In this document: positions 1 to 64,000 of the stretch, one piece after another
How the letters are laid out: each line of letters opens with the position of its first letter
How positions within the stretch are numbered: position 1 is the first letter of the stretch
DNA from: Lepraria neglecta
Taxonomy: Eukaryota; Ascomycota; Lecanoromycetes; Lecanorales; Stereocaulaceae
DNA length: 64,000 bases
Reading direction: 5' to 3'
Assembly (NCBI GenBank): GCA_033220425.1
Contig: CM065653.1
Span: 992,001 to 1,056,000 of the forward strand
Position numbers and translations under genes: made by a program
Notes under the pieces: model-generated
Database searches by the model: none
Seen by the model: the letters and a program-made list of their open reading frames with translations, nothing else
Told to the model about the DNA's origin: nothing

Positions 1-2
1 AT

Positions 3-1481
3 CAGAGTGAAGCCCGTCAAGCCGTTCAATTATTACCGAAGTGGACGGAAATCGATGTCGATGATGCACTTGAACTCTTGGGTCCTACTTTTGACAATCC
101 AGCTGTCAGAGCATACGCTGTTGACCGCTTACGAGAGTCAGATGACGACGAGCTCTTACTGTATCTCCTTCAACTAGTACAAGCCTTAAAGTTCGAAAAG
201 ATATCACCAGAGTCCCAAGATGGCAACTCGCAAGACTCATCGCTCGCAAGATTTCTCATCACCCGCGCAACAAACAACATGATGCTCGGTAACTTCCTAC
301 ATTGGTACCTAATGGTCGAGTGCGACGATAGAAGCCCGGACCAGATAAAGGAACATCGCAAGCTCTTCGCAAAGGTGGAATACGACTTCATGGCAGAGCT
401 GATGAAGGTTCCTGGAGGGCCAGAGCGTCGAAAAACTTTGCTGGGACAAGGCGAGCTCATCACCGTCCTCTCTAAAATCTCAAAAGAAATAAGATTCTCC
501 CGCGAAGACCGACCTCGCAAACAGCAACGCTTAAAGAAGTACCTCGCCGACCCAAAGAATGAGCTAACGACCTTCGATCCACCTCTTCCCCTCCCACTAG
601 ACCCCAGTGTCTCAATTGTAGGATGCTACCCGGAAGACGCTCTCGTCTTCAAATCATCACTATATCCGCTACTCGTCCACTTCAAAACCTCAGACGGGAA
701 AAAATACCCCATCATCTTCAAAACAGGCGACGACCTCCGTCAAGACCAGCTCGTCATCCAAGTCATAGCCCTCATGGATCGTCTTCTGCGAAAAGAAAAC
801 CTGGATCTTAAACTCTCACCCTACCGCATCCTAGCCACCAGCTCTAACGCAGGCGCCGTCCAATTCGTCCCCTCGATGTCCCTTGCTGCTGCCTCCGCGA
901 AATACAAAGGCAGTATACTCGCCTACCTCCGTGCCAACAACCCGGACACGAGTGCCGATCTCGGCGTTCGTCCTGCTACTATGGACACATACGTCAAATC
1001 CTGCGCCGGGTATTGTGTAATCACGTACCTCTTAGGCGTCGGAGACCGCCATCTAGACAACCTTCTCCTCGCACCCGACGGCCACTTCTTCCACGCCGAC
1101 TTTGGCTACATACTTGGTCGTGACCCAAAACCCTTCGCTCCACAAATGAAACTCTGCAAAGAAATGGTCGAAGGAATGGGGAGCTCGACCTCACCACACT
1201 ACGCAGACTTCAAGTCCTACTGCTTTACCGCATACACCACTCTCCGCAAATCCTCGAACCTTATCTTGAATTTATTTTCGTTGATGGTGGATGCCAATAT
1301 CCCTGACATCAAAGTCGAGCCGCAGCGGGTGGTAGAGAAAGTCCGAGAGCGATTCCATCTGGAGATGACGGAGGAGGAAGCGATGAGGCATTTCGAGGGG
1401 TTGATTGTTGATAGTGTGGGGAGTATCTTTCCGGTGGTCATTGATACTATTCATAACATGATGCAAGGCCTAAGGGCTTAG
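3..1481 (+). CDS. vps34: Phosphatidylinositol 3-kinase Vps34, C-terminal part (5' truncated)
   Basis: Lipid kinase that makes PtdIns3P on endosomes and autophagic membranes, working with Vps15 and Atg6/Vps30. The frame is open from base 3 to a TAG at 1479-1481, so the gene starts outside the window; no true start codon is visible. The first ~170 codons belong to the helical (PIK accessory) domain, followed by the kinase domain: IIFKTGDDLRQDQL (ATP-binding region, near 715-755), the catalytic loop GDRHLDN at 1041-1061 and the activation segment DFGYILGRDPKPF starting at 1098. The C-terminus ends in a short helix, typical for Vps34, and lacks the FATC end of TOR/ATM-type kinases. No intron in this part. 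The identity is established family knowledge; I am confident it is the class III enzyme because of the YILGRDPKP segment. Confidence 0.95.
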   Translation, partial: QSEARQAVQLLPKWTEIDVDDALELLGPTFDNPAVRAYAVDRLRESDDDELLLYLLQLVQALKFEKISPESQDGNSQDSSLARFLITRATNNMMLGNFLHWYLMVECDDRSPDQIKEHRKLFAKVEYDFMAELMKVPGGPERRKTLLGQGELITVLSKISKEIRFSREDRPRKQQRLKKYLADPKNELTTFDPPLPLPLDPSVSIVGCYPEDALVFKSSLYPLLVHFKTSDGKKYPIIFKTGDDLRQDQLVIQVIALMDRLLRKENLDLKLSPYRILATSSNAGAVQFVPSMSLAAASAKYKGSILAYLRANNPDTSADLGVRPATMDTYVKSCAGYCVITYLLGVGDRHLDNLLLAPDGHFFHADFGYILGRDPKPFAPQMKLCKEMVEGMGSSTSPHYADFKSYCFTAYTTLRKSSNLILNLFSLMVDANIPDIKVEPQRVVEKVRERFHLEMTEEEAMRHFEGLIVDSVGSIFPVVIDTIHNMMQGLRA

Positions 1482-1863
1482 GTGGCTGATCGGCGCTACG
1501 CTTTGTCGAAGGTCGAAGTGAAACATGAGTCTTGTAGTGATAATAAGCATGAATATGCTGTCAACTTGGATAATACTAGTTACTCCTGATGATGCTTCGA
1601 CCTTGCATGGAACTTTCGACGAATAGACGAAGCACGCATAAGGAAGAGATACTCAGTGGCTGTTGGTAAATCAGACGACTGCTATTCTTCCTTGTAGAAC
1701 GGCGGAGTCTTCCATACGTAGCCAACGGGTCTCATGCTTAGGCTGCCCAAAGCCATCTCGCTTCCTTGGCACGAGATGTTATCTGGACTTGCTGTTGGTA
1801 CCGAAGTATGACAGCGAATGCCTGGTCGACTTGGCACTCTTGTCTGGATGCGCAATTTTCGCA
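1482..1863. other. Intergenic between two convergent genes
   Basis: Short spacer between the 3' ends of vps34 and the NLR pseudogene. Only small overlapping ORFs in several frames; I see no conserved feature. Confidence 0.5.
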
Positions 1864-4841
1864 TCATGAAACAGCTTGCAGTCTTCTTAACAGCCGAGAA
1901 GCCAGCGCTCGAGGGAATTTGCCATTGAAGATGTCTGATAGAGTGATGGACGCCTTATTGGGATATTGGCCATCAGTTGCTGATAAAGGGGATAGGATCA
2001 CGCCATGCGGATCCGCCTTGTGAAAGAGAAAGATGTCAAAGACATAGAAGAAGTCCGCTTCGGACGCTGTCTCGGGATCTCTGCAATTGAAGTGGAAAAA
2101 CTCGACGAAGTGCTCCCACAAGCTGTTTGGCTCTGACACAACATCTTCCCTTTGAAGATCACCGCCATACCGGAGCAGTAAATCGAGTATGCGAAGACGA
2201 CCTTCGTTTGACTCGGCTGACAAGTTCCCTTTACTAATAAACAAAAGCCAAGCCAACCAGGTAACCTTTCCATGAAAGTCCTTGTTGGGGTCCAAACCGC
2301 GCTCTAACAATAGCCGAAACATGGCCAAAAGATCAGACTCTCTGCACTTCAGAATTACCCAGAATTGAAGAGCATAGCCAAGTATCGGCATTTGACCCTC
2401 GGAAATTAGAGAGGGTGTCTCGCTCAGTCGTTCTGAGACATAATGGGACAGCCCGCTGGCAACCGCGAGATCAAAGAAAGACGCAATCTCAAGGGAATCA
2501 CATGGATTGGAGCTTACATTCAGCTTCTTTCTCACGAGCTCCGATATATGACAGCGGGGCCAGTGGCCTCGGGACGGGGATTCTGCTAAGGTGGGCTCAA
2601 GTGCGTCAAGCAGCTCTCGATCCGAACTTCTTTGCTCTATCTCAGCCTGGTAAGCATGGCGCATTATGTTATCAAGCTGTTCCTTTATGATAAGTAAAAT
2701 ATATCCCTCCTTCACATCTTGTACTGGCATTGTTTTGATCAACGCAAGATAACTTCTGCAGAGCGAAGTGTTGGCGTTGAAAGACTCTTCCTCCAAGTAA
2801 CGCCCAAGCATTGATCGCACGGCTCTGCTCCTAAGAAAGTCCCGCATGGTGCGATGCAGGAAATCAACTCTTGTGCCCCAGAATGCCGACCCTGACGATT
2901 CAACGTATACCTCTAAGAGATCTTTGAACCGGCCGTTCAATCTTCGGGCCATGCTTGCATGGCGTGACCTGAATTCAATCTGGTTCATCTCTTGGGTGGC
3001 GAGCTTCACAGCAAAGTCGGCATCTGTTTCTTCGAGAAACGAATAGGCAATCAGAGGGAGGTCCTCTGTAGCCTGGAGGGCTTCTTGGAAAGTTTGAGCC
3101 ATAGCTTTGCGGTGAAACATATCTAACCGGCCAAGTGTATGTCGGAAAAGATCCTCCAAATCCGCAGGCAGATGATCGAGCCTAGCCATGAGCGTAATCA
3201 TGCTATCTCCATCGGTCAAGCCGTTACAAAGCGAATGGATGACAAGGACTACCCATAGAAACACGCCCTGTTACCTATCTACAACTTTTTGGACCGATTG
3301 TTGGTATCGCGCTTCGTCCGGTGAAAGGGACATGAACTTCATATGGCCTTCGAATTTGCTTATCACGTAGTGCTCGATATCACCACGCGTCAAGTCTTGC
3401 CAGTACAGTTTCCGCTCGTTATTTCGTCCGTACACGTCTTTGAAGATATTCCAAGGACGACTTGAGAGACACATCTTTATGTTCGGTGATCTCGTTAAGG
3501 TGTCAAGGATTCTTCAAACATCGGCGTGGTTTCCTTCATATTCATCGAGGCCGTCAATAAAAACGCAGAACTTAGCGGACATGGGCTGCTGATGAGCCAA
3601 TCGATCCATTGTCTCTGACAGCTCCACGAGGTCCCAAGATCCATCATATATGAAGTCTGCATCAGTCCAGTCCAAACGAGTAGGACAGTCAATTTGAGTA
3701 AGCTCGGGACACTTCCTCAACACTTCATGTAGTAACGATTGAAGTAATCATTCTTGAGACCTCTGCATGTCGGTCCCAGTGTCCCAGAAAAAGTAGCTTG
3801 CTGTTACAAGTTTGGAGCCGTTTGCCCATGCCCAAAGGTTGCTTTCCGTATCCGGATCTGACTTCAAATACTTCATGAGTGTTGATTTACCCGATCCAGC
3901 TTTGCCAGAGACCCAGAACACAGCGTCTCCGGACCTTAGCCACTCGGGGAACCTAACAGTCCCGCATCTTGGAACGGAAGTTCGTGACGTTGGCCTGAAG
4001 ATCCAGTCAAAGGTTTCACTATAGGCAATCATGACCTTTCTTTGGCGGGCTTCGATTTTCTTGAGTCGTAAGCTGTTCAGGACTTTGTGCTCTTTAGCTA
4101 CGTGTGACGCAGTTGAAATGGCTTCTGATAGGGCCTTAGCTATGTCAGTCAGCTCGTGCTGGGTGAAAGTAGATTTAGGTGTCGTCTACGCCAATTCCAG
4201 CTCCTTAGCTAAGTCTTTGAGTTGGTCTTCCCCATACGAGTCCACTCGCCGAGACTCTTGCCGAAGTGATTGAATTTTTCCGAGCAAAACCCCCTGTTGA
4301 TCACTACCTTAGTTAGTCAGGCCAAGCTAGATAGTAAGTTATGGTCCACTTGGGAATGATTCGGCTGTGAGGGCATGGGTGGGGCAACAGCAAAGATAAG
4401 TCGAAGGTACCGTAAAAGGGCAGCAAAGTGTAGGTTGAGCTGGCCGCTGGCAGTATCTAGGTTTTTCTGTAGAGCTTCAATCGTCTTTTGCCTCCAAGCA
4501 CTTTTCAACGCTTGCCGAAAGCTACGCCACTTTCGAAGAGATCCGGTAGCGACCTTCAATTCTTGAACGAAACTTATCAATTCATCCGCAGTGCCTTGGC
4601 AAGATGCCACGACTCTCTCCAAGGCCTGCCCTTCAGCAGAACTTTCCGCATTAGAAGGCGTAATGAGCCTTCGGCTCAGGTCATAAAGATCCTGGTAAAG
4701 GGTTCCCGGTTGCTTATGCCTCACTGTAGCGCCGGTGAATGATGAGTATAGTTCTTGAGATTCAGAAAGAACTTTCCTCCCAAAGTCAATGAACAGTAAG
4801 ATGTTGCCTGCTAGGCTGACGGCCGAAAGTGGGTCGAGCAT
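1864..4841 (-). pseudogene. NLR-like STAND protein (NACHT/NPHP3-type P-loop), disrupted by four stops
   Basis: Fungal intracellular receptor-like NTPase of the kind linked to incompatibility and innate recognition. Exon 1 (4841-4350) starts MLDPLSAVSLAGN, the usual N-terminal domain of fungal STAND proteins. A 56-nt intron (4349-4294) leads to exon 2, whose single frame then runs to 1864: linker, FDWIF, P-loop GKAGSGKST (near 3900), Walker B FCVFIDGLDEYEG (near 3540), CLSSRPWNIF (near 3455), GVFLWVV (near 3260), then a ~450-residue helical C-terminal part without clear ankyrin or WD repeats. In-frame stops lie at 4186-4188 (TAG), 3748-3750 (TGA), 3514-3516 (TGA) and 3271-3273 (TAA). No frameshift separates the blocks, so the protein is fully alignable across the stops. 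All four stops can come from single transitions of sense codons (CAG, CGA/TGG, CAA). Inference: a recently dead gene. Confidence 0.85.
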
Positions 4842-5188
4842 GATTCGAAGATCCTAGACGTTGACGGCTTTGTTCTGAATGCCGTAGATGAGAGGTCAGC
4901 CTGATAGTGCTTCAGGATTCAGCTCGTTCGAAAGACTAAACGCAAGACATCGCTGGATAGTGAGTAAGAGTTGATTCAAAGAAGTGCAGCCGTCAAAGGA
5001 TCTGTACTGGCTAGGCCTGGCAAGGAACAGTGACCTAAGAGGAGCAAGGAGCAAGGTCTTGGTCAAGTAAGAGACAATTATCTATAGTCACCGACTGTGA
5101 ATTGCTGCCATTAGAATAACTCACCGGCCTTCGTTGTTTTAAAGCCATTGAAAAGCTCGGTTTGGTGCCGGAGGCTTCGTCGCAAGTC
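4842..5188. other. Intergenic, upstream of the NLR pseudogene
   Basis: Probable former promoter region of the NLR pseudogene. No repeat or ORF worth calling. Confidence 0.4.
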
Positions 5189-5629
5189 TCATACAATTGG
5201 CCAACTTCCCAAGAGGAAGCGCTTTTCAGAGACTTCGCGAGCTTCCATAAAGGCGTACAAATTCCAGCGATCCTTTCGTGTCATAGACGGAATGTTTGTT
5301 GGAAAATACGTTGCGACTAGCTCCCCTAAGTGGCTCGCGGGCACCGCGTGTAACAAGGGACAAGTTCCTTTAAATACACGCTGCACACGTTGAAGGCATT
5401 TAATATGACCTGTATCCACAGTCTGCGAGAGATCCCATCCTCCGACATTCCACAAATCCCTCATCGACATTGCTATGAACATCTTACCATCCACCAAATC
5501 AAAGATGCCTGGGCATCTGGTACCAATCCAATCGCTGTACCACACGATGCTATCCCCAAACTCCGATAGATGCAAGCCCATAACTCCAAGACGGTTTCGA
5601 CCTCCATGGATCCCGTCCATATACAGGCC
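5189..5629 (-). pseudogene. Unrecognised ORF fragment
   Basis: An open stretch of about 145 codons (with MDGIHGG at 5620 as first Met) ends at 5189. It is rich in Trp, Gly and Leu (DSIVWYSDWIG, SMRDLWNVGGWD) and looks like a protein-coding remnant rather than noise, but I do not recognise the family. No convincing start; the upstream frame is closed by stops just above 5635, so it could be a last exon or a gene fragment. It lies between the NLR pseudogene and the phosphoesterase and is transcribed in the same direction as both. Confidence 0.3.
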
Positions 5630-5688
5630 ATGTCCGCCTTATCCTCATATATACAACCCACTTTTCTCACATAATCTCTCTTGATTTC

Positions 5689-7435
5689 TCACGCCGTGGC
5701 CTTGACCCTCTCTTTATCAAGATTGCCATAATTCTGACACTGCACACTAACAATCTTCGGCTCAACCTTGAGCTCGGCGACGTTGCTATCGATGACCATG
5801 GCGGTCAACTGCCCGCCTTTGACGCAGCCAGTATCGAGGCCTTTGCTGTATGGTTTCAATTGGAGGCCAAGGCGCGAGTCGTGGCCGTAGATTACCGTAG
5901 AGCGCTGGTAAGCCGGGAGAAGGGTTTGGTATTTATTCCACAGCTGCAACTCATTTAGCTTATGAGTCTGTCGGAAGTGGTAGTCAGAAGGTCCCACGTA
6001 CCTTGAACCAGGACATTCCCCATGTACTGCTGCTCGGCACATGGGAATCTAGATCGATAGTCCTCATATGCATCACGCCCATCGGATCTTGCTTCTCCAA
6101 CCGGACTCCTGGTACGAGACCACCATGCACAACATGGACATCACCCATGCCTCTAACCTGTCCAAGATCCAGTATAACGGGGCAAGCAGTCATCCAATCG
6201 ATCTGCCTCTTCGTCAATTTTCTCGCCAAGTCTCTATCCACGGCATTGCCATGCTCAAAGGCCTCTTCCACAAGATTTGGCGTCTCGTCTTCATTCTGCT
6301 GCATATCCCCAGGCATGCCTGGTGCTGGAGGCAAGGGCACTTTTCTCTCCTTGTATTGTTGTTGTTCTTCGGTCATGCGGTGGGAATACATGTCGCGGTA
6401 GGCGAGAAGGACGCGATCTTCGTGATTGCCGCGGACGCAGGAGGCGCGGGCAGACATGGCGAGGTCGACGACGGCGGAGGAATCGGGACCTTTGGATATG
6501 AAGTCGCCGGCGAAGATTAGGTGGTCGGTGCGGGCTTCGTATTGGACTTCGGATAAGAGATTTACCACTGCAACATGTCGAATTAGCACATTGCTCGTGC
6601 AACTGTTAGAGTTGGTGGATTCTAAAAGGTACCCACGTTCGTCATGACACCCATGAACATCGCCAATAACAATCAACCTGTTCCGATCGTGATTTTGAGG
6701 GACCAGTCCCTGATCTAACGTCTTCACCTGGACCATGTCCAAAAACTCCGGCCTCATGTTCTCGCCATACCATCCCTTCCCCGTTTTCATTCTGTCTTCT
6801 AACGATGCGCTCAAGAGTTTGTGCTCGGTATACCGAGGTCCAAGCCACCAATGCCAACTAGCCCATGTCAACATGAGCAAGGCGCCTATCAGGTAACATA
6901 TCCTTTTGAACCGCGGCGCAGAAAGCACCTGTATCCAATCTGGAGTGGCGTAACCGGGGGACAACGGAGAGGAGGTGTAAGGGTTGGTCGTGTGTTTCCA
7001 CTCATTGCGTATTAGGTCAACCAGCGGCACCCTTTGACGATGGGTTTGGTATGCATGCGTGTTATGGTGTGGTGTCCGGTAATCGCTGGTTCTTGGATGT
7101 GCACTGTACATATTTTGCTTTCTCAAGGAGGAATGTCGAGGAGGCAATGGCGTCCTCCCCTCCCATTCATGTGTATTCGCTCCGTACTTCTCAGGTAAAT
7201 CGTATACACCATCCGTAGAACTGCTTCTTTGTCTTAGATGGTGTGATATGGAGGGATTGTATTGCTGTGGATGTTGGGCAGGGTAGAGTGTGAGATCTCT
7301 CTGGAAGTTGTAGTCGGTATTCAGGACGTTAACGTCGTTTTCAGACAATTCATCTTCAGATGGATACTCGTCTCCACTATCGTAACGCGGTGGAGGGTCA
7401 GAGTGTCCATGAGTCTCCGGAATTGACGGGTCCAT
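5689..7435 (-). CDS. Ppn2-like membrane-anchored calcineurin-type phosphoesterase
   Basis: Predicted Zn/Mn-dependent hydrolase related to yeast Ppn2, a vacuolar endopolyphosphatase. Model: complement(join(5689..5943,6002..6567,6637..7435)), 539 aa, introns 58 and 69 nt with GT..AG ends. The first ~185 residues are polar and disordered; a single hydrophobic segment ([20 protein letters not shown], about 180-205) should anchor the protein with the catalytic part lumenal. Metallophosphatase motifs follow in order: [38 protein letters not shown] and, in the last exon, [11 protein letters not shown]. Both introns are needed to join these blocks: the first restores HDELVNLL, the second joins SWFK to LWNKYQ. 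Substrate assignment (polyphosphate) rests on family similarity only; another phosphoprotein or nucleotide substrate is possible. Confidence 0.87.
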
Positions 7436-7768
7436 TGCAGTTGTTATTAACGAGGGCGTTCTTGGCCCTGGGCCGTGGGTTTTAGTAGGCAGGCTGAGAT
7501 AGAGGCTTGCAGTGGCGCGTCGTAATCTAAGTGGTCAGAGAACTTCCCTAGAGGGGAGGGTTGCCAAGATGCCAAGCGAGCGATATTGCAGATTTTGCCC
7601 CCGATTGTCACGGAGAGACTCGCTAAGAGCCTTAGTGACGCGGAGTGATGGCATTTTTGCTAAAATACCCCTGGAAATCTGGTGGTGCAGGCGCCATGAT
7701 ACTGTGCCGTCTTGCATTGGAAGAGCTAAACTACAATTGGCGAACTGTCGCGTGAGACATTATTTCAA
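7436..7768. other. Intergenic upstream of the phosphoesterase gene, ending in a transposon target site
   Basis: Promoter region of the minus-strand phosphoesterase gene. It ends with TATTTCAA (7761-7768), the left target duplication of the transposon that follows. Nothing else recognised. Confidence 0.5.
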
Positions 7769-8550
7769 GGCAAGTGATCAATGCACACCCCTATTTGATG
7801 CCCGCACACCCCCAAATTTATGGTTCCAGGTTGATACTTAATGGTATTAGGTTCGATTCCTGCCAATTGTACCAGCGCCATTAGGAATCGAGCCTAATAC
7901 CATTAAGTCTCAACCTGGAACCACTTTATGCATGCACACCCCCTAACTAGGCGTAGCGCTGGCAAGACTACCCCCGGAGCACCCCACCTAACGACAAGCT
8001 CCGGGGGCCACTCCGGGGCACGGGCGCACAAATATGAAGGGCCAAAAGGTCAACATTTGCTAAGAACCAGGTACTTAGTCTGCCTAAGGAACTATCTGGA
8101 GCCAGTATGTACACGTACTCCAAGCCCTCCAGTACCTCTGTCTTCCCTAGAACGGTCATAGTATGGCCAGGCTTTGTAGACGTATAATGGAGATCCTCTC
8201 TTTTTAGTACGCTTTTTGGTGACAGCGTAGCCGTGGCGCTGGGCGTGGCGTTGGATTTGGAGGACCATAAGCTCCAGTGTAGGAGCTCTAAAGTCCTCTG
8301 GCGGAGGCGCAAGACTCATAGCTGCATATGTGGTTCATAGTGGGTTCATGGTGTTTTGAATATTTGAATATGTACCCACCCGGGGTGATTGCGCTAACCG
8401 AATTAGGTTTTAGGGCTAGGGGTTTAACCCCCGGAGCCGCCCCCGGAGCTTCTCGTTAGGGGGATATTCCGGGGGTAGTCTTGCCAGCGCTACGCCTAAT
8501 TTAGGGGGGTGTGCATGCATAGAGTTGGGGGTGTGCATTGATCACTTGCC
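7769..8550. mobile_element. Non-autonomous MULE-like DNA transposon with 8-bp target duplication
   Basis: The ends are inverted copies: the left 23 bp (7769-7791, beginning GGCAAGTGATCAATGCACAC) match the complement of 8528-8550 perfectly. The inverted repeat continues inward imperfectly for about 130 bp: ATGCATGCACACCCCC, GGCGTAGCGCTGGCAAGACT and the CTCCGGGGGC blocks occur at 7926-8017 and, inverted, at about 8420-8515. The direct repeat TATTTCAA flanks both ends (7761-7768 and 8551-8558), a perfect 8-bp target duplication. Inside, a minus-strand ORF (8319-8092) encodes LMVLQIQRHAQRHGYAVTKK..TKKRG, resembling the N-terminal FAR1-like DNA-binding region of fungal Mutator-like transposases; the catalytic part is missing. 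Long inverted repeats, 8-bp duplication and this remnant point to a MULE internal-deletion derivative; hAT is the alternative. Confidence 0.85.
7821..7923. repeat. Nested ~103-bp foldback (near-perfect palindrome)
   Basis: Two 41-nt arms, 7821-7861 and 7883-7923, are inverted copies with two mismatches, separated by 21 nt. The unit starts TGGTTCCAGGTTGA and ends with its complement. It sits only in the left arm of the surrounding transposon; the right arm has CCCAACTCTATGCATG at the matching place, so the foldback looks like a later insertion. TTTA occurs just outside both ends, a possible but imperfectly placed target duplication. The arm contains GGTTCGATTCC, identical to a Pol III B-box consensus. 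Confidence 0.8.
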
Positions 8551-8617
8551 TATTTCAACTATTGGATTTCTGAGATGTTTTGCAATTATGTAGAGACCAC
8601 AGCTAAGAAAGACTTTG

Positions 8618-10328
8618 TCACCTGTATTGGTGATAATGTCTCTCCTCTTCTCTCCGCCTTTCTACCAATCGTGCTACATCCTCGCCATAGACAGATTCAG
8701 GTGTCTTCCCTCCCTTCAGAATTTCCTTCTCATGCATAGCCGCCTCTTCTTTAGTCATACATACCAACTCATTCAGGCTTAACCTAACGCTCTTCTGCCC
8801 TTCCCAATTCTCCTCGATCTTGAATCCACCATCTGGAGCCTTCCATCTGACCAGTGTAAGTCGAGTTGGCAGCCCACTAATAATGCTCTTCCCACGGTAT
8901 ACTTCTTCGACTAGATAGCCGATATCATCTTTGGTGACTGGGATTTTGAGTCCAAAGGCGTCCCCAACCTCCCGTCTTGCTAGTCGTTCCTCCATACCTT
9001 GTAGGGTCGACAGAATGTTTTCGTACATTTTCTCCCTCAACTTCCCCGCTCCATTTTCATGCGGATACCCAGTGATTTCACAGACTATGAAGTTGGCAAT
9101 TGTATAACCAAAGACTGCCGGCATTGTGCCCAAAACCGGTAAGATTCTGGCCCTGAAGTCTGGAAGAATGCTCAGCTCATTGACTTTGCCCTTCTGAGAT
9201 TCTTCTTCTGGTAACGGTAGTAGCTCGGCTTTTCCAGGTCCTGGTTTTTCCGTTGAGAAAACTACGGGAATTCCTTCGCTGATGCCTGCAGCCCGTAACT
9301 TCCTTCTTGTGACTCTTGATAGTGGATCCTCCACACTTGCGCTGATATCGCCAACCTGCACTCTCGTAGGATCACTCTTGCACCCAGCACCCATTGAGCT
9401 GACTACTTTGATACCATTTTCGTGACAGTACTGTAGCAAGGCAACCTTGCTGTGGATATTATCAATCGCATCAACCACGTAGTCTGGCTTTCTGCCTTGA
9501 CCCTTATTCCACGATCCGAGTAATTTCTCTGCCTGATCTTGTTTCCAGACTTCATTGAAGTATTCCCACTTGACCCATGGTACCACAGCTTGGAGTCTTC
9601 TGCGTACGCACTCGACTTTGGGTATCCCAACATCGGCGAGCATAGCAACCGCATGTCTATTCAGCGAGGAGAGTGTGACTTGGTCAAAGTCGATAAGCCG
9701 GATTCTGGAAACACCGGAGCGAGCCAGAGCTGAGGTGCAGTGGGAGCCTACTCCTCCCAGACCTACGACGATGACGAAGGAGTCTCGGAGGAGGGTGAAC
9801 CGATCAGGTCCAAGGAAAGAAGCGGTACGGGTAAGTTGTTCTGCGATCAAATCTGAGACAGTCAGAGAGGACCTTTAGCCATGCAGATGTGGATACTGAC
9901 CTTCATCGTAATCGCCCTGCTGAGCACGGCGAGCTAAAGCTGCCGCTCGTTCATCTTCTTTGCCGGTATTAGGTGGGAGAGCGGCACCTCCAAATTCTGT
10001 GAGCTTCACTGACTTGATCAGCATATGGTCTCTCCTATCCCAAGATGCTCAGCGTTGGAAGTACCATCTGTGCATGATCACTCTCGTTCAACTCCGATAT
10101 CGACGCCTTCAGCTCATCCACGCGCTCTTTCCTCCGAATAGCCTGAGTTCCATATATCGTCCCCGCAACGGCAGCTCCAGATAGCAGAGCCACTGCCGCA
10201 AGCTGTACATTGTGGTTAGAGAACTGTCGGTCGATCCAGGAAGCCATCGTCTCTGGGGCTTCTGGCTCCGAGCTGGTGGCGAAGCGAACTTGCTTCCTCG
10301 GCCTTCTAAGAATGCCTGACCGCTGCAT
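8618..10328 (-). CDS. Mitochondrial tRNA threonylcarbamoyladenosine dehydratase-like protein (Tcd1/Tcd2 family)
   Basis: E1-like ThiF/HesA-fold enzyme expected to cyclise t6A37 of ANN-decoding tRNAs in an ATP-dependent reaction; the yeast homologues sit on the mitochondrial outer membrane. Model: complement(join(8618..9852,9901..10012,10066-1..10328)), that is exon 1 10328-10065, intron 10064-10013 (52 nt), exon 2 10012-9901, intron 9900-9853 (48 nt), exon 3; 536 aa. A hydrophobic segment (VQLAAVALLSGAAVAGTIYG, about residues 40-60) lies near the N-terminus. The nucleotide-binding loop VVGLGGVGSH opens the third exon, followed by IRLIDFDQV, SLNRHA, DYVVDAIDN and SSMGAGCKSDPT. The spliced junction reads YDEDLIAEQLTR, typical of the family. 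Single-copy housekeeping gene; the Tcd1 versus Tcd2 identity cannot be settled. Confidence 0.9.
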
Positions 10329-10392
10329 GTTGAATAGTGAGTGTCATGGTGAGAGCTGAGGCAATATTGCTTTCTGCAAGGCGAGGATTACC

Positions 10393-10822
10393 TTGCCGAT
10401 AAGAATGGGAGGCCTGAATGGATTCCGAGACAGAACCGCTTGCCATGTCGGAGCGGGAGATCGACCGCTAAAGATGCAAGCAATCTTAGGAGGCTCAAGC
10501 TCAGCTCGCGCCTCACCCTCTATTGTCAAGAAACGAGCTGGTAAGTCACCTCTTCCCAAAGCAACTTCTGCGCTCTCTGATAGCTGACTCTTACCCTCCA
10601 GTCTATACTCAATGCAGAAACCCTTCACCGAGCTCCACGACGTCTCCCACGCCCTCGCTATACGCGTCTGCGATTGAGGGACTGATGAGTGAAACCGTGA
10701 ACAGAGATCTTAGAGTGGCAGTCGTCAGACTCGCAGCATGGACAGCTCATGTTTCTACAATGACAGGCAGCTGGTTCTGCACTTCCGGTAGCGAGGCACA
10801 AGAAACGTGTAGCAGCCCATGA
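10393..10822 (+). CDS. Possible small hypothetical protein
   Basis: A doubtful model: join(10393..10540,10602..10822), 122 aa. Support is a clean intron (GCTG|GTAAGT ... CCCTCCAG|TC, 61 nt) that keeps the frame open, giving IVKKRAVYTQCRNPSP. It would be divergently transcribed from the Tcd gene only 64 bp away. No domain, signal peptide or membrane segment is visible; Cys and Ser are frequent near the C-terminus. The minus strand is also open here (11005-10658), so either strand or neither may be coding. It could also be a 5' leader transcript. Confidence 0.3.
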
Positions 10823-11443
10823 CGACAAATCTTCCCAGAAGCTTCGTGCCGTCTCTTTACGAGCCCCACTTCGGGGGTGAGGTGAGAATTGAGGCGGCAG
10901 AGACGCTGCTAGTGATGGGTATGAAATATAGTTTTCAATCGGAGAGGCATATTGCTCCGTGAGTACCTCTTCTGCAACATCATAGACTTGCCCATACTTA
11001 CGCAAATGTACAGGTCACTAAAGTCCAAGCTACTAAGAAGGAGCGAAGCCGGTGTCTCGTTTTTGGGCGAATTTTTGTTCGAACTTTAGGCTCGGTGATG
11101 AGATATGTGTCAAAAGCCAAATATGCATGACAGCCTGCTGGATTTTGCGAAGCTTGAAAGAGTGGAGCAGAGGAAGGCGTGGTTGTCGATGAGAACTTGA
11201 GAGCTAATCGTACGTTTTCCACTCAAAAATCATCTCAAAAGGGAAATGCTAACTCTGATATCATCCAGTGAGAGCCTGGAGTTCATCATCTTTTTTTCAT
11301 TACATCGCCTGTTCCATAAGCGCTAGAAAGCCTCCTTCCATGTCAAAGCATACATGTTTCAAACAATGTGCTGAGCTCCTGCTTCATGCCCTCAGGTCCC
11401 GTTCATATTACAACTTGCTCCTAACCATCCCATACCCATCCTC
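10823..11443. other. Unresolved region between small ORFs and DUF4336 gene
   Basis: Short ORFs exist on both strands (for example minus 11222-10998 and 11005-10658), but none can be joined into a convincing spliced gene and none shows a motif I know. Confidence 0.35.
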
Positions 11444-12314
11444 TCACTTAGGAGCATTCAAATGCCACTCAAACACCTTCTGAAAGATCCCCTTCCCACC
11501 TGTCTCAATAACATCCCCGTGACACGGGATAATCCTATCAAAATCCCAACTCGCAATCTTGGCCGCGCTCTGATTGAAGCCCTTCCTATCTCCCGAACTA
11601 GCCACATACCACAAGAACCTCTTCTGCCACTTAGCTGCGCCCACCGTATTCTGCAGTCCAATAAACAGCTTCGTCAAAACCCCTGACGTAGGATCTTCCC
11701 CAGTCCTCGAAAATTGCTCGTGCGCGGGCAGGTTGAACATCATGTCCGCCTCAATGAGGGTCCTATCTGGCTTATGACAAAACACCAACTCTTTATTGGC
11801 ATGGCTGCCCACGTACTCGTAGTCAAACTCGCTGTCGAACTCAGGGTCGACTTTCATGTCGTTCTTATTTTTCTGCGTCCAGACATATTGGAACTTGTTC
11901 CCCGCTGTAGCTGGATCCTTCTCCCGCTTCTCTGGTAGGCCGTCGACACCTAGGAGTTTGGCTGAGGGGAATGCTTTGGCCCATTCGGAGATGAAGATGT
12001 GGTGCTCGAAGTCTAGGGCGGCGATGTAGCCTACGTTGTTGCCCATCTTTTGGACTGTGGAGCGGACTTCGGGGGTGAGGGCTGTTGGGGAGAAGACAGC
12101 TAGGGCGCCGGATTGGAGGCGGACTAGATGGGGGTGTTAGCAATGGGTCTGAGTTGCAATGTAATGTAGGATGAAGCTCACCGATTGTCCCTCGCCCGCC
12201 AACCTTGAGGCGGCCAAATCGGAGGAAAGGTGCTGAACATGTCGTGATGTTAGGAGTGACCTGGCGGATGACCATCACCTTGGACGGATCCGAGGGAATG
12301 AGCTTGGAAGTCAT
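11444..12314 (-). CDS. DUF4336 (metallo-beta-lactamase-fold-like) protein
   Basis: Model: complement(join(11444..12123,12182..12314)), 270 aa, with a 58-nt intron (G|GTGAGC...CATCTAG|TC). The spliced product reads RGTIVRLQSGALAVFSPTALTPEVR at the junction (two pieces), a stretch typical of the fungal DUF4336 family. Other blocks are DFEHHIFISEWAKAFP, LLGVDGLPEKREKDP and, near the C-terminus, FDRIIPCHGDVIETGGK. The His/Asp-bearing segments recall the metal site of metallo-beta-lactamase folds, but no activity is established for the family. No signal peptide or membrane segment. Length and both ends look complete, and the gene appears intact. Confidence 0.85.
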
Positions 12315-13319
12315 TGTGGCGGCTGGATGTTGCCAGCACGAAGCTGTAACGAAGCTGCGATGTGAGTTGGGTGAAAAGTTGCGTACACACAGCTTTTAGA
12401 GGATGGAACAACACAACGCAGCAAAGGAATTGAGTGAACTTGAGACTTCTATAAGCTATTTAGAAGGTAGACTTTAGTCATATGTACAAATGTGTCCAGT
12501 CAGCTGGAAAGTAGGTAGGATATCTGTGACGCCAAAAGTCGGCCGAGGCAAGCCACTTTCGAAGGCGGGATGCTTCGGCTTTACCGCCAAGCACTCTACT
12601 ACGTACCTTAGTAGATTACTCTTATATTGACCTCGGCAAGATAAGCATACGAGACAACTGTGCTGATTAGTCTGGGAAGAGATCCTGACAGAGTTGGTCT
12701 CATGCATGTTGCTGAGTACCTGCATATTCAGCTAAAGAGGTGTCAAGCTCGGCCATGAACCCAGTCAACAATTAGTGTTTTCTCAGAGGTCTGGTATCCT
12801 CACTAAGTGGCAGGCCAGAGAAATCTCCTTACAGTCCGCCGATGTTGCTCCATCCTGGTCCTTTTCCATTCCAAAGGCCAGGCTAACAACAATAGATCAA
12901 AGGCACGAATCTCAGGCAATCAGTCTTTCGCTTGAGTTGATAACTTTGTATGATAGCTGACTACACGTTGAAAATTTACATGCACCAGTATTCCTGTCCG
13001 TTTCAAGCAATTGCAGCATGCCTCTAAGTGCTCCGAGATGTAAGTCACTACTCGTCGCCCTGTCAATTCCATCCAACAGCCTTGATTAAAGCTGATTGTT
13101 GCAAGCTCTAGGCTCCCATTAATAATCCTACATCTTACTAGTTATTACTGCTAGGTCTCGGACTGGTTTCCCCCGTTTACAAATGCCAGCTCCAGAAAGA
13201 GTGAGTTGATCCGAATCACAGCTCGTGTTGGGGTGTCGGGTTCAGCACCATGATCAGACAGAAGACCAAGGCAGCGGCCGTATAGATCGTGATCATTAAA
13301 GAATCAAGAAGCATTTCCC
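12315..13319. other. Gene-free stretch
   Basis: About 1 kb upstream of the DUF4336 gene and downstream of the next pseudogene. Several short ORFs on both strands, none supported by motifs or intron signals. No inverted or tandem repeat noticed. Confidence 0.4.
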
Positions 13320-15582
13320 TCACCGAGTTGCTGATTGCGCGATAGCGCACTTTAGACAGCAATCCGACTTTCGCAAGAGGATACGCTCACTATGTTTCTT
13401 GTCTTTGCGCTCACTTTTGATTGCAATCAGTACACGCCACCGAACACTAAGTGTTCTTGGCTGTGAGACAGACCAAGATTCTCTCATTGGGCAAGGGCAA
13501 TCTGATACCCACGCCATTCTCTCTCCAAAACCACTCACCGCTGCGCAGCCCGTTGACAACATGACTTGCTCCTTGACGTCTACGACATGATCGCAGGGCT
13601 CAGTTGTCTCGGAGATCCATAATGCAGCATTCAGCTCCCTTATTCCAGTACGCCGTGTTACAATAGCCCGTGAGTTGGGAACTTCAGGCATCACAAGCCG
13701 CAGACTGAGTACGAAAGCATCGCGTCGTTCCCCGTGTTGACTGTTGCCATGTTCGACGTCGTCGAAGCAGGACAGTGCAATGCTCTCGCCACATTTATGT
13801 GGTGCCGCCCAACGCGAACCATCTATTCTAGTGGCTGGGCCGTCTATAATGGCATGTTTACGCACACCATTCCGGACAGGGACTCCTGGCTGGATCCTGA
13901 AAAATCCGGGTTCAATGACTTTAGGATCTGGTGCGCGAAATGTATTCATGTAGATACTCCAGCCTCGATCACTGAGCAAACAAGTTGCGGAACGATCTAT
14001 GTCAATCAAATGGCCCACCGAGAGTAGAGCCAGTGCGTTAAACCAGCTGTCGTGGTTAACGTCGAGGTCGATGGAAGATTTAGAACCCAAAGCTGAGTGA
14101 AGACGTTTGATTAACCTGTTTTGATGCAGAAGCTCATATGAGCTACATAAAGCGAGCTCGTCTTATTCGTTAAGGTCTCGGACGTGGGCGAAGGCAAGCA
14201 CGAGTATGCTAAGCATTTGGGTGACCTTGGTCATTTTGTTCCAAAACTTCATTGTCCACTCTTGGCCAGTCCTATCGTGCTCTCGGACTGTTTGCAATGC
14301 TCCAGCTATAGAAGACGGTGCTGGAGTGTGCTGATGCAAAGGCCTCCGAAGCTGGTATATAGAAACTTCGTCGTCCTCCAGCTTCGGCCGATCAAAAAGA
14401 AATCTGGTTGCTTTGAGAATTTGCCTTTGCCCAGTTGCACATTTAGTTGCCGAAATCTTCTCTCCAGATGCCGAGGACAATTTGTTCCTCACAAGATATT
14501 TTGCAATCGTCTGTGCATTTGCATCAGTGACGAGCGCCATCTCCTCGATGATGGCCCGAGAAGCCTCTCCGGTGAGGTACTGAGAAATCTCGTTGTCGCA
14601 TATCTGTTCCAAAACACTTTTGCCATATCCTCTAGCCGGGATCTTCCAAGTACCATCGATCAGGGACTCGTCCGGGTCAGGATAGATGGTAATGAGCTGC
14701 TCATTGGGCTCTTTGGTGGAATCTAGAAGGGTGACACTGGCTACCCTTAGACAAGTATTCGCAAAGCTCATATCCACAACAATGTGCGGGTCACCTTGAC
14801 CAGGCCGGATATCCACCTGGTCTCCCTCACCAAGGACTAGAACATTCAGTCCTAGGATACGATGTGCCCAGACAAGCAAGATGCATATTCCTGCACCAGT
14901 CTTTATATGTATGAGATAATTCTCAGGAAAATGCAGGACCATAAGGAACACGTCGAGAGCTCCCCGTGAGATGACCGCTGGTAGAGAATCCCTCGCTCTC
15001 CTTTGGGGCCAACCGAGTATAGCCGCAAAGGCGAGTAGCTAGCCATCCCAATGGAAAGCAATCGTCTGCTCACACGCGGTCAGATAATCGAGCACCCGTC
15101 CTGGGTCGGAGGCACTCTGACTTCAGCCTTTGGGAGTGGCATCTTGTACTCTTTTTTCCAGTGCCTGGGCGATGGCGCTGGCCAGGGAAGGCTTATCATG
15201 CACCCAGGAGAGGAAAGAGCACTGCAGAGACAACTAAGTTAAGGATCTTGATTAGAACTCAATGCGCGGGTGACAGTTGGACCTGGCCCTTTTTGCAATG
15301 AAATTTATTCACTGATTGGGGTCATGAAACGCTTTTGCCCACAAGGGTTCTAAAAGATCACTCAATCTCATGTGTGATGCGACATTTCCCAAACACTTCT
15401 GCTAAGTCTTGTCCAAGGACGATCTCAGAGCGTGAATTTCGAAGATCTCTTGCGAGTTTGAACACGGCTTTGGCTGTAATCTCGGCGATGGTAGAGACAG
15501 TTATTAGACGGGTTATCTCGGGGGATAGGGCGAATTGGTTTGCAATTGAAGACGGTGGCATGATGTGCAGATAGCTCGACAC
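13320..15582 (-). pseudogene. Unrecognised fungal protein family, disrupted by in-frame stops
   Basis: One reading frame can be followed from about 15220 down to 13320 (end ATR, stop at 13320-13322) across three in-frame stops: TGA 15123-15125, TAG 15039-15041 and TAA 14163-14165. The upstream part reads QCSFLSWVHDKPSLASAIAQ, the middle ICILLVWAHRILGLNVLV and FANTCLRVASVTLLD, the end SWFNALALLSVGHLIDIDR. A separate minus ORF (15582-15358, containing FALSPEITRLITVSTIAEI) is probably the first exon, followed by an intron ending at TCTCTGCAG (about 15227); its donor is not clear. I recognise the look of a fungus-specific, probably membrane-associated family with a hydrophobic helix but cannot name a domain. 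The stops are again reachable by transitions. Also possible: two shorter live genes, less likely given the common frame. Confidence 0.6.
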
Positions 15583-16271
15583 GTAATTGCGATGGTTACG
15601 ATTTTGTCTGGAGGTCTTCGCTGATAGAATGGTAGGATCTCAGGCTGGACTCTTGCGCAACACGGAAGGGAACACCCAATTCCTTTTCTTTTACGTCTTA
15701 CATTTTAGATTTCTGACCGTCCAGTCTGAGATGATCTTTGAACATGCATGTCAGTGAGGAACACTCCTTACTGGGGCTTACAAGCGGATAGAAGCGTGTT
15801 TTCCGGCTACTCTCATTGATGCAACCAGAAGTAGGCAATTCAAAGACTATGTTCTCAGTGGAGGATAGTGGAGCCGCGCCCGCATTGCATATGCTACGTG
15901 GACAGCATGCATGTACCTAACACCCAAGGACGCCCGTTAGGTATCATCATGCCTCCCATACTCTTCACCTTTGATATCTCCATCTTCCCCAAGCATTATA
16001 AAAGAGAAGAGACATTATCCAAGTCGATAGACCCCTGGGCCGCTTAAAGTTTCCCCTGAATTTGCCTCTGCCAAGGCTTCGATGCCTTTACTTTACATCT
16101 CCGCACTTTCCAGTATTACTCATCATCGGATCCTATCGCATATGGCAATTGGATTACTTTCACAATGGAGGCGCTGCACCGAATCCTGCTAGATGCTTAG
16201 TGATCAGTAGCACGAAATGGCTGACTAATCTACAGCTCTTGCTTTCTTAAATGTCTCTCAGTATCTAAAGC
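15583..16271. other. Intergenic between divergent genes
   Basis: Shared upstream region of the pseudogene (minus) and the DUF427 gene (plus). No ORF or repeat supported. Confidence 0.4.
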
Positions 16272-17278
16272 ATGGGACTTAACACTTGGACCGAGGCTGT
16301 CAAAACAGTCACAGAGTTCAACATGTCTAGGTGAATAGATCCAGCGTCAGAAGTTGCCTGCCCAATATTAATTGAATGATCCAGCCTCACAAAGCTCGCC
16401 CAGACCTTGCTTGCCAATGGCCCTCACAAGCTTGAAATCACAAGCCGCCGTGTGAGAGGTTTATATGACAGCATCTATGTCTTCGACACAACAGAGGCTC
16501 GTTTTGTCTGGGAACATCCATACTATCCGCAATTCTACGTCCCAAATTCTGCTGTCAAGCATGGCGTCTTGGCCAAGAATGAGTCTGTGGACAAGGAGGA
16601 ATCTGCATTTCTGGCAACTTTGAAAGGCAAGAACAAGTCAACAGACCGAGTCATCAGCTTTGAAAAAGGCCCTTTGGCTGGACTCGTCAGGTTCGAATTT
16701 GCTGCTTTGGGTACGCCAGCAATGGCCCAACAGTGTAAAGTTTGGTAGGCTAACGTGCCCTAGATGATTGGTTCGAGGAAGACATGCCAATATATGTCCA
16801 TCCCAAAGACCCGTACAAGAGGATCGACATACTTCCTTCTTCGCGGACTGTCACTGCCAAGGTGGATGGAGTAACGATCGCGGAGAGTAGCAACAATATG
16901 TTCCTTTACGAGACCTCGCTACGAACAAGACAGTATTTGCCAAAGACTGCTGTAAGTGCCATATTCCAGGATACATGGCTCAAACTAACCTTCGTTTTCT
17001 AAAAAGGCACGGTGGGAATATCTCACGGAAAGTAAGACCAAAACAGCATGCCCTTACAAAGGCGAGGCGAATTGTTAGTGTTCTTGGTCTCAAACCTGAT
17101 TGAATTTGATACTGATTCTCAGAAAGACTACAACGTTGTCGTCAACGGAAAGGAGTACAAGGATCTAATCTGGTGGTATAAGACGCCCACAGCTGAATCG
17201 GCCCCTATTGTAGGACACATGTGCTTCTACAATGAGAAGTGTGACATCTACATTGATGGAGTGAAAGAAGAAAAGTAG
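16272..17278 (+). CDS. DUF427 domain protein
   Basis: Model: join(16272..16330,16385..16710,16764..16951,17007..17073,17127..17278), 263 aa; the four introns are 53-55 nt and all phases agree. The protein carries two DUF427-type beta-rich modules: one around YDSIYVFDTTEARFVWEHPYYPQFYVP (split here: first exon 2 half), the second around TVTAKVDGVTIAESSNN, FLYETSLRTRQYLP, WWYKTPTAESAPI and CFYNEKCDIYIDG. Family function is unknown; bacterial and fungal members are small soluble proteins. No targeting signal seen. The first exon is chosen because MGLNTWTEAVKTVTEF joins through a good donor (AG|GTGAAT) to SLTKLAQTLL. The last exon acceptor is AAAG|AC rather than the nearer CAG, because only this one avoids a stop. 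Confidence 0.85.
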
Positions 17279-17616
17279 GGGAGACGAGCTTTCACGAAAT
17301 AAATGCCTGCAATGATTTATTTTTCTGTATGAGAGTTACATAGCTATTCATTCAAAAGATATGTACCAGTGAAAGTCATAAATCATAATATCATAATTTA
17401 TATTAGTGTCTGTTGAAGCCTCGACATGCTCATAAGTGTAGGATTCTAATAAATATAGAACGTGTCGTATCCGTATCAGGCTATCTACTTTAGCATCAAG
17501 CACGCCATCGCTGACGAACTGTCGAAACATTTGAAAGCAACACATCATGGCGACTTCAATATCTACAGGCCCTTCGTGGGATTTATCCGATACTATCGTG
17601 ACCTTCAATACACGAC
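17279..17616. other. Intergenic spacer
   Basis: AT-rich 3' region of the DUF427 gene followed by the promoter region of the acyltransferase gene. Nothing further seen. Confidence 0.4.
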
Positions 17617-19221
17617 ATGATGTTTGCCCGACACGGTGCAGCCACTGCTGCCCGCATAGCATCAAGGAGAGTCGGAAACTCTACACCACGCTCTTGGACA
17701 GTCCCCCAAATCCGCCAACTACACCTCTCGCCCTTGTCTCGAGCGCCAGATACCCCAGCCTCTCGAAGCTTCCATGAAACATCCTCTCACAAAGCTCAGC
17801 CAGCATTAGCAGAGGTCGAAGAAGAACAGCCCCCGGACTCCTCAAACCCAGCCCTCTCATTTCCATGTCTGGATGCTCAAGAGGCTAGGACTGCTTCTTT
17901 GACTAAGCGCTCCCTAAACTCTGGACCTGAGCCATCATACACTACCGGACGCCATCGAAGTTGGCACTCGCAAGCACCATTGCTTCTCGATTGGGGAGGT
18001 GTTCTACCCCAATTCAACGTTGCCTATGAAAGCTGGGGGAGACTGAACGAGGACAAGAGCAATGCTATCCTACTGCATACTGGACTTTCAGCGTCAAGTC
18101 ACGCCCACAGTACAGAAGCAAATCCGAAGTCTGGGTGGTGGGAGAAGTTCATTGGGCCCGGTGCGCCTCTGGACACCAACAAATACTTCATCATCTGCAC
18201 GAATGTCATAGGAGGATGTTATGGCAGTACAGGACCTGGCTCAATTGATCCTGCGGATGGCCAGAATTATGCTACGCGGTTCCCAATCCTGACCATGGAG
18301 GACATGGTGAGAGCACAGTTTGGGTTGCTCGATGCATTTGGTATCGAAAAGCTATATGCAAGCGTCGGATCGAGCATGGGTGGGATGCAAAGCTTAGCCG
18401 CTGGCGTCCTCTTCCCTGAAAGAGTGGGCAAAATTGTCAGCGTGAGTGGCTGTGCTCGAAGCCACCCATATAGTATCGCAATGCGGCATACCCAGCGTCA
18501 GGTCTTGATGATGGACCCGAATTGGCAGCGTGGCTTTTACTACAATAGCATCCCACCACATGCAGGCATGAAATTGGCTCGAGAAATCGCTACGGTGACG
18601 TATCGAAGCGGGCCAGAATGGGAACAACGCTTTGGGAGAAGGAGAGCAGACCCAAGTCGGCCACCTGCATTGTGTCCGGATTTCCTAATTGAGACGTACC
18701 TCGACCATGCTGGAGAGAAATTCTGCCTGGAGTACGATGCTAATAGTCTTCTCTACGTATCGAAAGCTATGGATCTGTTCGACTTGGGGCGTGAACACCA
18801 GGAGCAAATGTATCGCTTGCGGCAACATAATCGATCTAAGCCTTCATCTGGCCAGAGGGATGGTGACGAAGGCCGCTCTTGTTCTCTCACGCTACCAGAC
18901 AAGCCATACGAAGAGAAGCCGACCCAGATACCTTCCAAATCTTTCTCGGAGCCAGTAGCACCAACTTCCATCCGCCCATCCGATGATTTAATAGCAGGAC
19001 TTTCACCTCTACGCAACCATCCGACGTTAGTCATGGGCGTAGCCAGCGACATCTTGTTCCCTGCGTGGCAGCAGAGCGAAATTGCTGAGACATTGCGAGC
19101 TGCAGGCAACCGGTCTGTTACACATGTTGAACTTGGAGAAGACAAATCGCTATTTGGACATGATACGTTTCTACTAGATTTGGAGCACATTGGCGGCAAT
19201 ATCAGTAGTTTCCTAGGATGA
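17617..19221 (+). CDS. Mitochondrial serine (or homoserine) O-acetyltransferase, CysA/MET2 family
   Basis: Alpha/beta-hydrolase-fold acyltransferase that acetylates L-serine (CysA-type) or L-homoserine (MET2-type) from acetyl-CoA, feeding cysteine or methionine synthesis. Single exon, 534 aa. An Arg/Ser-rich N-terminus ([19 protein letters not shown]) looks like a mitochondrial presequence. Family landmarks: [43 protein letters not shown], the nucleophile elbow [10 protein letters not shown] (near residue 245), the acid in [10 protein letters not shown] and the catalytic His in [10 protein letters not shown] near the end. The GGCYGSTGP segment and mitochondrial signal favour the fungal serine acetyltransferases over true MET2, which is inference. 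A polar insert of about 70 residues ([16 protein letters not shown]...) separates the lid from the C-terminal catalytic part. Confidence 0.92.
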
Positions 19222-20550
19222 GACGGTGGTTTCTGAATCTGAAGCATTTGAAGCGAGAACATCTGGGTGTTTCATGACTTTGCAGCCGCAGTTGTGACAA
19301 AATATTAGCATCGTTAAATAAAGATGTGAAGAAGGAGAATGTGTCGCAGGTTCAAAGGGGGTATCCCACTTAGACGACCCAAATCTGGGGGTGAAAGAGG
19401 CTTGAAACATGCAGGCTACGCGGACTCGGACTTGGCTGACGTGGCCCTGCGACATGACGAAAATGTATTTATGCGCAACATTTTGGACGTCACCGAAGTG
19501 GACGATTCATGAAGTTGTACAAACGTATGTAGAAGATAGTAACATCATCACCATGCATGCCTCGGCGTCGTTGATCGAGGTTCATGGGAGAATCGTGAGT
19601 GTTGTATGCACAGATCGAGAGATAAGGGGGCTCTGGGGCAAGGGCCCTGCAGGCATGGCGGGCCTAACCCTTGTCTACCCTTTACTTATCTGAGCTCTCC
19701 ACTGTTCAACCGGCTTTTTATCGACCGGCAAATAATCAACGCAGGTAGAATTATGTTGGAATGTAGAAATGTCACTCCATGAGGAAGGCGAATTGTAGAT
19801 ATGGATCAATAGTGACATCAGAAACTTGGATTTCTATTTGTAGGTTAGACTACGAGGCTACGGCGACCGGCGTGCTTAAGCCGCAGGGAAGGAGATCCAG
19901 GAGGTCAGCCGCTGAAAAAGGTAAAAGCTTCATGAAGAGACTCGTAAGCTTCGGAATTCTCCATCCTCACCAAACAAAACCACCTTTCCTCTTCTTTACA
20001 TTGATTTCAACGTAACGGCCTCTTGCAGTTCTGAAGTTTTGATAATAATGTTCTCGCTACGCATGAAGATCGACCCCGAATCCAGTCCGCGCTAAATACG
20101 CCAGCACCTCCCCTTTGGGTGCTTACCTTCTCGGGATCCTTGGCTATTTGTCCCAGCTTGGCCCTAAACACCCAATTCCTTTCACAACAAGGTCTGTGAC
20201 CTTTGTTTCCCTATCCTCTGTCCTCGACTCATTGTACCTTTTCATTCCTTGACGTAGTCTTCCCTTTCAACTTCCTAGGGTGTCGTCATCAACAAAAGAC
20301 CTGGCAACAAAGGGATTGAGCATCTCCAAGCGAGAAAATAATTCAGGAGCTGGTTCGACCCACAACAAACCAGAGGTACTGGGGGTGGAGATTTGGTAGA
20401 AGCCACTCATGATTCACAACACGTGAAGAGGAGGATCTATTTCTGAAACCTTCACGGCCTGCACCGCCAATCCATCTTTCTTCGGCTTGGCCTCAGGCTT
20501 GACCCTACTTTCTTCACACGGTTACCGAGACGCGAATCTCAGCAACAACG
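19222..20550. other. Long intergenic region
   Basis: About 1.3 kb holding the 3' flank of the acyltransferase gene and the promoter of the glycosyltransferase. Pyrimidine-rich stretches from about 20100 to 20280 resemble fungal core promoters. No gene, tRNA or repeat recognised. Confidence 0.4.
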
Positions 20551-21752
20551 ATGCTCACGTTCCGGAAAGCAGCGGTGCTGGCAGTCTTCGTGCTCACTGC
20601 CGTCTACCTACTACACTCCTCCCACTCCACGGCAGCCTCGCGCGCTACACTCGCAGACAATCAAAAGCTCGATTTTGAAACATCGAAACAGCAGCCTAAG
20701 ACAACAGGAGTCCCCCCGAGCTCGGAAAAGCCTTTGAGACCATATCCTCCACCTCGGCAGGCCTCGAATACACAAGATCTTGCCCAGCAGCCGCTGACGG
20801 AGGTCGTCACCACGTCGTTAAGAGATCGGCTACAGTACCAATTCCCCTATGACAGGGCAGGAAAATTCCCAGCATACATATGGCAGACATGGAAATACAC
20901 CCCAGCATCAGGAGACTTCGGAGAGACATTTAGACCAGCAGAAGCAAGCTGGTCGGAGCTACACCCGGGCTTTGTTCATGAAGTCGTTACGGATGACGCA
21001 GCGGTCTACCTTCTGAAACATCTTTACGCTTCAGTACCGGAAGTATTAGAAGCATACACGTCATTACCTTTACCAATCATGAAAGCCGACTTCTTTCGAT
21101 ACCTAATTCTGCTCGCCCGAGGGGGCATCTACACTGATATCGACACGACTGCTATCCGATCAACAACAGACTGGATACCCAGCGAAGTGCCTCGATCTAC
21201 GTTTGGCCTCGTGATTGGCATCGAAGCTGACGCGGACCGAGAAGATTGGAGAGATTGGTATTCTCGCCGGATACAGTTCTGCCAATGGACAATCCAGGCT
21301 AAGCCGGGACACCCCGTTTTGCGTGACGTTGTTGCGAATATCACGGAGGAGACACTGCGGATGAAGAAGAAAGGGATCCTCATGGAGAAGAAAATGGATA
21401 AAAGCATTGTGGAATTTACTGGTCCAGCTTTGTGGACGGATACGATCTTCACCTATCTGAATGACCCCACGTATTTCAAGATGGAAGGGTCAAAGAATGT
21501 TACATGGGAAACATTCACAGGGATGGAAGTGGCGAAGAAAGTGGGAGATGTGGTGGTATTGCCCATTACAAGTTTCAGTCCCGGTGTGCAGCAGATGGGT
21601 GCAAAGGAGCCTGATGACCCAATGGCTTTTGTGAAGCATGATTTTGAAGGTGAGATTATTGCAGATCTGATAGCATGGGCGATTGAACTAATGAATCATC
21701 TACAGGCACATGGAAGCCTGAGTCAGAGAGGGTCAAACCAGTAATCGAGTAA
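20551..21752 (+). CDS. OCH1-like type II membrane glycosyltransferase (DXD sugar-binding)
   Basis: Golgi-type mannosyltransferase of the OCH1/GT32 family. Model: join(20551..21649,21706..21752), 381 aa; the 56-nt intron (GAAG|GTGAG...CTACAG|GC, branch CTAAT) changes the end to HDFEGTWKPE...VIE, which matches the family, instead of running on to 21744. The N-terminus is a short cytosolic tail and signal anchor (AAVLAVFVLTAVYLLHS, residues about 7-25). Then come FPAYIWQTWKYTP, a stem-to-catalytic transition, and the metal/sugar site KADFFRYLILLARGGIYTDIDT with the DXD motif (near residue 195). Whether it is Och1 itself or a paralogue (Hoc1-type) cannot be told. Gene appears intact. Confidence 0.9.
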
Positions 21753-23297
21753 AAGGAGGACGGGACCCTGTCGCCCAGCCATCACCTAACAACCACCACC
21801 AAACTCCTCATCCTCATATCATTAGCACACCACGAGTGTGTTCCACCTACGAAACCTATCGATAGCTATGAAGAACATTCAAACCACATACCGAATGCCT
21901 TCTCATCGAACGGCACATTCATCCTCTCCCCTCAACCACAAACCGCCCACTCATGCAAATTCTCGGCGACAAAAACGCATCCAGTCCTCTGGACGACTCC
22001 CTGTGGTCCTCGCACCAAATATTTTACGACATATAGACACACCGAGACTTGCCCTCTCCCTCTCCACCAAACAATAACGATTCTTCTTCTTCTTCATGCA
22101 TACAGGCAGGCAGGCTTTTGCTTCGGACACAAAGTTTCAAGAGCTGAATCTTGTGGCATTTTTCCCTCTTTGATTGGTCGATTTAGTACATATCAGCAGC
22201 ATGTGGTATAGGGACAGCGCATCATAGCAAGCAAGCATAGCCACTGCATTGGGCACGGAGTATGGGCACGGCAATGGAAAAGGCATGGATATTGGAGTAT
22301 GCAGGTCTGTGATTCAGGTAGCAAATGAAATGAAACAAAACGTTTTGTCAAAAGCAGGTTGATCACGAGTCCATGGTATTGTTTTCTGACGTCCACAAAG
22401 TGCTTTCGTTAACAAAGTCTTTCTCGTCGTTTGCCTTCTCCGACTCTCCTAAATCCCATCACGTTCCCCATTCCCGATCAACGTCTGCATCAACTCTTCG
22501 CTTTCAAGATGCCGGTCTTGCAGATCCCAACAGGATCGTGTTGCTAGCCTCCTCGCCACGTCATATCTCCTCTTACAAGACTTGCAATCGTCCCAAAAAA
22601 GAGCATGGGAAAACGCGAGACCAGCAAGACTTCAGCTTCAAAAACACCTCAGCTGCCACGCGGAGCTCACCAAACTTCCCCGTGACGAAACGTTCCCAGT
22701 CCTCATCAATTCCTTGGTTCCGGAGTCAAACTGCCCGGATCCGTTAGCCACATGGGATTTGGTCCAGATCCTGTCCCGCGGTCCAAATTCAAACTTCAAA
22801 GCTTGTAGCTCAGAGTTAAAGCTAGCCAGCCGTTGGAAACTGGGAAAATCCGACCTATGCTTCGAGCACGCTGCCGTTTTCATCCACGCAATTGCATGGA
22901 AATTGATTACGACTTCGGGATTTGTCCGAGATGTAATCGGGGATTGATATTTTGGGAAGGGGCTAGGAGGTAGTGGTATTGATCGTACTGTTGGGCCTTC
23001 TTGCTGCGAGGCTATCAGATTTGAATTAATTTGCTTGTCCTGCACGGTTCAGGTTTCGAGTTGTGAGATATGTCCAGCTTCAATCCTTGATATCCAATGC
23101 TTCATAGATACACTCTCATCCCACCTCTCACCGCATTGCACTCATTCATACAACTTAAAGGGTCGTCATCGTGTCAATGGTATCTCCAACCCTGCTTCCG
23201 TCGAAGCCTAAACGCCCGCTCGAAAAGCCTTTCAATCAAACACAAAGGCCGCCCATCGTTGTTTTTCATCCATACCTCCACGCATGCATCATTCGAT
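21753..23297. other. Long gene-free region between convergent genes
   Basis: 1.5 kb with a TTC trinucleotide run at about 22081-22095 and short ORFs on both strands (longest 135 codons, minus, 23045-22638) that show no motif. Probably 3' flanks of the two convergent genes plus non-coding DNA. Confidence 0.4.
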
Positions 23298-25292
23298 TCA
23301 GAACCTATTGTCCCTAACCCCATGCTCACCCCCTAAATCCCGTTCATTCTCCCTCTCAGCTGCCGTAACACCGCTAAACACATCCCACTCATCCTGCTCA
23401 TGGCTTTTCCTGCCCGGCGGCCCTAATGGGTGCGGATCCGGCGGCGGCACAGGTGTTAATCTGCTGCTATCCCTGTGGCTATCTCTTGCACCATGATAGC
23501 TCGTATCTTGCGAGCCTAAGCTAGGTTGAGAAAGTGCTGCATTGGAGTCAGGATATGGCAGGTCATTGTTCACGGGAGGTGGGGGGTCGTAGATTCCTAC
23601 TATGCCGACATCTTGGCCGCCGCTTGGGTCTCTGCGGTGAGGTAGGCGCTCCATGGGGCGGGGGTATGCGGTGTTGGAGGTTGGATCGAAGGGAATGAGT
23701 TGTGGGTGGGAGGGGAGGCGGTCTTCGTCTTCGCCATCGTCGGAGAGGGGTTGATAGCGGCCAGGTTTGCCGCCACCGATGTATGGTTCATTGCTCACTC
23801 CTGGGCCTTCGTTGAACGGATTCATTGTATGTTCTTCATCAGATCTGAACGCTGTGAGAGCATTCCGTGTTGGCTCCAGGCCGGTGCGGTGGGCCTTATA
23901 ACTTATGTCTGTTTCTCGGGTCTTGCGACCCTTGAAGAACCACTTAAAGCCCCTGCCCACATTCTTGATAAGGTCCCAGACGTTGAAAGCGTCGATGAGT
24001 GCTTTCGTGCCGAAGGGACCTCCGTGGTAGGCATTGTGGGGATCGGTATACAAGCCTGGGACAGATTCTGAGGCTACTATTGGGGAGCGCCGCACGTCGT
24101 AGACTTTCCAGGGGAAAGCCCAGAGGTGGAAGACGCTGAATATGGCCATTTCGATGCACAGAAGCATAGATGGGATGCCAATTTTGATGTCGGGGGTTTG
24201 GATGGTTTTAGTAGGTTTGATGGCGCCGCCGGAGGTGAGGAAGGAGATGATGATCTAGGAAGATGGGGATTAGGTCAAAACGCTGTCATGGGGGGGAGAG
24301 GGTGGACTAACATTCTGCCAAAATGACAGGAAGATGACGAGCTTGATAGCGGCAATTTTGAGCAAGGGCTGATGTTCTGCTAGGTCGCCCCTTATCTGGA
24401 TGTAGAACTGGATTAGGCAGTACATTGCGACTGATACGCAAGCTCCTTCAATGACCATGACCTGAATTCATCAGCTTAAGGCGGACTGATGCGGGTGTTG
24501 TCTGTACATACCCAAATATGCGCAAACGCTGGACTGATTGATTCCTGGCAGTATCTGTGAAATATCTGGGTGATGAGTGCTACGAAAGTCATGAAAACCC
24601 GCACGAAGCAGTATTGGAACACACCAAACCAAATGATCTGAAGTTCTGTTTAGCTACTACCCATATCCTAGTTTCTCGTGTATGGAACTTACGTTGAACC
24701 AAGTCAACCCGCTCCTAGGCGTCCTCCAAATACCCTTTTCGCCTCCGCAACACCTCTTGAACCAGCTCAGCGGAAGCACCCAATGCCGTGGATGTATTCT
24801 TCTGAAGTAGTCTTTCTGATTGTGTAGATCCGGCGCGATGTAAGAACATAGCAGAGCGAAGAAACTAGCGATAGCGAATGCTTCATAGCAATCTCGTATG
24901 ACTTCGAAGTAGACTGCGTGTTGATAGAAGTAGTAGGATAGGAACGACACGAAGGAGTAGATGGGAACCATGAAGAGCACTCGTATGATGCTGAAAGTTT
25001 GTCAAAGTCCGCCTAGGAGCACGAAGTTTAAAGAGTGAACTCACTGCCGCTGTTCCCACGGCTTTAGGTAATGCGTGCAATGCATCCCTATCAGATAGCA
25101 TGACATGAGGACTGCGATCAGGCCGAAGAGCGCGGACAGTATCAGGCCGAAGTGGTGGAATTCCATGCTGCGCCATATTTTCGATTCGTCGACTGTGATA
25201 TACTATTAGAGCGTTGCTTCGCGAAGTTCATCCTTAGGGTCAACCATACTGTGCTCATACTCCAACGTGGAGTTGCATATGTACCACACCAT
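23298..25292 (-). CDS. Organic solute transporter Ost-alpha/TMEM184 (DUF300) family membrane protein
   Basis: Polytopic membrane protein with about seven helices. Model: complement(join(23298..24254,24312..24461,24512..24637,24693..24990,25045..25192,25250..25292)), 573 aa, five introns of 50-57 nt, all in phase. Start MVWYICNSTLEYEH; then FHHFGLILSALFGLIAVLMSC, HYLKPWEQRHIIRVLFMVPIY (arrived at by splicing), the family stretch VIRDCYEAFAIASFFALLC, WFGVFQYCFVRVFMTFV, and EGACVSVAMYCLIQFYI. The last ~270 residues form a polar, Pro/Ser-rich cytosolic tail. Fungal members are thought to act at the vacuole or endosome; transported compound unknown. The conserved IIRxLFMVPIY motif makes family assignment firm. 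Confidence 0.92.
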
Positions 25293-26044
25293 GTTGGGCT
25301 AGAAATTTCCCCTGCCCAACCCTCGAATTCCAAGCTCTTTTATTATGATCTTCGCCACTGTCCTCTGTTCTGTAGGCGCCAACTCGAGATCATGAGTCCT
25401 TGCTCCTTCTCCGGTCGCATGAGCGCGCTACGCTCAGTCCCGTCAATGCTGTGAAAAGTGAATCGTAAGTCGTCAGTGTTTGCAGGCCGCGGTCGTAAAT
25501 ATCGTAGATACGTAGTATCGAAGGATCGTGTTTCGAAAGCTGAGCACTAGTCGAAGGATTGTAGCGACCCAGGGGTTCCCTTTGTTTGAGTGGGGGACAA
25601 TGCAGACGCGGGGTTGTGAGTTCATTGGGCTTTGTCCTGGACACGTTACACGTCACAAGCAATGGGCGATCGCTTTGTGGCCAGAGAAAGGGTCTGGATG
25701 GATTTCCAGGTTTGAAGTTGCTATCACCGCTCAACGAAGGTGCATGCGCTGGCCATGCTAGCGGCTGATCATCGTTGGCGCGATGGCGGTAAACGGTTGA
25801 CCCTAACGGAGGCTTAAGATTTTAAGATTCCATGAATAGTATCACATAGCCTCAATAATAGAGAATTTCAAAGATCAAGACTTTGAATAGTATGTCTAGG
25901 ATGAGGCCTTTGAAGATCTCAATCCAGGCTACAACGCCACAGGCGCCATGCTAATACCTGATCCAACGATACTTAGTCCAGACCACTTTTCCAACCCTTG
26001 CTCTCCAGTATGCATGCCTTCAATGCTTGTTTCTGTCAATATCC
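25293..26044. other. Intergenic region
   Basis: Upstream of the Ost-alpha-like gene and downstream of the SAP-domain gene. A small imperfect repeat of AAGATTTTAAGATT / AAGATCAAGACTTTGA type occurs near 25815-25890. No gene seen. Confidence 0.4.
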
Positions 26045-28066
26045 TTAACGCCTGTCTCTCCAGCTATCCCCACCTCGATGACCATCCCCCCTATAACCTC
26101 CACCCCTGCCCCGATAGCTCCCTGAAAACCCTCCTCCCCTGGCTCCAAAACCCCCTCTCCCACGATTACCAAACTCCGGACCCTTGTCCACAATGATGTC
26201 GTCTTCGAACGAGAACCTCCTCATCTCATCACTTCGGCCTCCGCCACGTCCAGCTGCTAGCTTGTCTAGCCTTTGGTCTACTTTGGCTTTTAGAACAGGT
26301 TGATAATATAGCTTCGGCTTTGCTGTTGTAGATTTGAACAAGTCGTCGAGTGCTTGAAATCCCTTGCCATTGTCGGCCCTCGGTTGTACTGTTCGTGACT
26401 CTGACTCCCTAATACGTGGCCCCGACGGCGCTCCCTGAACGCTCAGATCGGCATCGGCTTTCGCAGGCTTTGCTGCTCGGAGTCCACCACTACCCGAACC
26501 CATCTCTTGCAGGTAAGCCTTTATTTCGCCTCCCTTGTCCTCATACACAACCTCCCACCTCTTCGAAGGCTGCCCTCTGCCACTCGGTGCGTTTTGCTCG
26601 ACATCAATCCATTCCTTGAATTTCTCTTCGGGTATGAAGTCTACAAACAGTGGTCTCCGATCCCGCTCGTTAGGCCATATTCGATCATGCAGTCCCGAGC
26701 GCACTCTTGAAGCTGCGGATATGTTCGCAAAACTAACAAGGCAATGCGTTCGTATTGAGTCAAGGAAGAATTCAGTAATGATGCTGGCATCGGCAGGGGT
26801 ATCTGGAGGTGTTGCGAGGGCGGTGAGATGATCTTTGATGTTGTCGGGTTTGAGAGGGCGCATGAGTTCGCGAATGTATAGAGCAGGTGTAGCTGGATGC
26901 AGAGCAGGAGTGATCACTCTATCTTCGGCATCTGTGTATGGAGGCTGTTGAGCTGATGAGTCGGACTTGGGAGGGGCAGTGAAAAGGTTCTTGAAACGGG
27001 TATCCGATGGCGAGGGTTTTATGGGCGATTCTGCACTTTTGGCTACTTTTGGTGTAGCTGTTGATTCTTCTGGAGCTAACACCTCTTCAACTTTAGCTGC
27101 ACCGTTTTGTGAAGGGGTAGTATCTTCTAACATGGCTCGATCAGTCGAAGTTGGAGTACCCTTTCCATCAAGCTTGATTTCTTCCGCACTCTTTACATGG
27201 CCATTGATCTGATCCTGAGTCGCCTGTGTGGAAGCCAAGTCGGGCAGAGGAGAGTGGTCCGACTTTTCTTCCTGCGCAGCATCCGACATCGCAGAATCTT
27301 CCGGTAGCTCAACATGAGGTCTTACCCTCTTTGCTTTCAGTCTTTGCTGTGTGTCAAACGAGGATGGAGGTGGACTCTGGCTCCTCCTCTTTCTCTTCCT
27401 TGAATCTTCCAGCATTTCCTCGCCGGTTACAGAAGCTTGAGTAGATATTGGTGGGAGGCTCTCCTGAGCCAGTGCTAGTTCAGTCTGGGTTTGGCTAGGA
27501 GTTGGTAATTGAAATCCACACTCCGGCTCTTTGGAACCGGTGGACCGTGTGATGTTTCCTGGTAAAACATCATTTTGTGATTCTTGCTGTATTGCTGGCT
27601 CTTCAGTTGGAATTACCGCGACAGGATTTGAAATATTTTCCGTGGCTTGCTTCAGAGGTCTCGCGCTTTCAGGCTCATCTTTGGTAGCTGGCTTTTCCTT
27701 CGCGCCTGTTCCCACTTGAGATGTAGTCTCATCCTTCCCAGCCCCAACTGGAGCCTGTTTCACCTCCACTTCGGGCTCTGCAGGTCGTGGCGCGTCATTA
27801 TTTGTAGGTGCATTCTCTTCTTCATGGACTCCATCTAGTGTTAGAGCGGGCCCTGCCGCATCTTTCGTTGCTGGCTCATCTGCTTGCACAATTCCAGGGG
27901 TTTGCTCTGCTGCTGGCTTCCCAGGAGCCGCATCTGCACTTCCCGATTGCGCATCAGCCTCAACTAACCGTTGAACCAAGGCCGCCTTGAGTCCTGTTTT
28001 TGGCAGTCCGCGATTGACCAGCTCTTCACGAAGTTTAACGACAGTGAGCTTCTCATAATCGGACAT
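26045..28066 (-). CDS. SAP-domain nuclear protein with acinus-type RSB motif
   Basis: Likely fungal relative of acinus, the ASAP/PSAP subunit that ties RNPS1 and SAP18 to spliced RNA. The start MSDYEKLTVVKLREEL (28066) is preferred over the frame's first ATG (28333) because the SAP domain (KLREELVNRGLPKTGLKAALVQRL, about residues 8-32) normally begins the protein. 673 aa, no intron. A long acidic, Pro/Thr-rich middle is followed by an RRM-like part (about residues 405-510: ALYIRELMRPL ... THCLVSFANISAASRV ... LFVDFIPEEKF), the RSB-like motif LDDLFKSTTAKPKLYYQPV, and an RGG tail (GNRGRGGFGARGGGFSG) suited to RNA binding. KRKRRSQSP is a probable nuclear signal. High confidence in domain content, moderate in the acinus label. 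Confidence 0.87.
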   Translation of the reverse strand: MSDYEKLTVVKLREELVNRGLPKTGLKAALVQRLVEADAQSGSADAAPGKPAAEQTPGIVQADEPATKDAAGPALTLDGVHEEENAPTNNDAPRPAEPEVEVKQAPVGAGKDETTSQVGTGAKEKPATKDEPESARPLKQATENISNPVAVIPTEEPAIQQESQNDVLPGNITRSTGSKEPECGFQLPTPSQTQTELALAQESLPPISTQASVTGEEMLEDSRKRKRRSQSPPPSSFDTQQRLKAKRVRPHVELPEDSAMSDAAQEEKSDHSPLPDLASTQATQDQINGHVKSAEEIKLDGKGTPTSTDRAMLEDTTPSQNGAAKVEEVLAPEESTATPKVAKSAESPIKPSPSDTRFKNLFTAPPKSDSSAQQPPYTDAEDRVITPALHPATPALYIRELMRPLKPDNIKDHLTALATPPDTPADASIITEFFLDSIRTHCLVSFANISAASRVRSGLHDRIWPNERDRRPLFVDFIPEEKFKEWIDVEQNAPSGRGQPSKRWEVVYEDKGGEIKAYLQEMGSGSGGLRAAKPAKADADLSVQGAPSGPRIRESESRTVQPRADNGKGFQALDDLFKSTTAKPKLYYQPVLKAKVDQRLDKLAAGRGGGRSDEMRRFSFEDDIIVDKGPEFGNRGRGGFGARGGGFSGSYRGRGGGYRGDGHRGGDSWRDRR

Positions 28067-28530
28067 CTTGGAGAGACAGCGTGTGCGGAGTAGGAGCTGT
28101 TCATTTGTGAAGTCAGGCTGTCGAGGTTGACGAAGCCAAGTCGCGTTGAGGCTCGGAAGTGCTGCAGAAATCACGCTTGTGGCTAGGCTGTTCCAGCCTT
28201 GCCGAAAGGACAACAACGCTAATGAGAGGACGCTTGAAGAATCATCATCAAAGACTTCTACAGCGAATGCCCGCTTCATATTTGGAAAACGGTGGTCATA
28301 ATTGTGGAAGTGAGCCATAGAAAGCTCTTGCATTCTACTATCACCGTCACGAGCTAATTACATGCATACACCCTTTCCACGAAAGGGGAAGACACTCCCA
28401 ACTCCGGCCTTTGCATGTGTCTATGAGTTACAGAGTCTCGCAAGCTTTGCAAAATGCCCAGTGAACGCCCAATAAGCAAGTGCTCCTGTATGTCCTTGAA
28501 CAAGTTCCCGTTGCGCCCGCGATTCTTCGC
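28067..28530. other. Intergenic spacer
   Basis: Between the SAP gene start and the 3' end of the kinase gene; the promoter of the SAP gene must lie here. The frame upstream of the SAP start stays open to 28333, so an N-terminally extended protein is not excluded. Confidence 0.45.
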
Positions 28531-30101
28531 TCAGAAGTCCTTAAATTCGGGATCGTATTTTGACGCCATGTCCTTGGTGTACTCGCTCTTGCTTTCCGAA
28601 GGCGGGTCGTAATTGTCAAAATTACTGGCGTCAGCTGGGTGTCGAACTTTGGGGATGATAGGACCTTTGATCTTGCGATGATACAGCGCGTCCCAGTCGA
28701 TTGTTTTGAAGAAAGGATGACTCTTGACACAAGCGGTGCCGCTTGAGCCACCCTTGGCGATGTTGCCCAGTCGCTGGTTGGGATTGACGGTGCAGAGAGC
28801 GCTGATAAGGTCGCGGGCGTCTGAGGAGACAGATGAAGGAAATTTGATTTTGCCCTCGACGATCCTGGTCGTTGATGTCAGCTTTGATCATGGGTATCGT
28901 GATCGAGTTTACCTACAGCTCGTAAATTTTCATGGGATTTTGATTCCAGAATGGCGGTTGTCCAACAAGGAATTCGAAAATCAGGATACCAAAAGCCCAC
29001 CAGTCGACAGCAGTGCCATGGCCTGGTCATAGTCAGACAAGTGTAGTCCTCAAGAACAAGAGCGAATATCAAAGAACCTGCAAAAAAAGGTTTTATGAGC
29101 TTGGCTTTACCTGAACTCCGGATAACCTCTGGCGCAAGATATTCCGGCGTTCCACAGAGGGTGTAGGTTTCTCCTGCAATATTTGTTAGCAAAAGATCGT
29201 TGCGGCTAGATCTCTATTATTTACGATTTGAAATTTTCTTTGCAAAGCCAAAATCAACAAGCTTCAGGTGGCCTTCGCCGTCGATGAGGATGTTTTCTGG
29301 CTTCAGATCGCGATACGCAATGCCTTGAACATCATGGAGGAACTCAAGTATCAGAACAATCTCTGCTGCATAGAAGCGTGAGGTTTCCTCGTCAAATTGA
29401 TGCGCCCTTCGTAAGTAGGTGAAGACTTCGCCACCAGGGCAGTAGTCGAGCTTTGAATGGTTAGCAGGTAGGTAAACGCTGTGGACTTGGGTTCGCGGAC
29501 TAGCATGTATAGGCAATCTCGGTCGGAGAAGCTAGTGATCATGGTCGTAATGAAGGGATGGCCGGCCACGGCGGCAAGGGTATTTCTCTCATTCTTAATG
29601 TGTTCAACTTGCTTCAAACGAATGACTGTGAGACTAGTATTAGTACTTTTAATAGTGCGATTTCGCCAGGGACACTTACTGTCAACCTTGCGGAGGATCT
29701 TCAACGCGAAGACCTTTTGACCCTCCTTCGGTGACCCGGCCAGACATGACAACCATACCCGGGCGAAAGTGCCTGTACAACGTGAGTATGGTCACACATC
29801 CAGACATATACTCAGGCCGCTCTGGATTATACTGACCTGTTCCAATGGTCTTGATCAGTTCAAAGTCGCCGACCCTCAGCTGCTTTGAGGCTACTCCCAC
29901 TTCCTTGTGGCGTGGATTCTCAGCAATCTCACTCGGCGAAAGAGGTGGCCCGTTGCACTCAAAGCATGCTATGAAGTCCTTCTCTTTCTGTTTCTGCTCC
30001 TCGTCGATTGGCTTTCCGTTGAGGAGGTTGCTGCTGTTGCTTCGGAAGAGGTGGTGCCCGTGGGGAGCGTGGAAGTGCGACTTGAACTTGGCGGTGGCCA
30101 T
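28531..30101 (-). CDS. cAMP-dependent protein kinase catalytic subunit (AGC kinase)
   Basis: Ser/Thr kinase released from its regulatory subunit by cAMP. Exons on the complement: 30101-29837, 29772-29680, 29625-29501, 29450-29225, 29173-29111, 29022-28917, 28864-28531; 403 aa; six introns of 50-88 nt. Kinase landmarks after splicing: [10 protein letters not shown] (Gly loop, ~residue 88), [39 protein letters not shown], the activation-loop [13 protein letters not shown] with its phosphorylatable Thr, and [22 protein letters not shown]. The C-terminal tail ends in YDPEFKDF, the AGC hydrophobic-motif end of PKA. N-terminus is unsettled: [17 protein letters not shown] (30101) is my choice; the frame is open up to an in-frame ATG at 30281 that would add 60 residues. 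Most similar in layout to the second fungal PKA-C (PkaB-type), inference only. Confidence 0.93.
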
Positions 30102-30281
30102 TTTGACACGTTGAAGGCTAAGTCTCCTTGGAAGAATGCTCGGTGAGTTTTCGAGATTGGCAACAGCCTCTGGTAGCAGTACAGCCTGCGAGCGACATCC
30201 TTGAGAGAGAGTGTTGGATCTGGACAGGTTCGACGGGCGGATGGTTGTTGTCGAGCCTGAGGGCCGGCCAAGCATTGCCAT

Positions 30282-30845
30282 CTAGACTAACAAGCCGCCA
30301 AATGACGCACCGCACCTTGCAAGGATATCTTAGGTTTGCGTAATTCAGGGTCTTATCTATGCACGGTGATTGGGTTGCATGCTGCAGACACTTGGCCATG
30401 GAAGAGAGAGAGTACAGGAGTGCAGGAAAGTGTCGAATATTGATGTTGCGCAGACCGTGATGAGGTGAGCGGTATCACGGTCGCACTGAGTGAAATTTAC
30501 TCCCTAGAGCCTTCCCGATTTATTCAATGTGGACTTGGCGCGTTAATTATTTCCTTTCTCTGTTTTATAGGTGCAGTGGGCCCGGAGCTCGGTGCCGAAT
30601 CTCTTGTATCCTATTCAATGGAACACAACAAAGGCGCAAAAGGCGCAAAGTAAGCGTGGGGGCACTAGGGTCATGGAGTTGATAATGTCATGTATTGGTG
30701 GCATCAGCCGCGGATTTGATATTTATATGACCCGGGCCTGTTTAAAAAGATATCAACTACGTTATACTGTACAAACGCCAGTCTGTATGCAATGCTCCCG
30801 GAAGTCCGTGCCCAGCAAACGATGGTGCGATATCTACACAAGCCT
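30282..30845. other. Intergenic region
   Basis: Promoter of the PKA gene and 3' flank of the V-ATPase gene. Small ORFs only; nothing recognised. Confidence 0.4.
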
Positions 30846-31740
30846 CTAGTCGTTTGTGTTTAGAATCAGAGCGACAATGAGCCTTAAACCTGTTAGCAAG
30901 ATCCCTTCTCTCATACAAACCGTTCATCATACCCGTAAAGCCCCAGCACCTCCCCAAAGATGAGTATCAGAACCATGCCGACAAATATTCTTGACTGCTG
31001 CATATATGACCGAACACCCTTCATCCGGTCAGCGCCCGATAAGCACTCAAGAGTAGTATAACCACTTACAACATCCCCAACAATACCGATTGCGTACCCT
31101 GCAGCGAGGCCGGTCAGGCCCACAGAAAGGCCGGCAGCCAGATGCATGAAACCGCTAAAAGCCTTGTCAGTTCCATATACTGGAAAGACATTCCTACATT
31201 CCTGCAATGGTCTCTCTTCCGTGTGATACACGTACTTGAAAAGACTGTAGTTTTGCCCTGGAGGTGGTTCCAAATCTCCTGCTATCAGAACCGATATCAC
31301 TAGCGAGTATACGGCGATAATTCCGGCCATAACCACTGGGATCAGAGACTGCAAAGTCCAAATATTTAGCCTTGGTGCCGTAATTACCAGAGAGGATCCT
31401 TCGAACCTTCATTATCAGGTCTGGTCTGAACGTTCCCACTCCTGCTATCCCAATGCCTGATTTAGCTGTTCCATATGCTGCCCCAGCACCTGCGAGTATT
31501 TTGTGAGTCAACCAGATAGGATCCTTATCATCCTTTCCAAGACGTACAGCCAAATATCATCTAGGCAGGGTCAATGTGAATCCTTCGGGCTCGGTCGAAG
31601 ATCTGGGGGGTTCGTAGACTTACAGCAAAAGCAATGCCGCCCTACACATATCTGTCAGCATCTGAACATGTAACAACGAGGAGACTACGTACCATCCCGA
31701 AGAAGGGCGCGAACTTTGGGGACAACTCTACTTCCGGCAT
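30846..31740 (-). CDS. vma11: V-type ATPase proteolipid subunit c' (Vma11)
   Basis: Membrane-rotor proteolipid of the vacuolar proton pump. Eight exons on the complement: 31740-31693, 31641-31624, 31560-31548, 31489-31407, 31348-31236, 31154-31070, 31018-30933, 30882-30846; 160 aa; the third exon is only 13 nt. The spliced protein starts [16 protein letters not shown] and has four membrane helices: [57 protein letters not shown], and the helix carrying the proton-binding Glu, [18 protein letters not shown], ending [24 protein letters not shown] and GVGTFRPD fit Vma11 (c') better than Vma3 (c). Last acceptor is TTTAAG|G, needed to read YGLIVALIL. Confidence 0.93.
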
Positions 31741-32453
31741 TCTGGAATGCGCTTAAGGTAAGGAAGATAACGAGCGAAGATGGCCGCCTGCTCGCCAACT
31801 GATGACGTCGAAGAGACGCACTGGGTCTTCTAAGAGAATTGACTGCAAGAGGCAACCTCTTGGGTAGATGGCAATCAGGGCAAAGAGTCACAACTTGAGA
31901 GGCTTCGAGAAGTAAAGTGGAGATAGAAAGGTGGAGGGCTAGAGGATTATGGGAGCATAGCTGCGCACCGCCACTCGCGCTTGTCCCCCGTACCGGAATT
32001 TCTCGTTCGCCGTCTTGCGAGACCACTCCCATTCTTGATCTCCTAATAATCCACTATCAACGATCTCTACACCCTGCCATAGTACTGCCAATATATCTTT
32101 CAGATCATTAGGCTACTACTGCCAGCGGTCGCACACTCCTTTGGTTCCTCTTAACCCCAACAAGGCCGTCTTTGCAAACCCATTCACGTGAACCTTAAGA
32201 CTACAACACCCTCCTCCCTTACAATGAGAACACAGTAGCATTCGGAGATCTGTGTCGAAGATTTATGGGTGTAATGCAATCGAACTAGTGTTGTGCTATA
32301 ATCAATGTGCTGGGACAAGTCACAATCACTGCAAAAGCCGCGGAATCGCCCCTTCTTCCAATAGTCTGCTGTGGGAGCATCGGCCCCCACGAACGTGTGA
32401 AGACTTAAAACTCCGGTGGTAGTGGGCTACGAGGCTGTAATATACCATCGAGC
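31741..32453. other. Shared promoter region of vma11 and the RhoGEF gene
   Basis: About 0.7 kb between two divergently transcribed genes. No ORF or repeat supported. Confidence 0.5.
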
Positions 32454-35400
32454 ATGGCGGATTATGGAGTTCAGCAGGGAAGAAACATAGGTCCAAATCA
32501 CTATGGCCATGCGTCATCCTATCAAAGAGATGCCGCATTCTCAAACATATTTGGAGCTGCTCCCCCACCAGGAAGATCGCAGACGATGACGAGCGACTCT
32601 TCTCAAATAACAGGGGAGAGATCCAATACAATGACCTCCCAACGGTCAATGGCGTCGCAGATCTCATCCGCAGCCGGCCGAAGACCTTCCCAAGGTGAAC
32701 AGTACCAACCGAACGGCTATCCTCCCCCAGCAGCAAATGGATACTACCAAAGCCAGAGACAGGGCAGTGGCCTTGTGCAACCGCAACCGCAGCCTCAATA
32801 TCTTCCTCAGCCATCGAACCCTGCTCAGCGCCCTTATCCTCAACCGCAACGCATTGACTCCCGCCAACCTGTCCCATCGCCATACAACCGACAACCACCG
32901 AATCGCGGCCCTCCAAGCCTTGTGGATTCATACAAGCCAGTCCCCAACAGAGGCTACCCTTCGACTCCCGCGTCAAATGCCGATCCATATCGAACACAAT
33001 CCATGGCGTCTATGAGAGCCCCTGCCCCATACAACCCGCCACCGAGCAATTACAACAACGCTTCTGCAAACTCTTTCCGCCAGCAATCATATCAGTCGAT
33101 GGGGTCGAGGACGACAGCGCAGGGGCGGATAGTGCCGGAACGGCATGACGAGAGAGCAATGTCAATGAGCTCCTTCTCCATGGACAGAGATCATAATCAG
33201 ACCATGAGTGGAAGGGTAATACCAAATCGAAGGAGGGAGTCGGATGCAGATACTCTTCAAGATAATGCGTCTACTCGCGATACTCCCTCTCGGGCTCCTA
33301 CCCTCACAAACCCAAACCCTCGTGACCGAACTACAAGTCCAGATGACGGTCCATCGCGGACGATGTCAATGGCTTCTACAATAGCACCTTCAAACGAAAG
33401 AACCAACTCTTTGCAGCATCGACCGTCTATGCAAAAAGGTGGCACTTCAACAAGCAGTGCCGTAGTATCTGCTCAGAGCAGAGCCCCATTGGTATATCCG
33501 GCCCTCTTGTCAAGAGTTGCAGATATCTTCCGAGAGCGAATACCAGCCGGTGATCGCAGTAAAAACGACTTATCTTATAAGCTTGCTTTCTCAGGCCAAG
33601 AGGCTGTCGATTTGATCTCGTACATCATCAAGACCACCGACCGAAACCTGGCTTTACTACTTGGACGTGCTCTGGACGCCCAAAAGTTCTTTCATGATGT
33701 TACATACGATCATCGACTTAGAGATTCAACCTCGGAAATTTTCCAATTCCGGGAATCCCTGATGGAAGACACTACGACACACGTGAATGGCGTATTCACA
33801 CTTCTTACAGAATGCTATTCACCTACTTGCACCAGAGACAGGCTTTGCTACTCAATAGCCTGTCCTCGCCGATTGGAGCAACAGGCTCGACTGAATTTGA
33901 AGCCACAGCCTGGGTTGAGACGGCAGCAATCATCGGCCAGTTTGCACGCTGACGAGCCCGATGAACAAAAGCTTTGGATCAACACTGTTTCGCAAGAAAT
34001 TGCTGACAGCGTTAACGAAAGGGAGAAGAAGCGCCAAGAGGTCATATCGGAACTCATGTACACCGAGCGCGACTTTGTGAAAGACTTGGAATACCTCCGA
34101 GACTTCTGGATGAAACCTTTACGTTCTACCAACCCTATGAACCCCTCTCCAATCCCCGACCGACATCGCGAACGATTCGTGCGGACGGTCTTCTCCAATT
34201 GCATGGAGGTACATGCGGTGAACTCGAAGATGGCTGATTCACTGACGAGAAGGCAAAATGAAGATCCCGTTGTTAACAATGTGGGCGACATATTTCTAGA
34301 ATGGGTGCCACGATTTGATCCGTTCGTAAAATATGGAGCGAACCAGTTGTGGGGCAAGCACGAATTTGAGGCAGAACGGACAAGGAACCCTGCCTTCTCC
34401 AAGTTCGTCGACGAGACGGAGCGCCTCAAAGAGTCTAGAAAGCTTGAGCTGAATGGCTACTTGACAAAGCCTACTACACGACTCGCGCGATATCCCTTAC
34501 TACTCGAAAACATCTTCAAATACACTGCAGAAGATAATCCAGATACCAAAGATATCCCTCAAGCCATTGCCTTGATAAAGGAATTTTTGCAGAAAGTCAA
34601 CGAGGAGTCTGGCAAAGCCGAGAATCAATTTAACCTGCGCCAGCTACAACAAGCCCTGAAATGGACTGGAGGTGAAAAGGGTGATCATCTCAAGCTGCTG
34701 GAGGAGGGTCGACAGCTGGTGTACAAAGGTCCTTTGAAGAAGAGCCCGACAGATTCGAGTGAAGTCCATGTATATTTATTTAATCACGCGCTCTTATTTG
34801 TACGGCAAAAGACCAACAATCGGCAAGAGGAGCTACGAGTATACAAAAAACCGATTCCCCTGGAGCTGCTCATTATCACTCAAATGGACGAAGTTATTCC
34901 GAAGTTGGGTATATCCAAAAGGCCGTCCTCCAGCCTAATACCTGGGGCGAAGGCCGCAATTAATGGTCCAAAAGCTGCCACGAGCGGAAAAGAGGGCTTT
35001 CCGATTACTTTCCGACACATTGGCAAGGGCGGCTACGATCAGACGCTCTACGCGGCTTCGACGATCTCGCGGCGGAAATGGATGGAGAACATTGAGGAGC
35101 AACAGGAAAAGCTTAGAAGCCGAGGCAACTTCTACACCAAGACCGTGCTGTGTGACAACTTCTTCAACTCCAGTCACAAGGTCAACTGCCTCGTGCCCAT
35201 TGGTAAGTTGAGTCTAATTTTACTGCAACTTGAGTATGTCTGACGTATACAGATGGTGGTAGGAAGCTTGTGTTTGGTACGGATACTGGGGTCTATATAT
35301 CAGATCGCAAGCCCAAATCTCCAGCTGCGAGACCTAAGCGTGTGCTCGAGATCTCGAATGTCACCCAGATTGACGTACTGGAAGAGTACCAACTTCTGCT

Positions 35401-36295
35401 GGTTCTAGCTACTAAGAGCTTAATGTCATACCCCCTGGAGGTTCTGGATCCACTCGACACACAATCGCCTATGCTCAAGCGACCAAAGAAGATTCAAAAT
35501 CATGCCAATTTCTTCAAAGCAGGTGTATGCATGGGAAGGCATCTTGTCTGCTCAGCGAAGATGTCAGGTATCTCCACGACCATCAAGGTGTACGAGCCTA
35601 TGGACACGGTCTCGAAGGGAAAGAAGAAACCCGCGATTGGCAGGATGTTCCAGGGCGGCCAAGAAGCGCTCAAGCCATTCAAAGTATGCAATTCTATGCT
35701 AGCAAATCCGCCTATGGTACTTACTGACTCTACAGGAATTCTACGTCCCTGCCGAATCTACGTCCATCGACTTCCTACGATCTAAGCTTTGCGTCGCATG
35801 CTCCCGTGGCTTCGAAGTTGTAAGTCTGGAAACTCTGGAGACCCAACCACTTCTCGACCACGCCGATACCTCCCTCGACTTTGTCACCCGCAAAGACATC
35901 GTTCCAATCTCGATTGAAAGGCTTAATGGCGAGTTCCTCCTCCACTACACCGAGTTTTCCTTCTTTGTCAACCGGAATGGCTGGCGAGCTCGGCCAGACT
36001 GGTGCATCAACTGGGAAGGCAAACCACAAAACTTCGCCCTCTCACATCCCTACCTACTTGCGTTCGAGCCAAACTTTATCGAGATTCGCCACTTGGAGAC
36101 GAGCCAACTTGTTCATATCATCACGGGGAAGAATATTCGCATGTTGCATTCTTCCACGAGAGAGGTAGGTCTTTCTTCAAGCTACCTCTACAATAAGAAG
36201 CTAACAATTCGTATTAGATTCTGTACGCTTACGAAGACGACGGAGGCGAGGATGTTGTAGCGAGCTTAGACTTCTGGAGCAAACCCCCGCAATAA
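32454..36295 (+). CDS. rom2: Rho1 guanine nucleotide exchange factor (DEP-DH-PH-CNH, Rom2-type)
   Basis: Activator of the Rho1 GTPase in cell-wall integrity signalling. Model: join(32454..35202,35253..35683,35736..36164,36218..36295), 1228 aa, three introns of 50-53 nt. Order of parts: a ~330-residue disordered N-terminus rich in Pro/Gln/Ser/Tyr; a DEP domain (FRERIPAGDRSKNDLSYKLAF ... SGQEAVDLISYIIK, ~350-440); a DH domain (RQEVISELMYTERDFVKDLEYL ... LNGYLTKPTTRLARYPLLLENI, ~520-740) containing the conserved helix that contacts Rho; a PH domain (~760-900); and a C-terminal CNH (citron homology) domain starting at KLVFGTDTGVYISD and ending near LDFWSKPPQ. Domain order equals Rom1/Rom2 and fungal RhoGEFs. 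Intact, and one of the best supported genes here. Confidence 0.95.
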
Positions 36296-36994
36296 TACTA
36301 ATAGTCCTCTCATATGCGATTAGCCTGCGCTCATTCACTTCTAGCGCTTCGCGAGCATCCATGCTTTCAGGGGGGAGTTGGCGTCTCACACCGCTTGGGT
36401 TTGGCATGTCATTCATGGATTTACGGGTGGCCATTCTGTCGCACTATTGGCAAAGGTACCCAGGGATAGAGGGAGTCTGGCGCTTTTTCTATTGTGTTGG
36501 ACGGCTTGGGGAGAGGGGTCGGGGGAGTAGGGAAAAGGAAGGGATGGGGAGGGAGGTGGTCTTGTGCGTCTGATGTTTGGCATATCAGCATAGTTAAGGA
36601 GTCGAAATGCATGTGAGCAGAGTATTGATTCTGCTATTGTTACCATCCCTACCCCCTAGCCTTCGTAGTCCTCGTGACTATCACCTACACTGTTCTGTGG
36701 ACGAGAATCTCAGCGCTCTGCCTATTTGGTACACCCTACGCCGAGTCTTAGCTCCTGGCTTGTGAAGAGATCAGATATCTTGCCCCAGCTCAGGACCAGT
36801 GGCGCTCCGCGTGCTAATTGACCAGAGACGACTTTTGCGCTTGACTGGTGGAGAAGCTCAAGCGTCCTAAGCACCCTCTCATACTACCTGAAAAGGGAAT
36901 TGGTGACTGAATTGATCAGCCACTGACACTACCTGACCAATGAATATCCCTTCACTTCGGTTGGCTGACACGGAAAGGTGTCAAGCAAGGGCGT
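36296..36994. other. Intergenic region
   Basis: 3' flank of the RhoGEF gene and upstream region of the GNAT gene. Around 36955-37015 a second plus frame reads LADTERCQARAYARW, a stretch that looks like acetyltransferase N-terminal code out of frame with the model that follows. Confidence 0.4.
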
Positions 36995-37696
36995 ATGCAA
37001 GGTGGAGTGAGGGCGGGGAAGGACGGAGATGGGGGAATGGAAAGGGCTAGTGATGCGGAGTCGGAGGTGGAGACGGGGAACACCGCTGGCTGGGAGGCAG
37101 ACGTAAGCAACGTGTTTTGTCCTGAGTTCAGCGGCATGTACAAGGCGAAGTTGAAGGATATGTATGAGCGGCACACGAATGGCAAGGACCACGCTTGTAG
37201 GTTTCCTTCATCTATCCTATCTCTCGTACGTCCAGCTATCGCAGCTTGTATTCCTCAATACTTATACACCCGGCCTTGACGTCCATGGCGCGGCCCAAAG
37301 GATACCACCATTGCACAGCGGCGGTATACTCGTGTCACAAAGGCTAAAACAACTTAATTATCAGACTGGGGCACCGTGATGGTCCTGCCTGCATGGCAAC
37401 GGTGTGGCATTGGCTCAGCAATTGTTCAGTGGGCATTGGAGAACCTACGCCTCGACACGATGCCTGTTTTCTTGAACGCACAGCCAGATGGGAATCGCCT
37501 GTATCAGAAATATGGCTGGCTGGATGTCAAGAATTTTGATATCGATCTGAGCGATTGCGCAGGTCCGAACAGAGGGTACGTTATCTTTTCCCGAACCCTT
37601 TCCCTTATCCATGTTGAATTCAGGTGGAATTTGCCCGCCAAGTCGGCTGATGGGTGGTGGTCGCCGCCGCAGAGCAGAGGCGCTAACCCTTTTTGA
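36995..37696 (+). pseudogene. GNAT-family N-acetyltransferase, probably truncated
   Basis: Splicing join(36995..37196,37365..37575,37624..37696) gives 161 codons: KDHAYWGTVMVLPAWQRCG joins across a 168-nt intron, giving the acetyl-CoA loop (QRCGIGSAIVQWALENL) followed by VFLNAQPDGNRLYQKYGW, the usual GNAT motif B. So the C-terminal half of the fold is present and readable. The N-terminal half is not: the first exon is a Gly/Asp/Glu-rich stretch, and family-like code just upstream is in another frame. The last exon (LPAKSADGWWSPPQ) does not look like the usual end of the family. I therefore think the gene is damaged at both ends, though an undetected upstream exon could rescue it. Substrate unknown. 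Confidence 0.55.
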
Positions 37697-38156
37697 GGTT
37701 TCTGAAGTTTTGCTGTTCAGCGTCGAGCGGATTTCTGCGTGCCCCTGGAAATGGAGCATCTTGAGTGGCGAACTTTTTGAAGCTATACAGAATTACTCGA
37801 CGCCCAAAGTTGGAAAACACAGAAACCTCAAAGAGGTTAGACGCTTTATCGTCGTCGTCGTCGTCCCCTTGATTGTCTCGGTATCAGAGGATTTGGGGTT
37901 CGTGGTAAGGGTGGCGACCATCATCGCTGCGTGATGATGTGCGGACTAGCCTTGAACAGGAGTCGTGAGACGAATTTTGGGAGCAGATCCTTCTAAGACT
38001 TTGTTTCACAATTCCGTTCCTATCCTGAAGGAGAACTACTGACTCTGATTCTGTTCAGGTATGAGCTGCATCGTACGGTATGCATGTTGAAGGAGCCTGG
38101 CGGGGCTGCTTGGGGCTCAGGCGTAACGGTCATGATCGAAACTTGAGCATGTGTGG
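37697..38156. other. Spacer between convergent genes
   Basis: Contains a short (TCG)n run at about 37850-37864. No gene. Confidence 0.4.
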
Positions 38157-38939
38157 CTAGGAACGAAGGATAGTCTCAAGCTTTCGCAGAGAATCGACTC
38201 TAAAATCCGTCACGTCGAGGACCACGCTCTCCGTTTCATTAAACGCGATAGTGAGAATCCCTTCCGCTCGAGCAGGGTAGATATCTTTCTCCAAACTGTC
38301 CCCTATGTAGACGACATCATGTGCATTGATCTCAAGATGCTTGAGGGCAAGCCCAAACAATCCATCCACTTTCGTCCTTCCAAATCGGTTAGACGTGATC
38401 AACACATCAACATAACTTGCAATCCCGAGCTTCTCCAAGGTCCACTTTTGGGCGTCTTCGGGTCCTTCCGTCACTATCGCGACTTTCTTCCCACTATGCT
38501 TTAGACGCCTCAGCAGGCTGACCGCACCGGGTTTGACTTCTAGAGAAGATTCTAGAGAATTTTTGTAGGCCGCGGCGAGTTGATCCAAGGTGGTGTCAGT
38601 GAAATCTATCGAGTGTGATTTCATGAGGGCGGAGAACCTCTCTTTTCTGTATGTATCAGAGGATTTGCCGTCGGCGAAGGCGTTAGATGTCTTTTGGGAT
38701 AGAATTGTGGAGTAAGTAGTTCTGAGTTCTTCAATGTTTGCTTTGCAAGTCTGGCTGATAAGCTCAAAAACGGTCGAAGACGCCGCTCGGGATGCTTTGC
38801 GGAATTCGTGCAGAGTGTCGTCCAAATCAAATCCAAACCATGACTTTGCAAGAAGAGATTTTCTGATGCTCTCGATCTTATGATTCGCTTGATCACTCGC
38901 GAAGGACAAACCGTCAAAGGCATGGGCCGGAGCAAGCAT
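38157..38939 (-). CDS. HAD-superfamily hydrolase
   Basis: Mg-dependent phosphatase-like protein, 260 aa, single exon. Motif I is FGFDLDDTLHEF (nucleophile and general acid Asp, ~residues 36-41), motif II VAIVTEGP, motif III Lys in NRFGRTKVDG, motif IV VVYIGDSLEKDI. The cap is a helical insert between motifs I and II (about residues 45-130), typical of subfamily I HADs such as pyrimidine 5'-nucleotidases and phosphoglycolate-type phosphatases. No targeting signal. Substrate cannot be told from sequence. Start MLAPAHAFDGL is the first ATG of the frame; length fits the family. Confidence 0.87.
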   Translation of the reverse strand: MLAPAHAFDGLSFASDQANHKIESIRKSLLAKSWFGFDLDDTLHEFRKASRAASSTVFELISQTCKANIEELRTTYSTILSQKTSNAFADGKSSDTYRKERFSALMKSHSIDFTDTTLDQLAAAYKNSLESSLEVKPGAVSLLRRLKHSGKKVAIVTEGPEDAQKWTLEKLGIASYVDVLITSNRFGRTKVDGLFGLALKHLEINAHDVVYIGDSLEKDIYPARAEGILTIAFNETESVVLDVTDFRVDSLRKLETILRS

Positions 38940-39971
38940 GCCTTCAGAGAAGAGGATGTCCTAACGGAGACAGAGATGTTAGAACATATTACGCGCGTTT
39001 CGGATAATATGTGGCTGCTACCGTATAGTTGCTGGAGGAACACGGATTTTTGTCGCAAGCGTTGTGTGTTGCGAAGTCAGTCCCGCCCATGTATTCCTAA
39101 CCATCGAAGACTCAGATCAAATCACGAAAGAGGTGTGCGGGTTTTGCAGTTTCGTAGCTTGCAGTTTCGTAGCTTGCAGGGTCTGGATTGAGAGAGTAGT
39201 CGCACTCGTGTCCCCGCTCTTTGCTTGTAATTTTGGAGCGTCTTGTTGGTGGAGCCACTTCGAGGTAAGATATGAGTGTCCCGGCAGATCAAAGTGCCTT
39301 CTTTTTGATGTAACAGCACTCTACGGCACCAGGCGGAGCTTGGCGCGCTTTATTCAGCTAGCGCGATCAAGCCTTGCATTAGAAACTTCCTTGTTGGATA
39401 ACGGGTTTCAATTTCGCGCCTTCTTTCATCTCTTCAACTTACGCCTTAGAGTTAATTCTTCATGGAGATGCGACACTATATCCCCTTTTAAATCCAGGGC
39501 TATCTGTCAATGCACCGAAATGCCGTAACTCTAAGCAAGACGCCCGATTGTCATCCTCTGCTGCGGAAAGGGACTTTTAGGGGGACTGCCCCGAGTCGAC
39601 TCGAATATTCGCACCCCTGGTCAAGCGATTCGATACTTGGCATTGAAGGGACGACACTGGGCACGCTAATGTGAAAACCTCAAACCTCAAAAGGCTTTAA
39701 AGATTAAAGTTCGAATAAACTTTGGCCAATCCTAAGTCTTCTCTCTTTCTGCTTCACAGACGATGGCTCAAAGACGAAAGACGGTTCAAAGGCTTGTGTT
39801 GCAATGTGGCAATAGGCTGGGAAGGATATCTAGCTAATGGGGGGCCCCAGGGCCCCATATATGGCCAAAACAGACAAAGAACGGCTAGCAACAGGCTTCT
39901 GGAATCATAGAAAGCAATCAAGCAACGGATTGCAACAGCTTGGAAGTTAATCTCACCGCGAGGTCGAAGAG
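38940..39971. other. Gene-free stretch upstream of the Ade4-like pseudogene
   Basis: About 1 kb. A 15-bp unit (TTGCAGTTTCGTAGC) occurs twice in tandem at about 39145-39180. Small ORFs without motifs. Nothing else seen. Confidence 0.4.
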
Positions 39972-41982
39972 ATGAGTGGTAAGTATGGAGTTGCGTGCAT
40001 CATTAAAGTGAAATCGAGTTCATGAGTCGTGGTATTTCTAGGTGTCATTGCGGTGCGTGTCGCTCGCGCCTTAAGCTGGATTCGCTTGGCATTGACATTT
40101 CAATTCAGTGCATACATGCCGACACAAACTCGCAATACTGCGCTATCGACATACACGATGTATTCTATCCGCTACAACATTGAGGTTAGGACGCCGTTGG
40201 AATTGCCATAGGGGGGCAAGGCGGCAGAATATATTCATGTAAAGGTATTCTTTTTTCTGGAGTTTCTCAAACCGTATCAAATAGTAGTATTAAAATGCCT
40301 GCAGGCAATGGGATGGCACTGGCAGTCTTTAATAATGGCGAGCGCCTTGCGGATCTCCCTGGCTTGTTGGGCGTCGGGCACCTAAGAGTCGGTATCTCTT
40401 CTACCTCCCTCTCCTGCGCAAACGTTTATGGTTTTAGCATCCTACCGCAGGGAGCTCCGCTGATGCAGCGACCCAACCTTTATACGTTAATGACCCAGGC
40501 ATCGCTTTCTCTCACAACGGAGATCTGATCAACGCACCGTACCTTCGGCATTACCTGGATGACGAAGTTCACCGACACATTAACACAGACAGCAACAGTG
40601 CATATATGCTGAACGTCTTTGCTAACGAACTATATAAGACTGGCAAGGCTCGGATTAGTGGTGATGACTGCTTTGCCGCTCTAAAAAGGACGGATGCAAG
40701 ATGCAAAGGAAGCTGGGCCTGCACCACAATCCTCTGTATCAGGCCTCTGTGTCTCGGTTCACGAGAATCTGAGGGCAAAGGGAAAGACTATATGTTGGCA
40801 AGCGAGAGTGTCGCACTGAATTTCTTTGGGTTTCGAGCAGAGGACATCGTGGACATTCTTCCGGGTCAAGCGGTGGTTGTACGTACTTCTTCGAACCGGC
40901 GCCTATAAAAAAGTAGTATGGCTGGTCCTAGTGTCTATGGACTCGGCTCTTGCCTTATACGATGCCTTGAATTATGTTGCGATATACCTCCCCACGTGGA
41001 GAAGGCAAAGCTGACAATTGAACACTGTATAGATCGAAAAGGGGGAAAACCATCGTTTCATCAAGTGCAGCAACCACTAGCATACGCTCCGGATAAATTC
41101 GAATTCGTATACTTCGCACGACCTGACTCTGTCATTGATGGCATGAGCGCTTACGCAAGCAGGGGAAATATGGGATTCAACCTCGCAAAGATCATAGAGA
41201 CCCAGCATCACAAAGAAACACTGGCAGAAATTGATGCTGTGATCCCCATACCCGAAACAGCCAACGTGGGCGCTCGTTCCGTAGCGCAGCATCTAGGCAA
41301 AGAGCTGGTAGACGGCCTCGTAAAAAACCGATATGTTTTCCGTACATTCATAATTCCAACACAAAAATTGCGCAGAACAGGCGTTCTTCGCAAGCTCAAC
41401 GCCATCACAACTGAATTCCGCGGCAAAAATGTCCTCCTTGTTGAGGACAGCATCGTACGCGGTACGACGTCCAAGGAAATCATACAGATGGCACGAGAAG
41501 CCGGCGCGAGGAAGGTCTTTTTCGCTTCTTGCGCACCGTCTATCACCCATCCTCATATTTACGGCATTGAGTTGGCCTCGCCCTTGGAGCTTATTGCATT
41601 CGTTAAATCGAACGTGGGGATTGCAAACGAGATTGGTGCGGATGCCGTCGTTTTTTAGTCTTTACCGGACTTGCAAGAGGCGTGTGCAAGGGATTCTCCC
41701 CGTAGGGATCAACGATTTGAAGTCGGTCTGTTCTGCGGTGACTACATCACGCCTGTAGAGGAGGACTATCTCAAGACCCTTCAGAGCACGCGAAATACTG
41801 GGAAGAAGCCGGAAGGTCTGGAGGAGCTAGAACAGGTCGTGAGTAAGAAGCTTGCGGGCTCATGTGGGTCGATAGAGGCTGCCGGAAGCTTCAAGTGTAG
41901 CGATGTTGGAGAGTCCGTCGTGTCTAAAACTGGAAGAACCAATGACTCGCAAGATGTCGATCTTTATAATCTTGGAAGCTAG
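39972..41982 (+). pseudogene. ade4: Degenerate amidophosphoribosyltransferase (Ade4) copy
   Basis: Relic of the first enzyme of purine synthesis (PRPP + Gln to phosphoribosylamine). Splicing out 39979-40041, 40053-40108, 40245-40304 and 40388-40437 recovers the N-terminal glutaminase: MSGVIA, YPLQH*G*DAVGIAIG, GRIYSCKGNGMA, GVGHLRHPTAGSS, IAFSHNGDLINAPYL, HRHINTDSNSAY. Downstream follow GKDYMLASESVALNFFGF, FEFVYFARPDSVIDGMSAY and the PRPP loop VLLVEDSIVRGTTSKE. Damage: the nucleophile Cys after Met is Ser (AGT, 39975-39977); stops at 40181-40183 (TGA for Arg) and 40187-40189 (TAG for Gln); loss of ~15 residues near 40735; a likely one-base loss in the G-run near 41041-41045; TAG 41656-41658 (for Gln) before SLPDLQEAC. 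Gene order of introns is still readable, so decay is fairly recent. An intact copy should exist elsewhere. Confidence 0.85.
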
Positions 41983-42304
41983 TCATCAATTCCTTTCTCA
42001 TACGATGAGGACATCTAATAGCTAGCATGCCGATAAACTTGTCTCCATCGTTACTAATTTCATCGTATATACGATGTCGGCTCCCAAGAAGCCTTATTCT
42101 ACCTATAGATATAGCCCTCCTACTACTCTATAGTAAGTCGAGAATCAGAGGCGCTCACCCTAATCTCTATGCGGGGTGAGGCCGCCGCAGATTTCTTGGC
42201 ATCAAATGGACGTCATCTTTCTGCTTCAGTCAACCTGACCAGAGTATCGTCATGTCGGCAATATACCATCCTTTCCTACCCCAGTTATCTTTTGATAGCT
42301 CCAC
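41983..42304. other. Intergenic spacer
   Basis: Promoter region of the first Nudix gene; AT-rich around 42060-42130. Nothing else seen. Confidence 0.4.
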
Positions 42305-43216
42305 ATGCTGTCTCGACTACGGCTGACAGCCAAACACCTCGCCTTGCCCACACCCCCGCTCATCTCAAAAACAAATCTGGCAGTAATGTCCACCTTCACC
42401 CTCCCCGACAGCAAGCCCGAAGTGCCCGTCAACCTAACCTCAGACCTAAGTAAAGACCAGCTCCTCTCCTTCCCCGCCTTCAAAACATGGATCGACACCC
42501 TCCAGCACTCTCTCTCCACGCAGCAGAATAAATCCCATACCTTCCACTCCTCGCCCTACAAGCTCCGCAAGATCGATATACAATCCGTTGACTTCTTTGG
42601 CGGGCAGAGGATAGGCTTTGTTAAGCTGAAGGCTGAGGTCTCTAATGATGATGGGGAGAAGCTTCCGGGCTCGGTGTTTCTACGAGGGGGAAGTGTGGGG
42701 ATGATGTTGATCCTGCAGCCGGACGATGTGCCGGAGAATGCTGAGGACGAGAAGCACGTGATATTGACGCTTCAGCCTCGCATACCAGCTGGCTCCCTAT
42801 CTCTCGCCGAATTGCCAGCAGGCATGCTCGATGACTCTGGCACTTTCTCGGGTGGAGCTGCCAAAGAGATCGAGGAGGAGACTGGTCTGAAAATTCCAGC
42901 CCATGACTTGATTGATATGGCGGATCTCGCTCTTCCTAAAGCTTCTTCGGATGAAGACGAGCATCTGCAGCAGGGGGTTTATCCATCACCTGGGGGTTGC
43001 GATGAGTTTGTACCGCTGTTTCTGTGGCAGAAGAGGATACCCAGGGAGCAGATGAAGGAATGGCAGGGGAAGCTCACGGGGCTGAGAGATCATGGGGAAA
43101 AGATTACGTTGATGCTTTGTCCGCTAAAGGATGTTTGGAAGGTAGGTGGGAGGGACGCGAAGGTGTTGGCTGGGTGGGCGCTGTATGAGGGGTTGAGAAA
43201 GGAGGGCAAGATATGA
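42305..43216 (+). CDS. Nudix hydrolase, ADP-sugar pyrophosphatase-like (larger type)
   Basis: 303 aa, single exon. Predicted to split nucleoside-diphosphate sugars such as ADP-glucose or ADP-ribose. The Nudix box is GTFSGGAAKEIEEETGL (about residues 178-194), matching GX5EX7REUXEEXGU with Lys in place of the usual Arg. GGSVGMMLIL and the PGGCDEF loop downstream are as in the plant/fungal NUDT14-like group. The first 27 residues (MLSRLRLTAKHLALPTPP...) could be a mitochondrial leader; an internal ATG at 42386 (MSTFTLPD) would give a cytosolic form. Followed on the same strand, ~216 bp later, by a second Nudix gene. Confidence 0.88.
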   Translation: MLSRLRLTAKHLALPTPPLISKTNLAVMSTFTLPDSKPEVPVNLTSDLSKDQLLSFPAFKTWIDTLQHSLSTQQNKSHTFHSSPYKLRKIDIQSVDFFGGQRIGFVKLKAEVSNDDGEKLPGSVFLRGGSVGMMLILQPDDVPENAEDEKHVILTLQPRIPAGSLSLAELPAGMLDDSGTFSGGAAKEIEEETGLKIPAHDLIDMADLALPKASSDEDEHLQQGVYPSPGGCDEFVPLFLWQKRIPREQMKEWQGKLTGLRDHGEKITLMLCPLKDVWKVGGRDAKVLAGWALYEGLRKEGKI

Positions 43217-43432
43217 ATTGTACGGGGCTTTTCAATATCAACTATCAATGAATATTACCGCCTTCCAGCAACACTGTATAGTGTAACAACATTGTCTACA
43301 GAGCATCAGCTTTCTGACTTCAAGTAGCGGAATTCTACCTTTTAAGAAATTCTCACCCTTACTACCCCGCGCCAGCCTTACCTCAACACCAACCGTATCC
43401 CACGCCGACTCATTCTCAAGGACTGTGTCGCA
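43217..43432. other. Spacer between the two Nudix genes
   Basis: Short spacer that must hold the 3' end of the first and the promoter of the second Nudix gene. No feature recognised. Confidence 0.4.
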
Positions 43433-44231
43433 ATGTCAGGGGATCTCAAGGCATCAGATGCCAAAGTCGTATCTACCGAGCCATTGGTATATTCCTCCCC
43501 TGTCTCCTCAAGATGACCTGCTAAAACTTCGACAGATGATCAAAGATGCCCGCTGGACCAAACTCGTCTTAACAACCTACAAAGACCCCACAGGCAAAGA
43601 GCGAACCTGGGAATCCGCAGAGCGCTCCGTAAGCACCTCGAGTATACTATCATACATAACATCCTGACAAGACGACAGACCCGCCCTAAAGACTCTCCTA
43701 TCGACGGCGTGGGCATCGTTGCCATCCTCCAAAAACCCTCCGGTCCTGAGCTCGTGCTCCAGAAGCAGTTCCGGCCTCCCATAAATAAGGTGGTGATTGA
43801 GGTGCCTGCGGGCTTGGTGGATGCAGGGGAGGGAGCAGCTGCTAGTGCGGTCAGGGAATTGAAAGAAGAAACGGGTTATGTGGGTGTTGCGGCGGAGATC
43901 AGTCCGGTGATGTTTAATGGTATGTTCTCTACTACCTCACCCTCGACGCAAAATGGTGCTGGCGGGCATCATGGAATGCTAAGATCCTCCAGACGCCGGC
44001 TTCTGTAACACAAACTTGAACATGGTCCACGTCACAGTCGACATGTCGCTCCCCGAGAACCAAAATCTGAAACCCGAGCTAGAAGAAAACGAGTTCATTG
44101 AGGTCTTCTCTACGCCGCTAAAGGATCTCTATGCTGAGTGTAAGAAGCTGGAGAGCGAGGGTTATGCTATTGATGCCAGGGTAGGCACGCTGGCTGAAGG
44201 TATTGAGTTAGCTAAGCGGTGGCAGTTGTGA
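43433..44231 (+). CDS. ysa1: ADP-ribose pyrophosphatase (Ysa1-type Nudix hydrolase)
   Basis: Hydrolyses ADP-ribose and related compounds to AMP and sugar phosphate. Model: join(43433..43486,43536..43628,43679..43919,43993..44231), 208 aa, introns 49, 50 and 73 nt, all in phase. Landmarks: KLVLTTYKDPTGKERTWE, VLQKQFRPPINKVVIEVPAGLVDAG (two parts of the substrate site), and the Nudix box GEGAAASAVRELKEETGYVG, a full match with Arg and both Glu. The spliced exon 3/4 junction gives MFNDAGFCNTNLNMVHVTVD, as in Ysa1 proteins. Length equals the family. Intact. Confidence 0.92.
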
Positions 44232-45059
44232 TGATGGAGTTCTATGAGCCATGACATAGGCTGCACGAGCTACGAGCCAGGACGAGATATGAGGCATGCA
44301 ATAGCACCAATCAATAGATCGACCCATTGAAGCTTATATGGTAACGGGCCTGCTTGTGTAGTAAGTTTCACATTAATTGTGTGGGCTGAAGAAAATGAAC
44401 ATTGAACCTTCTGTAGCCAGCCCCTGGGCTGCTTGGTGGATCTTGACATTCTGCGCGATACTTGCCAAGGTAGTCAACGTTTTTCCTCCATGACCAGTGC
44501 CAAATTCTAGGGCTCATGGTTGGACCTTCGGAGATATATCCGTACCTTGGGGACTTGTAAAGCAGCAACCCTTTAAGTTTGAGGAAAATCGATTGCGTAG
44601 AAGGCTAACTAGGCAGAAACTTTCTACCTGGAAGACCACAAATGAAACAACGATTGCAGGCTAGGCTGTTCAATTTGGGGTAGAGCTTCAAGACTGTCAT
44701 GCCATGCAGGTACAACAAACGTCGAGACGTTACCGCGGGCGGAAGATCTACAAAAAGCCTTGGCGGAATAAGCCAACAAATATGTGCCCCCAGCTCAGTC
44801 GAAAGCTCCCCCGGGCGTTACCGCTTTAGCGAGAGAGCTGGGTGAGCTAGGTGAGCAAGGGGTGAGCAGGGGTGACGCAACACCCGATCCGGGTGCTGCA
44901 AAACCTCCTGGCCCGCACCAAACCCCACGCTCAGGACTGCGAAAGCTCACAGCCTATTTTAGGTGACCACACAGAATAGCCGGGACGGCGAGGCATAAAG
45001 GAGGGTGCTGGCCTCTTACCCCGAACCTTCGTTACTCGCCCTAGAGAAGTCCCTTCACC
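44232..45059. other. Transition from gene space into the decayed element
   Basis: No gene. GTTACCGC occurs at 44729-44736 and 44817-44824, and a GTGAGC-type repeat (GGTGAGCTAGGTGAGCAAGG) near 44840-44860. The DNA is still GC-balanced here, in contrast to what follows. A boundary of the decayed element may lie within this stretch. Confidence 0.4.
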
Positions 45060-48000
45060 TCCCCATCCTCCCCAGCCTACTATTTTGTCTGCCCGCAGCC
45101 ATAGTCCAGACTACAAAGCCTTAAGAGCGAACAGACAGGGCCCTTAGCAGGGGCTATAAGTTTGGTACCCGTTATCACGAGGATAGCAAGCCGGATTCCG
45201 TCAAGTATATAGGAAAGACCTTGATCGAGCAGGATCGGGTCTTGCGGTATTACCAAGAGTAAGCACCTTCGTATTAGCTCTATACCGACATTCCCACTTA
45301 CAAACTATCTAGGTAGACAATATATATCAAGGGCGAGAAGGAAAAGGCAGGGGACTCCTCCTCTACAACGATAGGGCCAACGATAGCGTACATACTACAG
45401 GACCCCAGAGCCTTCGGAGCGGTCTACTCCTACTCAATCTCGCTATAACCAAGGACTTCATTCGCTATCTCATTACCTCCAGCGAAGGGGTCCTTAATAA
45501 ATAAGGACGCGTCACCGTCAACTCTATAGTCACTTTCGCCGAGTACTTCTTCGCGGGATTCACTCAGGTAACCAGCAGTATCATCAGTAAGGAAGATAGA
45601 TCAGTAATATACCGCGTAAGTTACTCCTGGGTCGATTACAGCGGGTGCCACGGCTAATATCGACTCTAACCTAGTAGGCGAGGTATACTCTAAGGCCGGA
45701 GGGAATAATCGTCAATAAAGAAAGAGCGAAATACCTGTTTAGCAAAGAAGAGCTCGTCGCGTTTACTATCACATTCTAGTCCGTCGATAATACCCACTTC
45801 ATTCATCCACGTAACAAGATTCAGATCCTATTCCTTATATCGGTATTCTACTGGACTAGAGCTAGAATTAGGGCCTTCTTCCCCGACAACAGGGATAAGA
45901 AAGGAGGGGGCCTCCGATATAGGGTAAGTAGACCTGGCGATTAAGGAGGCGCCAGTCGAGGGCTATCTTTACTTACTGTTTGCAGGATATTAACCTCGTC
46001 CTTAGACGCTGCGATAGTAATAATTAGAAAGCGATCTATAGTCTCAGCTAATACTGGGTAAAAAACAACCGTGACCCGGAGAATATCCTATATAGTCTCC
46101 GTCTGCTACTATAGTCTTATACTAGCTAATCAGTAAATTCTCTATAAGGTATTATATATCTACTAGCTAGTACGAGAAACTCCTCTACGACGATACCCAA
46201 TATCTAATAACTATAGCTATCACTGACAAAGCTCTTTATAGTATCGACTCCTACGATATATTTCTACAGCTGAGTATTCCTCCCGGCGAAGACCAACTCA
46301 TCCTCCTATAGAACCCCGAGTTACTATATCTACCTATTCTACGTAACGCCACTATAACGAATAGCGTTACTAAGGATCCGCTAAAATAATCGACCTTTAA
46401 AAATATTTTCAGATAGGTGATACAGCTATTAGGATACTTTGGCTCAGCTACGGTTTATACTATATAACGCGGACTCGGCAAAAAGATCGACGGTATATCG
46501 CCCTAGCTATTCTAAATACGGAAGTAGGCTCGCTAAGCGGTTATAACACAGAGTGATACACTGAGGTCCAGCGGTCTCAGTATCTTATCTAGTCTAACCC
46601 TCGTGTCTTTGGTATAGACTATATAGCTAATTCCTCTTCCGTCTATAGCAAAAGAGTATTCGCCGGCGAAAACGCCGACTATAGCTATATTAACTACTTT
46701 CAATTATTTGCCCCGCTCCGCAAGAAAGGTCTTCTACGTAAACTACTAGCAGAGAAATCGGCTAAGCTCAGGTAGAATCCAGAGCTTCTAGAACTTCAAG
46801 ACTATATCCGTGACCTTAAAATCAATAGAGCTACTAGTAAGGACATCGCTAAAGCTGCAGCGGAGCTTACGAATCGTCGTAACAGGCTAACTAACTAGGC
46901 CTTACGATAATATAAAGAGGATTAGGTTAAAGAGCGAAGGAGATAGAAGATCTATACCTAAGGGAAGAAGAGTGCAGACGATATTATTAAAGTCGATCTT
47001 TCTCTTATACTATTATAGCTAATACCTAAGTATAGTCGCCTAGTAAGAGTTATAATATCTAAGAGCGAGGTATCTATAGAGTAACGGGAATAAACGATAA
47101 GAGACTTATATTTACTTGCTTCTTGGGACTATACGGTTATATATCTCCCTAGAGAGGAGCCGGTTAACGGCCGGTATCCTATAGAGGGTTATATATTAGT
47201 TATAGCAAAGTAAGAGAGCCTCTTCTACCCGTCCTTATAAACATTTAAAGGATACTAATAGTCACAGTCTTCCGAAGGTCTAATAGAGTATCTATATCTA
47301 TAGCTACTAGAGAAAAGAAATAGTACATATAAAGAAGCGAGACAAAGCCGAATTAAGATATTACTTCGACTACTTCGATTAGTATATCGAAGAGTACTAG
47401 GATAAGTATTGCCAAATATATATCGACCATATCCGATTAAGACGCTATACGTCTATTATCTACTATAACACCCTTGTATACCCGTCCTACTACCCCTTCT
47501 ATATCAGGAATCCCCAGCTCCTCGCGGGCAAGAGGTAGGAGTCTTAGACTAGAGATACCAAGATACAGGCTTATCTTAACGACCATATAGATCGATCCCG
47601 TTAGCCGCTTAAGTGCCCTTATCCCCTGTATAAAGCAGAGAAATAGTTTAATAATAGGCTATTATTCCTCTATCATCTGGACGACGCGTATAATCTAGAT
47701 ACCCGCCAGATACAAGACGACTGTCGGGATTTATAGGCCAAAGTGGTTAAGCCGATGAGCGTAATTGTATATACTCGCGATATTATAGGGCGGAAGCGAA
47801 AGGAGCCGGATGGCTTTAACGCCGCTCTCTATCCTCCTACGCAGTATAAGAACTATCGAAAGGTCGCTAAGATTATAGAGAAATCTATACTCCTATCGGT
47901 AACGACTGTATTACCTACCTCGCTCTAACTTTCTGCGAGTAAGTATCCTAAAGAGTTAGTATTAGTCGATACCCTATTTACGACGACCGCCGTCGAGAAT

Positions 48001-48590
48001 ACTGAAGCTCCTACCGTGGAATAGGGCAAGCTGAGAGACACCTTCAGGTATCTAGAGTATATACAAGCCTAGACCGTCGATCCTAAGGTATTATTACTAA
48101 AGCTGTAGCCCTTAATTAACCTCGACGACGAAGCCTCGCTCCGGTAGCCTTTAGAGTTATCCGTAACGATTCTTTCCCCGAAACTCGAATTACCCGATCT
48201 TAACCCTAAGGTCTCCTTTATCAATATTTCCACCGGTAATAGACTATATCATCTACCGGAATTAACTTATAGCGGGCCGATGTCCCCTCTCGATACCGAT
48301 CATCTATCCCCCGTTAAGACTAACAAACCTCGTATCACACTTCAGATCCGCCCACCCAAACCTGGGCCTAAGCCGAAGGTATTACTACGACTAAGCCAGC
48401 CAAAGCAAGCCCTAGCCCAGATGCCCGTCCGTCAAGGGATCAAAAATCGTAGAAGACGACGGACATAATATGACACTAGGTACAATGAGTTTAGGCCCTC
48501 GCCTCCCCGATGGGTAGAGAGTTCTTCAATCCGTCTTCTTATATCTAAGGAGCTAGGTATATAGGCTCCGCATCCTCCATAGAAAATCAA
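45060..48590 (+). pseudogene. RIP-like degraded DUF3435/FluG tyrosine-recombinase gene (Starship-captain family)
   Basis: The DNA becomes very TA-rich (CTATA, TATAG everywhere) and stop codons fill all frames, yet family text is readable on the plus strand. In order: DFIRYLITSSEGVLNK (45450-45500), FIHPRNKIQILFLI (from 45798), ARIRAFFPDN, LRYR then an intron with intact GTAAGT...TTTGCAG ends joining to DINLVLRR, WVKNNRDPENILYS (from 46054), PILRNATITNSVTKDPL (~46330-46380), VYTI*RGLGKKID (46460s, the HxxR box with His to Tyr and Arg to stop), VQRSQYL, NPRVFGIDYIANSSSVY and NYFQLF (catalytic Tyr), and a late C2H2-like CPYPLYKAEK..FLYHLDDAYN (~47620). Stops replace Trp and Gln, consistent with C-to-T on both strands. 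DUF3435 proteins include the captains of Starship elements; whether this one was a captain is inference. Confidence 0.8.
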
Positions 48591-48598
48591 GGCAATCT

Positions 48599-49141
48599 AT
48601 GCAGGATAATCCTTCAGCTGTTCCATCCAACACTAATCTACTCTCTTTTACATCAGCTTCTCGAACGACCTCTATCCGAGATCGCATGCGCCGTCTGGAT
48701 GAGATAAGACCACAGACTGACTTCGACCTCTATGACGCTTATGTTCAAGCGCAGAGTCTATCTTTGCCTCGTCGTCAGCCGCTGCTACTCCGTTCCGCTC
48801 CCGAAAGCGACAGCGAGAGCGATGCGCCCAACGTGTACTACAGGACCCCAAGACGTCCCGTTCGTCGGCTTGCTTTTACGTCCAGGCTTAATGCCAACAG
48901 GGAGGAGCGCGACAGCGATAGCGATACTCGCACCAATGTTAGGCGTCGAAGACGGAACCAGCTTCGCCCACGTGCTATAACTTCCAGTGCCACTATGAAT
49001 AGCGTAAACGACTCGAACAACAGCTCTCAAGGCAGTATGGAGCGGCAACCCTGTAATGCGCCCTCCTGGTACCAGGGAAGTAACATCGCCTGGGCCGATG
49101 AGAATGGCTTCGCCACTGATGGAGACGGGAACGTCATGTAA
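48599..49141 (+). CDS. Hypothetical low-complexity protein
   Basis: 180-codon ORF (MQDNPSAVPSNTNLL...) of normal base composition, starting within ~10 bp of the end of the TA-rich relic. Rich in Arg, Ser, Asp and Asn; RRRRRNQLRPR resembles a nuclear signal; no domain. The C-terminal PSWYQGSNIAWADENGFATDGDGNVM is less repetitive and may be the conserved part. It could belong to the element to its left (spared from mutation), or be chance. I do not recognise it. Confidence 0.35.
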   Translation: MQDNPSAVPSNTNLLSFTSASRTTSIRDRMRRLDEIRPQTDFDLYDAYVQAQSLSLPRRQPLLLRSAPESDSESDAPNVYYRTPRRPVRRLAFTSRLNANREERDSDSDTRTNVRRRRRNQLRPRAITSSATMNSVNDSNNSSQGSMERQPCNAPSWYQGSNIAWADENGFATDGDGNVM

Positions 49142-49582
49142 TAATGATCAAGATGATGGGCAAGGTAAAGTCAACACCGCAATAATCGTCGAGAGGACGT
49201 GAGAAGCTGACTTGCTTGCCTCCTTGTAGAAGTGGTGGTATGCGCGGTGGATGTGCCCAACAAGCAAATTCCCCATTCAAGATTTGCCGATCGGGTGGCG
49301 CTTGCTTGTTCGTGGTTGCCTGGACGATGACGAGGATACGATATGGACGAATAGAGGGCAGGTAGATTGGCAAGGCGGACTCTATCGTATTGCTACCACT
49401 TTAGCGCTGTCAGCAAGCTAGACTACTATTACACACTTCCTGTTGGATACACGACTCCTCGCAGCCCATCGAGCGCTCTCTTTCCCACTGCCACTCTCAC
49501 CCGCCTTCAAGCATAGCACCTACAAATACAACCCCTCCGGCTCCCCCTTGCTCTTCGTCTTGAATGGGAACAAGCCAGCTTT
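49142..49582. other. Region between hypothetical ORF and palindrome-rich element
   Basis: A plus frame around 49505-49597 reads YKYNPSGSPLLFVLNGNKPAFKALDG, plausible coding text that stops at the element border. No start found. Confidence 0.3.
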
Positions 49583-50379
49583 CAAGGCTCTTGATGGTCG
49601 ACCGACTACTTAAGGGCTTGGCGGTTTAAACGGTTGGTTTGCTTTTTTTGCTTCGTAGTTGGTCCAGTTTGAGATCTTATTGGTCCGGTTTAAACCGTCT
49701 GACTTATATGGTTGACGGTTTAAACGGTTTAAACCGTTGGTTTTGCGGAGGTGTGGCAAATTTTTAATAAGGTTAGCGTATTACATATAGGGCAGGGGAG
49801 GCGTGCTTGGGGGCAGTGAGCATGTCTGAGACTGACGCTAAGCTATTATTGGCTAGCGTAGCATACATGTGTCAACTTGAAAAAGTGTCGCAATCGAATA
49901 TTTGGAAGCTTTGGGGGTCGAGCTCGGTCTATGCGAAAAAGCCAAAAGACGCTGTATCGCAAATTTGCTCAGGGCGACGACATGCTATTCTGAATGGATC
50001 TATCTATAAGCCTGATGCACGCCGGTGTTGCTTAGGATGCTTATGAGCCCCGAAGGGTGTTACTATGTACTTATTTTGTGGTGTCGTCGTCGCATACCCC
50101 GTCGGCGGTATTGGCAAATACACCGCATTTTTGACTCCAAATCTCCAAGGAAACTCACGTTCAACTTGAGCTTGCGGTTACCTAATTTTGGTGAGATTTA
50201 CACTAAATCTAGGTGCTTTGCGGCTGCTTCCCAGTACTCAAACCGTTTAAAACCGTTTAAACCGACGGTTTAAACGGTTCAAACGGTTTGACTTCTAAAC
50301 CGAACCACCAACCACTAAAAACCGTCACTTTGGACGGTTTGCCTTTCAAACTGGACCGTTTGGACCATCAAGAGCCTTG
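49583..50379. mobile_element. Putative ~0.8-kb hAT-like non-autonomous element with TTTAAACC palindromes
   Basis: CAAGGCTCTTGATGGTC (49583-49599) is matched by its exact complement at 50363-50379, giving CA...TG-type 17-bp inverted ends. Next to the ends lie clusters of GGTTTAAACGGTTTAAACC-like palindromes (49620-49745 and 50232-50350), typical of subterminal transposase-binding arrays. No transposase ORF inside. Weak points: the 8 bp outside the ends (CCAGCTTT / GCGGTCTG) do not match, and an additional direct repeat CTTGGCGGT (49617-49625, 50376-50384) suggests another reading of the ends. Internal ORF 49807-50046 has no motif. Confidence 0.6.
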
Positions 50380-51355
50380 GCGGTCTGGCAGCCCGAACAC
50401 GACAAGAAGTTCGGCCAAAAAGCTCTGACTACTCTTTTTGAGGGTGGGTCGTGGGTAGTTGTGCCCAACCCTCTTAACGTCACCGGCCTTGGTGTTATCG
50501 TTGAAGACTTCTTCGCCACGAACGTACCGTTCTTGGGCTAGCATCATCCTTATGAACAAGCTGTCTCGCCATCACTGGTAACACTAACTCCAAAACATGC
50601 ACAGTCTCCTAGTCGCCAGCCTGATAAACCAATCCTGGAAAAACAACGGCTTCTTCATCCAATTCGTCCCCTACGGCGAAGTAACCGACTTCCAATACCA
50701 CGACAACAGCAACCCAGGAAAGACGCAATTCGCCAAACCAAACTGTACCGACCACTGGGTCAACGACCCAAGACGCCCCAACTACATATCGTGCGACTTG
50801 ACCTACGGCGGGGAAGAAGGCATGACCGTCCTCACCCAACCATACTCAAACTACAAGGGTGACAAAAACGGCGGCACGCTGTCGCAAATCAAGGACGCCG
50901 CATTCAAAGAAGACCAGATACACTATGAGTTCAAAGTAGACAATGTGTTGCAATCCTCCCTCGACGGCACCGCTCTATACGGCTTCAATTACAATTTCAC
51001 GACCGCGCATCTCCAAGATCTCGTCCACAACGGCGCTGCGAAAATCAGTAACGACTTCGCCACTGTCCCACCTAATACGGCAGGTCTCTACAATCTCGAC
51101 GTGTGCAGGATAACGGAGATGAGTTTCGTAGGTGGGGCACAGCAGTATGGGAAGAGTATACATAGTGGAGCGAGCTTGACGAATTTTATAGAAATCTATG
51201 TGGATCCCTGTATTTGTTCGACGTTCAAGGATAGGAATGGGACGCTGTTTACGAATGCCGCGACGATCAATGTTACCCAAGCTATTACGACCTATCCGGA
51301 AACGGGTGAGAACTGCACGACGAGGGCTTGGCCGGCTAATGCTGCGGATACGTGA
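50380..51355 (+). CDS. Unrecognised protein, possibly secreted, 5' part unclear
   Basis: The clear part is 50597-51355 (252 codons): FFIQFVPYGEVTDFQYHD, NCTDHWVNDPRRPNYISCDLTYGGEEG, TAGLYNLDVCRITEMSFVGG, IYVDPCICSTFKDRNGTLF. Many Asn-X-Ser/Thr sites and several Cys suggest an extracellular protein, but the first Met region (MHSLLVASLINQSW) is not a good signal peptide. Just upstream, another frame reads VWQPEHDKKFGQKALTTLFEGGSWVVVP (two pieces, from 50380), so the real gene probably begins further left and may have been interrupted by the element at 49583-50379. No intron that joins the two parts cleanly was found. Family unknown. Confidence 0.5.
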
Positions 51356-52003
51356 TTATTCCTCGGTTTCTTGTGGTGTGATTTTGTGAGCGGTCGACGC
51401 GCAGTGAGAGGTTTGGCAACATCATTCCGCCCACTCTATTCGAAGGCTGCATTGTGGCTTTCCTTGCCTGCGGGGGATCGGCTGCTCCGCTTTCTGGTGG
51501 CCCACTTATGGTGTGTTATACGAGCTGTGGTGGGGTTGACAATGCAATCTGAAAGCATGTATGCATCTCTTTACCAAGCCAAATTTTCCCTTTTCAGCAG
51601 GATAGCGGTTGAAGTGGTTAAGAACTTATTACTTAGAAGCGTCAGGAGCCAAACGCTCTCGGGAGTCATTCTTCTTGTTCTTAACTGTAGTGATGCTGTT
51701 CACCATAGCTGACGAGCCTACAAAGGTTGGAAAATTTTATTCGGTTTTGCCGAAGTCAATGTGTCTTTGAAAGAACTGAGGAACCCAACACGATTGTTCC
51801 TCTTCATACTCCTTTCGTATCCAGTATCTGTGTGCACTGAGTCCCAAGTCCTTTATCTTGCGATGCGTGCGACAAAGCTATGCTAACACGATGATGTACC
51901 GTTTCCCCCTGACCAGAGGTCCGTAAAAAGCAATGAGGCCCTGTTCATCTTATCAAACAAAGGAGACTTTTACAAACCGATGGCGGCCCTCACGCTGAGC
52001 ATC
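51356..52003. other. Spacer between convergent genes
   Basis: Small plus ORF 51371-51712 without motifs; probably 3' flanks. Nothing recognised. Confidence 0.4.
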
Positions 52004-54208
52004 TCAAGCTGTCGCCGTTGCAGCGTCATCAGCACCACCATTCCCCCGTCCATCGCCACCCCCGCGAATCTCATCCGCAATCTTCTCCGCCAGCGCATCT
52101 ACCAATGTCAGCCTCACCCTCGCTCGATCATTCGAATGGATCAAACAAAACTCACAAATGGTACTCATCGGATGCCCGGGCGGCAAAAACGGAAACGCAC
52201 TTGCATCCACAATCCTCAACCTCTTCGTCCCAAAAACCCTAGCACTACTATCCACCACCGCCATCGCATCCCCCTTCCTTCCCATCTTACAAGTAGCCGC
52301 ACCATGATACACAGTATTGAAGCTCTTCCTCACTGTCTCCAGTATCTCCTCATCCGTCTGGACCTGCTTACCAGGAAACACTTCATCCCCAACAATAACA
52401 TTCTTCTGCATGATATCCGTCGCGAACACCTCCCTTGCGCGCTTGTACGCCGCAATGGCTACATCCTGATCTGCTGGGTGGGTGAGCCAGTTTGGGTTGA
52501 TGAGGGGCTGAACTGCGGTGTCGGAGCTTGAGATTGACACGCTTCCACGCGAGAGAGGGGCTACGAGGGCGGTTACGAGGGATGCGTATTGGTTTGTGTC
52601 ATGGGGGGCCCCGGTAACGTAATTTTCTTGTAGGCCGAAATAGGCTGCTGCGGAGAGGAGCTCGAGTTCCGGCCAGTCGGAGGGGAAGGTGGAGAGGGAT
52701 GTGAGGGTTGAGGGTTGCAGGGTTGAGCGAAGGGTGGGAGGGAGCTTCTCCCATGCTATGGAGGGGTTAGCGCGCGATGATTCGGGGGATAATGAGAAGA
52801 TCTTGAGGTTAAGGGGTGGGTGAAGTCAGGATGGAGACTGGCAGGGAGGAAGGGGTAAGAGGCTTACCTAGGAAGTCGGAGCCTGGGTTTGCGAGGAGGC
52901 CTGTTTGGGTCGCGGCGAATTGTTGCTGAGCTTCTGCTAGGTATGCTGGTTGGCCAAGGGCGGAGTCGGTGATAAGGCTGGTGTTATATGTTGGGCCGAA
53001 GAGGACATGATCCTGTTCCACGGTTAGCCCCCACGGGCGATGGATTAAAGTCCCCATAGTCTTTACTCACCCACATATTCTGCCCGACCCCGGGTCTATC
53101 TGCTATGACGGGAATTCCATATTCTTGCAGAGTTGCTTTTGGGCCAATGCCGGACACCATCAGCAATTGTGGTGACTGGAATACCCCCGCTGAGAGGATG
53201 ACCTCTTTCTTTGCGGACAATGTCAGTACCTGCGTGCCAGTATCGATGGATACTCCCGTAGCAGTCGTTTTTTCGAACAAGACTTTTTTCGCCAAAGTAT
53301 GGGTATAGACAATCAAGTTGGGCCTTCCAAGTGCAGGTGTTAGGAAGGCCGTCTCCGAAGATTCGCGCAAGCCCGTAGTCTGGTTAATGGTAGCGATGTT
53401 GAACGCCGAGCCGAAGAGCTGCCCGCTAGTGAAGCCATTGATAGGTTTAATGCCCACGACACTGAGCGCTTTCTCGATCCAGGTGGAGAACGAAAGGGCG
53501 TAATTGGGGAAAGTGATGTCCAAGGGCTGACCACCGGCTCCCAAGGTGCTCGCATCATAGCCGGGTGTAGCATTGAGGCCTCGTTTCGCGTTGTTGGGCG
53601 GCGTGAAGTTTAGGCTCTTCTCAAAGTAGGGTAGGAGCTTGTCGAAAGTATAGCTCTGGTCGCCGACCTCATCAGCCCACCTCTGGTATGATTCTCTTGT
53701 TCCTCTTTGATAGGCCATGTAATTGCGTGCCGTACAGCCGCCGAGGGTCTTCCCGCGCGCATAGTGTATGATTTGATTATTTGCTCCCTTAGCGCTATCA
53801 GCTTTGAATCAAAAGGCTCGGTGATGACTTTACGGCTTGTGGAACGGTAGTGAAACCCCAATCCACGTTTGGATTGGTATCTGTCACGTTTTTACCAGCC
53901 CAGAGTATGTCTTCGGCTGGGATGGACAGCTGGCTGCCGCTTCCCACAGAATCCTCATAAAAGCCACCGGCCTCTATGACTGCCACTCGATTTGATGGTA
54001 CTTCTGACAGTCGTGCTGCAAGAGCGAGTCCTGCGTTACCGCCGCCGACTATAATATAATCGAACTTAGTGCTGGTACTGGTCGAGCCATCGTTGACCCC
54101 TAAGCTTCGGCGCAGAAGTCGCGTGTGCTTCGGGTTTGGTGAAGGAATGCATGCTGCAATCACAATGCAAGTGGCATACAGTAGTATCGCATGCATTTTG
54201 AAAGGCAT
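52004..54208 (-). CDS. Secreted GMC-family oxidoreductase (FAD)
   Basis: Flavoenzyme of the glucose-methanol-choline family (aryl-alcohol oxidase / choline dehydrogenase-like). Exons on the complement: 54208-53834, 53787-53071, 53012-52868, 52755-52156, 52098-52004; 643 aa; introns 46, 58, 112 and 57 nt. N-terminal signal peptide MPFKMHAILLYATCIVIAAC; an ATG four codons on (54196) is the alternative start. FAD-binding YIIVGGGNAGLALAARL (~residue 45), then RGKTLGGCTARNYMAYQRG (joined by splicing; GMC signature 1 region), SAGVFQSPQLLMVSGIG (GMC signature 2), and the active-site pair VYHGAATCKMG and PPGHPMSTIYALAEKI, the latter completed by the last intron. Complete and intact despite lying among transposons. 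Substrate unknown. Confidence 0.9.
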
Positions 54209-54627
54209 GAATCTTGGTAGCGACCAAGTACACTGCCAAGATGAAAGTGTGGAAGTGGCTGAGGACGAGTTGGACCGTGCTGGGGAAGAAAAGCTGCCAG
54301 GCAAGGATGATAAGAACCGTCTGAACGTCGCAAAGAAAGCGTGGAGGAGGCAAGGAGAGCCATCGCACGAGACTTAGCTCTCATGTGCATCAGTCGAAGA
54401 GCAACGCTTAGCGGCAATGGGCAAACAATCAAGGTGATCACAATGTTAGCGGACGATAGAGAGCTAGACGCATTAGAGCTTTCCTGGCGCCAATAGCTGC
54501 ATTGTAAGAGACTGACACAGACGAGGTGATCACCTACACCACGAGCAAGGTTGAACTTACGGTGGCCGTCAAGGTAGCATTGGATGTTTCATGAGATAAT
54601 CTTACACATGATAGGGAAGTAGCCTCG
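54209..54627. other. Upstream region of the GMC gene
   Basis: Promoter region. The GMC frame continues open to 54304, but the signal peptide argues for the later start. Confidence 0.4.
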
Positions 54628-54715
54628 TTTTCCACGTGGAAGAGGCAGCTTGTAGCGTATTTTGGTGGCCGACATAGGCTCTATTTTCCACGTGGGAGAA
54701 ACAGCTTGTAGCGTA
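54628..54715. repeat. Direct repeat (56-bp period) carrying CACGTG,  split by a transposon
   Basis: TTTTCCACGTGG and CAGCTTGTAGCGTA occur at 54628-54659 and again from 54684, period 56 bp. The second copy is cut at its TA by the pogo-type element; its remainder resumes after that element (58273 onward: GTTTGGCGGTCGACATGGGG, versus TTTTGGTGGCCGACATAGGC in copy one). Confidence 0.75.
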
Positions 54716-54938
54716 TTCGCACCCCACCGCCAAATACTTGGCACCCCTCACCCATGGAACTAGCGCACCCCATAGAACAATTTATTTACATGATTTAATT
54801 CAAAGGGCTACAATTCCACCAATTCCTTGAATACAACCTTCCAACGATTACGCATACCTTTTCGCCTATATATAGCTAGATCCGGTGGCTTTTTGTCTGC
54901 TTAAAAACCTTTATCAGGGCCTTGGTGTAACGCTTTTC

Positions 54939-55643
54939 CTATGCGATTTCCCGATCTAATTCTCTCTGTGCCTCCAAATCTGCCCGTTCCTTAGTTATAG
55001 CGCGCGCATTCTTTGAACTTAGTACACCGCCTGTTTGGAGTATCTGATTGGTCGCCGATTTACGTTGTTTTCGAGCCTCCTCAGCCCGAATTTGTTGGTC
55101 GAATCGTGCTTCCATTAATTCGCCTCGGCGGTCCCCAGCAACCGCACCTTTGACCAATGAGCTTAGCGGCTGCAGAAGGCTCTGGGGCACGTTTGGCGTC
55201 ATAAGAATTGTAGTTGCGGCTCTGGCAAGCTCGCGAATTGTATGCGGAGTGCGCTGTAGGGGCTCGAACTCGTAGGACTCGGTGGGAGGCGGCGTTGCAG
55301 GGCGCGGCGGTGCAGGTGGGTGTGCTTCTCGTACTTTATCGAGTACTAGTACTGGATTATATGGAATAAGCCCTGTTTGCCTCCAAGCAGACCTAATTGT
55401 AGTGCTTTTAAAAGCTTTTGCCCGGAAATCATTAAATGCGTTAAGGAATTCTAGCTTATTGAACTTTTCGTCTCCTATTTGCGTAGCCTTGTTGATAGCC
55501 TCTGAATGCCAGTGTGTTACGAGCCTTTGCAGGACTAGCAATACGCCAGCAGGGCGGATTGGCGTGAAGGTGATCGGACTGATCATAGCATGATTAGTAT
55601 GAACATCTTTGATTAGTCTGGTCATGGTATGATTACTATACAT
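54939..55643 (-). pseudogene. Pogo/Fot1 transposase, C-terminal fragment
   Basis: Open frame of 234 codons containing EAINKATQIGDEKFNKLEFL, FKSTTIRSAWRQTGLIPYNP (typical of the C-terminal third of Fot1/pogo DDE transposases) and a basic, coiled-coil-like tail (QQIRAEEARKQRKS). Its first ~30 codons are encoded by the 37-bp tandem repeats at 55590-55730, so the connection to the catalytic domain is broken. Confidence 0.8.
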
Positions 55644-55735
55644 CTTTGATTAGTCTGGTCATGGTTTGATTACTATACATCTTTGATTAGTCTGATCACG
55701 GTATGATTACTTTGATTAGTCTGATCATGACACTC
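55580..55735. repeat. Tandem repeat, ~37-bp unit, about four copies
   Basis: Units of the form TGATTACTATACATCTTTGA + TTAGTCTGGTCATGGT follow one another with small changes. They lie inside the transposase gene at the junction of its catalytic and C-terminal parts. Confidence 0.8.
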
Positions 55736-56440
55736 TTGGCGCGATTCTCATTTGTCTATATAGAGAGGGCTTCGCCCACCACTTGGAGCATCGTGCTCAA
55801 CTTCGTTACCAACATAGATTTCCTAGCTAGACACTGAACATCATATTATCTCTTTGATACCAGACCCGCCTAGCAACACTCAAGCAAGCCTGCTTACCTT
55901 GGTGATAGACTCTCCGCTCCATATAGAGACAACCCAAAGACCAACGGTCGACTGGTCTTAACACAGTGCTTAAGCGGTTGGAAAACACATACATCTAGTG
56001 GCTGGAGGATATGAGTCGTATGGGACGGAAGCGCTAGCGGAATGATATTATTCTACTCGTAGTACTCCAGGAATTCTTTTGTAGTATAGGATCCGTAGCC
56101 GTCGAAAATAAGGAGTCGGTAACCGCCCTTCTGAAAGCGACGCGAATGGATATTAAAGTGCTTAATCCACTGTAAAGATATCTAATCGTCGGCGTTCCCT
56201 GAGTCGCTAATAGTAATTGCGAGCTTATCTGCTAGGTTATTTTGAAACCATTTAGCTAGAATCCTCTGCCCGGCAATAATAAGCATTGGTGGAATATCCT
56301 GCCCAACCCTATTAATACATTCCTGCGAGGATAACGACTCGCGATTCTCCGGGTCCGCTGAATAGATCTTTCGAATAGGATCCACACTAAGCACCTAATC
56401 CTCGCGTAGTATCCCAATTCGAAAGCCGGTCTCGTCAAAA
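55736..56440 (-). pseudogene. Pogo/Fot1 transposase, catalytic DDE fragment with stops
   Basis: Minus-strand text reads PIRKIYSADPENRESLSSQE (56370s), VGQDIPPMLIIAGQ, ITISDSGNADD followed by a stop (56182-56184), then SLQWIKHF, YRLLIFDGYGSYTTKEF (second catalytic Asp region) and LPSHTTHILQPLDVCVF. At least two stops interrupt it. Clearly dead. Confidence 0.75.
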
Positions 56441-56501
56441 TTCCAGGTATCTTCTAAATGGATCCTGTACTGAGTAACCAAGTCTTTATAGCGCTGGAAA
56501 T

Positions 56502-57701
56502 TGTCACGGCCTGATCCAGTGGTGGTAGAACGGTGGCTATCAATGAGGTGATATGGATAAAATACTGATGCTAAGGAAAGAAGGCCATATGGGCGGGCGA
56601 AGGATCTATATAGGCGGCAGCCCCTGAGCTAGGCCCAATGAGATATGCGCATGCATGGCCAGCCCGTGACACTAACCCCCCTCTCTAAAAAGCGATGTCC
56701 GCAGCGCTATAGCAATCCCCCTAGCAATAGCAATCCCTTCTGTATTCCAACAAATGAAATAAAATGCATTTGTAGTAGGCGCACTGTGTAGGTTGCTCAG
56801 GCCGGGAGCGGATGATTATTCGATAGTCCTATCAAAAGGATCGAATGTTGATATTGCCGCAGAGGGTAGGGTAGAGCAACAGGTAGAGGGCGGAGCGGAG
56901 CGGAGCTGCAGATGTATGGTGGTGCTGCTTTGGATGTAGCACCTGAAGGTAGATGGTTGCACTATGTGTATGGTAGTGCAATGGTGGGCAATGGTTGGTG
57001 AAGCTGCTAAGGGTGCAGCAGCTGAGGGCGGAGGGCGGAGCGGAGCTGTAGATATATGATGGTGCTGCTGAGGATGTAGCACCTGAAGGTAGATGGTTGC
57101 ACTATATGTATGGTAGTGCAATAGTGAGCAATGGTTGGTGAAGCTGCTAAGGGTGTAGCAGCTGAGGGCGGAGGGCGGAGCGGAGGCGGAACTGAGGCGG
57201 AGCTGGTGGTAAGTCGATGTCTCAGTGAAGAGGTCAACTTCCGGAAGAGGTAGAGGTGTCGCTGCGAAGGGTACAGCGGAGGACGAAAGGCGGAGGTGGT
57301 TGAGGGTATCGCTACTGAGGGTGCAGCGGAGGGTCGAGGTGCTACGGGTGTAGCTGGTGGTAGATGTATTACAATTCGATGGCCTAGTGAAAGGATCGAA
57401 TTGCAGGTGTTGATGGTGGTTGGTGAAGCGATAGCACTAGATGGATGGCAGTGCTGGAGAGAAGGATGGTAGCACTAGATGGATGGCAGTGCTGGAGAGA
57501 TGACAGTACTATGTGGATGGTAGTACTGGATGGATGGTGCTTTTGCACCTGGTTGGCTGAACGCCTTGCTGCCGGCCTAACGGCAGCTGGTGGGATGCAT
57601 ATGAAGATACACCCCGGTGGCTTGTTTGGAGCATTAGTATTATGTCCATTATCACCTCATTGATAGCCACCGTTCTACCACCACTGGATCAGGCCGTGAC
57701 A
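56502..57701. mobile_element. 1.2-kb nested element with 52-bp inverted ends and GAAAT target duplication
   Basis: TGTCACGGCCTGATCCAGTG... (56502-56553) and the complement of 57650-57701 are identical over about 52 bp. GAAAT flanks both ends (56497-56501, 57702-57706). It splits the pogo transposase gene between the HTH and catalytic parts. The interior has no transposase, only simple GC-rich repeats. TG...CA ends and a 5-bp duplication are retroelement-like, but the long inverted ends and lack of an LTR pair favour a non-autonomous DNA transposon. Confidence 0.82.
56887..57210. repeat. 140-bp tandem repeat inside the nested element
   Basis: GGATGTAGCACCTGAAGGTA recurs at 56932 and 57072 (period 140 bp), within longer near-identical units containing GGGCGGAGCGGAGCTG and TGGTTGGTGAAGCTGCTAAG. 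Two full copies and partial ones; shorter ATGGATGGCAGTGCTGGAGA repeats follow at 57440-57540. Confidence 0.85.
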
Positions 57702-57706
57702 GAAAT

Positions 57707-58151
57707 GGCCCTGTAGCGGTGCCAAATTATGTGCGTTCTTGCGCGCAGCAGCTAATGACTTTCGTTTGATCTTGTAGAGCTTATCCTGACGTGTAATCCA
57801 CCTCTTAGCCCAATGTATACTGACAGCAGGATACTGTTTTGTAGGATCCGCGTCCTGGCGGAGAATTCGATTCGCGGAGGTCTGGATCTCGCGGAGGCGC
57901 CCTGGGCAGCCCATTTGATCAAGGCCTATGAAGTATTGCTGTAGGGCAAGCTCTTGGTCCGATCGTAGCTTCCTCCCATGGAGTCCTCGTACTGCTGATT
58001 TGGATGGTTTGCCATCGAGTCGTGCTCGGAGGCGCTCGTAAGGTACGTTAAACTCTCTGGCAATTACGCTCCGTTTGGCGTTCTTTCGCGTATTATAGGC
58101 GTCTACGGCCTTGACGATCCTTTTCTCAACGTCTCGATAGGTGTCAGGCAT
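57707..58151 (-). pseudogene. Pogo/Fot1 transposase, N-terminal HTH fragment
   Basis: MPDTYRDVEKRIVKAVDAY opens the frame at 58151. Psq-type HTH (NAKRSVIAREFNVPYERLRARL) is followed by a CENPB/Tc5-type HTH (ELALQQYFIGLDQMG ... VSIHWAKRWITRQ). Coding homology ends at the GAAAT site, where the nested element begins; the frame then runs into it up to 57675. Confidence 0.85.
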
Positions 58152-58272
58152 GGCGGTGTTGAGTAATGGTGGTTGAAAGACGAATAGTTGGAAATTCGGT
58201 TAAAATTGTTCTATGGGGTGCGCTAGTTCCATGGGTGAGGGGTGCCAAGTATTTGGCGGTGGGGTGCGAATA

Positions 58273-59453
58273 GTTTGGCGGTCGACATGGGGCCTGTGGC
58301 TGCGAAAATCTGTCGCTGTGTGGGGAGACCCCAGCAAAGCTCATCATATCGTCCAAAATTAGTCTCTGGGTCATCCATAACGGTCGGGTATTGGTCAATG
58401 CGGTAGGGATGGGAGGCCAATTTGCGAAGATGCCGGGCCAGGTTGTCGACCTTCTTCTTTGAGCGTAATACGAACGAAATTTCTTCGATTCAAAGATTGA
58501 TACTCGTCAGCCGACCCAATGGGAGTCTTCTAGACGAGCAGAACTCGACCGAGTGCAGTCATCAAGGCACTTTTTCTACCGCAGTCATGCATTAGTGCTG
58601 ATGAGGATCATAAAGGATGGCAGAGATAAAGAGACGACCAATAAGTGTTCAAGTCTTGGCGGATTAATGGGTCGGCCAGTGAGCCGTACCGCACTAAAAT
58701 AGTAAAAGTTACGAAACTTACTTCGTAATCTATTCTTTGTTCGTAATCACATGCTCCCTTACGGTCGTGACTTTTGTACTTGCTCTCAATTCATTCAGTA
58801 AAGCCGTTGGTTTACAGACCCGTTCAAAACCCTTTCGGACATATTGCCCAGGCGAGTCAAAAAGGCTTGGTCCTTCGGCCAGAGAGTGGACTCCCGCGAA
58901 CCGGATAATATATACGGGGATTAAGGCTTCTCTTTAGCTCGGGTCAGTGTCAGTGTCGGAGTCGAACATGGATCCGATCGGGTGATGGACCCTCTTAGGC
59001 GTAAAGGCTTTCTTCAAAGTTGGGTCTCTCTTCCCATCGTAAATGACCCGAACTCTCCAGTAGTTCGATCCAGAAAAGTGCGCGCTTGACTCGAAGTTTA
59101 GACATGCCTGCAATAGTTATGTCAAAAGACCTTGTCAAACAAACTTCAAGATTTAGGGATCTAGCTGGAACTTTGCTGCCGTTACGTTCGCTTCCTGGCA
59201 GCTATTTTGTATACTGACACAGGCATCGACTGATGCCAAGAGTTATCCTAATGCAATATTGATCGTTCTAGAATTGGTTTGTGAGATGGAAATGTACGAT
59301 CTCTTCGAGCAGGGATCGGAATTCCTTGGAGGCTCAACAGCTGAACGGCTGAACCGGCTTACTGGGCCTCCAATATCTAGCCATTCTGATCTACAATGCT
59401 TGTTTCCATTCTTTGTTTCATTTGTCCCTGCATACTATCATTCCTCTGCCATC
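58273..59453. other. Long non-coding stretch upstream of the P450 gene
   Basis: Begins with the right part of the repeat unit split by the pogo element. No further ORF with motifs. Includes the presumed P450 promoter. Confidence 0.4.
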
Positions 59454-61879
59454 ATGGACAACATCGTGCCCTCGATTGCTCCTATGCCCACACTGAGCAT
59501 TGCCAGCCTCGTCCTTCTCTCTTTCCTTGTCTGGTACATTCAGCGCCTTATATACAACATCTACTTCCACCGCCTTGCCAAATTTCCAGGTCCAAAATTA
59601 GCCGCAGCGAGCCGATGGTATGAGGGATACTACGACAATCTGGTTGCTGATGGCGGACAATACATGTACAAGGTCGATCGCCTACATGAAGAATATGGTT
59701 GTGTTCAAACCCCCGCAATACCTGCCCCTCCTGATTCCCCGGGCTTACCACTCGCGCAGGACCTATTGTTCGTATCGCACCAAATGAGCTGCATATCAGA
59801 GACGTTGAATTTTCCTCCACACTGTACGCGCTTGGGGTGAAAAGGGACAAGGTGCCGTATATGGTTGATGTGTTTGGGACTACGCTTGCCAGTACGTTCG
59901 GCTTCCGCGACGGATTTTGAATCAGCTTCGACCACCTCTAACGGCTTTCAGTTTTCGGAACAGAAAAGCATGACCTCCACAGATCGAGAAGGATGGTGCT
60001 TAACCCATTCTTCTCCAAGCGATCGGTCACCCGCTTGGAATCCGTCATACAGGATAAGGTCCGCCAGATGTGCGACAGCATCAGTGAGAAGAAGGGGCAG
60101 ACTATAGAGTTGCGCCATGCGCTAATAGCGACCATCGTTGATGTCACGACCGAGTATTGTAAGTCTTCCCGACTCTAGATCTTCAAGCGTGAAAGAAACA
60201 CATAAGAGGATAAGAGGGACTTATTCTTTCTTTAGCCTTCGGTCGCTGCGCAAATACACTCGATGATCCCGACTTCTCCCCCGAATGGGATCAGATGATG
60301 CGAGGTGTATCCGAGATAGTACCTCTAGCTCGCCAATTCCCAGGCATTGTCCAGATCGCGCAAGCAACCCCTATTCCAGTCATTAGGATTCTCAACCCTA
60401 TTCTGGCCAGATATCTCGAATTCGAGCAGGTTCGTGCCTAAACTATATTCCAATCCCCCAACATGAATGCTTTCACCGTGCAAGCCGATATTCGTTTTGT
60501 CCAAATAAAGCAACAGAACCACTGACACTCCAACCCCTCCCTTAGCTCGTCCGCCGTCATGTCATTGAGATCTACTCGCAGCATACCGAATTGCACCCTG
60601 CCAACAGCCAGAGCCACACCAAAACCGGCACAAACACCAGCTCCATCCCCTCAGAATTCCCACCCTCGGAAAAGCCCACCCAAACCCCAGCCCACTCCAT
60701 CTTCCAACAAATCCTCAATAACCCCACCACCTCCTCCTCGACCTCCTCCGATAAGAGCGAATTGATCTCACGCATGACGCAAGAAGCCCTGAGCATCATC
60801 TCCGCCGCAAGCGAAACAACCTCCTCCATGCTTGTAACGACAATCTACCACATTCTCGCGAATTCAGACATACATGAACGATTAAGGGCCGAATTGATGG
60901 AAGCCATACCACGACCGGATGATATGGTTGAGTGGAGGGTGTTGGAGGGGTTACCTTATTTGGTGAGTTTCTGCCACCAGCTACTTTGCTCTGTTCTCGT
61001 TTACTTTGCTCTTGGGACAGAGCCAGAGAGGGGAAGGGAATAGCGAAAGCGCTAATATCAGAGTAAACATACAGACGGCAGTCATAAAAGAAGGCCTCCG
61101 CATCAGCGCACCCATTGTCGGACGTCTCCCCCTCGTCTCACCAGATATGGATTTGCAATACAAAGAGTGGACTATACCAGCAGGCGTCAGTCTCCCCCCT
61201 TTTCCCCCTCCCCTTCCTATCCCACCCTTCGCCTCCACCCATATCCACATGCACATCATCCCCATCTTTGTCCCAAGCTCTGACTTGACATCCCTCATCG
61301 CAGACATACATATCGCAATCCCCCCCTCGACGCCCTCCACAACCCATCCATCTACCCCTCTCCCCTAACCTTCAATCCCAGCCGCTGGCTCCCCTCCTCC
61401 TCCTCCTCCACCGCCTCCTCCGCCCATCGAAAGTTAATGGAAACAGCATTCCTCCCTTTCAACAAGGGCCCGAGGATGTGTATAGGATTACAGTAGGTCC
61501 TCTCCCTCTTCCTCCCCCCCACCTATCCTTCTCCTACTCTCCCATACCCCCAACCTCCCCTTGCATAGAAACCAACTCCCCCCTCCATGAACCTCTCCAC
61601 ACTTCCTTCCCCCCCCAAAACCCAACACCCTCATTCTGATCCATCCATGCCCTAATACCCACCCAATCCACCCTTACTCACGAATAAGTTAACTAAAGCC
61701 TACCACATAGCCTCGCCTCAGCAAATATCCACCACGTCCTCGCCCACCTCTTTCGACGATTTTCACAAATCGAATTAGTGGATACGGAGAGGAAGAGGGA
61801 TGTTGATATTGGGAGGGATCAGTTTGTGAGTAAACCCCGGCCGGGGAGTAAGGGGGTTAGGGTGAGGGTATTGAGTTGA
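59454..61879 (+). CDS. Cytochrome P450 monooxygenase (microsomal) with one apparent frameshift
   Basis: Exons 59454-59697, 59760-59891, 59952-60158, 60236-60429, 60546-60962, 61075-61185, 61304-61492, 61711-61879; about 553 aa. N-terminal anchor (LSIASLVLLSFLVWYIQRLIYNIYF) and FPGPKLAAASRWYE; then GPIVRIAPNELHI, HRSRRMVLNPFFSK, oxygen-binding I-helix ISAASETTSS, ExxR as KEGLRI (61090s), and heme-binding FNKGPRMCIG with the ligand Cys near 61480, continuing after the last intron as LHLASANIHHVLAHLFRRF. Exon 7 needs one base fewer: in the seven-C run at 61320-61326 the frame shifts; with six C it would read SPLDALHNPSIYP, as in the family. So either a sequencing slip or a fresh null mutation. 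Layout resembles the fungal trichodiene-oxygenase-like group. All other splice sites and motifs are intact. Confidence 0.82.
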
Positions 61880-62638
61880 GGGAAGGAGCGGGGGGGTTGT
61901 TGTGAGTTGTGGATGAGTGGTCTGGGTTAGGGGTTAAGGGTGGAGCGGGTGAGGGTGAGGATAATGACGGAAGAGGGAATATGTATGCGGGATGGACTTT
62001 TAGGTTCGAGATAGTATATGCGAAGGATAAGATGAGGGGTGTGTTGGGGAGAGGAGGGTTTGTGAGTAAATTGTTACCCTGGGGGAAGGGGGTAGCGAGT
62101 CGAATGGAATGGGCTTACTAGATGGGATGGTGGGAAGAGTGTGATGGGAGATATGGGGTTACAAAAGAGGGACGGGGAAGGAGGAGAGATATATAAGAGA
62201 AGGACTTTGTTGCGGGGAGTATATAAAGTGTATCCGGCGAGGAGAGGCGAAGTATAGGGAAGGGGGGAGAGCTTGTTGTGTCTTCAGTTTCAGTTCTCAG
62301 TTGCAGTTTCAGTTTCAGGAAAAGTATCACGGTTGCGTGGTCTTGATCAGTTGAAAGAAATGGTTGTAAAGCTTGTCATTGTCATCCAGGATATTCCTCT
62401 GACTTGAGATCCATTAAAGCCCTACTACTACTTCTTCCAGCACCCGATAAAGTTAATAGTGGAAGCATGCATGGTTTAAGCTTGGGAATCTATGATCTAC
62501 TCCATCCACCACCGACTCATCCACTATATCCACCTAGCAAAAAATACAACTCTCATTTCATTTCCCCTCCCCGAAGCAACACTCAGCCAAACCGATCCAC
62601 CATCTCTTCCGACGTTCCCCTCTCTCTCACCAACCCCC
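61880..62638. other. Intergenic between convergent P450 and GMC genes
   Basis: Purine-rich on the plus strand up to about 62270, then ordinary. Short ORFs only. Confidence 0.4.
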
Positions 62639-64000
62639 TCACGCCTTCCTTCCCACAATAATTTCAGCCATTTGCTCCGCAAGGGCATAAATAGCAACCA
62701 TGGTATGCGCGCTCAAAGGTGTAGGCAAAACACTGGCATCCACAACCCTCAATCCCTCTACCCCTTTAACTCTACACTCTGTATCCACCACCTCCCCCAT
62801 ACTCACACTCCCGGCCAAATGGAAGAACGTGCCGGCACACCTTCTCACCCTAGCATCCAGCTCTTGGTCGGTGCTATTGATCGTAAGAGCGGGATACCCC
62901 TCGGGCGGGACCTCCTCTTTCACTACCTCCTTCGCGGCTGGGGATGAGAAGGCAGCGATGTTACGACGCAGAGCGGCGCGCATGATACAGCGATCTGTTT
63001 CTGTAGTGTAGTAGTTTGGGTCTATAAGTGGAGGGTCAGTGGGGGACGTGGTTGCGAGGGTGACGCTACCACGGGAGGTGGGAAGGAGGTTTAGGATACC
63101 GATGCTGATTATGCTGCTGTCGAGGGGGATGTTCATGTTTGTGAGGGGGACCTCGGTGGGGGCGTACATGGGGAGGATCTCGTAATGTGAGCGGGGCGGG
63201 AAGAGGTGGGGGTGGGTGGAAAGGTCAGACGACGAGGTGGAAGGGTCATCTTTTGAGAGGGTGGGTGCGAGGAGGGAGGATGGGGCGGATTCGGCGATGA
63301 TGTAGTCGGTTGGGAAGCCTTGAAGGTAGGTGGGGTCGGCGCCTATGAGGGCAGGGGCGCAAAGCGCTTTTTCTGGGTTGTGGATGCGGTAGAATTGGGT
63401 TACGGCGCCGTGGTCGTAGAGGCTTTTGCCTACGGCGGGAGAAGAGACGAGAAGGGGGATGTTGTGCTTCTTTAATTCGTCTGCGGGGCCAATGCCTGAG
63501 AGCATAAGGAGTTGCGGGGTGCGGATTGCGCCGCAGCTGATTATTACTTCTTTGCTGGCGGTGAGGGTCTCGCCTGATGTGAGTACGACGCCGGTGGCCT
63601 TTTTGGGGGGTGAGTGATTGTCTGAGAGGATGATTTTGGCGACGGTAGTTTCGGTGAGTATGTCGACGCCTTTGAGACCGTAGGCTTTGCCGGCCGGTTG
63701 GCGCTTGCCTTTGTACCAGGTCTCGATGTGAGGTGCCATGCCTTTATTATTCCCGCCGTTGTGGTCGTGAATAGGCTTGACGCCGATGGACATGTATGCT
63801 TCTCGTAATTGTTTCGTGAGAGGGTAAGTACGGCCTAAGGCAGGCGTTGAGTGGATGGGACCATTGAAGCCATGCTGATTGGGATCGGCGTCGGGATCGT
63901 GGTGAGTCTCGGTCTTTCGAAAGTACGGGAGTTGGCCATCGTAGCTCCAGCGTTTGTCATTTACCATCTTGCTCCAAAGATCATAGTCTGCGCGGTCGCC
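62639..64000 (-). CDS. GMC-family oxidoreductase, C-terminal part (runs off the window)
   Basis: FAD-dependent alcohol/sugar oxidoreductase, continuing to the window edge: the frame is open from 64000 (GDRADYDLWSK before MVNDKRWSYD), so the FAD-binding N-terminus lies outside. Visible 453 codons include YDGQLPYFRKTE, ISCGAIRTPQLLMLSGIGPA (GMC signature 2), SRGSVTLATTSP, FHLAGSVSMG (active-site His region, normally HxxGTxxMG) and the C-terminal LRVVDASVLPTPLSAHTMVAIYALAEQMAE with the second catalytic His. No intron in this part. It is a different subgroup from the GMC enzyme at 52-54 kb (low similarity outside motifs). Adjacent convergent P450 suggests a shared pathway, inference. Confidence 0.9.
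   Translation of the reverse strand, partial: GDRADYDLWSKMVNDKRWSYDGQLPYFRKTETHHDPDADPNQHGFNGPIHSTPALGRTYPLTKQLREAYMSIGVKPIHDHNGGNNKGMAPHIETWYKGKRQPAGKAYGLKGVDILTETTVAKIILSDNHSPPKKATGVVLTSGETLTASKEVIISCGAIRTPQLLMLSGIGPADELKKHNIPLLVSSPAVGKSLYDHGAVTQFYRIHNPEKALCAPALIGADPTYLQGFPTDYIIAESAPSSLLAPTLSKDDPSTSSSDLSTHPHLFPPRSHYEILPMYAPTEVPLTNMNIPLDSSIISIGILNLLPTSRGSVTLATTSPTDPPLIDPNYYTTETDRCIMRAALRRNIAAFSSPAAKEVVKEEVPPEGYPALTINSTDQELDARVRRCAGTFFHLAGSVSMGEVVDTECRVKGVEGLRVVDASVLPTPLSAHTMVAIYALAEQMAEIIVGRKA

Follow-up and report, generated by a model that had tools for sequence, protein, structure and literature searches.

Starships, in their derelict state, are among the closest known counterparts of the locus reported here. 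Their DUF3435 recombinase, the captain, is the first gene of the element and reads inward from the 5' edge, at a distance of about 350 bp in the Starship Sanctuary (PMC12506042). Both RIP and pseudogenised captains have been reported in Starships (PMC11905480, PMC12134995, PMC11623301), derelict Starships with RIP or with pseudogenised captains have been described, and the swapping of cargo between Starships has already been reported (both in PMC11623301). Most transposable elements within Verticillium Starship regions are reported to be without RIP (PMC12289983), and RIP is thus not typical everywhere. One study reports that DUF3435 genes more commonly occur solo, asks why many of them look so, through undetected boundaries or through decay, and raises the question of captain swapping (PMC12134995).

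We analysed a stretch of 64,000 nucleotides of the Lepraria neglecta genome (the window; C8:992001-1056000 in a genome of 42.0 Mb and 11 contigs, whose genes have introns). An earlier note on this DNA had placed a hypermutated DUF3435 relic at 45060..48590 and had suggested that a large mobile element may once have begun there, with the DNA from 48.6 kb onward as possible cargo. The observation is confirmed, in that a hypermutated DUF3435 relic occupies 45.0-48.5 kb, and the stretch is probably the left end of a Starship-like element that is now dead, with a 5' terminus followed by a captain killed by RIP. The interpretation as a whole was half right: the relic and its captain-like position behind a dispersed 5' end stood, whereas its start had to be moved about 300 bp upstream (44757 instead of 45060) and the downstream cargo found no support. 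To judge from its sequence, the relic looks like a Starship left end, full membership among the Starships being a candidate assignment. Because the genome searches scored the best candidates only, counts of loci and places are lower bounds throughout.

The exon frames of the relic, which reads on the plus strand, were fixed by alignment to a paralog, L044, whose open stretches behave as exons (those of exon 3, exon 5, exon 6 and the zinc-finger region are open). L044 is less damaged rather than intact, since a stop in frame directly precedes its zinc-finger stretch. For comparison, tblastn without composition correction was rejected for the exon frames, as it matched all three frames of the RIP DNA. 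Exon 1 (45071..45262, limits approximate) was aligned by tblastn in one frame to L043, L044, L046, L047 and L048. It is followed by exon 2 (45361..45621; 40/85 aligned residues identical to L044) and exon 3 (45681..45923; 52/82), which carries the presumed recombinase box I in ARIRAFFPDN. An intron at 45924..45985 has GT...AG ends (GTAAGT...TTGCAG) and a position identical to that in L044, and exon 4 (45986..46099; 21/33) carries WVKNNRDPEN, identical in L044, and two stops, which face W and Q. Exon 5 (46117..46494; 65/116) represents the DUF3435 core with the presumed box II, now YTI*RG, and exon 6 (46548..47195), with 11 stops and the presumed catalytic Tyr in INYFQ, matches the L044 protein with an E of 2.3e-46 and 43% identity (92/213 residues). 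Exon 7 (47254..47700; 50/146) is a Cys/His-rich, zinc-finger-like region, within which 47350-47700 matches L044 with an E of 1.5e-17 and 35% identity and contains six TAG codons. Of these three presumed catalytic boxes of tyrosine recombinases, box I (ARIRAFFP) and the one with the nucleophile (NYFQ) are intact, whereas box II reads YTI*R in the relic and HAIRR in L044. The landmarks that had been said to be readable (ARIRAFFPDN, WVKNNRDPEN, TI*RGLGKKID and NYFQ) are all at their expected places, and the intron that had been said to have good ends was verified.

The Pfam result for the window alone was too weak to prove a DUF3435 identity, and paralogs were therefore used instead. Three stop-masked forward frames gave one DUF3435 match, which spans 46180-46494 and is below threshold (E 0.029, 13.7 bits, cut-off 25.8), and the relic locus was absent among the matches listed (at least 36) in a six-frame genome search with PF11917. 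The relic is tied by DNA similarity to paralogs that do match PF11917. Exon 5 of L044 passes the DUF3435 cut-off (E 2.2e-11), exon 6 scores under it (E 3.3e-4, 20.2 bits), and it is the exon 6 and zinc-finger stretches of this paralog that give the relic's strong matches above. As judged through its paralogs, the relic is a DUF3435 tyrosine recombinase; the HMM search that had been proposed as a check fell short when made directly and succeeded by way of L044.

The relic lies behind a 5' terminal block at 44757..44857 on the plus strand (GCCTTGGC here, GGCTTGGC in most copies, with the core CCGCTTTAGCGAG), and DNA from about 44755 to 44850 recurs throughout the genome. When the window was aligned with 28 other copies, the likeness started at or near GGCTTGGC, abruptly in most of them, and the sequence further left was unrelated. 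The core was found with up to two mismatches at at least 41 places in the genome, compared with 0 for a reversed control. DNA was taken for 30 of these 41 places, and 25 sequences (the window and 24 others) entered a realignment of the 5' blocks, the four left out from the 28 being L039, L047, L064 and L071 (truncated or gapped); L070, which had no core match, and L048 did not enter it either. Given this recurrence with unrelated left flanks, the element appears to begin at about 44757, an edge inferred from shared similarity, some 300 bp upstream of the gene. The first exon relic follows from about 45071 on the same strand, behind a leader or promoter-like region (44858..45070, plus strand), and 44775-45034 is 87% identical over 260 bp to C8:1754429-1754688, the nearest 5' end to that of the window copy. 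As in Starships, the recombinase is thus the first gene and is directed inward from a nearby 5' edge. The RNA fold of the block was unremarkable (z -1.3).

A captain piece lies within 8 kb downstream at at least 8 of the 41 blocks, with a ninth (L075) recognised by DNA, and a partner gene, described below, lies within 30 kb at at least seven, convergent in six of the seven. The other 32 blocks showed no captain over the same 8 kb in these lower-bound searches, and the block could therefore spread independently of the captain. Four further 5'-block loci were read over 3.5 kb: L075 and L078 contain part of the captain or the partner gene, and L076 and L077 contain little or nothing beyond the 5' region. 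With a terminus defined by sequence, dead captains and captain-less remnants become countable in one genome without an empty site.

A second gene, convergent with the captain, was found downstream of it in L042, L044, L045 and L046. A search with the partner protein gave at least 27 matches, which were grouped into 15 loci after the exclusion of two weak single matches (E 0.009 and 0.03), and a piece of the gene from L078 (C8:480200-483700), where it lies behind a 5' end in an orientation opposite to that at the other loci, has sub-threshold, coiled-coil-like Pfam matches only. In the captain tally (28 entries for 27 captain-like loci, L048 being entered twice), the partner gene lies within 30 kb in at least 10 of the 27 loci, on the opposite strand in all 10, and none was listed for 17. 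Among the paralogs, unit length ranges from about 2.7 to 26 kb: L045 and L046, which have both ends in common, represent short units of 2.7 and 5.3 kb; L039 and L043 have a WD40 and a TPR gene, respectively, between captain and partner, with distances of about 13 and 17 kb between the 5' end and the partner; and L049 measures 26 kb from captain to partner, with no 5' block seen. The WD40 gene of L039 and the TPR genes downstream of the captains in L041 and L043 contain near-identical 126-bp (42-aa) repeats.

This family resembles Starships in the C-terminal zinc-finger-like region of the relic and in the WD40 and TPR genes as possible cargo in paralogs. It differs from them in that several members are shorter than 15 kb, a length class that one Starship survey removes, treating it as captain indels (PMC12153272), and in the recurrent convergent coiled-coil partner gene, of which term searches in the captain literature returned no description, a result that holds for the terms searched. 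Neither direct repeats common to the family nor a 3' end was found in the loci searched.

The identity of the relic with its paralogs is uneven along its length. Over 45360-48300 it is only 46-58% identical to the paralogs compared, whereas the 248-bp tract at 48309..48556 (plus strand), which resembles the basic C-terminal tail and 3' sequence of another captain lineage, is 81-88% identical to L039-L043 (81-84% to L040, L041 and L043, up to 88% to L039; L042 was compared over the first 209 bp) and 60-65% identical to L044, L046 and L047. Thus, the window copy looks mosaic, with its last 248 bp from another captain lineage. A general constraint on the tail fails to explain this likeness, as L041 and L044 are 85% identical in the captain part and 64% in the tail. 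Within the other lineage, the tail may be better conserved or more often exchanged, since L041 and L043 are more alike in it (85%) than in the captain part (72%), which weakens the case for a scar in the window a little. A junction of a related kind is found in L079, where a distant captain with its own zinc-finger exon is followed by 171 bp of an L041-type zinc-finger exon (93.5%) and then by the partner gene. L042 has the same junction (93.6% over 491 bp), and L080 combines the distant captain of L079 and L042 (82-84%) with a partner gene. Captain swapping is one possible reading of the L079/L042 junction, and a nested insertion followed by a deletion is another.

A bolder reading, which we put forward tentatively and consider rather unlikely, describes the family as compact and modular captain elements with two ends: the conserved 5' terminus and the captain form the left one, the convergent coiled-coil gene lies at the right, and an insert may be present in the middle (units of about 2.7-26 kb). 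Captains would be exchanged by recombination in which the tail of the old captain stays in place, as at the L079/L042 junction and, as another scar, in the 248-bp tail of the window copy. If true, such units would bridge solo captains and giant Starships. The tail junctions offer a concrete test of captain swapping. The relic itself is a derelict captain, a kind already known; the compact partner-gene family and the tail junctions may be the parts worth the attention of specialists.

The window copy could also be a captain-only element of about 3.8 kb, Crypton-like in size and ending near 48556, which would overlap with the reading as a dead Starship-like left end except at the right edge. The similarity between the window and its paralogs does stop at about 48556, and the two short members that share both ends (L045 and L046) show that small units exist. 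However, the last 248 bp resemble another lineage, and L039, L040 and L043 stay alike beyond 48556, so that this point looks like a breakpoint rather than a terminus, and we consider a captain-only element unlikely. Cryptons are short tyrosine-recombinase elements without proven terminal inverted repeats, recognised by a GCR1_C DNA-binding domain behind the recombinase. Unlike in Crypton YR transposons, the recombinase of the relic is of the DUF3435 type, and GCR1_C was absent from the Pfam matches obtained for the three frames of the window at E up to 1 and for four L044 exon stretches at E up to 0.1.

A direct-repeat search of nine loci found no repeat common to the family and no 3' boundary for the window copy: the longest repeats were 11 bp in the window, 10 bp in L047 and 8 bp or less in the other seven, with about one match of 10 bp or more expected by chance (an estimate). 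The 11-bp repeat in the window, AGCCTTGGCGG at 44756 and 50373, was considered as the flanks of a 5.6-kb element, with about 0.1 such matches expected by chance in the span searched (an estimate), and was not adopted because it overlaps the end of a separate repeat. The latter, at 49583-50379, is about 800 bp long; its terminal inverted repeats, CAAGGCTCTTGATGGTC, are perfect over 17 bp, and it contains several TTTAAACCG palindromes. It has at least dozens of partial copies in the genome, one of them inserted in the captain locus L040, and is putatively hAT-like. Rfam gave five sub-threshold matches over 44-51 kb, all in this palindromic repeat near 50.2 kb, and they were judged to be due to chance.

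A further alternative is that a full giant Starship begins here and that the genes from 48.6 kb onward (GMC oxidoreductases, a P450 and transposons) are its cargo, in line with the captain-like 5' end and with the WD40 and TPR genes that separate captain from partner in L039 and L043. The open frame at 48599-49141 had no Pfam match, and beyond 50379 there are pieces of a GMC oxidoreductase, a Tc5-type transposase and a P450, none of which is tied to the element. Searches downstream of the window copy did not find a partner gene, the continuous RIP signal ends at about 48.5 kb, and the sole boundary repeat is the 11-bp match at 50373, which coincides with the end of the TIR-bounded repeat. With neither a partner gene nor a 3' end found, cargo from 48.6 kb is unsupported, though conceivable, and a giant Starship at this position is distinctly doubtful.

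It is still less probable that the relic is a solo DUF3435 recombinase gene that simply decayed without ever having belonged to a mobile unit. Solo genes are the more usual reported form, as noted above; like them, the window copy is without demonstrated cargo, and its 3' end was not found. Unlike them, it sits behind a dispersed 5' block, which recurs genome-wide with unrelated flanks, and its decay is CpA-directed.

The nature of this decay was evaluated by the composite RIP index, TpA/ApT minus (CpA+TpG)/(ApC+GpT), in 500-bp windows, and by the direction and context of mutations. The index was 0.79-1.34 in the 13 windows starting at 45001-48001, whereas the 240 windows outside the relic had a mean of -0.54 (sd 0.36), with 14 above 0 and none above 1; the highest of these, 0.79 at 50001 and then 0.66 at 50251, are in and next to the separate repeat. 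The relic is thus far outside its neighbouring DNA. In 45401-48300, TpA (388) dominates over CpA (91) and TpG (42), as had been claimed, GC falls to 0.40 at 46-48 kb, and CpG is not depleted (observed/expected up to 1.5). Rare TpG and CpA with undepleted CpG is the CpA-directed form of RIP. When mutations were counted against the per-column majority of the paralogs, with L049 excluded as too diverged, C>T/G>A changes had occurred at 76/132 CpA and 73/101 TpG sites, compared with 22/125 CpC, 10/146 CpT, 20/83 GpG, 27/157 ApG and 19/188 CpG (both strands pooled) at non-RIP contexts; over all C/G sites, 247/932 had changed in this direction, against 136/1019 A/T sites in the opposite one. Changes at CpA and TpG together are few in the paralogs L044 (25/146) and L041 (9/130), and L049 is RIP-mutated too (57/88 CpA, 26/80 TpG). 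Furthermore, opposite the 29 stops in the aligned exons of the relic, L044 has nine W, seven Q, five R, two K, two C, one each of S, E and L, and one gap, so that W or Q accounts for 16 of them and R for five more, in agreement with the claim that Trp and Gln codons had become stops. The direction and context of mutation demonstrate RIP of the window copy, and with it the C-to-T hypermutation that had been read from the letters. Ordinary AT-drift of a pseudogene is scarcely credible, in spite of the age suggested by the low identity to the paralogs (46-58%), since C>T/G>A changes in the captain part hit 145/220 CpA/TpG sites against 96/652 other C/G sites and 136/974 T>C/A>G changes, and CpG is undepleted.

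A repeated substrate for RIP is present, namely the family paralogs and the second 5' end of the window's type (C8:1754429), although the present-day captain paralogs are too diverged to be direct RIP partners of the relic. DNA-methylase domains occur at at least four loci in the genome, which is compatible with a RIP machinery.

These results can be joined into a probable history. The element would have carried, from 44757 onward, a conserved 5' terminus and then a multi-exon DUF3435 captain with a C-terminal zinc-finger-like region, and the living captain would have recognised both this terminus and a right end, moving the DNA between them. The subfamily would once have been present in more than one copy, whereupon RIP converted C to T at CpA sites of both strands, created the stops in exons 2 to 7 as aligned here and changed box II. 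The reading as a dead Starship-like left end needs a further step, because the tail is little RIP-mutated (RIP-context changes 5/17, compared with 145/220 in the captain part): a copy of another captain lineage, which recombined with the relic or came to lie beside it, probably once RIP had acted, would have supplied the cleaner 248-bp tail at 48309-48556.

Several minor observations were made in the course of the analysis. In 45401-48300, CpA (91) outnumbers TpG (42) by far, a possible strand bias of RIP events. In L048 (C4:493000-502900), the captain is broken between exons 5 and 6 into two halves of opposite strand, as if the 3' half had been inverted. Elsewhere in the window, a transposase DNA-binding piece with an HTH_Tnp_Tc5 match (57678-58151) lies within 54939-58151, which also holds a second frame at 54942-55643 without a Pfam match, putatively pogo-like, with tandem repeats between the two. 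Gene pieces at 1864-4841 on the minus strand, with a DUF7791 match at 1867-3264, resemble a putative fungal NACHT/NLR-type protein.
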